Shown piece by piece: positions 1-64,000 of a stretch of 64,000 nucleotides of DNA. The DNA is taken from contig NC_053048.1 of assembly GCF_003473485.1 (NCBI RefSeq), forward strand, positions 37,506,755 through 37,570,754, in the 5' to 3' direction. Positions within the stretch are counted from its first letter, which is position 1, and each line of letters starts with the position of its first letter. Below the pieces are notes generated by a model, which saw nothing but the letters and a program-made list of their open reading frames with translations, ran no database searches and was not told where the DNA came from. Source of the stretch: Medicago truncatula (lineage: Eukaryota; Streptophyta; Magnoliopsida; Fabales; Fabaceae). The position numbers were made by a program, and so were the translations under genes.

Positions 1-1
1 A

Positions 2-109
2 GAATGTTCAAAAGTGAATGTTGCTAGCATTCCTCTTGTTACATTAGTCGGTGGACTTTCAATGGGGTATGCTTTTGGAAAAAAGCATCCACCAAATGAA
101 GTGAAATGA
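2..109 (+). CDS. C-terminal coding exon of an unrecognised gene, cut by the left edge
   Basis: An open frame enters from the left edge and ends at TGA 107-109, giving about 35 residues. It contains a hydrophobic stretch (ASIPLVTLVGGLSMGYAFG) followed by a basic, polar tail ending PPNEVK. This looks like a C-terminal membrane segment with a short soluble tail. There is no start codon in the window and I do not recognise the family. The codon use and the sensible hydropathy argue for a real exon, but it could also be chance. A 3' UTR would follow; 110-1070 shows no further coding signal. Confidence 0.4.
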   Translation, partial: ECSKVNVASIPLVTLVGGLSMGYAFGKKHPPNEVK

Positions 110-1070
110 TCGATAAAGATGCTATTAAGCTGCCAACTCAAACAATTATGAGTGTGTCATTAGTACTAGTTTTTCTTCTAGTTTGTGTTTGTAATTTGCA
201 GCTGTAAGTGGTGCCATGATCCATCTGATCAGCTAATGTTACAATTTATATTTCACATCATCATATGTATTGGTCATTTTGGCATTTTCATGAATCTCCG
301 ACTCCTTTACATATTCAATTTTGTCTACTTAATTATTAACAATTGTTTTTGTTCATATATACCGGTAGGGTGAAAGAAAAAAATTCAAAAAAAAAAAAAT
401 TGAAGAAAAAAAGTAAGGAAACATGTCTAATGAAAGTCACTCCCATAACATGATATAAAAGAAATCTAAACATGTCTGAAGGTGACACCCGAAGAGCAAT
501 GAAATGAAAATATAACTTCCCTAACTCATTAGCAAGAAATCTGTAACAAATCCCCATCGAGAATCATGTATTATTGTGATGCACATTAAGATCGCATTTG
601 ACAGGATCCATAGTACTGCAACAATTGCAGCTCTAACTGATATAATGGATTATGATACCTGAGGGGTTTGTTTCTCTTCACAAAACACGTTTAAATGAAA
701 AGATGCAGCAGATGGTTGGGACCAATACATAACGGATTAGGATACCGGATTATGGTCAAACTTTTATAACCATTTGGCATTGGATGTAAAATCTTATTAT
801 AATGAAATTAAAGTAAAGCAAGAAATCAATTGAATATAATAACAAGAATTCCAATAATCACCAATATCAATTTAACACAGAAGGCAGAACAGAATTTGTA
901 AACAACAACAAATAATTTTTTAACTGAGACATCGTTTAACCTTTTCATTTATTAAAAAAATTATACAATTCAATAATGAGAATAGCCAAGATCCTTGTAT
1001 CTATACCAGCTTATAATTTCTATGGGACAGAAGAAAAAATAAAATCTAAAGCCTGCAGTCGCTAAGAATT
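110..1070. other. Intergenic stretch with no gene seen
   Basis: AT-rich sequence between the partial left gene and the convergent purine permease. It probably holds the 3' UTRs of both. The short open frames at 185-373 and 336-557 have no domain-like content. No repeat with clear ends was found. Confidence 0.5.
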
Positions 1071-2819
1071 TCAACATGGAGATTCATTGTGAGGCTTAGA
1101 AGTGCCAGCTTGTGCGCGTCTTGCCTTTAAATCATCGAGATAATTTTGATAGATGTAGGAAGCAAAACCCCATAAAGCCATAAGCATAGAAATTATCTTC
1201 ACCCCATTCATCTTATCATGAAAAACTATAACAGCCGCAATAGGAGTAATAGCCAAAGACACAGTGCTGATAACATTAGAGTAGAGAGAAGACACCAAGA
1301 AAATCAAGCCAACCACACCAACAGAACAAACCTGCCATGCTATTGCTGTCCAAACCAATGTCATTAAATAAGCAACTTCTCCTTTCTGAAAACTCTTCAT
1401 TTCTTCGTGCAAACTATGCCATTCACCACTCGCAAATAGGCCTATTGTGGATGCGCAAGTGGCAACAAGTGAAGTATAGATTTGCATTTCCAAAACAACA
1501 GAAAATGTTTCCTTTTTCAGAACCTTCTCAAAGGTCAATTGCATGAGGGAAAGCAAAAGAGAGTAAAGTGCAGAAGCTCCAAGTGTACAAAGGAAACCAA
1601 CAACGTATTTTCCCTTCGGGATACCAGAAGGTGTGTCCGAATCTTCATTGACAGCAAGAAGTGAAGAAGATAAAGTGAGAACCACGGTCGAGTTTACAAT
1701 CAAAGCAGTGAACTTTTGAGAGTTGATAAAGTATGAGAAAATTGCATTGAAAGCTAATTGAGATGCACAAATCAGTGCATAGGTAGAAGCAGAGAGGTAC
1801 AAAAGTCCTTGTGAATACATCATATTGTCAGCAGCAATCATGATTCCAAGAACAAAATATATCAAAGCGATGAGTTTGATGGAAGGAGGAACATAAGAAG
1901 CTGAAACCTCTGAAGAAGAAGAAGGAATTGTGAATAACGGAATGAGCAAGACTGGGAAGGCAATAGTTTGGACTAAAGTAGCCATCCATGTACTATTTCC
2001 ACCTTGATCATAGTAAAACCTTCCAAGGATAACTGCAGCAGATTGTCCAACGATGAGAAACATTATGCTGAGTCCCACCAGAAACCACCATTGCCATCGC
2101 TTGTATTTGTTAAACGGTAGTTCATTAATTGTTCCGGCTATGATCATCGGTTCTTCATTATCTGTAATCGAAAGCAACATTAAGTCACTTGTTTTTAAAT
2201 GTAACCGCAGAAACATCAAGTAAACGTAAAATGCAGGACAGAAAAACTAAAGTCGAAAGAGCCAATTTTGGAATTTCGGAATAACAAGTTTGTGAATTGA
2301 GTAAGTTAAACTTAGTTTATCCATCTCAATTATAGATACTTTAACCGATAAGATCTCATGAGCTTAAAGCTAATTGAAATTGGAACTTAAATTCATGCAA
2401 AAGTACAGCAGCAACAGTAAAATCATACATAAATTAGCAGTTAACAGCTATATATATATATATATATAAATATAAATGTTCACTGAGAGAATCATTCATT
2501 CATATTAGACGTATATGATGGAAGGGTAAAAACAGAGTTAACCCAGTTTCCATGCAGTAAATCCAAAATTTGATCCTGATCAGTTCTCCAATAACAAATC
2601 AATGAGTTCAACTTGGTCCTTGCAAAGGGTAAGTATTGAACTATGTTGATGTAAAAGAAAGTGAAACCTAGCAGAAGAATAATATTGGCGTGACATATAA
2701 TCAGAACTAAAACGAAAAACACGAATTAATGAAATAAACATAAGCGATTCCCTTAATAATGAATGAATTAAAGCATCCAAACAAGGAGAAAGAGAGAGAG
2801 AGGTATATATACCTGTCAT
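1071..2819 (-). CDS. Purine permease (PUP family, drug/metabolite transporter fold)
   Basis: Two coding exons on the minus strand: 2819-2813 (only ATGACAG, then a GT donor) and 2161-1071 (after an ATTACAG acceptor), joined as MTDNEEPMIIAG for 365 residues. This start is preferred over the longer unspliced frame from 2219 because the split joins cleanly and gives the usual PUP length. After a short N-terminus comes the PUP hallmark NKYKRWQWWFLVGLSIMFL and about ten hydrophobic segments, including QSAAVILGRFYYDQGGNSTW and a later LYLSASTYALICASQLAFNA. Family members are plasma-membrane proton-coupled importers of adenine, cytokinins and related bases or alkaloids; the substrate here cannot be read from sequence. 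The intron (2812-2162) carries a GA-rich run and a (TA)n run. Confidence 0.92.
2449..2469. repeat. (TA)n microsatellite in the purine permease intron
   Basis: About nine to ten TA units in a row, inside the single intron of the permease gene. Confidence 0.8.
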
Positions 2820-3258
2820 GGTGGATTGGGTTTGAAGTTGAAAGAGTTTCAGAAGTGAAAAAAAGGTTTAGAGAAGAATAGTGAAGAAGAGAGGGTTAGA
2901 AGAATGTCGCTGTTGGTGACGAAAAAAAGGTTAAAAAGGAAAGAATAGGATTCAATTGTCAAATTGTGAGTGACGGCTTCGGGGGGTGAATGAAGCCAAA
3001 TTGATGGCAGTTGATGACCATTACTTTACGGGCTCAGAATGGTAAAACACGTGTGCCTTCTGTTATTCTACGATTCGGGAAACAACTCTCAACAAGGAAA
3101 TTAATAACATGCTGATATAAATTCAAGATTAAATATGGTTTTATTCCGTAAAAATGTTCATTTCTTTTATGGTAATAATAGTTAATTAAAGATTGACTTT
3201 CAGCAATAAAAATTAATTAAAGGTTGAATATGGTTCAATTCCACTTCAATTTTGTTTT

Positions 3259-3388
3259 CTCCTTTGGTCAAGTAGCTAGTGGCTAGACTCACGCACATTA
3301 TGTGTGGAGAAGTGACATCTTCAGGGTTCAAACCCCGCCCCTGCACAAATTATTCCTGATAGTTACCAACTGAGTTATACTTATGGGA
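3259..3388 (-). mobile_element. tRNA-derived SINE, minus strand
   Basis: Read on the minus strand it begins with a tRNA-like Pol III A box (related to TTAGCTCAGTTGGTA) and B box (GGGGTTTGAACCCT), then a tail matching the SINE at 63425 (stem CTTCTCCACA, ending TAGCTACTTGACC). It is flanked by near-identical copies of CCACTTCAATTTTGTTT (3241-3257 and about 3389-3406), a target-site duplication typical of LINE-driven retroposition. The B box is intact but the A box is eroded. Confidence 0.75.
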
Positions 3389-5313
3389 CCACTTCAATTT
3401 TTGTTTGGGTACAAATTCCACTTCAAATTTACTTGTTTTTTATTTATAAGTTTTTTATAATTTTTTATTAATAATTAATCTAAATTGGACGAGATACACC
3501 TCCATACAATGTTAAAGGAACGGTCAACCACACTTTTCTCTTTGTGTGATTTAGGCACAATAAATGATTCAATCGTATATTTATGTTGAAATACAATGAT
3601 TCAAGCTCAAGTTGCACTTTATTATCTTGTATGTGATACACTTGTCTTATTGCATGAGATGACACCTAAAGTTATTTCATGACATGTATTAGTTTATTGC
3701 TTGAATAACAATTGGCTTATTGTACATGTAAATCTCTTAACGGTTAACGGTTAACGGTTAATTTATTGCATATAATTTTCTTAACTCTCCTTCTCATATC
3801 AATAGGAGTTTATAATGTACTTTGTTCATCATTGAAAAGGTAAAATCATAGTGTGTATGAGTGTTTTCTTATGACAAAGTGTCTCACTTTTTCCTTCCTA
3901 GTTATGAATCATCTTGGCATCAAACTAGAGCAGCTTTTGAGTAAGGAAGAGTTAAACTCAAAACATTGACATCATGTTCAAGAGGTCCAAAAACCTACAA
4001 TGTGGAATTTCCCAGCCAGATCCAACTACCCGCGTTTCCACCCGCCTAGCAAAGGAAGAAGTCGAGTGAAGTTAATGTGTCACATCATCTTGTTAGCCTA
4101 ACCAAACACCACTATAGCAGGCAATCATATCCTACTACATGTCATCAAAAACACAACACCTCAACTCACAAGGTCATGTCATTATCCCCTGACGTGCTAA
4201 CCACTTGATTCAATAATGGAATTATTTCTTTTGTTTCCATTCATAACAAAAATCTAATCATTTGACTCATGACATTTTTCTTTTATACAAGCAGCAAAAC
4301 TGATGACGACATTCAAGAAGCTCAAAGACAATAAAAGAGTGTGATTACTATAAGGAAAGCTAAGAGACTCCAAACAGAGATAGATGGACAAATTATTCCA
4401 AATATTGTTTGTTTCTGATTGGAATTCTTAATGGAAGTGTAATAAAATTCTTAAAACGTAGCTTTTTTATATTTTAGTTGTCGACGATTTATTCTCTTTA
4501 AACATAGCCTTTATGGTCACTAGTTTTTGAGGACAACAGAATTTACAAATTCATACTTGTGTGTGAGGTAGAAAATATCCTCCAAGGTTTTTGGTTAAAC
4601 CATTGTGGATCTTATCAAGGAGATTTTCAAATCTCTTGTGGCGGTTCTCATTTTGGTCTTATCTTCGTAGAGATCATACATCTATGTCGTCATCTAGTCT
4701 AATCTATTTTTTGTAAGTTTTCAATTTCTTTCTTGGTTCTTTATGTGTGTTTCTATGATAGGTCTTTAAAAAATTGCTTGAAAAAATGAATTCAATCTTG
4801 CAAATGTCATTTATCTTTGAACCCTCCATCGTAGGTTCACATCAATTGGTATGAGAGTTTCAATCAAATAATAATTTATTACACCTAACAAATTTTTTTA
4901 AAAAAATTGTACCTAACAACATCATTGAAATTGATCGAGTCTTTGATGTCTTCAATATAAGAATGTCTCGTACGTGAAACTTTTCTCTTAAACACAAAAG
5001 AGAACGGCGATACTCTACTAATATTTACCTCAACTCTCAAATAAATATCTTATAGCACTTAAGCAAGTATGTCTATGCAATATATATAGTAGGGGATTTA
5101 TGTGCAACATCTCAAGGAGAAATTTATTGGTAGGAAAGTCTCAAGCATATTCAAGGTCAATCCAATACATTTACATATCAAAAACGAACATTAAAATGAG
5201 ATATTTTATGTAAGAAAAAATAACAAAAATAAAAAAACAATAATAATCAATAGAAAAAAAAGGTCACTTACATATACAATAAAATGTCCCTTAAAAACAT
5301 ATTCAATAAAATG
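3389..5313. other. Intergenic stretch with an LTR-type remnant in its right half
   Basis: No gene seen. About 4300-4870 is annotated separately as a possible LTR plus primer-binding region. The 3480-4250 part has only short, low-complexity open frames and a TTAACGG triplication near 3740. Confidence 0.4.
4300..4870 (+). mobile_element. Decayed LTR retrotransposon end, copia-like (fossil)
   Basis: A U/A-rich leader-like stretch ends at about 4845-4862 with a motif resembling the initiator-methionine tRNA primer-binding site of plant copia elements (TGGTATCAGAGC type). The part before it would be the 5' LTR and the part after it the leader. The outer end is not defined, no coding frame survives, and the element looks old and broken. 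Identification rests mainly on the primer-site resemblance. Confidence 0.35.
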
Positions 5314-5379
5314 AAGGTTCGAATCCCGGCCTTGCATATAATAATGCAGTATCATACCAATTGAGCTATGCTTACGGGA
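5314..5379 (-). mobile_element. Short tRNA-derived SINE copy, minus strand
   Basis: The minus strand shows an A box (AGCATAGCTCAATTGGTATG) and a B box (GGGATTCGAACCTT) in tRNA-like spacing. TCAATAAAATG flanks both sides (5303-5313 and 5380-5390) as a target-site duplication. It lacks the longer 3' tail of the 63425 copy, so it is either a short subfamily or truncated. Confidence 0.65.
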
Positions 5380-5567
5380 CTCAATAAAATGTTTTTAATT
5401 AAAGATATAAAAATGGTTTTAAAAATTATTGTTAATTATTTTGTATTTGAGGGAGGTAATGAGCAGAATATGGGGTGTAACTAGAATATTTTGTTCCCTT
5501 TTTCTATAGTGCGTGTGACAAGTTCCTCTAACACTCACTCGTTCACGAAGAGAAGAAACAGAGAGAT

Positions 5568-5611
<44 letters not shown>
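5568..5611. repeat. (GA)n microsatellite in the mtACP 5' leader
   Basis: A run of GA repeats that abuts the ATG of the acyl carrier protein gene at 5612. GA/CT runs in plant 5' leaders are common and can bind BPC/GAGA-type factors; that role is only inferred here. Confidence 0.8.
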
Positions 5612-5613
<2 letters not shown>

Positions 5614-8600
5614 GGCACTGAGAGCAGCTATACTCCGCCATGTTCGTATTCCAATCCAATCCACTCCAAAATTACAACCATGGAATGGTTCCATTCGATC
5701 CATGTCTTCACACGACGATCATATCACCAAAGAAGAAGTCGTCGAGCGAGTCCTCTCTGTCATCAAAGATTTCCCCAAAGTTGATCCTTCAAAGGTTTCT
5801 TCTTTTCCTATTTTCCCCTTCATTTTGCATAATTTTTAGTCTTTATTACTGTAAGATAGGGGGAAAAAAACTGAGAAATGAGTATGCATAATTGTTATTC
5901 TGTTGATTTGTCCAAATGGGTTTCCCCCAAAATTTGGAATTGAGAAAAATGTGTAATAGGTAACCTAAATCACTATTATGTTGATTTATTCAAAAGGTTT
6001 TTTTGCTAAAGTTTGGAAATTTACCTTAATAATTACCTGGGTGGTGTTTGTAATAATGTTAAAAGGCTAAAAGATGTGCAATGTGTGTCCCAAGTTGTTA
6101 TTATGTTGATTTAGCCCAAATTTGAAAGGTTTGCTCATTAACCATCTTAGAAGTGTTTGTTGTCTTAATTTGTGTGGAAAATTAGAAATGGGTTTTTCCG
6201 AATGGGTTGCTCCGAAAGTTTTAGATTTAGGGCCTGTTTGGATCAGCTTATTTGTTGATTTGAGGCCTGTTTGAATTGAGTTATTTGAGCTTATCTACTG
6301 ACATAAGCCAATGTGAGACTGTTTGAGAGAACTTATGAAAACAATCTATAACATGTCCATTAGCACGTATATCTTATATGATAGCATTTTGACTTTATTT
6401 TCTAGCACTGTGATAAACGTAAACATTTATATGATAAACACTTGATTAAGTTGTTTATTCAAATAAGGCCTTACTCACCATGTGGGAAGTGTCTGCTTGG
6501 TTATGCGGGGATTTGTTTGAAGATTTAATGAGAGATATTATGTGCAAGAGAAAACTACGTTGCAGTTCTCAGTTGATAATAATAATATATTATTCAACTG
6601 AGATGCATTTTGTAGGAAAAACTACATGGCTCTTTGGCTAAATAAACCATTTTCTTCAATGTTTTTTTTTCTTTCTAAATGGGCATTATCATTGTGGAGT
6701 GTGAGAAGGGTTAGATGTCTGCAGTCTTACCTTAATAACTCCTACTGGTTTTCTACATGGCATTTTTAAAAAAATAATTTTATTCATACAATTTGCTTGT
6801 ATGTTTGGACTTTATAATGCTGTAGTTATATTTATTTTTTCAAAATATTGAAGTTTAAATGGATTCTCTCATATTTTAGTAATGCGTAATTTCTGACAGT
6901 TTGAATAAAATCTTTTGAATACCCCTCATCTGAATGTTTATATTCAATACAGTCCTGTGCAAAATATTTAAATTGGAAAATAAGACTACATTTGATAAAC
7001 TCTACTTTCATGAAGGCATTCCAGATTTGACATGCAAAGGAGTTAGGGACTGGAAGACATTCCCCTTGCTTTGATTCACTTTTCTCCTTTTCCTCTTTGA
7101 TCTTGGCTTGTTTTTATCCTTGTACTATATAGTAACTCTCTCTCTCCTCTCCTCCTTAAAAAAGTGTTGTTTTCATTAATAAAATTTCAAGTTCCGAATA
7201 AAAAAACTCCTAAACAGTGTTGTTTTCATTAAAAAAATTGTGCAATCATAACCCATTTCCTAGACACACACACACTGGTTAAAAAAAAAACACTTGATTA
7301 ATCTTGTCAAAATTCCAGTGTTGTGAAATATCACCGATGGCGAATTTTTGACAACCGCCACGGCCAATTTGTGAAAGATGGCGGTGCCATGGTGTTCTAT
7401 GGTGGATTTGAGCTGTGGACTTCAAACTCTTCTGTATTATGCATAAGGAGGAGGCTGATACACACAACACTTTATGGCCTAGTTTTCTACTTTTTTTCCT
7501 TTGGGTGGGGTGAAGGGGGCGGGGGTTTAATCTTCAATATGGCTTTTGTTCCCAAAGTAATATTTGAACTTATCTTTGAGACTTTCATTATTCCATTTAT
7601 TTAAGTTGAAGCAACACTGATATAAATACACTATTTGTTCATAGTAGAAGGTTTCATCATGTTATTAACAAGTTTAAACCAGAATATGTAATATGTTAAA
7701 TTCCCAAACATAGATAATTAGGGTATCCTGGTTTCAAAAGAACATTTTTGTTTTGCATTTCTTCTTGTTTTCTATTTTAATTACAAAAACAACTTTACTT
7801 TCACCTCGTTTCTTGTGTAGGAAGCAGAAAAAACAATTGAATGTTTTTGTGTTTATTTCCTGTGTTTCACTTTTAATTACAAAAATACCTCAGTTGTTTC
7901 TTGCTTTTAAGGATTTGTCTTGGAAACCAGGAAAATAACTATTTTTTGTTTCTGTTGTTTCCTTCATATATATTTGAAAATGGGAGACAAAGGGAAAACA
8001 ATGTTTGTGTTTTTATAATCAAAAGTGAAACATGTAATGAGAACGGATAACATTTTCTCAAATTAAATAGACAGTCAGTTTTCTCCCACAACTCTTGCTC
8101 AGCTATTGATAGATTGATTTCCTCCATAATCAGAAACTTCAGAGCTAGATATTTTAAGTATATGTAGAAACTGGCATAGCTCCCAGGGGATTCATTTATT
8201 TGGAATCTAACAGAAACCAAATTACAAATAGGTAGCAGCAGCAGCACAATGTGTGCATCTGCCAGTACCAAATGATTTAAGACAATTGTAAATTTAAAAG
8301 GCTCTATTTTGTTCACTTGATGCCTTACTTTAGGATTCTCCGTCTTTTGAAATATTTATATAGACACTTTGTTTTTCGGATTTCACACATGACTTTATAT
8401 TGTTTGTTTCACATTCTACAATGTATTCAAGTTCACTTCGCAAGCTGATGAGCCAACAGTGTTTACTAGTATTTGTTTAGAATACCTATTATCGTATTCA
8501 TTCTTAATTCACAGTTGCCCAATATTTAGGAGCTCACAGTTATACACAATAAGAACAACAGAGTCCTCCTCCACTGCAAATACAATATGTGCGGGGCTAG

Positions 8601-9586
8601 TAAATTGACTTAGACTGTCTGGTTTCACATTTTATGATCTATAACGTTCATATTATTCGACAGAGTTGGAGTTTTCTTGTATCAGAGAAGTGTTGCTACT
8701 TAATATCCTCTGCTTTAAGACTAAGACCTTGTTTGGATAAACAGTTATTAAGTGTTTATCATATAAGTGCTTGTGAATAAACTATTTTTGTAACAAAATA
8801 TAAAATAAAGTCAAATTATTTTCATATATTAGCTGAAAGCTGTTTGTATAAGTTATCCTGGAGGCTCATGGAAATAAAGGTGAAAACAGTTTATGGACAT
8901 GCTATAAACTGTTTCTATAAGCTCTCCCAAACAGTCGCACAAGTGCTTATGTCAGTAGATAAGTTTAAATAAGTTAATCCAAACATCTCCTAATAGTTAT
9001 CAACTACCAAGTCATCATCACAATATCAGTATATAAAAGTTGAAATTGGGTTATTCACATGCATTTAAAAAAACTTTGATGAGAATGTCCCTCACTTCAG
9101 TGACTGTTGTTCTTAGTTAAGGAATTTTCTGCTAGTCATAGTTTTTTAGAAACATTGTTCTTAATTCTTTTGAGCACAGGAGTCATCAAGGATCTTATTT
9201 TTATTTTTTCCTCTTAAATTTTTATTTTCATTGGTTGTCTTGTATCTAGACGCTTGAACTTTCTTACTCTTGAATACAAATATTCTTCTGTAGAAAGATC
9301 TTTTTAATATGTTTGTACTCGTCTATTTTACACCTTGCATATTTGATCATGCATTGTAAATTGTAAGCTGTGCAGATAATTTATATTTATGGGTTTAATG
9401 GTTTCTCAGGTGACTCCAGAAGTGCATTTTCAGAAGGATTTGGGTTTGGACAGCTTAGACAACGTCGAAATTGTAATGGCACTAGAAGAGGAGTTCAAGC
9501 TGGAAATCCCAGACAAGGAAGCTGATAAAATTGACTCTTGTCATCTTGCTATTGAGTATATTTCTAACCACCCCATGTCTAGTTAA
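5612..9586 (+). CDS. Mitochondrial acyl carrier protein
   Basis: Two exons: 5612-5794 (61 codons, donor AAG|GTTTCT) and 9410-9586 (acceptor CTCAG|GTG, stop TAA), giving 119 residues. Residues 1 to about 35 form a basic, Ser/Arg-rich presequence suited to mitochondrial import. The rest is a full ACP four-helix domain. Ser76 in GLDSLDNVEIV is the 4'-phosphopantetheine attachment site, followed by the acidic helix (MALEEEFKLEIPD). In mitochondria this protein carries acyl chains for octanoate/lipoate synthesis and is a subunit of complex I. The start is the first ATG after the GA-rich leader. The intron is 3.6 kb, long for so small a gene, and holds at least two MITEs. Which of the plant mtACP paralogues this is cannot be settled by eye. 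Confidence 0.95.
6263..6470 (+). mobile_element. MITE in the mtACP intron (GGCCTGTTTG ends), copy 1
   Basis: Begins GGCCTGTTTGAATTGAG and ends TTATTCAAATAAGGCC, so the ends are inverted repeats. The inside has the TTATCTACTGACATAAG and ATGATAAACACTT motifs shared with the copies at 8725 and 11755. A second start-like GGCCTGTTTGGAT lies at 6231, hinting at a nested or duplicated end. Confidence 0.65.
7266..7480. other. Intron segment with a possible repeat fragment
   Basis: A more GC-rich patch in the mtACP intron with a phrase of the type TGGCGAATTTTTGACAACCG, partly echoed by a similar patch near 28950-29035. It may be a dispersed repeat fragment. No ends or coding content could be defined. 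Confidence 0.25.
8725..8990 (-). mobile_element. MITE in the mtACP intron, copy 2, inverted relative to copy 1
   Basis: Starts GACCTTGTTTGGATAAAC and ends AAGTTAATCCAAACATCTCC. The inside reads as the reverse complement of the copy at 6263 (GTGCTTATGTCAGTAGATAAG near the right end). Both copies lie in the same intron in opposite orientation, so the intron RNA could fold on itself. Confidence 0.65.
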
Positions 9587-10000
9587 AGTTAACCAACGTG
9601 TCTTGTTCCAATTTGGTTTCATGTTAAACTTAACATCAGTGCAACCTTTGCCTTTCCCTTCTTTCACTGGATGTTTCTTGAATCTGGTTTATCTTGTTAT
9701 CTTTGCCTTTACCCTTTCAAATTGAAGTGAAATGGGTTGGTTGTTGAAAATAATATGAATTGTCTGAAAAGAGTTTGTTTAGTGAAGAACAACTACTGGA
9801 TATTTGAAGAGCTCTAATTTCAACTGTTATGTTTTGAATTTTTTTACCGTGGGTAAGAAATGGTGTTGATGGAGCTGTCATGATGAGGTCTAAGCTCTAA
9901 AGCTCATGCAATAAAATTTGATTTCATTTTGGCAACCTTTTCCTAATATAGACTTTGCATCATGTACTATTGCATCTATTTTCCTTTTCTCATTTTGAAA
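9587..10000 (+). other. 3' flank/UTR of the mtACP gene
   Basis: Directly follows the stop codon. T-rich, with AATAAA-like signals (GCAATAAAATTTG near 9907). No other gene is seen. Confidence 0.4.
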
Positions 10001-10113
10001 TTAATAATTCGACAAAACAAATTTTTGCATAAATCATCATCATGCCCACCTACGTTTCTGTGTGGGTTGTTCCTTAAATAATGTTTGAAGTATTACCTCA
10101 TCTTTTCACAATG

Positions 10114-10250
10114 ATTGCTCAACGTGCCCCTCAGATTGCTCACGCAATTTTGGGAAAATGTTGCAACTCGATTGGGTTTTACTCACAAAAAATGTCAATT
10201 GGGAGTTATGACTCGATTGGTTGAGCAATCCGAGGGGCTCATTGAGCAAT
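10114..10250. repeat. Imperfect 29-bp inverted repeat with a 79-bp spacer
   Basis: Arm 10114-10142 (ATTGCTCAACGTGCCCCTCA...) pairs with 10222-10250 (...CGAGGGGCTCATTGAGCAAT) at about 26 of 29 positions by eye. The hairpin would be stable as RNA. It is either the pair of ends of a small foldback element or a possible small-RNA hairpin. No flanking duplication was recognised. Confidence 0.55.
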
Positions 10251-11028
10251 ACCCTCTTTCCACTCCGCCGCAGTCTAAAGCAGCTGACGATTGTCTTCAC
10301 TCTTCCTCTCCATTTGGGACTTGGGAGCCCATCAACCCCTTCTATTTTGGGCATCGTCGCATATATCCAAAATCACGACATTCAAAGGGTTGTCAAAATT
10401 ATGGCGGTACAAACTTTTCCTAATTTTAAATTGATAAATTTATTGGTTCAAAACTTCAAATAACTTTTTTTAAAGGAAAAAAGCTTATAGCATTTTATTA
10501 ACAATTAAAATGCAAATACTTGACTGTACATCAACTGGTAATTTGTTTTTTCAAAAGAAAAACAAAATCAACACATTCTAAATTAGAAGAAGCAAAATTA
10601 CAATGAAATTAACTTAAAAAATTGAGTGAAGGTATCTCCACACGTTTATACCATTTGGATCCGTTCTTCTGACACTGATCACCAAATTGGTGTGGAGCTC
10701 ACTTTCAAATGGACAGCTATAGGAATCAAACCCACATTGGTATTTGATGTTATTTAGTTCAGGGAAAATATCAAACAAAATGAAAATATTAGCAGGACTC
10801 AATTATATTCTGCATTTCATGAGAAGGAGACAAAAATTTACATGTAAGCTACAAATTGATGAAAAAGACTACACATAGCTAGGTTAATATAAAATTTGTT
10901 TATGTCATGACGTTTTTTGTATATTCATTTTAAAGTTATGAATCTGGCCTGTACATGGACCATTATGCGCCTTAAAACTGATATAATTTGCACACTATCA
11001 TTTCTTTAATTATATGATGCATAATCGA
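10251..11028. other. Intergenic stretch with no gene seen
   Basis: A GC-richer patch at 10255-10400 has overlapping short open frames in both strands without domain-like content. The rest is AT-rich. Confidence 0.4.
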
Positions 11029-11123
11029 GTCCTCATGAACTTAGCTCAGTTGGTTTGAAGTTGAACAATGCATAAAATATGTAAGGTCTGGAGTTCAAAC
11101 TCCGGCCACCACAAAAAAAAAAA
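11029..11123 (+). mobile_element. tRNA-derived SINE with CCACCAC-A(n) tail
   Basis: Shows the A box (AACTTAGCTCAGTTGGTTTG) and B box (GGAGTTCAAACTCC), ending GGCCACCAC followed by an A-run. ATGATGCATAA flanks it at 11014 and 11124, a target-site duplication. Same short subfamily as the copies at 38759 and 50341. Confidence 0.8.
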
Positions 11124-11142
11124 ATGATGCATAACTGAAACA

Positions 11143-11392
11143 AGTCTTTTAAATATTTAGAATTTTGTTTTTAATCCTTACAAAATAATATCGCAGTTTT
11201 TAGTCCCCGTGACATTTTCTTTTATCATTTTAGGGAACAAAAATGTTGACGGATAATTTTTCCAGAGACAAAAAATGTTGATGAAAATTTTTACAAAGAC
11301 TAAAAATGTTGACAACATTTTTTACTGGGTCTAAAAAATGCAGTTTTATTTTGTAGGAACTAAAAACGAAATTTTGAATATTTATAAGAATC
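11143..11392. mobile_element. Foldback MITE
   Basis: The left part (TTTAAATATTTAGAATTTTG) and right part (AAATTTTGAATATTTATAAG) are imperfect inverted repeats. Between them are repeated AAAATGTTGA phrases. Non-coding. Confidence 0.5.
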
Positions 11393-11754
11393 ATTTACTT
11401 AACTAACACTTTACTTATTACACTAACATATGTTTTAATAATAATACTTTTTTTTAGGGATGTTTTAATAATAATATTTAAATAGTGTATTGCGATATGT
11501 TATAATAAGATGGTGTGATAAAACATGGCATTCTTAAATAGGTTTATGAAACTATGAATATTTTAAAAATTAATCACTTACTTTCTTTTTTAAGAAAAAA
11601 AGAAAAAGTAATCAATTTTGTTCGTAACACGTTTTCAGAAGGATTGATATGAGTAAAATTTAATAAAGTTAGACACCTTCATGAAATATTCATAATCTCA
11701 AAGACTTATTTGAAAACATCATATCATTTTAAAACTCTATGAATTTTAATAGGG

Positions 11755-12065
11755 TTGAGGTTGTTTGAATTGACTTATTTAAACTTTTCTACTATCATAA
11801 GCACTTGAGACACGGTTAGTGAGAACTTATGAGAACAACTTATAGCATGTATTTTTTCTGTTGCAAAAAGCTAATGACACGTTAATAAACTATTTTGAGC
11901 TTATTTCCACAAACTGTCTACGATAGCTTATGAATACAACTCATATGTTATTAATAACGATTTTACTTTAATTTATCTTGTATTATATTAATAACTTATC
12001 CATAATTGCTTATATGATTAGCGATTATGCTATAGGCTGTAAAATAAGTTGGCTATCCAAAAAAA
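11755..12065 (+). mobile_element. Decayed MITE, copy 3 of the family at 6263 and 8725
   Basis: Begins GAGGTTGTTTGAATTGAC, shares the TATCATAAGCACTTGAGAC and GAGAACTTATGA phrases with the mtACP intron copies, and ends near GTTGGCTATCCAAA. More diverged than the other two. Confidence 0.5.
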
Positions 12066-13919
12066 CTGATCTATTTAACAAGAACTTTTAAGTCAATTCA
12101 ACGGCTAAATTCAATTAATTTATCCGTCCAACCATTCTTCGTATTGAATACAATAAGAAGATTTTTTTTCATCCTTTATACGATTTTTTTACCATGTTAC
12201 GAGTATGAAGTTTCCACATCGTTTAAGAGCCACTATCTCTTTTGAGGAACAAGTGGGGTTACACATAGTGAGTTATCTCCACTCAACAGTATTTTCTCCA
12301 TATACTAGAGTCAATACTCGAATCTCTAACCAATAATTTAAGGGGTTTAAATCTTTTACCACATGTACCAATTCATTGTTGGTTATTTATACTTTTCTCC
12401 ATCTCTCTACAAAATCATCATATCGTCTTAATTATTTTTATAAGAACGTCACCATTATTCACAGATGTGGATTTTTTCCAATGTTTTTTGTTATCTTTAT
12501 TTAATTATTTATTTTTGTCAAATAACCTAATAGTTATAAATTCATCTCTTAAAATAAATAAATGGGCAAAGATGTTTGGAGGCTCCAAGAGTTTGAACAT
12601 GTCTCAAGGTTCAAAGAGCACTTAAAAAACGAATTAAATTCACGACCTTAATGAATCAATTTCTTATCAACCAATCAAACATTTATTAATTTTTTTTTTT
12701 TTGACAAGAATTTATTAAATATTATTATCATCTCATAATCATCATCATCATCTAGCAATTGAAGTAGCACCAATGATATTATTTATTATTATTATTGAAC
12801 TATTGCTACCTTTCTTTTTTATTTTGTCCTACACGTTTGTTTTGTTCCCGTTTTTCTGCTGTCAATTTAAACGTTTCGAAAGTATCTTAACTTTTTGATG
12901 AAATAAATTTGAAGCAAGGTTGTACCAAAAAAAAATAAAAAAATTGAAGCAAGGTGATTATCTATCGATAAGTAAAGAAGACCTCGAAGATAATTGCTCT
13001 TCTCCCATTTGTTTTTCTCATTCTCGTCAAAAAAGTTGAGTGTGAGTTAACTCATGCATGTATATTTCTCAGCAGGAATGAGCAAAAACAGATAAGAGAA
13101 GAGCAATTATCTTTTCTCTTGTATTAGACCAAATAATTGGAGTTAAAACATTTGAAAGTTTAATGCGGTTTGTGTCATTTTTCTTGTTGAATACTTTGTT
13201 CGTCAGTGTCACGTTAAAAATATTTGGTTGTCTTAAATGTATTTCTCACTTCAGACTTCAGAGTATGAAAACATGATTTATTAATTTTTCCAACAATATT
13301 TTCTTCAGCCCCGGTCTTGCTAGGAAAGTTGCACACGTATTTTCTTCTCATGTAGTTTTACTAGGAAAGTTTAGCAGGGTGTGTTTGATAGGATGGGGGG
13401 TGGAGGTAGTTTCCAAAACTGAATGGAGTTTTTCATTTTTTGCAGACTAGGAATTTCTTGAAGTGAAGAGAATTGAAGAAAGAAAAATGTTTGATTTGGC
13501 TTGACACAGATTTTATGAAAGATGAGGAATAATATTTACGAAAATCAACACAATGTGAATATATACAAGAAAAGTAGTTGACAAAGGGGAAAAAAAGTAG
13601 GTATTGACACGAGAGAAGAAAAAAAACAAAAAACTACGTCCTAATTTTTTATTACAATATATGATATGCATGTTTTTTTAATTGCTTGGTGAATTAAAAA
13701 TTGTTCGTTTATTACAAGCCATGACATATGTATTTTTGTGATTATGATATAGCAATATACAACTCCATTTGGAAAAATACAATCATCTCAAGAAATGTCA
13801 ATTGTGCCAAAAGCACAGTTAAAACACGCATGATAAACATGTACACGGTGAATTTAAAATTAAATTAATAGACGGTCTATATTGCAAGCCATGCCAACAA
13901 TCATATTTCTCTGTGTATT
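12066..13919. other. Intergenic AT-rich stretch with no gene seen
   Basis: Contains short A- and T-runs and a CATCAT/TTATTATTA-rich patch around 12720-12800. No coding signal or element with clear ends was recognised. Confidence 0.5.
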
Positions 13920-14470
13920 TTTTTTTACAAAAACAAAATTATATTCATCATTCAAATCGACATAGTACACCATATACAAACATCTCTAAAAACGTAAAGG
14001 CTGAATCTGCGAACTAACTTACAACACCTAAGTTAACAGCATAAAACGACAAAATGCCTATAAATAATATGATAAAACTTAAGTCACCGAAATACTCATG
14101 CTTCCGGATCTGCAACGTTGATGTCCAAATTATTGGTTGAATTTGTAATTGACTGATGTAGATCTTTCAATAGAAACTGAACAAACACCGCGACAAAACG
14201 CGAAATCAAACGCCGCACAAGACGACGAACAACACAACGCCGCACTTAGACGACGAAATCACAAAAAACACAAAAGGAAAAACATGATAGATGTGAAAAT
14301 CACTTATTTAGATTGAAAGAAAAGGGGAAAAAAGATGTAGAGGGGTGATTCTAGGTCAAAAAATTACCTAAAACCACCCCTCCTCGATGAACGAAAGAGA
14401 AAGAAAATTTAGAGAGAAGTTGAAGTTTCTCCCACTAAAAAACTAGGACATGCTAACACTTATCTGTTTA
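13920..14470 (-). mobile_element. A-tailed retroposon-like fragment
   Basis: Read on the minus strand this ends in a phrase like ATAATTTTGTTTTTGTA followed by an A-run (at 13919-13926 on the plus strand as T's). It contains a GC-richer stretch with repeated CGCCGCAC/ACGACGA phrases and a short frame ending NVADPEA. The polyA end and position-specific GC bias suggest a LINE or other retroposed copy. No reverse transcriptase motif is visible, so the family is unknown. Confidence 0.35.
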
Positions 14471-14538
14471 TTTTATAAGCTGGGAAATCTGTATTTGAAT
14501 ATATAAAATATGCCTTATATATACAGCTATATAATATA

Positions 14539-14852
14539 GGCTTAATTGCACTTTTGGACCCCTATCTTTTTAAAAGTTGCGGTTATGGACCCCTAACTAA
14601 TTTAAATACAAAACAGCCCCCTATGTTTTGATTCTTTGACAGTTTTGGACCCCCAAGGCAAAAAATAAATAAAAAAATTGACACGTGGCACCTCACTTAG
14701 GGTGCCACGTCAGCGTTGACCGAGTCAACAATGGACTGGGGGTCCAAAACTGTCAAAGAATCAAAACATAGGGGCTGTTTTGTATTTAAATTAGTTAGGG
14801 GTCCATAACCGCAACTTTTAAAAAAATAGGGGTCCAAAAGTGCAATTAAACC
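14539..14852. mobile_element. 314-bp MULE-type MITE with 9-bp target duplication
   Basis: Long inverted ends: GGCTTAATTGCACTTTTGG at the left, and the right reads CCAAAAGTGCAATTAAACC. The arms extend over more than 100 bp each (both carry the GACCCCTAACTAATTTAAAT motif). TATAATATA lies exactly at both flanks (14530-14538 and 14853-14861). Long inverted repeats with a 9-bp duplication are the mark of Mutator-like insertions. It codes for nothing. Confidence 0.85.
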
Positions 14853-15240
14853 TATAATATAATGTTGCTATATACCATATTTAATGTTGGTTTTTTTAGT
14901 AGTTGATGTTGGGGTTGTCAAATTTGTTTTGCGTAGCCGAGTAAAACACTGATATTGTATAAGTTTCTTTTAGGGAGCAGTTAGTTGGCAGATCTTGTCT
15001 TTAACAGGCCCCCTTAGTATTAATGAAATTTGCAAAAAGATCATTGTTACCAGCATACGTATATATAAATTGAATATATATAAATCCTGATCAAGTTCTA
15101 GAAGATTTATATGATTAAAATTATGAATAATATCGTTAATATTGTGATTAGAGGTTCAAACATGTGGTGTATAAAGAAAACTTGATTGAGAGGATACGGG
15201 GTTAGGCGTGTTCATAGATCAAGTTGAGTCGGATTTGACC

Positions 15241-15405
15241 AAAGGAAGATGATGATGATGAAAATTCTACTAATATCGTTAATATTTTAGTAGAAATTTT
15301 TTTATTTAAAGAAGATGATGATGATGAAAATTCTACTAATATCGTTAATATTTTAGTAGAAATTTTTTATTTTAGTAGAAATTTTTTTATTTAAAGAAGA
15401 TGATG
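15241..15405. repeat. Tandem duplication, unit about 67-85 bp
   Basis: Two units, each starting GAAGATGATGATGATGAAAA and running to TAGTAGAAATTTTTTTATTT, with a partial third start (GATGATGATGATGAAG) following. The near identity points to a recent local duplication. Confidence 0.75.
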
Positions 15406-15644
15406 ATGATGAAGATTTAAAGGAAGAAGATTAACATCTTCATCATATTTCTGGATTTTTTTCATTTTTAATAAAAATATATTTTTAATAAAAATATATT
15501 TTTAAAAATAAAATTATGTATTTTTTAATAAAAAAATGAGAAAAAAGATGTATATGTAAAGGACCTAAATGGAAAAAAATAAAGATAAGGGATCAAAGTG
15601 TTACAAATAAATAAGATAAATGATCCCTAATGTAATCTTGACTT

Positions 15645-17340
15645 AATTATATTTAGGTGTTCAATCCTAATTAATTTACACTACATGACTCAAAATCAAC
15701 AGCAAGGGGGTTACCAAGGAGGCCCATCAAATCAAGCGCCGGTTCCCCCAAAGGAGGCAGCTTTCAACACCATTGAAGGAGATTTATCAAGAATCGTTCA
15801 TGGATCGTTCTTGTAATTCTTCTTTAATCTCTTTCTCTTGTTTATTTGCTATGAATAACTAAACCCTCCGTTGTTGGGGATGAGTAGACCTAGATGATTA
15901 CATTTGTCATGTGATTGGATTATGATTATTGATGAAACTTATTGAATTGTTTTTCTTATCTCCATGCTTAATGCTTTTATTGATTGATCACCTTTAAATT
16001 GATTTACGGTTTATATTGTGAAACGGAAGTTGAATTTATAAACGCTTTGAGATAAGAAATTCTTGCCTTTGTAATCTAGGAATAGATGCAAACCCTTGAA
16101 ACCACTTGAGAATTCTTGTTCATTCATGCTTAATTCTAATCTTAAATTCACTAAGGAATTAGGAGTTGTTTTAGAATTAATGGTTTTGTCACTAAGGAAT
16201 TAGGGTAAGAATAAATTAGAGAATTCGGTAATAATTCGATAAGTTGATTCAATAGTTATATTCGAGTTACTAACTTAAGATAGTCATCTAGCGAACCTCA
16301 TCCTCAACAATTTTCTTATTATAAAATTCAAACAAATTTTCTTCTGTTAATTTACATTATTGCTATCAAACAAATCTCGTACCTTTTTGTTCAATTAAGT
16401 AACAAGTATTATTCGACAGTATAACGCGATCCTTGAGTTCGACACTCGGTCTTACCGTTTTAAATTTACTACTTGAACGATTTCGTACACTTGCGAAAAC
16501 CGCTATCAAGTTTTTTGGCTTAGAACAATTAAAATTTCACATCAAATTTCTTTCATCTGAATGTCCTTAAATTTATCAGTTACATTCATAAAATTTCTTC
16601 TTCCCATTTTGATTGTTCAATTTTGTCGTTCCAAACTGCCGCATTTTTTAATTTTCGTGAGAATCCTCGTTGTTTGTTTGATTCCAAATATCATGAGAAA
16701 TGTCGTTATTTCTAGTACCACGTCAAGTATGGTGATTTGATTTTTCTTTTTGGTTTTATTTTTTTTGGTTGTGAGGTAGTTAATTATAACAATTGAGTAA
16801 GTCATTTGTTGTACTTTGAGGACTGCTAGCAGGTGTTGCCGCTGTGATGTTGTGGGAGTTTGCTAGCATTTTTTTCGGTTGCTGCTGAAATGGTTATGTG
16901 ATGAGGCTTTTGTTCTTTTGTTTGGACTTAAAGGTTTCGGCTGATAGTGAGGCAGGTCTATACGTGTTAGCAGATTTTATTAGGTTGACTGCTTAAATAA
17001 AAAAAAGTCACGATACCTTACGCGGTTCTAGAAACAGCGACAATTCTCACTACAATTGGAAACTGCGGTAGTTTGGAACGACAAAATTGAACAATCAAAA
17101 TGGGAAGAAGAATGAAAAAGAAACAAGAATTGATAAATATGGAAGAATAAAGAAGAAGAAATTTGAATGAAGGAGATGTTTTTGTTCTCACGTTCGGGGT
17201 TTTAGAATGGAAGAAATTTTATGAATGTAAGTGATGAATTTAAGGACATTCAAATGAAAAAAAAAAATTGATGTAAAATTTTATTTGTTATAAGTCTTGT
17301 AGTGTAAATTAATTAAGATTGAACACCTTAATATAATTAA
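15645..17340. mobile_element. Long-TIR foldback element, interrupted by an LTR-type fossil
   Basis: The outer ends are inverted copies: left AGGTGTTCAATCCTAATTAA..., right ...TTAATTAAGATTGAACACCT. The arms continue inward with TTTACACTACA and GAATGTCCTTAAATTTATCA on the left matched on the right near 17230-17315, and TTGTTCAATTTTGTCGTTCC matched by GGAACGACAAAATTGAACAA at 17079. The left arm alone carries a roughly 0.83-kb insert (annotated separately), so the insert came later. The terminal duplication could not be fixed with confidence and the superfamily is uncertain. Confidence 0.6.
15692..16518 (+). mobile_element. LTR-retrotransposon-derived fragment, Ty3/gypsy-like (fossil)
   Basis: Lies inside the left arm of the foldback element. 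The right part ends with a phrase typical of legume gypsy LTR/leader ends (CTACTTGAACGATTTCG then CACTTGCGAAAACCGC). The left part holds a short Q/G/P-rich coding-like remnant. It is a broken partial copy with no recognised polymerase. It is younger than the foldback element it interrupts. The family call rests on the end phrase only. Confidence 0.45.
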
Positions 17341-18006
17341 ATAAAAATTAAAAGTATTAAAAGTTACCTTATGAGTAAGATTAATTCTCCTTAAAAATAA
17401 AATAAAAAGATTAACTCTTTTATTTTTAGAAAAAAATCTACTCATTTATTTGACATTTAATGTTACCTATGTATATTACATTTTGATTAGTTGATATCAT
17501 GAGAGGGTAACGTAGGCCTCACCCTTTTCTTTTATAAAGCTTAAAACATAATCAAAGATGAGTTTAGATCATAATGAAAGAGATAGACACAAAAAAGTGG
17601 TGAATCTTATCATTGAATGAGTTGCACCATCATTAATTATTTTTAAGATTTTTTATGTCTTTATCTCTACAAATGAAAGAAATGGAGAAGAGTTTAAATG
17701 TAAATGATTCTGACTAATCTAAGATCGAGTTGGATTCTTTGCTATTACAACAGATTGATGTAACAAATATGGATCGTCTTATCTCATATTGACTTATAAG
17801 ATCTTTTTAGCATGTAAAACTGAATTTAAAATTTGAATCGTTTGATTTAAAATCATCGTGAAATCCGTTGCAGCTTGAAGCCCCATGAAATCCATAAAGT
17901 AGGGAATTTGGGTCCTACTGAGAAAGTATTGAATAATTGTATGGCCATTAAAATATTCCATCGATTTTCTCACATGTTTATTACTGTATCATCTTTCTAT
18001 TTAAGG
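17341..18006. other. Intergenic stretch with no gene seen
   Basis: AT-rich with no domain-like open frame and no repeat with defined ends. Confidence 0.5.
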
Positions 18007-18322
18007 TAAAATGTGGTTTTGGTTTTAGTTTGGTTTTAGTCCTGTAAATTATTTTTGTTGTTTTTTGTTTCTGCAAAATATTTTATTTTTGAAAATATTC
18101 AAAAGTAAAATATTTGGCATGGACCTTTTTAAAAATCAAAAGATTTTGCAGGGACTATTTTTCTAATAAATGAATGTATGTAAATCATCACAAAAGTGGG
18201 GTTAAGGATCAAAATCAAAACGATGCATATTTGCAGGGATTATAAACAAAAATAAATAAATTACATGGATTAAAATCAAAACGAGACATATTTACAGAGG
18301 TCAAAACCATATTTTAGCGTTC
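18007..18322. mobile_element. Foldback MITE of the GGTTTTAGTCC type
   Basis: The left end (AAAATGTGGTTTTGGTTTTAG) and right end (ACAGAGGTCAAAACCATATTTT) are imperfect inverted repeats, with matching inner phrases such as TTGCAGGGA. This type of AT-rich, non-coding element recurs in the window (11143, 35085). Confidence 0.5.
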
Positions 18323-18733
18323 TATTTAACGCTTTAACCAAGAGTGACTCATAGGAGTGTACCTGCATTGTATTATTGAGATTAGGTTATTATATTTTCT
18401 TTTTTTGAGGGATGGTTATTATTATTATTTTGTTTATAAAGTGTAGTAGTTAAAATTCTACGGTGTTCTACCACCAACCGGCTGAAATAGTTATATGAAA
18501 TCTTGATTTAGATTCGTTTAGATCCAAAATATAATTTAAATAAAGAAATCCCAATAATAAGACAAAAAAAATGGTCTCACTCAAGACCACTCCATCTAAA
18601 ACGTGAATTAAGTGGGCACAAAAAAATTCATTAACATTAATTTCACTATATATAAGTTGCAACACCTAGCTACTCTATACCAGTCAAATTCAAAAGGGTC
18701 ACTTTAGGGTCTCTCTTCAATTTGTTTGCAACT

Positions 18734-21420
18734 ATGGAGGATTCACTGGAAAATTTGATTTCTTATATGGTAAATTAAATTTCATAGTACATACATGATT
18801 TGCTAATCTTTATATCATTATTTGTTAATTGATACATTTTTTTTATCTTTGAATTAACTGTCATAGGAAATGGAAGATGATGTGATCTTGAATCAAAGTA
18901 GCACCACCACATTTGATGAGCAAGAGTTTCTCAAAGATATCATCCTTGAAGAACCAGAATGTATTGAACTCTCTTCTTATCTTTGTTCCAATAAAACCAA
19001 AGACAATAGTACAACTATAATTAATGTTGAAGGTGATGCTACTAGCCCCACAAATAGTATTTTGTCCTTTGATGAGACAAGTTTATTTTGTGGTGATTAT
19101 GAGAATGTTGAAACAAACCACAAAAGTAATAACTCCAACTCAATCAAGTCTTTGGAAAGATCTTGTGTTAGTTCTCCAGCCACATACCTTCTATCTTTTG
19201 GTAACTCAAGTATTGAACCAATCATTGAACCAATGTCACATAAAACTAAAAGAAGGACAGATGAATCAAGGGGGGTGAAGGAAGCAACAAAGAAGGTTAG
19301 AAGATCATGTGAGACAGTACAAGATCATTTGATGGCTGAGAGGAAAAGGAGAAGGGAATTAACTGAGAATATCATAGCACTTTCAGCCATGATACCTGGC
19401 TTGAAAAAGGTTAGTTTCTTTCTATGATTTCATTATTGATCTAAAGTTAATTTAAAAGTATACAATCATATGATTGTTAAATGAACCATTATCCTACAAA
19501 TTTATATATAAACTATCTCATAATTAAAGAAAAATATTGTTAAACTATTTTATATTTTATATTTTTTTTGGGAAAAAGCAAAATTATATTAAAGTGACAC
19601 TAAAGTCTAAAACTACTTTACAAAATTATGGGATTTGAACTCTGTCTCACGAATATTACTAATAACATAAGCCAAAACAACTTTTATATGCTCAAAATGC
19701 AATAGATAAGTTCAAATTAGTTAGATTCCTCAAAAAAAAAAAGTTCAAATTAGTTCCTTCAAAAAAAAGTTCAAATTAGTTATTCAGAAGCTAATTCAAA
19801 TGCATTCGTGTTTAAGATTTAAAAGAAAAAATTTGAGCTTAAAGTGGGGATTGCATTAATTCATCTGTCTTTTATTTAATGAATAAAAATCAAGATATCA
19901 TCCCTAAAAAAATCAAGATATCATATTCTAAACTGACACTGTCAGATGAAAATTATAAATAAATAAACATCTGCTTTTAACTTATAAATAAATCAAGCTA
20001 CAGCTCATACTGCACCTATGCTTTCATTGACTTATATATATATTTTTCGAGATCTCTATTATTGTTTAATGCTGTATTATTATCGAATTGTTTAAATTTA
20101 AAAAAACTTATCTTACACAAACATGTTGTGAGTATTCTATCTTAGTATAATTGAATATTAAAGGTTAATTTCCTATCTGACTTTATATTGTAATTTCTCT
20201 AATTACTATAGATGGACAAGTGTTATGTACTTAGCGAAGCTGTGAATTACACAAAACAGCTTCAAAAGCGCATTAAAGAATTGGAGAATCAAAACAAAGA
20301 TAGCAAACCAAATCCAGCAATATTCAAGTGGAAATCTCAAGTTTCATCAAATAAAAAGAAGTCCTCAGAATCACTGCTCGAGGTTGAAGCTAGAGTCAAA
20401 GAAAAGGAAGTACTCATCAGAATTCATTGTGAGAAGCAAAAAGACATAGTGCTCAAAATACATGAATTGCTTGAAAAGTTCAATATCACTATAACAAGTA
20501 GTAGCATGTTACCATTTGGTGATTCTATTCTTGTAATCAACATTTGTGCTCAGGTATGAAACTGTCTTTTTTTTTTTTTTTTTTAGAATTATAAAACTGT
20601 TTTTTTTTCCTTCTCAATAGTCTACTAATTAAAATTCACTTTTTAAGATGAATAAGTAGAGTGTCTAGGATTCAAACATCGATCCTTGCAAATTATCCAT
20701 ATCAACTGAGCAATGCTTACGGGGACATAAAATTGTCTTCCTTAACCCAGTAGCAATTTTTATTTAACGTATATTATCTTATACTCCTCCTTCTCACAAT
20801 GATTGACCTATTTGAAGAAAGAAAAAAAAAAATTGTCCCAAAAAAAAAACTTTCAATTTTCAATATAATATTAATCACTTTTTTTTTTCCAATTGTATCA
20901 TGTAATTAATATTACTTCATTCGCACTCAAGTCAATAACTTTCATTTTATAATGATGATAATTGTGAATACACAAATAATAGATAAGAGTGATTTAGTAA
21001 AAATACTATTTTATTTATATTTTTATTTGTGTGAAATTATCAAATAAATCAATCATTTACGGACGGAGGGATTAATTTATTGATAAACCTCATTGTGGAT
21101 GCTTATGTTCACACTAAAATGGTGTCAGCACTCTTTTTAACAAATCTTTGTTATTGGTCAATTTTTAAAAAAGTATATTTAGTTACTTTATAAATTTGAA
21201 CACTTTTAAAAATATATTTTTAAAAAAATCAAAAGAGTAAAGGAGTGTCTTTTGTTTGTTTGTATAATTGTATCTCTTTGATTTGTAATGTTGGGATAAA
21301 GTGAAATTCTAAATTGCTAAAGCTTTGATGCAGATGGATGAAGAAGACAGCATGACCATGGATGACCTTGTGGAAAATCTGAGAAAATATCTATTGGAAA
21401 CTCATGAGAGTTACTTGTGA
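18734..21420 (+). CDS. bHLH transcription factor, subgroup IVa (bHLH18/25-like)
   Basis: Four exons: 18734-18769, 18867-19409, 20212-20553 and 21334-21420, all phase 0 with GT-AG borders, coding 335 residues. The bHLH domain starts near residue 160: DHLMAERKRRRELTENIIAL carries the His, Glu and Arg that contact E-box DNA, and helix 2 begins MDKCYVLSEAVNYTKQLQKR. The usual family form is MDKASVL, so KCY is a small departure. The C-terminal 100 residues resemble the ACT-like dimerisation domain of this subgroup. The N-terminus is acidic and Ser/Thr-rich, as in activation regions. In Medicago, IVa members TSAR1-3 activate triterpene saponin genes; a similar role is possible but inferred. Intron 3 contains a SINE and a Stowaway-like MITE. 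Confidence 0.92.
20655..20726 (-). mobile_element. Eroded tRNA-derived SINE in bHLH intron 3
   Basis: On the minus strand, GTCCCCGTAAGCATTGCTCA and a B-box-like GATTCAAAC-type phrase (here TGTTTGAATCCT) are in tRNA-like spacing. No clear flanking duplication; an old copy. Confidence 0.5.
20783..21073. mobile_element. Stowaway-like MITE in bHLH intron 3
   Basis: Starts TACTCCTCCTTCTCACAATG and ends ACGGACGGAGGGATTA, so the ends are the CTCCxTCC/GGAGGG inverted repeats of plant mariner-derived MITEs with TA target. Non-coding and AT-rich. Confidence 0.55.
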
Positions 21421-22138
21421 TCCGTTCTAGTGCATCAAAATAAAGGAGTTCTCCATTTGTAATTATAATAATGGAATGAGGATATTTTGGAGAATCGTTT
21501 CTATTTTGTTGGATTGGTTTGTTTTCTTGTTTGTCACATTGAAGAGAAAAGGTTGTGAGCATGTTTGTTTATTCAAATGCTACAGTTAAGAAGTCCTCAA
21601 TTCATGTAAATTAAGTAATGATAATTGTTCTAGAGATATCACCTTGCTAGTAAGAACTTGATTTTGTAAACGTATGGAATATATTCAAATCACATTAGAG
21701 ACAGTTGTTAAATGACCATTAACGACATGGTTATTAATAATAATGATTTCTTTTTCCACAATTTTTTTATAAAAAGTAACGTTAATAAATTTATTTTTGC
21801 ATAATCATCTTATAGGATGTACTCTTTTGCTTTGGCAACAGTTGTTTGGTGTTTAGTGGTTTTTGGAACTCCCTTGTTATATAGTTGTGAAACATGAGTA
21901 TTGAGTTAGCCAAATGAACACAAGAAACAAATAAATTTAATTTCTGTTTTGGATTCACCAACCTGACCCCAAATATAGATAATTTATCAATCTATCCCCT
22001 ACAATACAACATTTTACTAGAAGGATGCTTATGATGTTTGCGAGTTGGGAGAGGCCACGCTGAAAAAGAGATGAAGAAGGCGATTTGGGATTACAGTAGT
22101 TTCAAGAACATTGCATCTTATGGTGTCAATTTTGATTT
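21421..22138. other. bHLH 3' flank and intergenic stretch
   Basis: The first few hundred bases are probably 3' UTR. No other gene is seen up to the LTR fragment. Confidence 0.45.
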
Positions 22139-22596
22139 TCTTAAAGAATTATAATTGGATATTGTTCTGGATCGGCCAAAAGGGCTTTAGGTCCATTTAC
22201 TTAGGTCCAATACAATCCCAAGCTTAAACTCCACGTTTGGCAAATTTACTTGCGACATACCCCTTCACCGCGAGGGGAGTGCACAGAGCAAGCAGGACTG
22301 GTTCAAGCGAACCACAATGTCTCTTTGCACATTCCCGCAATTATTTCTCTGGCGGTTACACTTCCCACGATTTCGTACCCGTCGGACCTAGGTGTGCCAC
22401 TACAACAGCTCTGCAGCCCTCCACCTCTTAACCCTCACTCTATGATCTCTACTGACTTGAGCGTCCGAGTGCCTGCTGGTACACACCCCTTCGCTGTTCC
22501 AAGAAGCATTCTTGACGCATTCTACCACCATTCCAACCACCGCATTCAAAGCACCGACAATCACCTTCTGATCAGGTACGATCATATATCAAAGCT
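22139..22596 (+). mobile_element. LTR fragment, Ty3/gypsy-like (fossil), relative of the one at 27363
   Basis: Opens with TGTTCTGGATCGGCCAAAAG and ends near CACCTTCTGATCAGGTACGA, and it aligns end to end with 27363-27838. It carries the ACTTGAGCGTCCGAGTGCCT phrase typical of U5 parts of legume gypsy LTRs. Shorter than its relative in the promoter part. No internal coding region is attached, so it is a solo or truncated LTR. The short open frames within it are not genes. Confidence 0.6.
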
Positions 22597-22960
22597 GGTT
22601 TTATGAGATCTTTTGTGGAATTTCATTCAAATGGTAAGGAAGTTGGTTAAAGGTTATAATCGTACCTTTATAGCTCTTATTCCTAAAGTTGTTAATCCCC
22701 ATAGAGGTTGTCACACTATTGGTCGTTTCTTTAGTTGATTGTATGTATAAGTTTTGGTTAAAATCTTGGTAAATAGGCCAGGGTTATTTTTTAGTCTCAA
22801 CCATGCTTGGTGAAAAGGGAAGATAAATATTAAATGTGATTCTTATTGCAAATGAGGTGGTGGATGATGCAAAGAAGTCGAAAAATAAGTTTATCATGTT
22901 CAAAGTTGATTTTGAAAAGCTTATGATTATAAAAGGTTTATGGACCATGCTAAAGTTTGA
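22597..22960 (+). mobile_element. LINE reverse transcriptase fragment
   Basis: Translation across frames gives recognisable pieces of the L1-type RT domain in order: RSFVEFHSNGKEVG, then NRTFIALIPKVVNPHRG, then a degraded YK.L.KIL.NRL segment, then LIANEVVDDAKKSKNKFIMF, then KVDFEKAYDY. At least three frame changes and several stops separate them, so it is a dead, 5'- and 3'-truncated copy. The MULE at 22982 begins just after it. Confidence 0.7.
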
Positions 22961-22981
22961 TGGGTCAATCCATTTAAAATA

Positions 22982-24056
22982 GGCTTAAATGCGTTTTTGG
23001 TCCCTTAACTATTTATTTGGTATCACTTTGGTCCCTTAACTAAAAAAAAGATTGTTTGAGTACTTTATCTTCATCTCCGTTACCTGTTTTGGTCCCTTCC
23101 GTTAAAAAAATTCAGAAAAACGTTAGGGTTTGTATTATTCATCTTCTTTCTTCTCTTTCCATCCTCTTCTTCATGATCTTCATCATCAACAACACACCAA
23201 CCCATATTTTTTTTTTCTTTTCATCATCTTCAACAAATATATAAACATAATCAATTTCATAACTTAATCAATAACCAATTTTTTCATTCATAAACATCTC
23301 TTTCAATCTCCCTAAAGCAAATCAACCAAAATCTTCATATCTATTTCCTAATTTTTTTTTTCCAGATTCAATAACAATGGGAAAATCAACCAAAATCTTC
23401 AAAACATCCACAACAACTACAACTAGCAGTTGAAAAAATCCAGCAATAAAAACCCAAAAATTAATTATCAAGAAAAGTGACTTTGGTGCTAAATCCAATT
23501 TGGTTAACTAGCACAACACCCAATTGAATCCAAGGTTGAAGAACAACACCAATTTTCAATTTTTTCTGAGGTAGATTGAGTGTTGTTGGTGTTTTTGAGA
23601 TGATGAATTTGAGTTTTTAAATGTTTTATATTTTAGGTTTGAATAGGAATGAAGGTGTTGAAGATGATTTGATTTTGTTTGGAGATTTGTCTTTTTTTTC
23701 TTTGTTGTTGTTGCTGCTTATTGGGTTGTTGTTATTGTTTGCTCTTGTTGTTGGTGTTGTTCTTTTTTTCTTTTTCTTTTTCATGAAAGTTTTGTTAGTG
23801 GTGTTCTGATTTTCCAGAAAATGGGGGAAGAAGATGAAGAATTTAAGTGGAGAAGATGAAGAAAATAAATTAAGTTTTTCAACCAATGCCAAAATGACAC
23901 GTGGATAGCAGTTAACGTTTTTTTGATTAAAACTAACGGAAGGGACCAAAACATGTAACGGAGATAAAGATAAAGTACCAAAACAATCTTTTTTTTACTT
24001 AAGGGACCAAAGTGATACCAAATAATAACTTAAGGGACGAAAAAAGCAATTAAGCC
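22982..24056. mobile_element. 1.07-kb non-autonomous MULE with 9-bp target duplication
   Basis: Ends GGCTTAAATGCGTTTTTGGTC / GGGACGAAAAAAGCAATTAAGCC are inverted, and the arms run about 170 bp each (shared CTTCATCTCCGTTAC and GGTCCCTTCCGTTA motifs). The flanks are TTTAAAATA (22973-22981) and TTTAGAATA (24057-24065), a 9-bp duplication with one change. The middle is rich in CTTCATCATC and GTTGTTG runs. Open frames there are low-complexity and not convincing genes. Confidence 0.8.
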
Positions 24057-24065
24057 TTTAGAATA

Positions 24066-24815
24066 CAAACCCATGGATTTGGCCAAAAAGATAGGATTTT
24101 TTTTTTGGGTTTTCTTATAACCCGGATCATGATAAGATATAAGCTCGACATCTATTTTGACAGCTCTAGAACTAGGTAAGCAAAATCGTTTTTTTATTTT
24201 GGGTGAACAAAAATTAGAATAATTTTTTTTTGAAAGAAAAAATTAGAATAATTAGTAAGTTATTATATTAAACCAACATATTAAATTAAAAATAAATGTA
24301 GTTAATTAATTAATTACTTTATAGAGTAATAGGTTATTTATTTGATTTAATAAAAAAAATCAAACTAATTTGGATAGAAAAAAGTTTATATCGGGTTTTG
24401 AGTTTAAGGACATTTTTTACCTTAAAGAATAAAAGAATCGTAACATTTCTCTTCTCGCCATAGAATATACTTCTCTCTATAATCTCTATCTCCTATTTCA
24501 TTATTTATTTCTCTCGTCACTATAGAAGATACTTCTCTCTATCTCTTATTTCATTATTTATTTTTAAGTTAAACGAAATGATAAATAATCATAAAAACTC
24601 ACGCACATAAGTGAAGTGATTAAGGTTCTTACCTCAATCATGCCTTTCAATTTAATAATTTTGACATTTTTATCGGTTGAACGGGTATACATAAATCATA
24701 TATCTTTCTACATTAAATTTACTCACTTATTTTTCACTTATTTGTATCTTCTCAGACTCTTTTACTCACCTCTCTCTAGATTTCTTCTCACAACCAAACA
24801 CAAAGGATTTTGGCA
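24066..24815. other. Intergenic stretch upstream of the cytochrome c copy
   Basis: AT-rich with no gene or element with clear ends. The last part blends into the promoter region shared with the second cytochrome c gene. Confidence 0.45.
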
Positions 24816-24949
24816 GGCTATCCTTATCCGATTTCTGTGGCTCCAGAAATGAGCTGCTGGTTTTCAATAAATTATGGGTCCTCCATAAGTCCACATAGCA
24901 TTTATCAATTGAATTTTTTTTCCTTACACTCTACTTGCTTTTCTCTCAA

Positions 24950-26403
24950 ATGGAGTTGTTCGAACCGACACTTCCCAGAAACCGCGCTGCTGGCGAGAAG
25001 ATCTTCAGGAGTGACTGTGCTCAATGCCACAGCAACATAGGAGCCGTTCACAAACAAGGTTTAATATTAATATTCTTTTCTGCCTAAATAAACTCTCATA
25101 TTTACATATCCTGTACTACTTTTTGGTTCAATTTTTTGCTACTCTTATTTGATACGTTACCTCTCCAACAAGTAATCACTATTATGTTTTTTAAGATTGA
25201 TTTGCTTGGCTTGTTTGTTTATGTATATAACAAATTTCTGATGTTAGCTTGATATTCATAAGTCTGAAGCTTTTCTTTACGTCCATAAGTATGAAGCTAA
25301 TGATACTTAATTATATATTTTTCTTCTAATCGTTTCTAATTAGAATATTTGATCCCGAGTAGCAGTGGCAGATCCATACCTTACCCTAGGAGTTCAAACT
25401 TTTGAGTTCTTGGACGTTTTGGACTAGAGGTGGAAAAATAAAACTTAGGAGTTCAAAATACGAAATATGTAAAGGTGTTTTTTTAAGTTTTAGGGAGTTT
25501 AGTTGAATGTATCATCAATGTATCCTCATGGCTTATGCCATTTGAATCCTCTATGAGACAAATTCTCGAGTCAAAAGTGGGATATACAATACAAGTACTT
25601 ATTAATGAGTCCGTCGATTTCAAGGGTCACTTACCGATTCACGCATCAAGCCCAAAGAGTGTCGTTGGGCGTGACGACTGATTCACGCACCAAAGCCCAA
25701 AGAGTGTTGGGCGTGACGGGGTGTATTAGGAAAAACTCATGTCCCACATCGGATAGATAAGACTCTTGATAATAATTTATATAGAGGAGACGATCCTCAC
25801 CTAATGAATTGGTTTTTAAGGATGAGTTAGGCATCCAATTTCATTACTTATTTCCTATTTCCTATGAACAATGTCATTAGTTGCAGTTTCATGTGCTACT
25901 GGTTGAAATGTTCGTTTTTTCTGTTGTCAACCTTAGGACCCAATCTGAATGGTTTGTTTGGAAGTCAATCTGGTACAACTCCTGAATATTCATATTGTGT
26001 TGCTAACAAGAACATGTCTATGAATTGGGAGGAAAAGATCATGGATGATTACTTGCTTAACCCCAATAAGGTACAAGACATTGATTGGCATTTCCATGTT
26101 TCTTTTTAGATCATATACAAAATATCTATATCAAATGGTTATTAGTAACCACTTGATGCTTCTTTGTATAATATTATCATTCTAACCTTTGTTGTTTTCT
26201 AATATGAATAGGCTCTTGTTCTATTAATTTATTATGATTGATTATACTGAGAGGTAACATTGAAAGCTTATTTCGATTAAATACATCACTGATTTGTGTA
26301 TTATTTTTTTATTCTTATGTAGTATATCCTCGATACGAAGATGGTATTTCCTGCTCTTAAGAAGCCCCAGGAACGTGTTGATCTTATTGCATATCTGAAA
26401 TAG
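24950..26403 (+). CDS. Diverged cytochrome c paralogue, open reading frame but altered
   Basis: Exons 24950-25058, 25937-26070 and 26323-26403 keep the GT-AG borders and phases of the canonical gene 3.4 kb downstream and give 107 residues without a stop. The haem-binding CAQCH and the axial Met (DTKMVF) are kept, as are the conserved Trp and two Tyr. Changed are positions nearly invariant in the family: YIPGTKM became YILDTKM, LFGRQSG became [12 protein letters not shown] became TPEYS, VFPG became VFPA and NPKK became NPNK. One residue is missing after the haem motif and the last six residues are absent. Introns and flanks are homologous to the other copy, so this is a DNA duplication, not a retrocopy. 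Intron 1 holds an LTR-type insert. It is either a specialised isoform or a gene on its way to loss. Confidence 0.75.
25505..25855 (+). mobile_element. LTR-type insert in intron 1 of the diverged cytochrome c (fossil)
   Basis: Contains the phrase ATGTCCCACATCGGATAG followed by a TATATAGAGG box-like stretch and GACGATCCTCACCTAATGAA, a series recognisable from dispersed legume LTRs (copia-type by recollection). The matching intron of the other cytochrome c lacks it. A roughly 45-bp direct repeat (GATTCACGCA...GGGCGTGACG) lies at its left part (25634 and 25679). Only an LTR-sized piece is present. The boundaries are approximate. Confidence 0.45.
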
Positions 26404-27362
26404 GATGCTTGAAAATGATTGAAGTTATGTATCATATGTAGTATACTTTTGGAGTTCTGGATATTTAATTATCTGGAAATTTGATCTTGCGTTGTAATTA
26501 GCAATTTAGCACTCTATATTGGCAAATAAAGCAGACATTATAAGTTTCCAATGTTATTTTGTTCCTTTTGCATTGCTTTAAGGTTGTGTATATTGATAGG
26601 ACTTATGTTGAACACATTAGTTGTTCGACTTATGTTCTAATACATTAGTTTTTTGAGTGTTGAAACACTCTTATCAAATCAAATTTACTTAAGTGAGAGC
26701 ATAGTTTGGTTATTTGTACGATGAGTAAATTCACTAGTCTTGTAATTTCTTACTTTGGTTTGCTGAAATGAATGCATATATAGGATGCAATTGAAGTCAA
26801 ATGGTCAAGTTGCTAATATTTTTCAGAAACTCAACCTAAAGAAAGGTTTGATTTTAAACAAGAGCAGTAATATTTGTAAATCTCTTTCTTACAACTTTCA
26901 TGACAACTTTGTTTTTCTCTCCTATGATTGGTCAAAAACAATAAAGAGAGAAAAATGAAGAGAGAGAGAATAAATACATAATGTGAGTATGAGAGATAAA
27001 GTTGTCAAAAAGTTGTTAAAATAGTTGTACAAATATCATTTCTCTCTAAATAAATGCAGCCAAGGTAATGGTGTTCATCCCTAGAGTATTGTACTATAAA
27101 TCTATATAAGATGAGTGTTAGAAACATTCTTTTTTAACATCAACTTTTTTTTTTAGGATAATTAACGCGAGCTTCACCATTGTATATCAGACTCGTTTTT
27201 AAAATGAGACATACATTAATTTTTTTGTTGCAAATCAATATCTTTTGCACATAATTGTAAAGATTAATCTCTCAAATTGAATAAGATCGTAATTGTTGAC
27301 AATGCTCCCTCAAGAAATCTAACATTGTTGCATTTCTAGGTTTAGATTCTAACTTAGGATAC
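26404..27362. other. 3' flank of the diverged cytochrome c, with one MITE
   Basis: To about 26680 the sequence aligns with the 3' flank of the canonical cytochrome c (GGCAAATAAAGCA and TTTTGTTCCTTTTGCATTGC at both), so the duplicated block extends past the gene. A foldback element follows at 26867-27046. The rest is featureless. Confidence 0.6.
26867..27046. mobile_element. Foldback MITE
   Basis: Left AATATTTGTAAATCTC...ACAACTTTCATGACAAC and right GTTGTCAAAAAGTTGT...GTACAAATATCATTTC form imperfect inverted repeats around a GAGAGAGA-rich core. Confidence 0.5.
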
Positions 27363-27838
27363 ATGGTTGTTGTTCTGGACCGGCCAAAAGGACCTTTGAA
27401 CCATTTACTTAGGCCCAATACAATTCAAAGCCCAAACATCACGTTTGACGAAGTTACTTGCGACACACCCCTTCCACACAAGGGGGTGCACGGAGCGAAA
27501 GGGACTGGTTCAAACGAACACAACGTCTCTCTACACGTTCCCGCAATAAACTCTTTGGCAGTTACACTTTCCACGATTTCGTAACCGCCAGAGCCAGGTG
27601 TGCCATTACAACGGCTCTGCAGCACTCCACCTCTATAAATAGGGGACTCACAGCAGTCCCCAAGGTAGAATCTATCTCTTCCTCTAAACCCTCACTCTTT
27701 TATCTCTACTTACTTGAGCGTCGGAGTGCCTGTAGGTACACACCCCCATCCGCTCCAAGAAGCATTTTGGCGCATTTCACCACCACTAAAACCACCGCAT
27801 TCGAAGCATCGACAGTCACCTTCTGATCATGTACGATC
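27363..27838 (+). mobile_element. Solo LTR-type fossil, Ty3/gypsy-like, with TATA box
   Basis: Starts TGTTCTGGACCGGCCAAAAG (about 27370) and ends CACCTTCTGATCATGTACGA, matching 22139-22596 along its length. A TATAAATA box lies at 27633-27641, about 20-30 bp before a CACAGCAGTCCCC stretch where transcripts would start. ACTTGAGCGTCGGAGTGCCT marks U5. No internal region is attached. It sits between the two cytochrome c genes, so it arrived after or during their duplication. Confidence 0.6.
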
Positions 27839-28011
27839 AGTTGTGATGGAAGAGATCTCTTACGGTGCATTCAAATGCTTTTGAGGTGACACATTAGTTT
27901 AATTAAATATTGATTTAAAGAAATAGTAAACAAGCTTTCTATCTAAAATATTAGCAAGAATGAAATTCGTCTTTCTTTTCTTTTCAAGTAATTTAGTGTT
28001 TAGAAATTCAC

Positions 28012-28105
28012 TCTTTAAAATGAATAAGCGATTATTGTAGGATTCAAATCTTATCAAGTACACTACATTGTCTATGCCAATTAAATTAAGGCTAACGAGA
28101 TCTGA
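28012..28105 (-). mobile_element. Heavily eroded SINE-like copy
   Basis: Minus-strand traces of the A box (TTAATTTAATTGGCATAG) and B box (AAGATTTGAATCCT) in the right spacing. No clear target duplication. Confidence 0.35.
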
Positions 28106-28199
28106 ATGAAATGCGTTTTGTTGTAAAAAAAAAAATAATAATAATTGTTTTAATGAATTAGAATAAAAGAATAATAAAAAATGAAAAAGTGATTTCGGT

Positions 28200-28205
28200 G
28201 GCCCA
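28200..28205 (-). promoter_or_regulatory. Site II element (TGGGCC) of the cytochrome c promoter
   Basis: GGCCCA on the plus strand, TGGGCC on the minus strand, 139 bp before the ATG. Site II motifs bound by TCP factors are known to drive Arabidopsis cytochrome c and other mitochondrial genes. The aligned place in the diverged copy reads GGCTCCA, which is no longer a site II core. Confidence 0.55.
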
Positions 28206-28338
28206 AAATGGCGGTGTAGCTTTCCTATAACTTTCGGGTCATACATAAAGTCCACATAGCGTAGCGCATATTCTCATTTCATTCACTTTCCTATACAATT
28301 CTTTCGCAACACGCTGCTCGTTTGCAGAACTTTCTCAA

Positions 28339-30279
28339 ATGGCGTCCTTCGATGAAGCTCCTCCCGGAAACCCCGCCGCCGGCGAGAAGATCTTCAGAAC
28401 CAAGTGCGCTCAGTGCCACACCGTCGACAAAGGCGCCGGCCACAAACAAGGTTTACTATTCTTCTTTTTTTCCCCTTAAAACTCTCAGATCCGCACTTTT
28501 TGTGTTGTTTTTTCGTTTACTCCTTCGTTTTTTTTTTCATCTTTTATTTTATATGTTACTTCTTTAACCTAAATCACTATTAAGTTTTTTCTATGATTGA
28601 TGTGCTTTGATTGTTCAAGATCTTGTTAGGGTTTATGAATTCTATTATGCGGTTTAATTTGTGTTTGTGATTCTATTATGACTAATTAATTTGTGATGTT
28701 AGCTTTACTAATTTCAGTTATGTCCGATCCAACTTACATGAGTATGAAGCTTGAAGCTAATGATATTTGTTTATATTTTTTTTAATGAATAAACCATCAA
28801 TTTAGTTCTTGAACTATATGAAATCGGTCAATTGAGTCCTTAAAGTATACGACAATTCGTCTGGTTGATCTGTGAATATCTTAATAGTAGAGATTAAACA
28901 GCGTTTTTAATCACTGATTGTGGATAATAGAATTTTGCTCAAACTCAGCTGTGTTACAGAATAGCGGCTTTTTGGCAACACTCTGCTAAATAGTGGATTG
29001 CAAAACAATAGAGACATTATAGCTGCTATTTGACAATACTGAGATCAAAATGACAAATTTTATATACCTCAGAGATTATTTTTATTGTATTTGCATAGTT
29101 TAGGGACTTAATCGATGGTTTATTTATTTTTTTTAAATATATTGTAAGACAGTATTTTATTTTTATGAAAATGTTTTGTATTACTTGGTATGTTCGGAAT
29201 GTTTGGTTCAAACGTGACAAGTAGAGGTTTCTGGTGAGATATTCGTTTTGTTTGAGATGAGAGGGTAAACAACCCATTTTGGTTTGCTTCACTAGGGGAG
29301 AGCAGTGATTTTGATCAAGCGAAAGTGTTAATTTACTTTTTACTGCTTTTTTAACAGTTTTTTTTATGTATTTATTGTAAGGTTTTTGTGAACGCATTCA
29401 AAACTTTATGAACTCATATTCTCTACTCTCCATATCACCCCAAAGTTATTTCAAAAATTGAATTTCTTAAATTTATATTTTATAAAGATTTATTGAATGA
29501 ATTGTGATTATGATTAGAAAGTTGTTGTCTCAAACTAATAAATTCAATTTGATATTCCTTGTTTTTGAGCTGAGTCGGTTGAATGAACAGAACTCAAGGA
29601 ATTATTATTTATGCCGTTTAATATTTTTCATATATGATTAGTATAGCATACCTTTTCCATTATGCTGCTGCTAATATCTGATCATAGTCTAAGCCGTTGT
29701 GTCAATGGTTTCATTTTCTTGTGTCCTCTCCTTGAATAATGTCATTATGTAATATTCTAAAGATAATCATGTTTGCTTTATTTGTTGCCAACCTTAGGAC
29801 CCAATCTGAACGGTTTGTTTGGAAGGCAATCTGGGACAACTCCTGGATATTCCTATTCTGCGGCCAACAAGAACAAGGCTGTGGATTGGGAGGAAAAGAC
29901 CTTGTATGATTACTTGCTGAACCCCAAGAAGGTACAACACATTGATTGGTATTTCAGTATTTATTTCTAGATTGCATAAAAAATGTCTATATCAAATGGT
30001 TATTTATTATCATTTGATGCTTCTTTGTACAATATCATCTTACATTTAGTGTTTTCTACAATTAGTAGGAGGTTATGCTGTTAATTTATTATGGTTATAT
30101 TGATGATAGGCAGCCTTGAAAGGCTGTTTCAACTTTCAACCAAGTATTTTACTGATGTGTATTCTTTTATCCTTATGCAGTACATCCCAGGGACAAAGAT
30201 GGTTTTTCCTGGTCTTAAGAAGCCTCAAGAACGTGCTGATCTTATTGCATATCTGAAAGATGCCACTTCAAAAGAATAG
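28339..30279 (+). CDS. CYTC: Cytochrome c, mitochondrial intermembrane electron carrier
   Basis: Exons 28339-28450, 29798-29931 and 30181-30279, coding 114 residues, the normal plant length with the plant N-terminal extension ([17 protein letters not shown]). Haem is bound covalently at Cys23 and Cys26 of CAQCH. His27 and Met89 (GTKMVFPG) are the axial ligands. Conserved YIPGTKM, W68 and the NPKK lysine patch are present. It shuttles electrons from complex III to complex IV and also serves in L-galactonolactone dehydrogenase activity and cell death. The start is the first ATG in context TCAAATGGC and matches the family N-terminus. The upstream site II box fits co-regulation with respiratory genes. 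It is the functional member of a tandem pair with 24950-26403. Confidence 0.97.
28787..29124. mobile_element. Foldback MITE in cytochrome c intron 1
   Basis: Left AATAAACCATCAATTTAGTT and right GGGACTTAATCGATGGTTTA are inverted. The inside has a GCGGCTTTTTGGCAACAC phrase near 28950. Absent from the matching intron of the diverged copy, so it arrived after the duplication or was lost there. Confidence 0.5.
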
Positions 30280-30419
30280 AATTTACATACATTCTTATGC
30301 AGTATGCTTTTCAAACCTGGAGTTATAATTTTCGTACATTTGATTATGTGGTGCAATAGCCACTTTTCTTGGCAAATAAAGCAAACTTGATTAGTTTGCA
30401 GTGCTATTTTGTTCCTTTT

Positions 30420-32680
30420 GCATTGCATTGCTTCTTGAGGGTGCGTATATTGGCTAGACTAATATTTGAACACATTGGTTGTTGAAAGTTGAAACATTCT
30501 TATCAAATTTTACTTACATCGAAGCATATTTTAGTCTTTATTTGTTTTGTTAGTTGATTCACCAGTCTTGTGATTTTGTTTACTTCAATTTTGCTTAAAC
30601 GAATGCAATAGATGCTAGTTCTTTCCTCCTAATTTCTCAAATTGGAGTTCTTTGTATGTGGATTGAGAGGAGGATAGGTTGAATTTGCTTGTGCTCAAAC
30701 AGTTTGTCTTTCTGTTGTCATGTTATGTAGGAGTAGGATTGAAATGAAATAGAATTTATGTTTGTTTAAACTGACAATCTGGATTGAGAGATCTTCAGTT
30801 TTTTAGGTGTCAAACATGGCTCCGTTTAATACACTGAGCAATCAATTTTTTAATAGCACAAAACCATCTTTTTATGCAAAATTTTGACTTGTGTTACTTA
30901 ACACGCAAGAGCACAAGTTGGCAAAACCTGGTTTATTTATTTATTGACAAGTGAACATAATATTTTTTTTTGGTACAAGAACATAATATAATTTTCTACC
31001 GTTTTCTTTTTTTTGGAGTTATGTTTCTTTAATTCTCTTCGTGCCTTTCAGCACTCACATTTAACCATTTTCTCAATAACACACATTTCATTTCAAAGTA
31101 ATATATATATTTGTATGAATTTTATCAATAGTTTGTCTAACATATGCAATATTACACCTTAACTCTATCTCCTATAATTTATTTAATAAAAGATAACGGA
31201 AGATAAGTAAAATTATTGAAAAACTTAAATCATAACTACTAAAAAGAAAGGTTTGATAGACATGTTTGTCAGTGTGAAATATATTATTTAGTTTACCCTA
31301 ATTGAATGTCGTGTTTTTCATGTGCCCTGTAAGAGTGAAGTGATGTGGTAAAACTATAGTCTGATTGGAGATCATAGTAAAATTACAATTTTACATTGTA
31401 AGAGTATATCCTTTGAATCTTAAAAGAAATGAGATAAACGATCGATCATTTTTATAAGATAATAAATGAGTCAACAAAAGTTGATGTATTTAATCTTTAT
31501 AATAAATTAAATACATCAATTTTGGTTGACATATTTATCTCTTATAAGAAAATTAGTTCGAGTAGTAGTTACACGTAAACAAACAATTCACTTTGAACAA
31601 ATGTAGTTCATAATTGACAGCATGGTTTCTTTTGTGTAGACCTGAAACGTCGTCCCTTTTGTCGGACCAAAGAAATAAAACTTTGACAATTACTTCAACA
31701 CTGTTAACGGTTGTATCTGTCGTGGATTTGTGATTCTTTGTTTTAATGTTGTGCTAGTACAATTATCTGCAAATTCAAAATATCACTGTCCTTCCTTTTT
31801 ATGTCAATTAATTCATTCACCATGATTAGAACGTCATTTTTATTCCAAACGAATCACTGGTAGTGTGCCCTCGTTTCAAAATCACTGTCCTTAAGGTTGA
31901 ATCATTCAAGAGCATTCAAATATATCAAGTTTGATCGATATTTATAATAATCTTATTATCACGATATATGTGTTTGTTTACCGGGAAATTGATCATCGGT
32001 ACTATCCTAATTTTATCTTCAGCAAAATTTGATCATCAGAACCCTCCTTTGTTTGCGAGACAGGAAAATGTGATTCAAGAACTGCTAGAGAGACTGATTC
32101 AATTCCATACAGAAACGAGTGTTTCTTTTTATTTTACTTTCATTGTAATATCAACAAATTATAAAGTTATGTTTACTTGTATCATTTAACCCAAAAAAAT
32201 TAAATAAATAATCTCTCGGAAAAATCGTTTAAGTCACATTACGTACAAATAGAAGTTGTCTTGAAAATATAAGCTGTCACATTTTATCATGTAATGATTA
32301 CACTGCTTTTTATTAAAAATTTACTTTGTTTAGCTGGTTAACCAATGTCTCTCCAATAAACAAAAGCACGGTCTAACAACCACTTACACTTAAAAAAACA
32401 ACCCATAGAATAAGTGACCAACCTCATTTTTAGTCAATGTAGGACTAACACCAGTGAGTTCCAAGTTCCAACAGATACATAGTATTTAGCATACTTGGTT
32501 CTTTTAATTTCCAAGTGTTGCAGTATTTTATGTATCTGTACTTTAGCGAGATAAAAAGTGACCATGAATGCACAAGAGTACACACTCTACATGAACATCC
32601 ACCCACCAAAACACATGAATTGTAGAAGCAACAAAATATATACTAAATGCAAACTTTCAACATTGATAACATAATATAAA
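30420..32680. other. Long intergenic stretch with one small MITE, no gene seen
   Basis: The first 200 bp is cytochrome c 3' flank shared with the other copy. A foldback MITE sits at 31452-31547. The open frame at 31968-32189 is AT-rich, lacks family resemblance and is not called. Confidence 0.5.
31452..31547. mobile_element. 96-bp foldback MITE
   Basis: Nearly perfect inverted arms: TTATAAGATAATAAATGAGT...GATGTATTTAAT and ATTAAATACATCAATTTTGG...ATCTCTTATAA with a very short loop. Non-coding. Such elements often become siRNA or hairpin sources. Confidence 0.7.
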
Positions 32681-33441
32681 ATGGCTATTTCTACTGTACA
32701 CCAGCAACATAAGTTGTGCACCAAGAACATTTTTTTTCCACCATTAGATGAACAATCCCACCAGATTTGATGCTACACCCTCTCCATCAAATCTTTCCAT
32801 CTTCCTTTCAACCAATCTCAGTTGCAAGGCAAGATTCTTTCAAGGATGAGAGAAGCTTTACTACTATCTCTTCTCTTATTTTTTCCAAAAATCACAATCT
32901 TATTTTTTTGACTGGACATAAAGCACAATTATTGTTTTATACTCAAATCCCTTAAACACTCATGAAGCGGTATATATATTCATTATTACATAATCCTAAA
33001 GTGATTAGGTAACAAAAAGAAGAGATACATAAAGAATATACAATTAAAATTGCAAAAGATAGTCGTCTATCACCATCTTAGACAAATGAATTAAACAATA
33101 ATATCAAATTAATTTTTACTTTGGCCCTTATTAATGCCAGTGCTTACGATTGTGAAGGTTGTTGGCAGTACTGATAGGAGTAGTAGTGGGGCTGATCACT
33201 TGCTCCAAGAACTGATCAGCTGTAAGTGATCAGAACAGGATTTGGTTCTGCTGCGAAAGGATCCGTTGAAGGAGGTTTTTGATCAAGGAAGGGGAGAGCG
33301 AGCGTGGGGAACTAGAAGAGCATGGAGTAGATTTGGTGTGGTGGGTGTAACATTACATATGGTGAGACTAATGATCTAATGGTAAAAGAAACTTATGTAT
33401 GGTACACGACCTATGTCACTTGTGCACGTTAGAATTAGCCA
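32681..33441. mobile_element. Non-autonomous TIR element, about 760 bp
   Basis: Left ATGGCTATTTCTACTGTACACC...CATAAGTTGTGCACC and right GGTACACGACCTATGTCACTT...TAGAATTAGCCAT are imperfect inverted repeats of about 80 bp, each with a CCATTAGAT-type inner motif. The core near 33140-33340 is GC-richer but has no convincing frame. Target duplication not resolved. Confidence 0.55.
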
Positions 33442-33822
33442 TGTAAAATGAAATAGAGCAACCAGAAGAATTACAATTTAGCATGATAACCCTCCTATGG
33501 TTTGTTGTAATTTTTCTCACAATGGATCAGTTGGTTTGCACTTTTTAAACCAAAGGGAGGCAAAAGCAATAATAAGAGTAATTTGCAACATAACATGATG
33601 AATTTCCACCAACATAACAATAACAATCAAACAACATACAAGACAGAGATGAATTTCCAGGATATCATGATGTTTCAATATTGATGGCACACAACTGCAT
33701 TTAGACCATAACATTTATATTATAACGCATTAAAATTATAAAACTTATTTCAGAATCACAAAGGAAGAGATACTTACAAATTAAAATTTAACTGCATACC
33801 CTATTATATCTCAAATACCTTA

Positions 33823-36458
33823 TCAATTATGTCCCTCTCGCGCTACGATAAGTTCTTCCAACTTACCAGCATCACCATTATCTGTAAGTATCATTATCTC
33901 ATCCTCAGTTATGAAATTATATCTACTCCCAATGTCTCTTAGAAACTGGTAGACTTCAAACATAGTAGGCCTCTCCTTTGGAGTTGATGAAACACAGTTA
34001 CATGCAACCTTTAGAAACTGAAAAAGTTCATGATCAACGCCTTTTCCAACTAGTGATTCATCGATAGCGTCTTTTAGTTTAGAGTTGACAGAGAGCTGCA
34101 TAATCCATTCTACCAAATTTCCTTTAAAAGTTTCTGGAGCTTTTGCTATATGCGTAGGTCTTTCACCTGTTACCAACTCAAGAAGCACAGTTCCGAAGCT
34201 ATAAACATCCCCTTTAGGTGTAGCCACCAAAGTTGTTGTATACTCAGGAGCAACATAACCTAAATCACCAAACTCACCATTTACAAAAGTACTCAAATGG
34301 GTATCGATTGGGTTCATCAATCTTGCAAGGCCAAAATCAGAAATTTTGGGCTCGAAATCTACATCCAACAAAATGCACTTTGAGCTTATGTTTCGGTGGA
34401 TGATACGAGGATTGCAGTTGTGATGAAGCCATGCGAATCCTTTGGCTGCTCCAATTGCGATTTTGAGTCTTACAGACCACTCCATAGTGCACTCGCCAGC
34501 ATCAGGGTGTAGTTTGTCATGAAGAGTACCATTTGGCATATTTTTATAGACCAAAAGCCTCTCCTTTTTGGCCAGGCAAAAACCTAAGAGAGGAACCAAG
34601 TTACGATGTCGCACTGTTCCTAGTGTGGCCATCTCAGCCGTAAATTCTTGCTCCGAGTGTTGAGATTCCAGTAATCTCTTAACCATGAGTGATGTGCCGT
34701 CGTCAAGGACAGCTTTGTAAACAGTTCCAGATCTTCCAGTCCCAATAACATTGCTTTTACTGAAGTTATTAGTCGCCTTCATGAGATCACTCAAGTTCAT
34801 TTTTGAAATTGACTTCTCAAACATTGAAACCTGATGTGAAGTCCAACACAATTAGCCTTAATATATACAAAAATTAATGCTGTCTATATCTATATGAGAA
34901 ATTAAACTGTCAGAAACTATTGCCTTCTTTTCTAATGTCTCGTGAAGAAATGCATCTTAAATGTGTTGGGCCCAGAAAATGTACTGGCTTCCTATATTTG
35001 ATACAACAGTAAGACTTTTTCAAAATTAATATAATCAACAATATTAAGATATATTATGTTTTAAAATACATTACAATTGAAAGAGTAAATATCCAAATTG
35101 GTCCTTGAAATTGTAGGACTGTCACATTATCAATATTGCAAAATGAACATTGAAATTGCAAAATTTAAATCATATTCATCCCTCCATTCGTGTTTCAGGG
35201 ACTAGATCGACATTAAGTTGGTATTATCGGGGATGAATTTGAAACGAAGTGAATAATGTTAGGGATGCATTTGATATCATATCCAGATAAAGGAACAAAC
35301 TTCATTAATTTTTTGCAATTCCTTCTTAAAAAAAACATATATTTTGCAATTCCAAGGATCACTTCGGAATTTTGATAATATGGGGGACTAGGTTAATGCA
35401 ATAGTATAAAAAAATATATAACACAACAAAATGTTATCCAAAAAATGCCTTTCTACTTGAAGGTGTTTTCCATAATTGAATACTTTCGAAAGAAAAAATC
35501 TATGTAAGAAGAAAAAAGAATATATGCTCTATGGATAATATAATCCAATATGTAATAAGAACTAATACTACTTTTCATCTATCTAAGAACATACAAGCCA
35601 TGCATCAATTTAGCTTACCTTTATTTTCTTGGTTCCCTTAAGAATTCTCGCCCATTTATTTCCTTCAGGATCTTCTTCCTTTTTCCTGTGAGAAACACTG
35701 CGTACAAAGAAGAGCAATCCAACGCCTACTCCTAATGCTGCAAGAGTCGCACCACCAACAGCTGCTCCAGCTATAACTGCAGTGTTAGTCTTCGAAGACT
35801 TGCTGCAAGCCTCTAAAGGAGCTCCGCAGAGTCCCGAATTATTTGCAAAACTATCTGCCGTAACTATACCTTGTTTAATAAAAGTTGGAACTTGTCCTGA
35901 CAAAAGATTGTTGGAAACACTAAACGTCTTAAGCCGCGTGAGTCCACCAAATTCTAGAGGAATTTGACCGGTGAGTTGGTTTTGGTCAAGTTTAATACTA
36001 TTAAGATAGGTACAATTAGCAAGCGAGACAGGGATCTCTCCAGTGAAATCATTTGAAGATAGATCAAGAGTGGTCACAAAGCCAATAAGGGTAGATACAT
36101 CGGCCGGAATTGATTTAGAGAGGCTGTTCAACGAAAAATCTAATCCAGTTAAGCTCGAGCAATTTTGAATACCGCGAGGAAACTCGCCCTTAAGTCCCAT
36201 ATTGGAAAGTTTGAGATTCAAAACCCTATTTTCATCAGGATGCCAACATTCAACACCAGTGAACTTGCAAATAGACCCTTCAGTTTTGTTGTTGAAATCC
36301 CAATTCTGCAAATAATTGTTTGGGTCTTTAAGTGATTCTTTTACCCTTTTTAAGCATAAGATGTCAGTCTCGGTACCGTAGGTAATGCCACAACTAATAA
36401 CTAGCAGTGAGAAACTAACAATGATAGGAGTACTGAAAATTCTGCTACTCAAAACCAT
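33823..36458 (-). CDS. BIR1: BIR1-type LRR receptor-like kinase
   Basis: Exons 36458-35619 (280 codons) and 34830-33823 give 615 residues. The Met at 36458 is chosen over the upstream frame Met because it starts a good signal peptide ([21 protein letters not shown]). Then come the LRR N-cap with [16 protein letters not shown], about five short LRRs, one TM helix near 227-252 and a kinase domain from about residue 300. VAIK-type Lys331 and DFG445 are present, but the catalytic loop reads HRN (425-427), not HRD, as in the BIR group. The C-terminus ends [11 protein letters not shown]. The sequence closely follows Arabidopsis BIR1 (At5g48380), which binds BAK1 and restrains immune receptor signalling and cell death at the plasma membrane. 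A 5' UTR intron (about 36970-36583) is likely. Confidence 0.95.
35085..35405. mobile_element. Foldback MITE in the BIR1 intron
   Basis: Left TCCAAATTGGTCCTTGAAATTG and right AATTCCAAGGATCACTTCGG with inner matching GGGATGAAT phrases; same general class as 18007. It lies in the single coding intron (34831-35618). Confidence 0.45.
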
Positions 36459-37070
36459 CTTCACCAAGATCTCAAACACACAAAAAAAAGCTAAGAACAA
36501 ATTATCCAGGTACACTTCACTCAGATTGGTATCTAATGAAATCTGCAGCACAAACTATAGAGTCCATAGCATAGCACTGTTCCTAAAACAAAATTCAATA
36601 AACAACATCAACTCAATTCAGCACTTCACTATACCAACTAAATCAACAACCAAGTAAGCCATAAACAAAAAGGAACAATAAAAGCAACAATTTTTTTTTC
36701 CTTTAAGACCAAAATACACTGTTCACACCATAAAGGCAAAAACTATACTATACAGATGAAAATAAACAATAAAAAAACAATTTTTTTAGAAACCCAGTAA
36801 AGTTTGAATATGCAAGCATCAATATAAGCAAAAATTGAAGAAACACAGATTCAAAATAACATGAATTTTGCATATGAGTATTCAAATACACACCTTGGTT
36901 ACTAAAAAACCCAATTAAGGAAACAAAAGTGTATGAAACAAAAAAAGAGTTGTGAAGAAGAAGGAAAATACCAAGTGAGTCAAAGAAAGAAGATGGGAAT
37001 GGATTGGAGTTTTCCACAAGGTGAGGTGATGAGAGACAAGACAAGAGACCGGGAAGGGAAGACTTGGAAC
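36459..37070 (-). other. BIR1 5' leader region with probable leader intron
   Basis: On the minus strand, ACTTG|GTATTT near 36970 is a good donor and TTTTGTTTTAG|GAAC near 36583 a good acceptor, so the 5' UTR is probably split. The open frame at 36748-37044 is not convincing as protein. Confidence 0.4.
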
Positions 37071-38287
37071 AGGTTTATTTGACTATGTTACACGCTTTTG
37101 ATGAAAATCAGGGGCCACTATTGTCCTCCTAACCAAACAAACTGACTGTTGTTATCAACTTTTCTTTTACATTTAACTTTAACTAAAGGAAGTCCTTTAT
37201 TAATTATCAAAAACATGTGATTGTGTTTTGGTCTTTCGATGTATAACAATAATCCACAATAATCATTTAATACAGATTTAAATATGTAAATTGTCTATGC
37301 AATTTAGTGTTTTTAATTTTCGTTTCTGTATCTTTTTCTCTATCTCTCTAGCCTGCCAAAGTGCATCTTCTTTGATATGATGCACAAAAATGAAAATAAA
37401 TAAAAATACATGTTATCACCAGTTTATAGGGTTTGTGTGAGATTATGACATTCACCCCAATTGTTCTATTTAATATTATTATGGATCTGCCACAATAGTT
37501 TTGATTATTGCACATTTACCCCATGCATAATTAATCTTTTCTATTGTACAATTTATAACTTTAAATAATTAATAACTCAAAAAAAATTGTATTCCATTCT
37601 TCATTTCTGACTTCATATTTCAGTTCGTGAACCTCTAAATATCTTGGAGCTGTGTTCAATCTACTTCTGGGTATTAACCCTTCACTTCTAAAATCCAAGT
37701 CTTTAATCTTTATTTTTATCTTTCTTTGCAATTTTCAATTCATTACATGTTTTATGTGTTTCTTGCAATCGATTTCTGGGCATAAAGACAAACAAATGTT
37801 TAAAGCTAAATCTGGCTTCTAATGTAGCGAATAACTCAATTTTCAATTCATTACATGTTTTATATGTTTCTTAAAATGGGTTTCATGGAAGTTGGAATCA
37901 AAAAAATAAAGATTTATATGCAATTTTTTTTAAAGAATCCTAAAAAATAAAATTTGTGATTGACTTATGGATTTGCAAAATAAGTTTGTGACTCCTTCAT
38001 GCCTTTTAATTTTGATCAAAACTACGTAAAATTCGTTAAATTTCATAGTGTACTAAAGGAGATCCGATCGGGTCGGGTCGGGGCAAGAAGATCTGTTTGA
38101 CAGTATACTGCACTACACTTACATTTGTTATATTTTTGGAATTCGATTCTATTTAGTTATTATATATTATTACTGTTTTGAATTTTGAGCAGATAATAAA
38201 TGATTTAATTCATTTAATTTTGGGTTTCGTAATAGAGCAAGTCTTACGCAGACACAAACCTAAATAAAATTTGTTGTACACTTACAT
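37071..38287. other. Intergenic stretch with no gene seen
   Basis: AT-rich. A short imperfect direct repeat (TTTTCAATTCATTACATGTTTTATRTGTTTCTT, at about 37732 and 37840) is the only structure noted. Confidence 0.5.
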
Positions 38288-38322
38288 ATTGATTGTACTT
38301 GTTGCCGTTTAGGTCTCCGGAG

Positions 38323-38945
38323 CAGTGGTGGAGCCCTTCATGGGTTAGGGTGGGCCACGACCCATCTGAAAAAATTAAAAAATTAACGATCATAGATCTA
38401 CTTTGCAAAATTTTATACAATTTTGTGTAGGTTTTGGTTTCGGTTAATCCAAATTTCCGTAAAGTGGTGCAATGGTCCACCCAAAAAATTTAAATAATTC
38501 AATTATAGGTCTATTTTGCGAGTCTTTAAACAATTTTTCAACGGTTATAGTTTTCCGTGATTTCAAAAGTGGCATACATGATTTTTGTGATGCTTATATT
38601 TAGCATATTTTCATGTCAACTGAAAATTTTCTCAGTTAACAGTCGTAACGTACAAAAAAAGGTTTCATAATTTATAGTAGTTGTTAAATATGTAATTGTT
38701 TAAATATCCACCTTAATTTTTTAGTCAAACTTCGTCATTTCAACTTTGTACTTAATGCGTCCTCGTGAGCTTAGCTCAGTTGATATAGACAATGCATAAA
38801 AATAACAAGGTACAGGGTTCGAACCCCGACCACCACAAAAAAAAAAAACTTTGTGCTTAATGCTTATTACTAATTTAATTTGTATTTATATATTATAATT
38901 AATTTTAATGGCCCACCAGAGGTTTTTTTTCTGACTCCACCACTG
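38323..38945. mobile_element. Non-autonomous hAT element inside the satellite array
   Basis: Ends CAGTGGTGGAGCCC and GACTCCACCACTG are inverted repeats of hAT type. CTCCGGAG flanks both sides (38315-38322 and 38946-38953), an exact 8-bp target duplication as hAT elements make. The duplication is itself a palindrome, so the inverted repeat looks longer than it is. No transposase. A SINE is nested inside (38759-38846). Confidence 0.8.
38759..38846 (+). mobile_element. tRNA-derived SINE nested in the hAT element
   Basis: A box GAGCTTAGCTCAGTTGATAT, B box GGGTTCGAACCCC, ending ACCACCAC plus an A-run. The flanks AACTTTGTACTTAATGC (38742-38758) and AACTTTGTGCTTAATGC (38847-38863) are a 17-bp target duplication with one change. 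Very close to the SINEs at 11029 and 50341. Confidence 0.9.
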
Positions 38946-40375
38946 CTCCGGAGTAAACTATCCTAAGTTAACTAGTTTTCAAGGGCATAATTTGTCATAT
39001 CAACTTACCTTCAAGAACCCTATCTGAAAAATTCAAGTTTATATATCTTTTTAGGTTTAAGAAGGTCATTTTGAACAGTTGGATTGATTGTACTTGTTGT
39101 CGTTCAGATGATAGAAACGTTTAGGTCCCGAAGTAAACTAGTTTCTAAGCTGGCTAGTTTCTAAGGGGATAGTTCGTCCGATCGACTTACCTCCATGAAC
39201 CCAATACGAGAAATTCAAGTTTCTATATCCTTTTAGGTCTAAGAAGCTCATTTTGAACGTTGGGATTGATTGTACTTATTGTCGTTCATATGATAGGCAC
39301 ATTTAGATCCCCGAAGTAAACTAGTTCATAAGTTGACTAGTTTCAAAGGGGATAGTCGTCCGATCTACTTACCTCTGGGAACTCAATTTGAGAAAATCAA
39401 GTTTCTATATTCTATTAGGTCTAAGAAAGCCATTTTGAACGGTCGGATTGATTGTACTTGTTGTCATTCAAATTATAGGAACGTTTAGATCCCCGGGGTA
39501 AACTAGTTCCTAAGTTGACTAGTATTCGAGGGGATAGTTTATCCGATCGACTTACCTCCGGAACTCGATCTGAAAAATTCAAGTTTCCATATCCTTTTAG
39601 GTTTAAGAAGTTCATTTTGAACTGTCGGATTGATTGTACTTGTTGTTGTTCAGATGATAGGAACGTTTAGGTCCCTGGAGTAAATTAGTTCTTAAGTTGA
39701 CTAGTTTATGTGGGAATAGTTCGTTTGATCGACTTACTTCCGGGAATCCGATCTGATAAATTCAAGTTTCTATATTCTTTTAGGTCTAAGAAGGTCATTT
39801 TGAACGGTCGGATTAATTGTACTTGTTGCCGTCTAGATGATAGCAACCTTCAGGTCCCGAAAGTAAACTAGTTCCTAAGTTAACGAGTTTTGAAGGGGAT
39901 AGTTTGTCCGATCAACATACCTCCGAGAACCCGATCTGAGAAAATCTAGTTTCTATATCCTATTAGGTCTAAGAAGGCCATTTTGAACGGTCGGATTGAT
40001 TGTACTTGTTGTGGTTCAGATTAAAGGCACATTTAGGTCCCCAAAGTAAACTAGTTCTTAAGTTGACTAGTATTCTATGGGATAGTTTGTCCGATCGACT
40101 TACTTCTTGGAACTCGATCTGAAAAATTCAAGTTTCTATATCCTTTTAGTTTTAAGAAGGTCATTTTGAACGGTCTGATTGGTTTTCCTTGCTGTCGTTC
40201 AAATTCTAGCCACGTTTAGGTCCTCGTAGTAAACTAGTTGCTAGGTCGACTAGTTTCTGAGATGATAATTCGTCGGATTGACTAACTTCCGGGAATCCGA
40301 TCTGGAAATTCCAGTTCCAATATCCTTTTAGGTCTACTAAGGTCGTTTTCAATGGCCTGATTGATTTTATTTGAA

Positions 40376-41692
40376 TTTGTAACAAGTTCTTTCTTAATAG
40401 TATCTCATTTGAAGCTCTTTTTGAATTTTCTTTAGATTCTATTTTTTTTCAAAAATTGTAACAAACAAATGCAATACTCCTATAGCAAACGGTTGTTAGT
40501 TTTCACTAAAAGAAAATAAAAAAACTCAATTTCACTAATCCACTTTTTTATGGTGAAATCACTTTCACTCAATTTCATCCTCCCTCTTCAATTAACCAAA
40601 TTTCACTCGATTTCATTTTCCCTCTTCTTCCAAAATAACCAAATTTCATTTCCCTCTTAATTTATACGTGAGAAAAGGAGGACTGCTTGAGCACTAACTT
40701 TTTCAGTTTTCAGTTTTCATTTTCGAGAAATTCTAAAATGGTCACATGACCAAATAAAAAGTGTTTGGTCACACACACATAAAGAAATATTTTTTTAATA
40801 AGAAAGAGGAAATTGATAAAAAAATAATTAAATATTTTAAGAACCATCTTTTTATGTGTGTCCAAACACTATTAATTTAGTCTTCTGACCATAGAAGAAT
40901 ACATTTTCATTTCCCTCTTAGTTTTCATTTCCCTGATTTTATTTTCCTTTTTCCCTTCAAATTTGACTCAAATTCAAAATTGTCGCAAAGTACACATCTG
41001 CGACATTTACTGCGACCCTTATACCCAATTGTCGCAGGTTTTATTTATGCCAATATCTTCATGCGCGTTCTCAATTTCACTAAAATTCTCTTTTGGTCAA
41101 ATATTTTGGTACTCCCGCTTCTGCAATTTCATTCTCCCTCCCATAGTTTCAAAACCCTAAAATCCAATTTTATTCATCAATTTCACTTTCGCCCAATCTC
41201 ACACCTAAATTTCCACCTCTCTCACCCACAATCCACTTTCCCCCAAATTGAAATCCACAATCTCACTCTCCCCCATTCAAACGTGAATCTCAATCGAAGC
41301 TTTCTGTTCCTGACCCTCAATCTCATATCAAAGCTTTCAGTTCCAACACAAGCCATTTGCTCGGTTCAGTTCCAGTTAGTCTGCACCATCTTCCTTCATT
41401 ATGTGTTGCTACAACTTTTGCAAAGAAAGCAATCAACAAAGGTTCAAAAGGGGACAGAAAAATTAAGCTCAAGCACAACCTGGTGAGTATGCCTCAATGA
41501 CAAGAATTGAGAATTTGAGTATAAATGTGAAATAAATAATGTGTCTGTACTCAGAAATTCTGCTTTTGTTGTAGATTCAGATACATGACAATTGAAATAA
41601 TGCAGATATGTGAATGCTGATATTATTATGCTGCATACATAGTTCATAAATATTTCAAGGGGCTATCAGGGGCTGTTGATTTTGTACCTTAA
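40376..41692. other. Intergenic stretch with possible gene-fragment material
   Basis: After the array comes T-rich sequence. 40970-41480 has a long frame (168 codons) with low-complexity S/H/F/L content from CTCAATTTCA-type runs, which I do not accept as a gene. A donor-like CTG|GTGAGT at 41482 follows a frame with KLKHN-type residues; it may be an exon piece captured together with the hydroxylase fragment. Confidence 0.3.
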
Positions 41693-41785
41693 AATGAAGA
41701 AAAGAAGAATTTGGTGCCCTTTAAAGCTGTTGTGAAAGGTGTTTTGCTTCATCGGCTTGTTCAGGCAATTGCTGCACTCATCTTG
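41693..41785 (+). pseudogene. Fragment of a sphingoid-base C-4 hydroxylase gene
   Basis: 31 codons read NEEKKNLVPFKAVVKGVLLH then RLVQAIAALIL, ending at a splice-donor-like TTG|GTAACT. This resembles, by recollection, the segment after the first membrane helix of plant SBH1/SBH2 (LVPKTTVVKGVLLQQ-type motif), enzymes that hydroxylate the long-chain base of sphingolipids in the ER. Nothing else of the gene is visible on either side, so it is a relic or a piece captured by a transposon. Confidence 0.55.
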
Positions 41786-43783
41786 GTAACTCATTATACA
41801 TGCGTTAATCTCTATTCTCCAGTAATAATAGTTGTTCACACTTCACATTTGTAGTTAATAGAGTTTATAGTTGAAAATCTTATTCTGTTTTGTAGTTAAG
41901 TTAAAAGCACTTTTAGTTATGTGTTGCTTGATAACTTTTATGCACACTATGTTTTGGGTGTAATCTGTTAAAGCTAAACGGATTTATTAACATACTGTTA
42001 AGAATTCAGTATAGTCATTTCTTACACTATGTAATAGTTTGATTCATCTGCATTCAGTCCCAACAATAAACTTTTACCAAAATTCAGTATAACCCATCTT
42101 TATTGCATCTTCATTGCATCATTACATTCTAAAGCCATTCACAATAAGATATATTTATTTAAATGACATTTCTATCCATTGATTCTTTTTTTAAAAAAAA
42201 TGTGATCTTATAACATTTGATTCTTTTTTTAAATTGCCTTAATATAATTCAAATAAAACTGGAATGTTAAACTTATTTGAAATATATCTAAAATAATATG
42301 ATTTTATTTAGTTTTTAATATTGAATTTGTCCCAAATTTGTCTCAAACTAGTATTAACATGCTTCTTTGATTCTATATGAAATATGTCTAGAAAAAAAAA
42401 AGGAAGGAAACTTGGTAAATATGAAAATACCTTTTTGTAACGATCAAAATGGATTGAATTGACTAATTGTATCAAATATAATCAATTTAACTAATGTAGA
42501 ATATTTTGTGAAAAAAAAAAAAAAACTTATGTCAAATATCCTGATTGTCGAAAGTCAACATTAATGTTCATTCATAGTTCAATTGGGCTATATTCAATGA
42601 TCATAAGGAAATGAGAAATTAAGGTAATTAATTATTGTTAGATAAGAAATTAAGGCTATATTCAATGATCATAAGGAAGATGGACAATTTTTTCAAGCGA
42701 TAATTTGTTGGATTTATTTATAACGAAGATTTTGATCGTTGAAATTCCAATTTTTACTTATGGGAATTGCTTAGTTGGACACAATACAAAATAGAAAAGA
42801 TTTTGTCACACATAAATGATAAAATTTAAAAGAAAAATAATTTAGTCTCAACACATAATATCATTTATATTTTAAATTTTAACATTAATAGATTAATTTC
42901 CAAATAAATTTTATTTGGAATTCAGAACCCATCAAAGGACGAATTAAATTAGGGATTATTTGAATTAATTCAAAAATAAGTAATAGAGATTAAATTAAAT
43001 CAGAATCCAAGTTTCATGTAAATGCATGTTTGTTGCAGTTGGTAAGCTTTGTCTACTTCTTTATGGTCGTGGGTTCAAGTCAAGCGAAGCAAAAATTTGA
43101 TTTTTTTTGGGTATTTTTTTATGTTCATCTTCTTCGCCCGTCAATTCTAAAACGGGTCATTTTCACCCCGCGATTCGACTCGACTGGATCTCGCTCGGTA
43201 CACAACGAAATTCAACGATTTTTACGTAGTATTGATCAGAATTGAAAGGCAAGAAGAAAGCGCACACACTTATTTTTCAATCCACAAGACAAATACTAGT
43301 TTTTTTTTTTATTGTTCATTTGATGTAGTTGATGAACATCACTATTGTTGATGCCTTTCTCAGCACCATGGAAGCTTAAATCTGAAATGTTATGGCGGTG
43401 TCCAGAATACAAAAAGAAAAAGAGATTAGACAAAGAGAGAGATCTCGTGAAAGAGAACAAAGATCTGATAACCATTTTTATTGAAGAAGGTCGTGGTGGT
43501 CGGAAACTGGTTGTGAAGCAGGTGGTTCCAATATTTTAAGAATCAGATCTGAAACTTTAATTAAAAATTAAAGGTATTTGATTAACTTAGAACAAGTTCA
43601 CACAACCACTGTATCTAGAAAGTGGTATCGAAAAGAAATCACCCAGATGCAAGCTAATTAATAGGTGGTTTACAATGTTCTTGATGAAGATGGTGGAAAA
43701 AAAATTAGAGGAGATACACATAATATAATTTCTTAATGGACAAATAAAAAATAATTAATTGTGAATTACAATTACAAAAGTGT
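41786..43783. other. Intergenic stretch with a tRNA-like relic, no clear gene
   Basis: Mostly AT-rich. At 43030-43075 a Pol III-like A box (GTTGCAGTTGGTAAGC) and B box (GTGGGTTCAAGTC) stand 25-30 bp apart, probably a SINE relic. The frames at 43030-43245 and 43345-43539 have no family I know. The second (KKKKRLDKERDLVKENKD) could be part of a captured exon. Confidence 0.4.
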
Positions 43784-43854
43784 GAATGACTAGAGTTTTG
43801 CTGTTCCCACATATAGTATGGCTGTGCCACACCAGTAATTTACGCAAATACCCT

Positions 43855-43874
43855 CTCGGCAGTTAACTGCCGAG
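43855..43874. repeat. Perfect 20-bp palindrome in the MULE terminus
   Basis: CTCGGCAGTTAACTGCCGAG is its own reverse complement. Variants recur at 43892-43911, around 44170-44225 (GCCGAGGAAAAC type) and at 48318-48390 in the right end. Such clustered subterminal repeats are where MULE transposases usually bind. They are rich in CG and so also methylation targets. Confidence 0.75.
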
Positions 43875-44405
43875 GTTTTTAGGAAACCGGCGGCAGTTAA
43901 CTAACTGCCGAGGGAAATGTTTCATCCGATGAAACAGCTACCTGCTCCCCCTGCACACTATTTTTCATCACCTTCATTTCCAACCTCATTTCAATCCCAA
44001 AATCCATTTTTTCTATAATCAATTTTTGATCCAAAATCATTCAAGCATCAAGCATAGGAGGTATCAACACACTATTGACGTAAAAAAACAGGTATTGTGC
44101 GTTTTATTTGAGTCATTTTTTGGGTGTTTTAGGGGTATCTACGTCAGTTACGTAGAACCCTGTCATGGGAATCCTCTGCCGAGGAAAACTTCGGTTGTTT
44201 AGTGCCGAGGAAAACCTCGGTAGCTAGGTACCGAGGAACTCTTGGTGAAAATTTTCACCACGAAAAAATGGCAGCCACTGCCAAATTTTCAAAAAAAAAT
44301 TTCTTTTGTTTTTTTTTTGTTTTTTTCGTTTTAATTCATTATGGCATTGATGTTTATGCATTACTTAGTTGTTAATTCATATTTATGTGTTGTTTAATTA
44401 TAGTA

Positions 44406-47364
44406 ATGGTAAAGAATGCGAAAGATGTTCCGGGAGAGACAAAAGAAAATTTTGTCGAAAATTCCGGAGATGTCAAACCGCCTAATTTTGAAGCGAAAAC
44501 AAACATAGATGAAGCTTCCGTCCATGTTGAAGCTTCAAAGTATGTTGGCCGCTCCGGTTTACTCCCACTTCAACCCCACGAGGTCGACACGGCTAAGTTT
44601 TTTTTCAGACGACGTTAAGTCGAAAAATAGAGATGAATTGCTTGAGTGGGTGCGCCGACAAGCAAATAAGGCGGGATTTACCATTGTCACACAAAGATCA
44701 AGCTTGATCAATCCAATGTTCCGGCTAGTGTGTGAAAGGAGTGGAAGTCACATAGTTCCGAAAAAAAAACCGAAGCATGCGAACACGGGCTCAAGAAAAT
44801 GCGGTTGCTTATTCATGATTAGTGGATATCAAAGTAAGCAAACAAAGGAATGGGGATTGAACATTCTTAATGGAGTTCACAACCATCCCATGGAGCCGGC
44901 TTTAGAAGGACACATTCTTGCCGGTAGATTAAAGGAGGACGACAAGAAGATCGTACGTGACTTGACCAAGAGCAAGATGCTTCCAAGAAATATTTTGATA
45001 CACTTGAAGAACCAGATACCACATTGCATGACAAATGTGAAGCAAGTGTACAATGAACGTCAACAAATATGGAAAGCAAATAGGGGTGACAAGAAGCCGT
45101 TGCAATTTCTAATCTCGAAGTTGGAGGAGCACAACTATACTTATTACTCAAGAACACAACTTGAAAGTAATACTATTGAAGATATTTTTTGGGCTCATCC
45201 AACATCCATTAAATTGTTTAACAATTTTCCAACGGTTTTGGTTATGGACTCCACGTACAAGACCAACATGTATAGGATGCCAATGTTTGAGGTAGTTGGG
45301 GTGACTTCAACCGATTTGACATATTCGGTTGGGTTTGGATTTATGACACATGAGAAAGAAGAAAACTTTGTTTGGGTTTTAACAATGTTGCGTAAACTTC
45401 TTTCGTCAAAGATGAATATGCCTAAGGTGATTGTTACCGATAGGGATATGTCTTTGATGAAAGCGGTTGCACATGTTTTTCCGGAAAGTTATGCATTGAA
45501 TTGTTTTTTTCATGTGCAAGCTAATGTTAAACAAAGGTGTGTCTTGAATTGTAAATATCCTTTGGGCTTTAAAAAGGATGGGAAAGAGGTGAGCAATCGG
45601 GATGTGGTGAAGAAGATAATGAACGCATGGAAAGCTATGGTTGAATCTCCCAATCAACAATTATATGCAAATGCATTAGTGGAGTTCAAAGATTCATGTA
45701 GTGATTTCCCAATTTTTGTAGATTATGCCATGACCACCTTGGATGAAGTGAAGGACAAAATTGTGAGGGCATGGACAGACCATGTGTTGCATCTTGGTTG
45801 CAGGACCACAAACAGGGTCGAATCGGCCCATGCTTTGTTGAAGAAATACTTGGACAATAGTGTGGGTGATTTGGGTACTTGTTGGGAGAAAATACATCAC
45901 ATGTTGTTGCTCCAGTTGACCGCTATACAAACATCCTTTGGTCAAAATGTTTGCGTGTTGGAACATAGATTCAAAGATGTCACTTTGTACTCGGGGTTAG
46001 GTGGTCATGTGTCTAGAAATGCTTTGGACAACATTGCTTTGGAAGAAAAACGTTGTAGGGAAACATTGTGCATGGACAATGACATTTATGGTTGTGTTCA
46101 AAGGACATCTTATGGACTACCATGTGCATGTGAAATTGCTACAAAACTCCTTCAAGAGAAGCCAATTTTATTGGATGAGATATACCACCATTGGCTTCGG
46201 TTATCTATGGGTGAACAAAGTAATAAAGATGCTTTTTGTGTCGAGGTTGAGTTGAAGGCTATTGTAGAGCGTCTAAAGAAACTCCCTTTCCAAATGAAGC
46301 TTGAGGTCAAAGAGGGTTTGCGGCAATTGGCATTTCCTGAAACCACCTTGATGTCTCCACCACCACGAAAAGTACCAACCAAGGGAGCAAAGAAAAAAGT
46401 TGACATTGCGAGGTCTAAAGGAAAAATTACATCGACTAGTCGGATCCCTTCTTCTTGGGAGGTTGTTGATTCCCAAAATCCGGATAGCCAACCGTCACCA
46501 TCACCAACTACATCATCATATAAAAGGAAAAAAGGTGCTCGTCTTGGTAAAACATCACTTTCCCCACTTCCACCACCTACTCGGTATCCAAAGCCTAAAG
46601 CTATCCCGGTTATGCGTCCTATTGATTATATGCCACGCTTCATGCTTCCATTTATTGAAAAAGTGGTGCATGTTATCGGCGATGGACATTGCGGATTCTG
46701 GGCTATAGCGGAGTTCATGGGCTTGACCGAAAAAAATCATCTCATGATCCGTACACATCTTATCCAAGAGTTGATGGATCATAGAGATGATTATGTTGAA
46801 GTATTTGCGGGTGAGGATCGTTATAACTACATTTTAAACGGGTTACATCCTCCCGCAAATACAAAAACTTGTGCACATCTTGTTGATAAGTGGTTGACAT
46901 TTCCGGACATGGGACACATTGTTGCTAATTATTACAAAATGTGTGTGGTTGTGTTGACAAATCTTGAAGTTGGAAAATCGGAATCGTTTTTCCCACTAAG
47001 AGGGCCACCACCGCCGGGTAATCAAAAAACTCTCATCTTGTGCCTTGGGGCAATTCCAAATCATTTTGTGCTTATTTCCTTGAAGAATGGTTGTCCACTA
47101 CCTCCATCATCTACGGAGTGGCACAATCACAAGAAAGAAGATGCGGTGACTTGGGAAGATGAGTATTTGGATCGACATGACTTGTTCCGAAAGCTCATGG
47201 CTATTGAAAGTGGAAACAAACCGTGCAAACCACAAAAGGAGTCAAACAAAGCGGCGCCTATTTTGTTGGACACTCCCGAAAAACCAAAGCAACAATTTGA
47301 AGTTATTGCGGAAGATGAGGAAGATTCTATGTCACTTGATCTTCTCCAATCACTTGGTCTTTAA
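44406..47364 (+). CDS. MULE transposase fused to an OTU-like cysteine protease
   Basis: The 951-codon frame starts at 44509. An upstream frame from 44406 (MVKNAKDVPGETKENF...) looks like the natural N-terminus and meets it at an 8-T run (44598-44605), implying a one-base slip or an assembly error. Numbered from 44509: a FAR1/WRKY-like zinc region (CERSG, RKCGC, GVHNH) near residues 65-125; MULE DDE catalytic residues D247 (VMDSTYKTN), D311 (VTDRDMSLM) and E438 (NRVESAHA); a SWIM-like GCVQRTSYGLPCAC; a long basic, Pro/Ser-rich linker (about 620-710); then an OTU domain with Asp-Gly-x-Cys728 (IGDGHCGFWAIAEF) and His852 (PNHFVLISL). OTU enzymes cleave ubiquitin chains. The tail is acidic. Fusions of MULE transposases with peptidase domains (ULP1 in Kaonashi-type elements, OTU in others) are known in plants. 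Confidence 0.9.
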
Positions 47365-47493
47365 TGAGTGATTTTTTTGTCGGTGTTAGTTCTTTTTTTT
47401 TTGTAGAAATTACACCGATGTATTTTTTTGGGTCGAAATTGTAACGTCAATTTTTTGGTGGCCAATATATAACTAACATTATGTAATTTATAT

Positions 47494-47494
<1 letters not shown>

Positions 47495-47538
<44 letters not shown>
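47495..47538. repeat. (TA)n microsatellite between the two MULE frames
   Basis: About 20 TA units in one run, at the junction between the transposase 3' end and the second frame. Confidence 0.85.
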
Positions 47539-47540
<2 letters not shown>

Positions 47541-47684
47541 AATATGATTTTTATGTGGAGAAAATAATGCAATACTAATTTATAGCTTTTTAATGTTTTC
47601 CGCATTTCATTTATTCGTTATTACATTCCATTTAATTTTGTTCTAATATATGATTCTTTTGTTACAAAATTTTTCAAGTGAGAC

Positions 47685-48029
47685 ATGTCTGAGGTTGCAC
47701 AAATTGAAGGGCGGGTTAGGTACTCCGCGTTTAAAAAGACGGTTAAGGTTATGATAACGCCGACGGACTCTCTTGACAATTTGAAAGCACAACTTAACAC
47801 TTATTTTGAGCATCTTGGTGAAAATCAATATACACGTCACTTGTTTGGTCAAATGCCATGCATAGACCTAGGAGAAGATAGAGATGAATACGCATGGAAA
47901 ACAGCAAGCTATATGCCTTTGCTTATTCGCGACGACGGCGACGTCGGATTTATGTTTCGGAATATGGTGGAAGACAATATATTATATATGTATGTTCGTT
48001 CCATATGTAATTGCATTGAATGTAAGTAG
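47685..48029 (+). CDS. Second MULE frame, 114-residue accessory protein of unknown function
   Basis: An intact frame starting MSEVAQIEGRVRYSAFKKTV and ending SICNCIECK, 320 bp after the transposase stop and inside the element. It has an alternating hydrophobic/charged start (RVRYSAFKKTVKVMITPTDS) that could form a beta-rich fold, a helical middle (LDNLKAQLNTYFEHL), an acidic patch (LGEDRDEYAW) and an IRDDGDVGFMF stretch. I recognise no domain. Second genes of other MULEs include mudrB of maize MuDR and the VANA/VANC anti-silencing genes of Arabidopsis VANDALs, so a helper or anti-silencing role is possible but only inferred. Confidence 0.7.
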   Translation: MSEVAQIEGRVRYSAFKKTVKVMITPTDSLDNLKAQLNTYFEHLGENQYTRHLFGQMPCIDLGEDRDEYAWKTASYMPLLIRDDGDVGFMFRNMVEDNILYMYVRSICNCIECK

Positions 48030-48631
48030 GGATTTAATTTAATGATGTGTAATGAGTAGTTTAATTATGGACACTTTGTAATGTTTTGATGAATTTCAAA
48101 CGTCTGTTTAATTTTAACCAAATGTCGGTTTAATTTAATTATGAACAATTGTAAAAGATATTCTATTTATCTTCATTATGTCCGAGTTTCAATCATACAT
48201 ATGAATTATATTACCTTTGGAAATGCTCTGGTTTAATTACAGGTAAAAAATGGCCGAAAAAATGGCTTGGAAATACTTAGAATTATGCAGAACCTGCTGT
48301 CTGCATAATCAAATTTCCTCGGCAGTTAACTACCGAGGTTTTCCTCGGTAGTTAACTGCCGCCGGTTTCCTAAAAACCTCGGCAGCATACTGTCGAAGGG
48401 TATTTTGGTATTTTACTCGTGTGGCACAGCCAAACAACATGTGGGAACAGCAATACTCGAATGACTATTTCTGCAATTTCAAGAAGTATAAACAAATACC
48501 TACTATTCAAGTATCAAGTGTGCAATCTTGGCCATTAAATTGTTTAATATTAAATCTATGATGAATTTGCTTCTTTTGCACCATACCAAAGAAGATGCAT
48601 TTTGGCATGCTAGATGCCACCCTCTCTAAAG

Positions 48632-50206
48632 TCTAAAACAACCCGGTTAATAACTTTATTGTTTTTCGTCCTTTCCGTCAAACACCGTTACAAAAACACC
48701 TTGTTGGCTAGCGGCGTGTGATATGGCGGGTGCTGATTTGGCTAAACACGTTTATGTGGACTGATTGATGATCCCTAACTATATTATATGGATCAAAATC
48801 AAAAACAAAAAGGTATAGAGGAACAAAATTAAAAAAACCTAAATAACAAAATTTGAAATTTAAGTGGCCTTTTAGATGATCACTGACTATATTACAGGCA
48901 CCAAAACCAAAAATGAAAAGTTACAGAGGAACGAAATTAGAAATCACGAAGTTACAAAATTTGAAATTAAAAACCCTTGTTGTTTCCTCTCTCTCATATT
49001 CTTCTTCTGTGCCTCTGAAATCACATGTCCTGCTAACAATGTCTTGGTCATTCATCAAGTCTTTTTCTCCAATTGAATTCCACAACTTCTTTATCATATG
49101 GAACAAAATTAAAAATCACAAAGTTAAAAATCTCTGCCATCTTCTTCATCTTCTCTCTGTTGTATGGGTCTCATTCCAACTTGCATTGATTTTTTTATGA
49201 TAATATGGAACAACGATGGATTTACCAATTCATATACCTAATTTCTTCCTTGGTCACCTCACAAGAAAAGTAATAATAATAACGTAAAGCACAAGAAGGG
49301 TGTTTCCATCGTTCTTCTTATCCTTATAACTCTGATATGAGCCTTCTCACTTCTCATGTGCTTTAAACTTTGTCATAATTCCATTAACAAGCAAGCACAC
49401 ATAACGACAACAAAGAATGAGAATTTGTTTTGCATATGGAAAAATAGCATATGTTGACATTATTAAAGCAACATAACACTTTGACATTAGATATTACATC
49501 GAGACATGAGGACATGAAAGTGTATACAAGACTCATTTATCATGTGGCAAAGTTGTTGCCTTATAGAAACTTCACAACTATGAAACAAATGTGTCATCTT
49601 TTGTTACAAGTTTCATAAATGAAGTGAGAATATTATCATAAATAAAGCACATAAATATTGTTAAGCTTTATAGATTCTGCTTGCACAAAAAGAATCGTGT
49701 TTTTGATCTATCAATACGTAGAGAAAAGAAGCTAGTTCTTTGTTTTGTATGATGATGTAGAAGTTGTGAAATTCAATTGGAGAAAAAGATTTAATGGATG
49801 ATGAAGACATTGTTAGCATGACATGTGGTTTCAGAGGCACATAAGAAGAATATGACAAAGAGAGAGGAAGAAGATGGAAACAAGAAGGTTTTTTGTTTCA
49901 ACTTTTGTAACTTCGTGGTTTTTAATTATGTCCCTTTGTAACTTTTTGTTTTTGTTTTTTGTCCATGTAATATAATATAGTCATGGATCATCTCTCAGTC
50001 CACATAAACGTGTTTAGCCAAGTCAGCACCTGTCACGTCACACGTCGTTAGCTAGCAAGGCGTTTTTGTAACAAAGTTTGACGGGAGGGACGAAAAGCAA
50101 AAAGTTATTAACTTACAGGGGTTGTTTTAGAAGAAAAAAAATAAGATACATGGAAGAAAACAAAAAAAACACGCCAAATTACAGAGTCGATTTACATATT
50201 TAAGCC
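48632..50206. mobile_element. Non-autonomous long-TIR (MULE-like) element, left end truncated
   Basis: The left half (48632-49110) and right half (49740-50200) are reverse complements over about 450 bp. Examples are CATGTCCTGCTAACAATGTC matched by GACATTGTTAGCATGACATG, and CACGTTTATG-type phrases near both ends. The right end finishes ATTTAAGCC as in the element at 22982, but the left lacks the matching GGCTTAAAT end. It lies 170 bp from the OTU-MULE. The internal frames at 48876-49200 and 49661-49858 are shadows of the repeat. Confidence 0.65.
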
Positions 50207-50340
50207 TTTAATGTATTAAAAATAGTTTTTGATTGTGCACTATGTTAGTCAAAATAGTTTTTACAATAAAATATTTTGTTAATATTGTCACATCAGTCCT
50301 TATATGAAAAGAGTTAATATCAATATCGAATGACTACTTT

Positions 50341-50422
50341 TTTTTTGTGGTGGTCGGGATTCGAACCCTAGACCATGCATATACTATGCATTGTCCATAC
50401 CAACTGAGTTAAGCTCACAAGG
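50341..50422 (-). mobile_element. tRNA-derived SINE, minus strand
   Basis: Minus-strand A box (GAGCTTAACTCAGTTGGTAT), B box (AGGGTTCGAATCCC) and CCACCAC-A(n) tail. ATCGAATGACTACTTT (50325-50340) and ATCGAAGGACTACTTT (50423-50438) are the target duplication. Same subfamily as 11029 and 38759. Confidence 0.85.
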
Positions 50423-50738
50423 ATCGAAGGACTACTTTATCGTTAGAGACTATTTTAACTACTGAAGTACTCAATTAAAAACTATTTTAAAATTTCAATA
50501 CATTTAGAGACCATTGTAGCTACTCGTTATTAAAACTAAAATTACTATTACCCCATTCCAAAACTTCAAACTAAAGAAATTTTATGTTATTTTTAGTCAT
50601 TCAAATAATACTGAATGAAAATAAAATAAAAAATACATGTAAAAAATTACATGTATTCTATAGGAAAAATTTATCTATCATATTGTTAGATATATCTAAT
50701 AAAAAAGTTTAAACCGAATCCATGTTAGTATAAATTAA

Positions 50739-51627
50739 CGGTCCGTTTGATGCGTATGATAAGAAGACATGATATGATATGATAACACTATCATATCCTA
50801 CTTAAACCCGTTGTTTGATGCATCAGTAGAAAAGGATAAAATAAACCTATTACTTATCCTATCTTATTGCTTCTTTGTAATTTTAATCTTTTTTTGGTGT
50901 GTTAACAACATGATAGCAAGAGTTATCATCAGCGCTTCTACTTTTTCTCAGAGACGTTCTTCGACTCCCAACCCCACCCACTCCAACAATTATATTCCAA
51001 AATTCTTGTTCGGTTCTTTCTTGCTCCTAATTTTAGCTTGCCTATACCCTTTCATTAGGTTTTTTTCTTTTTAATTTTTTTTCTTCCGATTCTTCTCCAT
51101 TTTTTTGTTTCTATTCAATCCAATGGATTTTCAATTCTTCAGGCTTCTATTTTTTTGTGCTTCAGTGTTTCAATTTTGTTTCTATTCCAATCGAATTTTT
51201 AATCTGCTATGTTCATAATTTTATAAATGAAATCATGGTTATTCTAATATATAATTTTATATAAGTTCCATGGTTGATTTGATTTTGGAATGAGGAAAGT
51301 TGAAGAATTAAGTCTAAGATTACCGTGAAAACCACCTTGCTTAAGGAAAGAGATGAAGTGCAGAATAGCTTGTCGGTGGTACAAAACAAATGGGTTTAAT
51401 CTTCTTTTTTAATAATTATTTTTAGCTTAATTTCTCAATCGTTGCAGATTTGGTTGCAGAAGGAGTAGTAGAAGAGGATCCACATTCTATATTATCATCT
51501 TTTTTTATTATGTGTACACCAAATATATGATAGAATAAGTGTATATCCTCATTATCATATTTTATCATTATTCAACTTCTAATCATATCATATATATATC
51601 TTATCATGCACATTAAACGGACATTTA
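50739..51627. mobile_element. TIR element with exon-like cargo
   Basis: Left GGTCCGTTTGATGCGTATGATAAG and right CTTATCATGCACATTAAACGGAC are inverted, with ATATGATATGAT / ATCATATCAT inner ends. The core contains a frame from 50911 (MIARVIISASTFSQRRSSTP then YIPKFLFGSFLLLILACLYP) with one hydrophobic segment and a donor-like end near 51060, then a second exon-like piece near 51330-51390 (TLLKERDEVQNSL). The cargo looks like N-terminal pieces of a type II membrane protein gene carried by a non-autonomous element. The origin is not recognised. Confidence 0.5.
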
Positions 51628-53130
51628 ATATAAATTTATTTCTAATATTCTTACGGTAAGTTATTCCTACTTGTAAAAACAATTTATTCATTACTTAAAA
51701 TATGACATGATTCGTGATTTCTATGATTTGGATGTTGCGTATTACTTATTTTATCCTAAAATATAAGTAAAATTTGGTCAACAAAATTTAATATATTTGA
51801 TTCAAAATTTGTACCAAATACATTCATTTATGTTGATCCAATTTTACTTACATTTTGAGACGGAGGATTATATAGCATCATAGGCCATAAATTTGTTATT
51901 TTAATATGTCAACCTTTTAACTTCCTTCAAAAAAATGTCAACCTTTTAACTCGAATCTTAAACATAAACTCTCATTAGATGTATGTGTAGGAGACACCAA
52001 AATAGTTTTCCTCCTTCACGTGTACGTGTGTCTTATAATGTCATTATATCTACATAATTGTATATTTTATTTAATTTAATAAATTAGCTTATTGTATTTA
52101 TGAATTGACATTGTTGTTTATAATACTCTTTTGAGCAGTTCATAAAAATTGAAATGTCAGGTAAACATAAATCAAACTTTGGAGTAAATTATAAAAGTAC
52201 AAATAAAGTTATACAGTTAAAGATAACGTGATTATTTTTAAACTTAATTTTTACTCAATATGGAGCATGCAAAATTTATCAATGCACTCATAAAATACAG
52301 GTAAAATTGTTGGTGGACAATCGGCGACAGTTACGCAAGGAATACGAACTGTATTGTCAAATAAGAAATAAAATGTTAGTGAAAGAAGACACGATATTAT
52401 GTATAAAATAAATTAGAAAGGAAAAAAAAAATGAAAATGGTGTGAGAAATGACGTACCACTATTTGTAATAACAAGAAATAGAGAAAGAAATATAATTAA
52501 AGTGTAAACAAACATGAGCATTTGAGCCATAGTTAGGATTTCTTTTTAACTCTTTATCAGTAAATGAATTAGTAAATAAACTCATAATCTGTGAAGTTCT
52601 GTTAAATAGTGTTTAGCATTTAGGATTTGTAAGAAGTCACTTATATAATTGAATTAATGTTAAATTCTATAATCAATTACCCTTTTAACTCACTTAATTC
52701 ATCGGTTAATCTTATTAAAAATCTCAAATAAACATCTTGATGGTAATCAAAGTTTATTATATTTTTTATTTAAACTTCATTAAAAAAATTATTTATGTTT
52801 TAGCCTTTCATAATAGATATGAAAAAAATATGAAAAGAGAAACAATAGTAACAAATGATGAAAAAAGTTAAATGTATGAATAACGCCTTGAAGTGGCGAC
52901 AACATATTCATTTATACATTAAAATACCCCTAGGATTATTTTATTTTATTTTTACAAAATTTTATATCAAAGTTAACTCATTTATGTAATAATACAAACC
53001 TAAAAGACCTAACATGAATACCAGTTTGATTGTTATGTGGAGGATTCACAATGCATGTACAAGCCATACCCGAATACACAACTTAACAGAGAAGAACCAA
53101 TTTATAAGCATAGAGGGGTTTTAAGTTGAG
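51628..53130. other. Intergenic AT-rich stretch with one Stowaway-like MITE
   Basis: No gene seen. The MITE is annotated at 51752. Confidence 0.5.
51752..51868. mobile_element. Stowaway-like MITE
   Basis: Left TATTTTATCCTAAAATATAAGT and right ACTTACATTTTGAGACGGAGG with inverted AAAATTTGGTCAACA / TGTTGATCCAATTTT inside. Short, AT-rich and typical of this class. Confidence 0.6.
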
Positions 53131-53395
53131 TCAAACTCGCTTGATATCAACTCAATTCATATAAGAATATATTCAACTCAAAATTTAACTTGAATTCGAC
53201 ACAACTTTTTTAGTTTGAGTTTGACTTGTTAAAAGTTCGTAAACAACTTGATTCAACTCGTTTCAAACTCACCTGATATCAACTCAATTCAATAAGAGTT
53301 TATTTAGCTCAAAATTTGACTTGAGTTCAACACAAAACTTTTTTAGTTCGAGTTTGACTTGTTAAAAGTTCGCAAACAACTCGATTCCTCAAATT
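53131..53395. repeat. Two tandem copies of a 132-bp unit
   Basis: TGATATCAACTCAATTCA recurs at 53142 and 53274, and TTAGTTYGAGTTTGACTTG with TTAAAAGTTCGYAAACAACT recur with the same spacing. The copies differ by several bases. Non-coding. Confidence 0.8.
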
Positions 53396-55576
53396 ATGCA
53401 ATTCAAAAGACTTTTTGGTAAAAAAAAAAAAAAAAAAAAAAATCATTTTCGTTATATACTGTTGACCCTTTAATTTTTTTTTTATAAAAGGCAAATATTG
53501 AATAAAAACAAAAGTTATCCCATGTAGGCATGTATACAATCTGGTGTAGTTTTTTTTTTTTTTTTTTTTAAGGAACAATCTGGTGTAGTTTAAAACCATG
53601 TATATAATAGTGTAGTAAAAAATCCACATTTACATCTCCGTTTATTTTTAATTGTCGTTTAACTACAAATTGTGTTACTATTTAATTTATCAATTTTACC
53701 TTTTTGAATAAAACTAATATAATGTTATGTATTTGGAAAAATCCAAGTTGTTTTGTTTTTTTCTTTTCAAATAAAGTTTTTCGTTATATGCGAATTTTAA
53801 ACCTCCACCAATAAAGTTTCAAACGCAAAATAGAAAAACTATTGACTCCATGAATTTGTTGGAGAGTACGACAGAGATAAAACATCAAATTTATTAAAAA
53901 GAGCGTAAAGAAATAAAAATTTATTGATGAGTTAAAATGAATGTATAATAGAAAGAAAAACAAATCCAAAATTCCACTAACCTCATGTAGGAAATTATTC
54001 TAAAATAAAATGACACTTAATGAGGAAGTATTAAATTTGAGAAGTTGGTAACGATAACAGATGAAACTTGTTCCAAGTTTTGTGTAGTAATAATCCACAG
54101 ATCAATGTTAAAAAGGTAGAAAACAATTTCTGTATTTATTCATCTGTAATTGATCAAACCAAGGCAAATAATAAACCTAATTATCAAACTCACTCAGTCT
54201 ACCAATCTTGCTATCCTTTCTGATTAAGGGTCTAGCACCCTAAAATTTCTTTAAAATTAAAATAATAAAAGACAGTACGAGGCTTCTAAATTCACACTTT
54301 AAACTAGAATGTTCCTCAAATTACAATCACAGATTGCGAAAAGAATCTAATTGAAACAAGTACTGCATATATGCCCAAAACTGAGGTAAACCCCATCAAC
54401 GATAACATGCCAATTCGTTTTCCCTGTTGGATTTACTTGAAAAAATAGAATATACCTAAATATCAGATAGCGAGTCCAAACTCTTCCATCCATAAACCTA
54501 GCTTCTCTGCATTGGCAATGTGTCATTAATTAGATTATAGACATAACCATTCTCCAAAAAGAATGAATGAGGGTAAATAAATACACATGCAGGAAATCAA
54601 AATGCAGCTAGAAGTATAAACAATTGAATTTACACAAGTACAATTCTACAAGTAGGCTACAAATGGGCCGAATAATCTAACGTCATAAGGCTCACATAAC
54701 ACTCAATTGCGGCATCAATTATACTGAACATAAAGAAACATACTTTACACAGTACTTACAAAAAACTTAGTTTACACTTGCCATGACATAAAGAAGTCTC
54801 TTTATTATGCCTTTATAGAACAAAGAAATAGAAAGCATATATAACCTGTCTATAATAACACTGCATTAAAAGAGGAATGATAACCTTACTTTTAGGTCCT
54901 CCACACAAAGTTAGACCCAAAAACCTAGTCTCCCCTTTGGAAACACTTAATTGAGATACACTATATAAAGACAAATTTCCAGTTTAAGAAAGTTTGTGAA
55001 TTCCTTTCACTTTTCTATTCACTCAAATTTGGAAAGGGTATATGTTAGGGGTAAACATGGGTCCTGGTTCATCAGCAAACCCTACCAACCTAAACCAAAC
55101 AAAGCCAGAAAATTCAGGCTGGGTTGCAGAATCGCAGTGTTTTGCGACTCTTTGCTAGATACCTTAGGAGACTAGGGGGAGAATGCACATAGCTTCAATT
55201 GTTTCTCTACTGCTGAACTAGTTACGAGATCAGATCTATTTTCTTGCTTCTGTTTTGGTGTTCTTCTAAGGGGGTTTCTGTATCAAACATAAATCTAAGG
55301 GGGTTTCTGTATCAAACATAAAGAGACTGGGCAACCATAACCATTCTTCAATTTTTTCGTGTCCCTTGTATTTACCTTTTTTCTCTCTATGCACAAAGAA
55401 TTCTTCTCTATTGGAAATATTTCTTCCAGCTGAGGAAGTGGGAATCCTATAGTTGAGTGCAAGGTGTCTAAGAAAGTATAGTGGACTGCAATCAACATAT
55501 GCACTGTTTCTTTCTTCACAAGTTAACCTTTTAACCTTTTTGAATTTCTAACATACATTTTAACAAAAGTTTATGA
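53396..55576. other. Long intergenic stretch with no gene seen
   Basis: Long A- and T-runs at 53420-53440 and 53550-53570. A 28-bp tandem duplication (CTAAGGGGGTTTCTGTATCA... unit) at 55267-55322. Open frames are short and AT-rich. Part could be an unrecognised 3' UTR or non-coding transcript. Confidence 0.5.
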
Positions 55577-55585
55577 TAAAAATTT

Positions 55586-55994
55586 GGTCAAATGCATATA
55601 AAGGTCTTTTGAGTTTTTCGTTTTTCCTAAAGTGGTCTTTAAGTTTCAAAAGTCCCAAACAAGTCCTTTTAGTTGTTGAATCGTTTCAAACAAATCCTAT
55701 TGTAGATAGCATAGTTGGTAATTGCTTCCTTGAACTCATCTTTGGTACCAAATCTGGCTCCTAACACCCACTTAAAATTAGTCATCTTTTTAGGCATTGC
55801 AAATGATGGATAATGCTCTTTGTTGCTATCATCTGAATCATCACCATCATCCTCTAAAAGGACTTGTTTGAAACGATTCAAAAACTAAAAGGACTTGTTT
55901 GGGACTATTGAAACTTAAAAGACTTGTTTGAGACTTTTGAAACTTAAAGGACCACTTTGGGAAAAACTTAAAGGACCTTTAGATACATTTAACC
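55586..55994 (-). mobile_element. 409-bp deleted MULE with transposase remnant and exact 9-bp duplication
   Basis: The ends GGTCAAATGCATATAAAGG and CCTTTAGATACATTTAACC are inverted, with several alternating copies of an AAAGTCCCAAACAAGTCC-type phrase along the arms. TAAAAATTT flanks both sides (55577-55585 and 55995-56003). The core minus-strand frame (55881-55669) reads PKKMTNFKWVLGARFGTKDE then FKEAITNYAIYNR, the N-terminal MuDR/FRS DNA-binding region of MULE transposases, preceded by an acidic EDDGDDSDDS stretch. Nothing of the catalytic core remains, so it is an internal-deletion derivative of a coding MULE. Confidence 0.85.
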
Positions 55995-56228
55995 TAAAAA
56001 TTTCAACGCAGAAAGGAAGTCACATAACAAGACATCGTCATCACCTTATTAAATTTCTAACATACAATTTTAACCAAAGTTTATGATAAAAAATTTAATG
56101 CAGAAACAAGTCACATAACAAGACATCGTCATCAAAATTCAAGATATGATATAAAATTCTTTTAATTAAAATAGAATCTTTACCTGTGAATAAAAGTTGG
56201 ATTACAGAATAAGATTCCAATACAGCAC

Positions 56229-58408
56229 TCAAGATTCCTCTCTGACTTTTTGCTTCTTCGACATTTTTAGTTTTTGGGGAGTGTCAACAGTTGAAAGTTC
56301 TAAAGCATCTTTATCTGACCTTAATGGTTTCCCCTCATTTTCTCTCTTTTTTGTGCTCCTGTAAATTTTTCTAAGATACATAAGCATAAACTTATAAACT
56401 TTTAAGAATATTATTTAGACATGACAGATATTTAGAAGAGAAAAACCTGTCAGTATGGGAAACAACTTCCAAGTTCTTATCCAACCATTGTATGTTTCCT
56501 GTGTTATCTGGAACTAGAGATCCGTAAACATAAATTTGTTCCTCGTCGAAGCTGCAACGATTAATCGCAAAACTTAATCATATGATGCAAAGTTCAACTC
56601 ATAACCACCCAGATTTAAACTTTACAGTGTCATTTTAAAACTAGTTGTAATTATACTATCAACAAGAAAGTGGGAACTGGCAAGTCAAGATACTCTCCAA
56701 AGTTTTCCAACATGCAATAAAAGGCTAAAAGGTAACAACTAGCAGAAAAACAAATAAAACTCTTACAATTAAATCCTATACGAATAGAAAATGTTATAAT
56801 TAAGAGATAAGAAGTGAGTGTATGAGTTGGCAATAAGTCAAGATACTCTCCAAAGTTTTCCAACATGCAATAAAAGGCTAAAAGGTAACAACTAGCAGAA
56901 AAACAAATAAAACTCTTAAAATTAAATCCTATACGAATAGAAAATGTTATAATTAAGAGATAAGAAGTGAGTGTATGAGTTGGCAATGACAGAGAGTAGG
57001 TGCATAAACATCGACCAGTGAGCAACATTCCTGTAGATCAATTTTTAATGGTTCATTTTTAAAGTTTTGGAAAGAGCAAGGATACCAAAATTCAGTCAGT
57101 GGGTTATAATTTTTGTACATTTTGGTGCATTTGGGGTTTGGTTATAGCAGAATGTATGTGTGCACCTACAAGGGTGTTTCCAAAACACACAAAACCCAAA
57201 ATTGCACAAAGATTTATGCCAAGAACTGGCAAACCTTCATAGTAGATACCAGATATCCATTCAGAGACATGGAAAAGGATCTATATATGTTGTAGAAAAA
57301 GCACCACTACACACAAATTTGTTGATATGGAAACCAATTCTTATGAATATATTCATTTTCAACCAATGATAGTGGTAAAGAGTTATATTATTAGTTGGTT
57401 ACATATTTATGGTGCTTCTTCATCGCATCAATTAGTATATGCAATACTGCAGATCTAGAGGGATGGTTACTATATCCTTGTGTCCAGCTGAACAAACTAA
57501 AATATCTAAATTTCAACACAAAATCAATCCTACAAAGTTGAGCAAGAGACTTAACATGATATCAAAACACACTCTCATGCAATTGCAAGACAAAAGATGC
57601 ATTGAACAAATCTAATTTTATAAAGTATGTCACCTCTTGACCGAAAATCGTAGCATGGTTCCTTTCTTTATCACATGTCGCTTGTGATATTTGCTCGCAA
57701 ACACCCCATGTTTCTACAAAAAGAAAAAACCACACATCACACACACTAAAGCTACATGCATATAACTAACTATATAATCTATTCATAATGCCGACACAAT
57801 AAGATAACAACTGAGAAAACATTCGGACGAGACACTCACCATTGTGAATTTGAACTCTCCCCTAATATCTTTCTCAGTTATAATCGCAGTAGCAAATCCA
57901 AGCACAATAACAATAATGACCTCAGGCGTAACTTTCTCTACTTTTCCTTCTGAAAAAACAACACAACATAAACCCAATTAATTTAATTAACTAACTAACC
58001 TAACTTAATTTCTTGATTTTTCTTACAACAAAAAAATGATCAACATTACCTAAAAGCATGTCTGGCTTTGGAGAAAAAAGCAACATATTAACCTTCAGAT
58101 TAACACCGAAATACGGATAAACACCGGGAAGAACCTTGGCGCATTTGTCGAGTGAGTCAACATAATAGGCCAAAACGACGCCGTCGAAAATCTCATCGTA
58201 ACTGCAAAAAAAACGCAACAAAAACAAAATTAAATAAAAAATCAGAGTTACATGAATGATGATATTGGAAAGTAATACGTTGAAGAAAGGAATGTTACGT
58301 GAAAAGTAAAGTGCTGAGTTCACGAAGAACGGCTTTAGAAACTTGATTGCTTTGAGAAGGATGAATATAAACTACTAAGTTGGATTTTGAAACCTTTAAC
58401 CCTTCCAT
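56229..58408 (-). CDS. RPA43: RNA polymerase I subunit A43-like (RPA43/NRPA7)
   Basis: Six exons on the minus strand: 58408-58299, 58201-58050, 57949-57840, 57713-57634, 56551-56447 and 56358-56229. All have GT-AG borders and join to 228 residues. Exon 1 gives MEGLKVSKSNLVVYIHPSQS. Residues 37-87 (YDEIFDGVVLAYY...GVYPYFGVNLKVNMLLFSPK) are the N-terminal Rpb7/A43-type domain. Residues about 88-185 (GKVEKVTPEVIIVIVLGFAT, KKGTMLRFSV, DKNLEVV) are the OB-fold part. The C-terminus is short and Lys-rich (KKRENEGKPLRSDK...KMSKKQKV), like a nuclear/nucleolar signal. A43 forms the Pol I stalk with A14 and binds Rrn3/TIF-IA for rRNA transcription. Plant homologues are short like this. The promoter has telo-box and site II motifs. 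Intron 4 (1.08 kb) holds a 153-bp tandem duplication. Confidence 0.88.
56683..56988. repeat. Near-identical 153-bp tandem duplication in A43 intron 4
   Basis: AGTCAAGATACTCTCCAAAG starts both units (56683 and 56836), and the two copies run to GAGTTGGCAAT with about one difference (CTTACAATT against CTTAAAATT). The high identity means a recent duplication. The 125-codon open frame over it is a by-product of the repeat. Confidence 0.85.
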
Positions 58409-58415
58409 TGGAGAG

Positions 58416-58550
58416 TTAGGGTTTTGAGTTGAAACCAAACTCGGTGTAATGGGGTTTATTCAGTTGGTGACTCGACGGAGAAGAGGTTGAAGAAAATGAG
58501 AGAAGAGGTTTAGGGTTAGTTTGGGCCTTTGGGCTGAAATACAAAGCCCA
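58416..58550 (-). promoter_or_regulatory. Telo-box and site II motifs upstream of RPA43
   Basis: On the minus strand: AAACCCTAA (58424-58416) just before the ATG, a second AACCCTA (58517-58511), then TGGGCC- and TGGGCT-type site II cores at 58522-58527, 58530-58535 and 58545-58550. Telo-box plus site II is the known signature of plant ribosomal protein and ribosome-biogenesis promoters, which fits an RNA polymerase I subunit. Confidence 0.65.
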
Positions 58551-58559
58551 AAATACGTC

Positions 58560-59239
58560 TGAGATACATAGCTCGATACAGGGAAATTATACCCTGTACC
58601 TCAACATATGTACTTTTACCCCTACACATTTTCATAAATTCCAATTTCACCCTTTTTTCTATTTAACCTTTTATACATTAATTTTCACTCTCACTTTAAA
58701 AAATTTCAATCCCAATTCAATATGAGTTTACCCCCATATGATATTCTTCCATGTCTGCATTTTAGATTTTTATCTTTAATATATACATTGTTTCTTGTTC
58801 AAAAAAAATATATAAAAATTGTTTCTGTAAAAAAAATCGGAAAACTTATTCCAAAATATTTCTGGAATACTCATGTTATGCTTTCCGTAAAATAGTGTTT
58901 CGGTGTTGTCCGATTTTATTTTATTTTATTTTAAACTGAAACTAGCATTGTTTAAGGACAGAGAGATAAATAGCCTTTGTTGTTCAAACCATAGTTTTAA
59001 AACTCGGCTCGATCATCGATTCGGGAGAGGTATTGGGTCATTGGATCATTGGTTGAACCACTGAGTCGCAGGTCGAACCGCATGAAAGAATTGGATGACT
59101 CAATTATAACCCGGTCTCCATAAATTTTTTATCTTCGTATTAAATAAGATGACTCGGGCTATAAAAAAAACATAACACTAATAAATGTTTGAAAAAATCA
59201 CCAGATAAATTAAGATAATTTCTCAAACGTTTACTTATA
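58560..59239. other. Intergenic stretch with a dispersed repeat fragment
   Basis: At 58985-59120 a phrase of the type TAGTTTTAAAACTCGGCTCG, followed by GGTCGAACCGC, matches a widely dispersed plant repeat motif recalled from many genomes. No gene. Confidence 0.35.
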
Positions 59240-59780
59240 CAATATATTCGGTGTGTGTCGGGGTGCGGTATTGACGAGTCATCGCCCCATCTATTTCTTC
59301 ATTGCAATGTGTTCGATTTTTTATGGCAACATATTAGGTCCTGGATTGGGGTGTCTGGTGTGGATCCTCTCAACATTAGTGAGCACTTCATTCAATTTAT
59401 TAATTATATAGGTTACTCTAAGAAACACAGGTCATTTCTTCAATTGATTTGGCTGCTTGGTGTGTGGCTGATCTGGAATGAACGCAATAACAGGCTATTC
59501 AATAACATAGAAACTTCTAATTTACAGCTTCAAGAGAAAGTAAATTTTCACTCGTATCGGTGGCTGAAAGCTAATAACGCCACGTTTGTGTACGGTTCTC
59601 AGAGACGGTGGTCGGACCCTTTGATTTGTTTGGGTATCGACTAACCTTTGTTTTCATATACTTTGTATTGACAGTTTGTTTTTTGGGGTGAGTTTCTTGG
59701 TACACCTTGTACTGGGGAACCTCTACCGCCGTTGTTAATATATCTCATTTTAGTTTCTTAAAAAAATAAAAAAATTATGA
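59240..59780 (+). mobile_element. 5'-truncated LINE, C-terminal end and 3' UTR
   Basis: The frame 59255-59644 reads SGCGIDESSPHLFLHCNVFD then FLWQHIRSWIGV and later LQLIWLLGVWLIWNERNNRL, the zf-RVT/C-terminal segment of plant L1 ORF2. It ends at a stop, then a 3' UTR (TTGTACTGGGGAACCTCTAC) and an A-rich tail at about 59757-59780. The frame is still open, so the insertion is fairly young, but most of ORF2 is missing. Confidence 0.8.
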
Positions 59781-61394
59781 AGATAAAATAAAAAATAAAA
59801 AGAGAATACATGTTTTTTTTTTCTTAGAAAGACAAAATACGCAAAAAAAAAATGACAAAATACAAATTATGCACACAAGTTAAAATGTGAATTAAAATGG
59901 TGTAGTTTTAGTGTAACGGAAAAAAAAAATGGTGTAGTTTTTGTATATGGTATTTTGAAATAACATATAATCAAAATGAATCAATAATTATTCATAACAA
60001 ACACCAGTGGTGTAATGGTTCTTAGCACCTTTGAGAAGTTTGTGACTGTCTGGTTGCCTGTTCGATTCTCAACAACGCTGGTTTTCAATTTTCGGAAGAC
60101 TTTGCAGAACATGATTCCGGTAAACCTTAAAAACCCATAAAATCTCAAACCTCAATCAACTATTCGGTGAATTATTAAAACTCAGAAGCGTTTTTCAGCG
60201 AGAGAGGGCTTATGAACACGTAAGGGGTGGGGTATAACTTCCTCGATAGAGTGTATATTTGATTTTTTTTTTAAGAGAGATTTCACTCTTAGTATTTTGA
60301 TAATTTTTTTTTTTAAATATAGTATTTAGATAAATTAAAATTTAGGTAGCAAAAAACAGAGAATTAAAATTTAAGCTATTTAGATTTTGAGGTTCGTCAT
60401 AGTGCAGAAAGTCTCAAGACTTGCAAACATAACAAATATCGTTGTATACCATATGATTTAATTTTGTATTGCTTTTCTTCTATGCCCAAGTTAGCCATTT
60501 TTTATAGAGGTTAAATAAATATATAAGAAAAAATAAAAATTAATTGTGGTCTTGACAACTTTTATCGTTAATAAAACTCCATTTGTGCTTGTTTACTACC
60601 CCCTCCGTCCCAAATTGTATGTCGCTTTGGAAAAAAAATTTGTCCCAAATTATATGTCGCTTTACAATACCAATGAAATATTTATATTACTTTTCCTATT
60701 ATATCCTTAACTATTAATTACTCTCTCTTCTTTCAATTATTTCATTTATCTTTTCCATACCATTTATTAGGGATAATTTTGTAAAACAACTCATAATTTC
60801 ACTCTCCCACGCAATATTAATTAATTTCTTAAATCATCTATCATACACAATTAACCATAATTTTTAAATGTATCTATGCACATAAATCATGGTTAATAAA
60901 TAAGATGCATATTTGAACACATGAAAATAATTTAAACTTGAAAACAATTTAGATGACAATCGAGGATAAAGGCATAAAAAAAATTAGAGGTTAAAGACAT
61001 TAAAATTGTTGTTGACAACTTTTAGTTGAAGATTAGATATTTTTTTTTTTTTGGTCTTAGTCGAAGATTATTTTAGTTACCATGCATTGTAACATTCATT
61101 AACCATCGACAAAACATAATTAATTTTATATTTAAATTATACTAACGGTTAAATTTGATATATATTTTTTTGGGTTGAAATAACATAGCTCTAATTTTTT
61201 AATTTTTTCAAAATAACACCATTCTAAATTTTCCCCTAAAAAAATTTAAAACAGCTCTAATTTTTTATTTTTTATTTTTGTCGACAACAGCTCTAAATTT
61301 AGTACAATGTTGAACGGGTTAAAAGATTAAACCTAAAAAATAGGGATAAAAGAAAGAAAACGACAAAAAGGTAAAGAGAAAAACCAAATTCAAA
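59781..61394. other. Intergenic stretch with a tRNA-like relic and a MITE fragment
   Basis: 60003-60082 has a Pol III-like A box (GTGGTGTAATGGTTCTTAGC) and B box (TGCCTGTTCGATTCTC), probably a SINE relic of another family. At 60598-60665 a CCCTCCGTCCCAAATTGTATGTCG phrase and its direct repeat mark a Stowaway-type MITE end. The rest is AT-rich. Confidence 0.45.
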
Positions 61395-61402
61395 ATTCCC
61401 GC
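61395..61402 (+). promoter_or_regulatory. E2F-type site just upstream of ZIP4
   Basis: ATTCCCGC fits the plant E2F consensus WTTSSCSS and stands 8 bp before the ATG. E2F sites mark many S-phase and DNA-repair genes. A role for this meiotic gene is inferred. Confidence 0.4.
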
Positions 61403-61409
61403 CAGAATA

Positions 61410-62728
61410 ATGCGAATTGCAGAGATATCCTCACCGGAGCTCCGAACACTCCACGGCGACAGCGACGATCATCACATCCTCTCCCAAATCGAATCAATCA
61501 TCAAGCAAATTGAATCTCACTCCGTCAACAAACAACCACCGGAAACAACCGTCGTCAATCTCCGGCAATGTCTAACGCAACTGAGTCAACTCGCTCCATT
61601 TTCCAACTCACTGAAGCTTCAGATTTGGAAACTCAGCTACCGTCTCTGGAACGTCTGTGTCGATATCTCAAACACCGCTTCCATCCGCTTTTCATCGTCC
61701 TCCACCACCGTCGCCGGCGAAAATCAGGCAGAACTCCGTCACTTGACCGCCGACCTACTCTCAATCGCCAGTGATGTTACTGGAATTCCTTCACCGGCGA
61801 TTAAATCAGCGTCGTTCTACTACAAGACTGGTATGTTATGGCATAACCTCCGGAAATTCGATCTCGCCGCGAAATGCTACGAACGAGCCACTGATCTGGT
61901 TTCAAAACTCGATATAGCTTCGATAACAGACGCCGGAGAGAGAAAACTGCTTTTAGATCTGAATTTGGCTCGGTCCCGAACAGCTTGGGAGGTTCGGGAT
62001 CAGAACCTTGCTATTGCGTTACTGAACCGAAGCAAAAGCATGGTTTCTGGTTCGAGTGAGAATTACATGGAACTAGCGAAGCAGTTTATGTCGTTCGGGA
62101 AATGTTCCCTCGCCGCGAACAGTGATTTGAGCGAGGCGTTGAAGTTGATGAACGAGGCGTTGGAGAATTGTGAGAAGGGATTCGGTGCAGCGAGGACACG
62201 GGAAGAGAAGGTGGAGATTCGAGGTTTGAGGTGGAAGGTTTTGAGGTTTATAGCGGCGATTCATTTGCAGAAAGAGGAATTTGAGAGTGTGGTTAAGTGT
62301 GTGAAGGTTTTGAGAGATTCTGCTGAAGGTGGTGATGATCATCCAAGTCTTTCTGTTTTGGCGATGAAGGCATGGTTAGGGTTAGGGAGGCACGTCGAAG
62401 CGGAGAAGGAATTGAGGGGAATGGTGATTGATAGAGGGATTCCAGAAGGTGTTTGGGTGTCTGCTGTGGAGGCTTATTTTACGGCAGCAGGGACCGCTGG
62501 GGCGGAGACGGCGAAAGGGGTGTTTTTAGGGCTGTTAGGTAGGTGTCATGTTAGTGCTGGTGCCGCGGTGAGGGTGGCGAGTAGGGTGCTCGGAGGCAGT
62601 GGAGAAGGGAGTAAAGTGAGGGCTAAAGTGGTTGCTGAGCTTGTGTCTGATGAAAGGGTAGTGGCGCTTTTTGCAGAAAAGGATGCTGCTAAGGATAGAA
62701 CTGCAATGCATGCTGTTCTGTGGAATTG
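61410..62728 (+). CDS. ZIP4: ZIP4/SPO22 meiotic crossover protein, N-terminal half (gene continues past right edge)
   Basis: Exon 1 codes 439 residues plus two bases, ending at CTGTGGAATTG|GTATGA. The unspliced frame runs on to 62816 but its tail ([15 protein letters not shown]...) is intron read-through. It starts [12 protein letters not shown] as plant ZIP4 does and contains TPR-like helices ([62 protein letters not shown]). ZIP4 is the TPR scaffold of the ZMM group that makes class I crossovers in meiosis I. Arabidopsis ZIP4 is about 930 residues, so roughly half is here. The next exon, expected to complete a Cys codon, is not found in the remaining 1.2 kb. Confidence 0.88.
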
Positions 62729-63245
62729 GTATGATAATGTTATTACTTTTGGGTTCATTTCTAATCTGGTTCTTTTGCTAGCTGCGTATTTGTATAGATT
62801 TGAATGTGGTTTGTGATTGTTTTAAGCCATTTGCATGATGATACTGTGGGGTGTGTCTTAAACAGTTTAACTTCAAAAATATAACTCAATGGTTGTTATC
62901 TTAATGTTTTGTCATCCTAAATGTTTTCACAAGATAATATGTGCCAAGTGAGTGATTAAATGTGAAAAATGTTTTTGTAAGTTATGAAACTGCAAGCAAA
63001 GTATATGGGATAGCTTTCTTGGTTGAAGTTGAACTGATCTAAGAGGATATTCAATATAACCAAATCACTGTTCATTTCTTTGCTTAATGGATGTGATGTA
63101 AAAATACATATATTGTGGGTTCAGTATGGCCAATAAGCTCCCTTTTTGTGGTTTCCATCTCACTATGCAGTATGCAAGTGAAACATTATTCTGGGAAGAG
63201 TCTTCCCATTGCCTTTTCTATTTGATTAAACAATTATTACTCATC

Positions 63246-63339
63246 CCGACCTTAGCTCAGTTGGTAGAGCGGAGGACTGTAGTTGGTAACATGCCAAATA
63301 GCCATCCTTAGGTCACTGGTTCGAATCCGGTAGGTCGGA
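63246..63339 (+). tRNA. tRNA-Tyr (GTA) with a 21-nt intron
   Basis: Acceptor arms CCGACCT (63246-63252) and AGGTCGG (63332-63338) with discriminator A. A box TTAGCTCAGTTGGTAGAGC, anticodon GTA at 63279-63281, intron 63283-63303 after G37, and B box GGTTCGAATCC. Plant nuclear tRNA-Tyr genes are normally split at this place. A T-run right after (63341-63349) is the Pol III stop. It lies on the same strand as, and probably within an intron of, ZIP4. Confidence 0.93.
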
Positions 63340-63349
63340 ATTTTTTTTT
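63340..63349 (+). terminator. RNA polymerase III terminator of tRNA-Tyr
   Basis: A run of T's directly after the discriminator base. Confidence 0.8.
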
Positions 63350-63424
63350 GGTAAAAAAACAATTATTAATCCACAGCTTCGGAACATGTGATGAACTAAT
63401 GTCAAGTAAAACAGGAAGGTAAAA

Positions 63425-63559
63425 ATCCCCGTGAGTTTAGCTCAGTTGGTAGGGATATTGCATATTATATGCAGGGGTCGGAGTTCGAACCCCGGACATC
63501 CCACTTCTCCACAATTAAATTGTGTGAGTTCTAGCCACCAAGCTACTTGACAAAAAAAA
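63425..63559 (+). mobile_element. Long-form tRNA-derived SINE in the ZIP4 intron
   Basis: A box GTGAGTTTAGCTCAGTTGGT, B box GGAGTTCGAACCCC, then a tRNA-unrelated body (CCCACTTCTCCACAATTAAA...TAGCCACCAAGCTACTTGAC) and an A-tail. AAAACAGGAAGGTAAAA flanks both sides (63408-63424 and 63560-63576), an exact 17-bp duplication, so a young insertion. Same family as the eroded copy at 3259. Confidence 0.92.
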
Positions 63560-63699
63560 AAAACAGGAAGGTAAAATTGAAATCATATCATTTAGGTAAC
63601 AAATAAGTTACTTTTTGCCACTCTCTCAACAAATCCTAGCTCCACTGCAAAAAGTTAACCTTCAAAATACAGCAAAAATAGTAGAATCAGGTGTGAAAT

Positions 63700-64000
63700 A
63701 CTTTAGTACTACAATATTCCTGCAGCTGCAGTGGCTGCTATTAGAAACTCAAAGAAGATGATTAATTCATCTTTAGATGCATAGAAAATGAATTGAATTG
63801 TGTACAGAATAAAAATGAAACTGTTACATTACAATGGCTTCCATAAAGCTATTTATAGGCAGCTGCAATTAACAGAGTTAATTGCAGAATCTGTTGCAAC
63901 TGCGCTGACTCACGATAGTTGGTTACAAGGGTAGTTATGCAGTTTCGCTAACTCTATTGTGGCTTTCTCTAACGCCAGCTCTACATATCTCCAATAACTG
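63700..64000 (-). mobile_element. LTR-type fragment, copia-like, cut by the right edge (fossil)
   Basis: On the minus strand the right part reads ATTGGAGATATGTAGAGC..., then a TATAAATAG box (near 63850), then a transcribed-type stretch (AATGTAACAGTTTCATTTTT, GTGTACACAATTCAATTCAT). This order of U3, TATA and R is typical of plant copia LTRs. The outer end lies beyond the window, so it cannot be said whether it is solo or part of a longer element. Confidence 0.5.

What the first reader, a model, noticed from the sequence alone, without database searches (positions are those of the whole stretch)
43793..48458. Young OTU-MULE with an exact 9-bp target duplication
The window holds a 4.67-kb Mutator-like element with matched ends, an exact GAATGACTA duplication, a transposase with all three DDE residues (D247, D311, E438) and a C-terminal OTU-like protease with Cys728 and His852 in place. 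Peptidase-fused MULEs are known in plants, but what the peptidase does is not. An OTU enzyme could remove ubiquitin from the transposase or from histones such as H2B, and so lift silencing. That link is inference.
Basis: partly seen in the sequence, partly recalled or inferred. Interest (0 to 1): 0.75.

Follow-up and report, generated by a model that had tools for sequence, protein, structure and literature searches.

The report
Jumping gene with deubiquitinase-like domain
This is a recently moved plant jumping gene whose transposase carries a domain resembling ubiquitin-cutting enzymes, kept by evolution almost as carefully as its DNA-cutting core; it also has a second small gene and hairpin ends that match a catalogued plant 'microRNA'.

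Summary
Window 43793-48458 (4,666 bp) is a Mutator-like element (MULE) with an exact 9-bp duplication and 62-nt inverted ends. A 951-aa frame joins a zinc DNA-binding domain, a DDE core and an OTU-like cysteine protease. It is young: 14 of 29 other fetched copies differ by at most 1.5% (mismatches only). Cys728 is kept in 29 of 30 copies, His852 in 30 of 30. OTU homology rests on profiles, not a fold. 'Deubiquitinating H2B lifts silencing' runs against reported plant data; protecting the transposase is likelier, but unproven.

The parts
43784..43792 (.). left target-site duplication GAATGACTA
   Evidence: 17 of 21 copies with both ends located have a perfect 9-bp duplication
48459..48467 (.). 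right target-site duplication GAATGACTA
43793..43854 (+). left terminal inverted repeat
   Evidence: 62 nt, 85% complementary to right end; 15-mer TTGNTGTTCCCACAT has 489 matches in the genome, 1 for the reversed control
48397..48458 (-). right terminal inverted repeat
43841..43925 (.). left subterminal palindromes around CTCGGYAGTTAACTRCCGAG; MIR2629-like hairpin
   Evidence: Rfam RF04063 hits, 47.5 bits E 5.3e-10 (-) and 40.2 bits E 1e-7 (+), both below its gathering score of 60; DNA fold z -7.9
44176..44238 (.). second cluster of left subterminal half-sites (CTCGGYAG, CCGAGG)
   Evidence: DNA fold z -3.0
48306..48376 (.). right subterminal palindromes; MIR2629-like hairpin
   Evidence: Rfam RF04063, 56.9 bits (+) E 6e-13 and 55.6 bits (-), gathering score 60; DNA fold z -10.2
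44406..44618 (+). family N-terminal frame of ORF1 (MVKNAKD...), closed in this copy after a longer T run
   Evidence: 3 of 28 readable copies have the longer run
44509..47364 (+). ORF1, 951 aa in this copy: transposase fused to OTU-like protease
44623..44892 (+). zinc DNA-binding domain, AFT/FAR1 type (residues 39-128)
   Evidence: Pfam AFT 2.4e-7; FAR1 7e-5, below cut-off
45106..45948 (+). DDE transposase core (residues 200-480; D247, D311, E438)
   Evidence: Pfam MULE 6.6e-27; D247 in 30 of 30, D311 in 29 of 30 (1 gap), E438 in 29 of 30 copies; dN/dS 0.445 over 32 copies
46429..46653 (+). Pro/Ser-rich basic linker (residues 641-715), weakly constrained
   Evidence: dN/dS 0.714 over 32 copies, 0.963 without the sister family
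46654..47148 (+). OTU-like cysteine protease domain (residues 716-880; D725, C728, H852)
   Evidence: profile to OTUD5 E 0.0016; Pfam OTU matched by 6 of 8 members at E up to 10, best 0.0019; dN/dS 0.518 over 32 copies, 0.728 without the sister family
47149..47361 (+). C-terminal tail, no constraint seen
   Evidence: dN/dS 0.947
47685..48029 (+). ORF2, 114 aa, possibly ubiquitin-like/PB1-like
   Evidence: 114 of 150 scored genome matches have no stop in the matched stretch, hand count; dN/dS 0.544 over 44 copies; weak match to one MuDR-type N-terminal domain

Best explanation
A recently amplified OTU-fused MULE. Shown: ends, duplications, recent copies, a DDE transposase joined to an OTU-like domain in one frame, constraint on that domain comparable to the DDE core when a sister family is included, a constrained second gene, and recurring palindromes in the ends. 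Inferred: the N-terminal zinc domain brings the protein to the palindromic ends; the C-terminal OTU, on a flexible linker, removes ubiquitin from the transposase or from proteins at the ends, so protecting the transposition complex from host ubiquitin-dependent turnover; ORF2 is a small beta-grasp adaptor that helps the process. When the ends are transcribed they fold into hairpins and yield the small RNAs catalogued as miR2629, which feed host silencing.
For: Copies and duplications. OTU dN/dS 0.518 (bootstrap 0.39-0.62, 2dlnL 22.5 against 1), DDE 0.445, linker 0.714, tail 0.947 over 32 copies. Pairwise dN/dS of the window copy against L056, L057, L058: OTU 0.31-0.39, DDE 0.28-0.31. Catalytic residues. 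A sister family with 51-55% identical DDE (L059) and 44-45% identical OTU (L059, L060) keeps the Asp, Cys and His. OTUD5/OTUD3 profile match. ORF2 constraint, 0.544. The 8-mer CTCGGYAG is absent from the middle of all 17 copies in which located both ends. MIR2629 over its gathering score at the ends of 10 of 20 copies scanned, of 30 fetched.
Against: No fold: the single-sequence model of the OTU region is poor (pLDDT 42.6). OTU Pfam scores are under the curated cut-off. Within one family alone OTU omega is 0.728 and not clearly below 1 (2dlnL 3.5, bootstrap up to 1.006, set B). Pairwise, the linker is as low as the OTU in two of three close pairs (0.26, 0.37) and against the sister family (0.31 each); L050 gives OTU 0.51; two sister copies give OTU 1.57 between them (few changes). 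Sister copy L061 has Asn in place of the Asp, and L050 has lost the His. Copies were chosen by similarity to the window protein, which favours conserved ones. By eye none of the 67 MIR2629 places listed genome-wide lies in a fetched full-length copy. Nothing here shows the substrate, expression or transposition today.
Confidence: 0.45

Rival explanations
1. The OTU acts on chromatin at the element (histone H2A or H2B ubiquitin) to change silencing.
For: The protein carries a DNA-binding domain and would sit on its own ends (inference). VANDAL MULEs use a sequence-specific anti-silencing protein that binds repeated short motifs in non-coding parts (PMC5735166, passages), and this element too has repeated motifs in its ends.
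Against: H2B deubiquitination by UBP26 is reported as needed for silencing, the opposite sign (PMC5776116, PMC3950621, passages). The VANDAL motifs are arrayed in one orientation; here they are palindromes. No chromatin data here.
Confidence: 0.2
2. The OTU domain is a protein-protein or ubiquitin-binding module or a self-processing protease rather than a deubiquitinase of host targets.
For: OTU-like folds can bind without cutting, and some viral OTUs also cleave polyproteins (recalled, from no call). The weakly constrained linker could hold a cut site (inference).
Against: The residues expected for catalysis are kept: C728 in 29 of 30, H852 in 30 of 30, D725 in 30 of 30, and Asp and Cys in 8 of 8, His in 7 of 8 aligned divergent sequences.
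Confidence: 0.2
3. The OTU is hitch-hiking cargo with no role, kept only because the copies are young.
For: Copies are recent and most are broken: 5 of 30 keep the family frame of ORF1 without stop or indel. Within-family omega is only weakly below 1 (set B).
Against: OTU omega 0.518 when the sister family is included, with tail 0.947 in the same protein as internal control; both families keep the domain and, in most copies, the catalytic residues.
Confidence: 0.12
4. MIR2629 is a host microRNA gene whose hairpin the element captured, not the reverse; or it belongs to other elements that only share these ends.
For: MIR2629 is listed as a known miRNA and reported as differentially expressed in nodule senescence (PMC9189404, passage). 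By eye none of the 67 listed genome-wide places lies in a fetched full-length copy, and their scores (up to 81.9 bits) exceed those of the copies (up to 67.2).
Against: GGYAGTTAACTRCCGAGG has 1,715 matches (a full palindrome counts on both strands; 0 in the reversed control), and 226 places carry the half-site 27-57 bp inside the end 11-mer (0 in control). A sequence of this number placed at transposon ends is a transposon feature.
Confidence: 0.15

Closest known systems
Ulp1-carrying MULEs (Kaonashi/KIU in Arabidopsis; melon, rice, grapevine)
   Same: plant MULE carrying a Ub/Ubl-type cysteine protease; role described as unknown (PMC13317346, passages)
   Different: here the protease is OTU-like, not Ulp1, and is fused to the transposase; KIU is described as one of three genes of non-TIR MULEs, whereas this element has 62-nt TIRs
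MuDR-6_HM (Hydra Mutator element)
   Same: a Mutator element listed with 'Ovarian Tumour Gene' (PMC6446971, table passage)
   Different: a cnidarian lineage; in the table passages seen, the plant clades list FAR1, SWIM, CCHC, C2H2, PMD or DUF, no OTU
Ginger1 transposons and animal Helitrons with OTU domains
   Same: an OTU domain in a transposon protein (C-terminal in Ginger1), with a suggested role of the ubiquitin pathway in transposition (PMC2836005, passages)
   Different: a different transposase superfamily
Jittery/FAR1-type plant MULEs
   Same: FAR1-related N-terminal domain, MULE DDE core
   Different: adds OTU and ORF2; no SWIM Pfam hit here
VANDAL elements with VANC
   Same: MULE with an accessory gene and repeated short motifs in non-coding parts (PMC5735166, passages)
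   Different: ORF2 has no Pfam match and was not compared with VANC; motifs here are palindromes in the ends
Rfam RF04063 MIR2629
   Same: hairpin sequence matches the model end to end
   Different: catalogued as a microRNA; here part of a transposon end

Membership tests
Mutator-like elements (MULE) | MULE-type DDE transposase | tested here: met
   Pfam MULE 94.3 bits, cut-off 27.6
Mutator-like elements (MULE) | about 9-bp target-site duplication | tested here: met
   exact in window; 17 of 21 copies perfect
Mutator-like elements (MULE) | terminal inverted repeats (usual, not universal) | tested here: met
   62 nt, 85%
Jittery/FAR1-type plant MULE | FAR1-type N-terminal zinc domain | tested here: inconclusive
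   FAR1 23.9 bits under cut-off 28.1; AFT 31.4 over cut-off 21.6
OTU cysteine proteases | DGxC and His motifs in place and conserved | tested here: met
   D725 30/30, C728 29/30, H852 30/30; Asp and Cys 8 of 8, His 7 of 8 aligned divergent sequences; L061, not in that alignment, has Asn for the Asp. Motif recalled as that of the family
OTU cysteine proteases | sequence score over Pfam gathering cut-off | tested here: not met
   window 13.9 bits against 23.3; 6 of 8 members match PF02338 at E up to 10, best 0.0019; profile hits OTUD5 E 0.0016
OTU cysteine proteases | OTU fold | tested here: inconclusive
   single-sequence AlphaFold2 model pLDDT 42.6, not usable
OTU cysteine proteases | ubiquitin cleavage | not testable with these tools
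   needs biochemistry
Ulp1-MULE (Kaonashi) | Ulp1/C48 protease domain | tested here: not met
   no such Pfam match in ORF1 or ORF2 at E up to 1
VANDAL/VANC anti-silencing gene (for ORF2) | homology to VANC | not tested
   no VANC sequence was fetched; ORF2 has no Pfam match, 0 of 8 members
MuDR-type N-terminal PB1-like domain (for ORF2) | profile similarity over the domain | tested here: inconclusive
   against L070: hhalign score 24.06, probability 17%, confident core of 20 columns; 1 of 300 shuffles reaches it; 42 ORF1 segments reach at most 16.3. Against L069: 7.8, no similarity. BLASTP against the L066 piece: none; profile against it: P 2.9e-4, 41%
Rfam MIR2629 | score at or over gathering score 60 | tested here: inconclusive
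   window 56.9 (E 6e-13), below; 10 of 20 copies scanned at or above

The most novel reading that the evidence does not exclude
The element encodes both halves of a private ubiquitin-type system: a transposase-tethered deubiquitinase-like OTU and a separate small ubiquitin-fold (PB1-like) protein that docks on it to regulate or target it. The element's hairpin ends produce the small RNAs that the plant's microRNA catalogue calls miR2629, so its activity is read out in published small-RNA data.
Probability: 0.1. Interest if true: 0.85.

Novelty: new variant of a known kind. Interest (0 to 1): 0.52.

Why it matters
What proteases carried by MULEs do is an open question. Here a young, multi-copy family gives a direct test: in the likelihood comparison the OTU part is constrained close to the transposase core while linker and tail are less so or not at all, so it should be doing work for the element. 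The hairpin match gives a practical check on the annotation of miR2629, which one published study treats as a known microRNA and reports as changing in nodule senescence (PMC9189404, passage). The conserved ORF2 adds a second protein, without a Pfam family, to test.

Tried and rejected
Folding the OTU region and ORF2 from single sequences gave poor models (pLDDT 42.6 and 38.5). A Foldseek search with the ORF2 model gave 51 matches, none at E <= 0.001, and is not used as evidence. The ORF2 profile hit to polyubiquitin (best E 1.7e-4) is a sum over nine repeats of 2.7-2.9 bits each, so I treat it as a lead, not evidence. A spliced 3' end of ORF2 (donor GTAAGT, acceptor TTACAG) looked attractive, but the donor is changed in five of the fourteen listed variants, presumably the divergent copies; dropped. 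The H2B anti-silencing idea was set back by the reported sign. Whether the sister family has ORF2 stayed open: its 3' flank was not fetched. In the listings of the paper searches for an OTU-MULE in plants and in the passages opened I saw none named; most listed papers were not opened. Babu et al. 2006, which I recall as treating MULE domain fusions, is not held. Prior description in plants cannot be excluded. Counts of changes on internal against terminal branches were not made (one search failed). Two dN/dS scripts gave no values (one search stopped after the tree; one search did not read the values) and were redone.
Full report
What was checked. The element is there as described. Its ends are at 43793 and 48458, the 9-bp duplication GAATGACTA is exact and the inverted ends run 62 nt at 85%. 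The end 15-mer occurs twice in the window, at the two ends (expected 0.02), and has 489 matches in the genome against 1 for the reversed control. The genome is held as G000, 429.9 Mb; the sizes of its eight large contigs are those that I recall for Medicago truncatula A17, but no call names the species.

Copies. Searching the genome with the transposase gave 1,791 loose candidates, of which 48 were scored. The 30 best became loci. Of these, 21 had both ends located: 17 perfect 9-bp duplications, 2 with one mismatch, 2 with 8 or 9 mismatches; one copy (L023) was dropped because a neighbouring element's end was picked up, and 8 lacked an end. By whole-element comparison 14 of 29 copies differ from the window copy by at most 1.5% mismatches (gaps not counted; L023 over 81% of its length), the nearest by 0.73%, so the family moved recently.

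The coding part. The 951-aa frame carries AFT- and MULE-type domains. In the family frame the protein is longer at the N-terminus; this copy and 2 others of 28 readable ones have a longer T run there, so the first about 65 residues are out of frame here and translation would have to start at the ATG at 44509. The zinc domain, DDE core and OTU are all downstream of that point. Of 30 copies 5 (L010, L011, L013, L017, L018) keep the family frame of ORF1 without stop or indel.

Is the C-terminal domain an OTU? The window sequence alone scores 13.9 bits against a Pfam cut-off of 23.3. A profile of eight sequences, the window's and seven relatives down to 44% identity, hits solved OTUD5 at E 0.0016 and 0.0019 and OTUD3 at 0.0064; the next hit, an unrelated toxin chain matched over profile positions 36-96, is at 0.031. 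Six of the eight members match Pfam OTU at E up to 10, at best 0.0019. D725, C728 and H852 are kept in 30, 29 and 30 of 30 copies. Among divergent sequences Asp and Cys are kept in 8 of 8 aligned and His in 7 of 8; L061, not aligned, has Asn for the Asp. The fold could not be confirmed. I take OTU-type as likely, about 0.9, with an OTUD-like motif order.

Is it maintained? Over 27 within-family copies omega is DBD 0.48, DDE 0.53, post-DDE 0.37, OTU 0.56 (2dlnL 7.6), but N-terminus 0.99, linker 0.91, tail 1.31. Over 32 copies, 28 of the fetched 30 plus L056, L057, L058 and L059 of a sister family, omega is DDE 0.445, post-DDE 0.425, OTU 0.518 (2dlnL 22.5), linker 0.714 (2dlnL 3.2), tail 0.947. 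Without the sister copy all five values rise, OTU to 0.728 (2dlnL 3.5, bootstrap 0.56-1.01) and DDE to 0.643, as expected when most copies are dead. Pairwise estimates of the window copy against L056, L057 and L058 give OTU 0.31-0.39 and DDE 0.28-0.31, but the linker is also low in two of these three pairs (0.26, 0.37; 1.07 in the third); L050 gives OTU 0.51 and linker 0.69. Against the sister copy L059, synonymous change is near saturation (dS 1.2-2.4), and OTU 0.31, linker 0.31 and tail 0.37 do not separate; between the two sister copies L059 and L060 OTU is 1.57 on few changes. So the separation of OTU from linker and tail rests on the maximum-likelihood sets, not on every pairwise test.

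The second gene. It has 403 loose candidates in the genome, 150 scored; by hand count 36 of 150 have a stop in the matched stretch, and 8 places, the window's included, encode an identical protein. Omega over 44 copies is 0.544 (2dlnL 21.3); over the 27 family copies alone it is 0.707 and not significant. No Pfam family matches any of 8 members. A MuDR-type transposase of the same genome (L070) has an N-terminal domain whose comparison with the ORF2 profile scores better than 299 of 300 shuffles, with a confident core of only 20 columns holding the shared DVxFMF; another such domain (L069) shows none. A detached PB1-like (ubiquitin-fold) domain is my reading, about 0.5; PB1-like is a recalled name.

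The ends and MIR2629. CTCGGYAGTTAACT has 5 matches in the window, all in the element's ends, 0.03 expected with up to 1 mismatch. The shorter CTCGGYAG is absent from the middle of all 17 copies in which located both ends; one of these (L018) has none at its right end either. The Rfam search of the element matched RF04063 MIR2629 at both ends and on both strands, best E 6e-13, 56.9 bits against a gathering score of 60. Of 20 copies scanned (of 30 fetched), 10 pass the gathering score, always near an end. Genome-wide, GGYAGTTAACTRCCGAGG has 1,715 matches (a full palindrome counts twice) and 226 places join the end 11-mer to the half-site at 27-57 bp; the reversed controls give 0 and 0. Of the 26 MIR2629 hits above cut-off on contigs C1-C3, by hand 5 overlap or lie within 40 bp of an exact element end; 21 do not (the list reaches past all 26, that stops within C2, and inexact ends were not sought). 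By eye none of the 67 places listed lies in a fetched full-length copy, and their best scores are higher, so the catalogued hairpins may sit mainly in other, perhaps shorter, elements with the same ends. A study of M. truncatula nodule senescence lists miR2629 among known miRNAs that change (PMC9189404, passage). I infer that these are small RNAs of the transposon group; the reads themselves were not seen.

How it may work. The best reading is a transposase that carries its own deubiquitinase to its ends. Protection of the transposase or of the transposition complex fits the fusion to the transposase. The alternative that H2B deubiquitination lifts silencing is at odds with UBP26, whose loss is reported to raise H2Bub and lower non-CG methylation and silencing (PMC5776116, PMC3950621, passages).

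What is known. Ulp1 MULEs are described (PMC13317346, passages), OTU in Ginger1 and Helitrons (PMC2836005, passages), and an OTU note for a Hydra Mutator element (PMC6446971, table passage); the plant clades in the table passages seen carry no OTU. The listings and passages that I saw name no plant OTU-MULE, but I recall that such domain fusions appear in protein databases, so I call it a new variant of a known kind.

Noticed in passing
window 14611-14780, both strands: Rfam MIR2619 matches on both strands (182 and 123 bits), i.e. a long palindrome; perhaps another miRNA entry that is a transposon hairpin.
   Followed up: no
window 55808-55901 (-) and 63246-63339 (+): Rfam MIR5292 precursor and a tRNA.
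   Followed up: no
window 1071-2246 (-), 33823-34851 (-), 35610-36554 (-), 61350-62816 (+): Host-gene frames around the element: purine transporter, kinase and leucine-rich-repeat frames (perhaps one receptor-like kinase), SPO22/ZIP4-like meiosis protein (Pfam).
   Followed up: partly
L027:5647-5758 (-): A snoZ152 snoRNA gene lies about 275 bp beyond the right end of one copy.
   Followed up: no
G000:C2:5394735-5394799 (L023): Two element ends stand back to back, their end 15-mers 35 bp apart and pointing outward into two neighbouring elements.
   Followed up: no
ORF1 near residue 85 (window about 44760-44770): A poly-A run is a second place where 1-base length differences shift ORF1: 6 copies with +1 and 4 with -1 of 30.
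   Followed up: no
window 48014-48036 and 48228-48250: A possible intron at the 3' end of ORF2 (GTAAGT ... TTACAG), kept in most copies listed, donor changed in five listed variants.
   Followed up: partly
L059, L060, L061: A sister OTU-MULE family in the same genome: DDE 51-55% (L059), OTU 44-45% identical (L059, L060), same domain order where present.
   Followed up: partly
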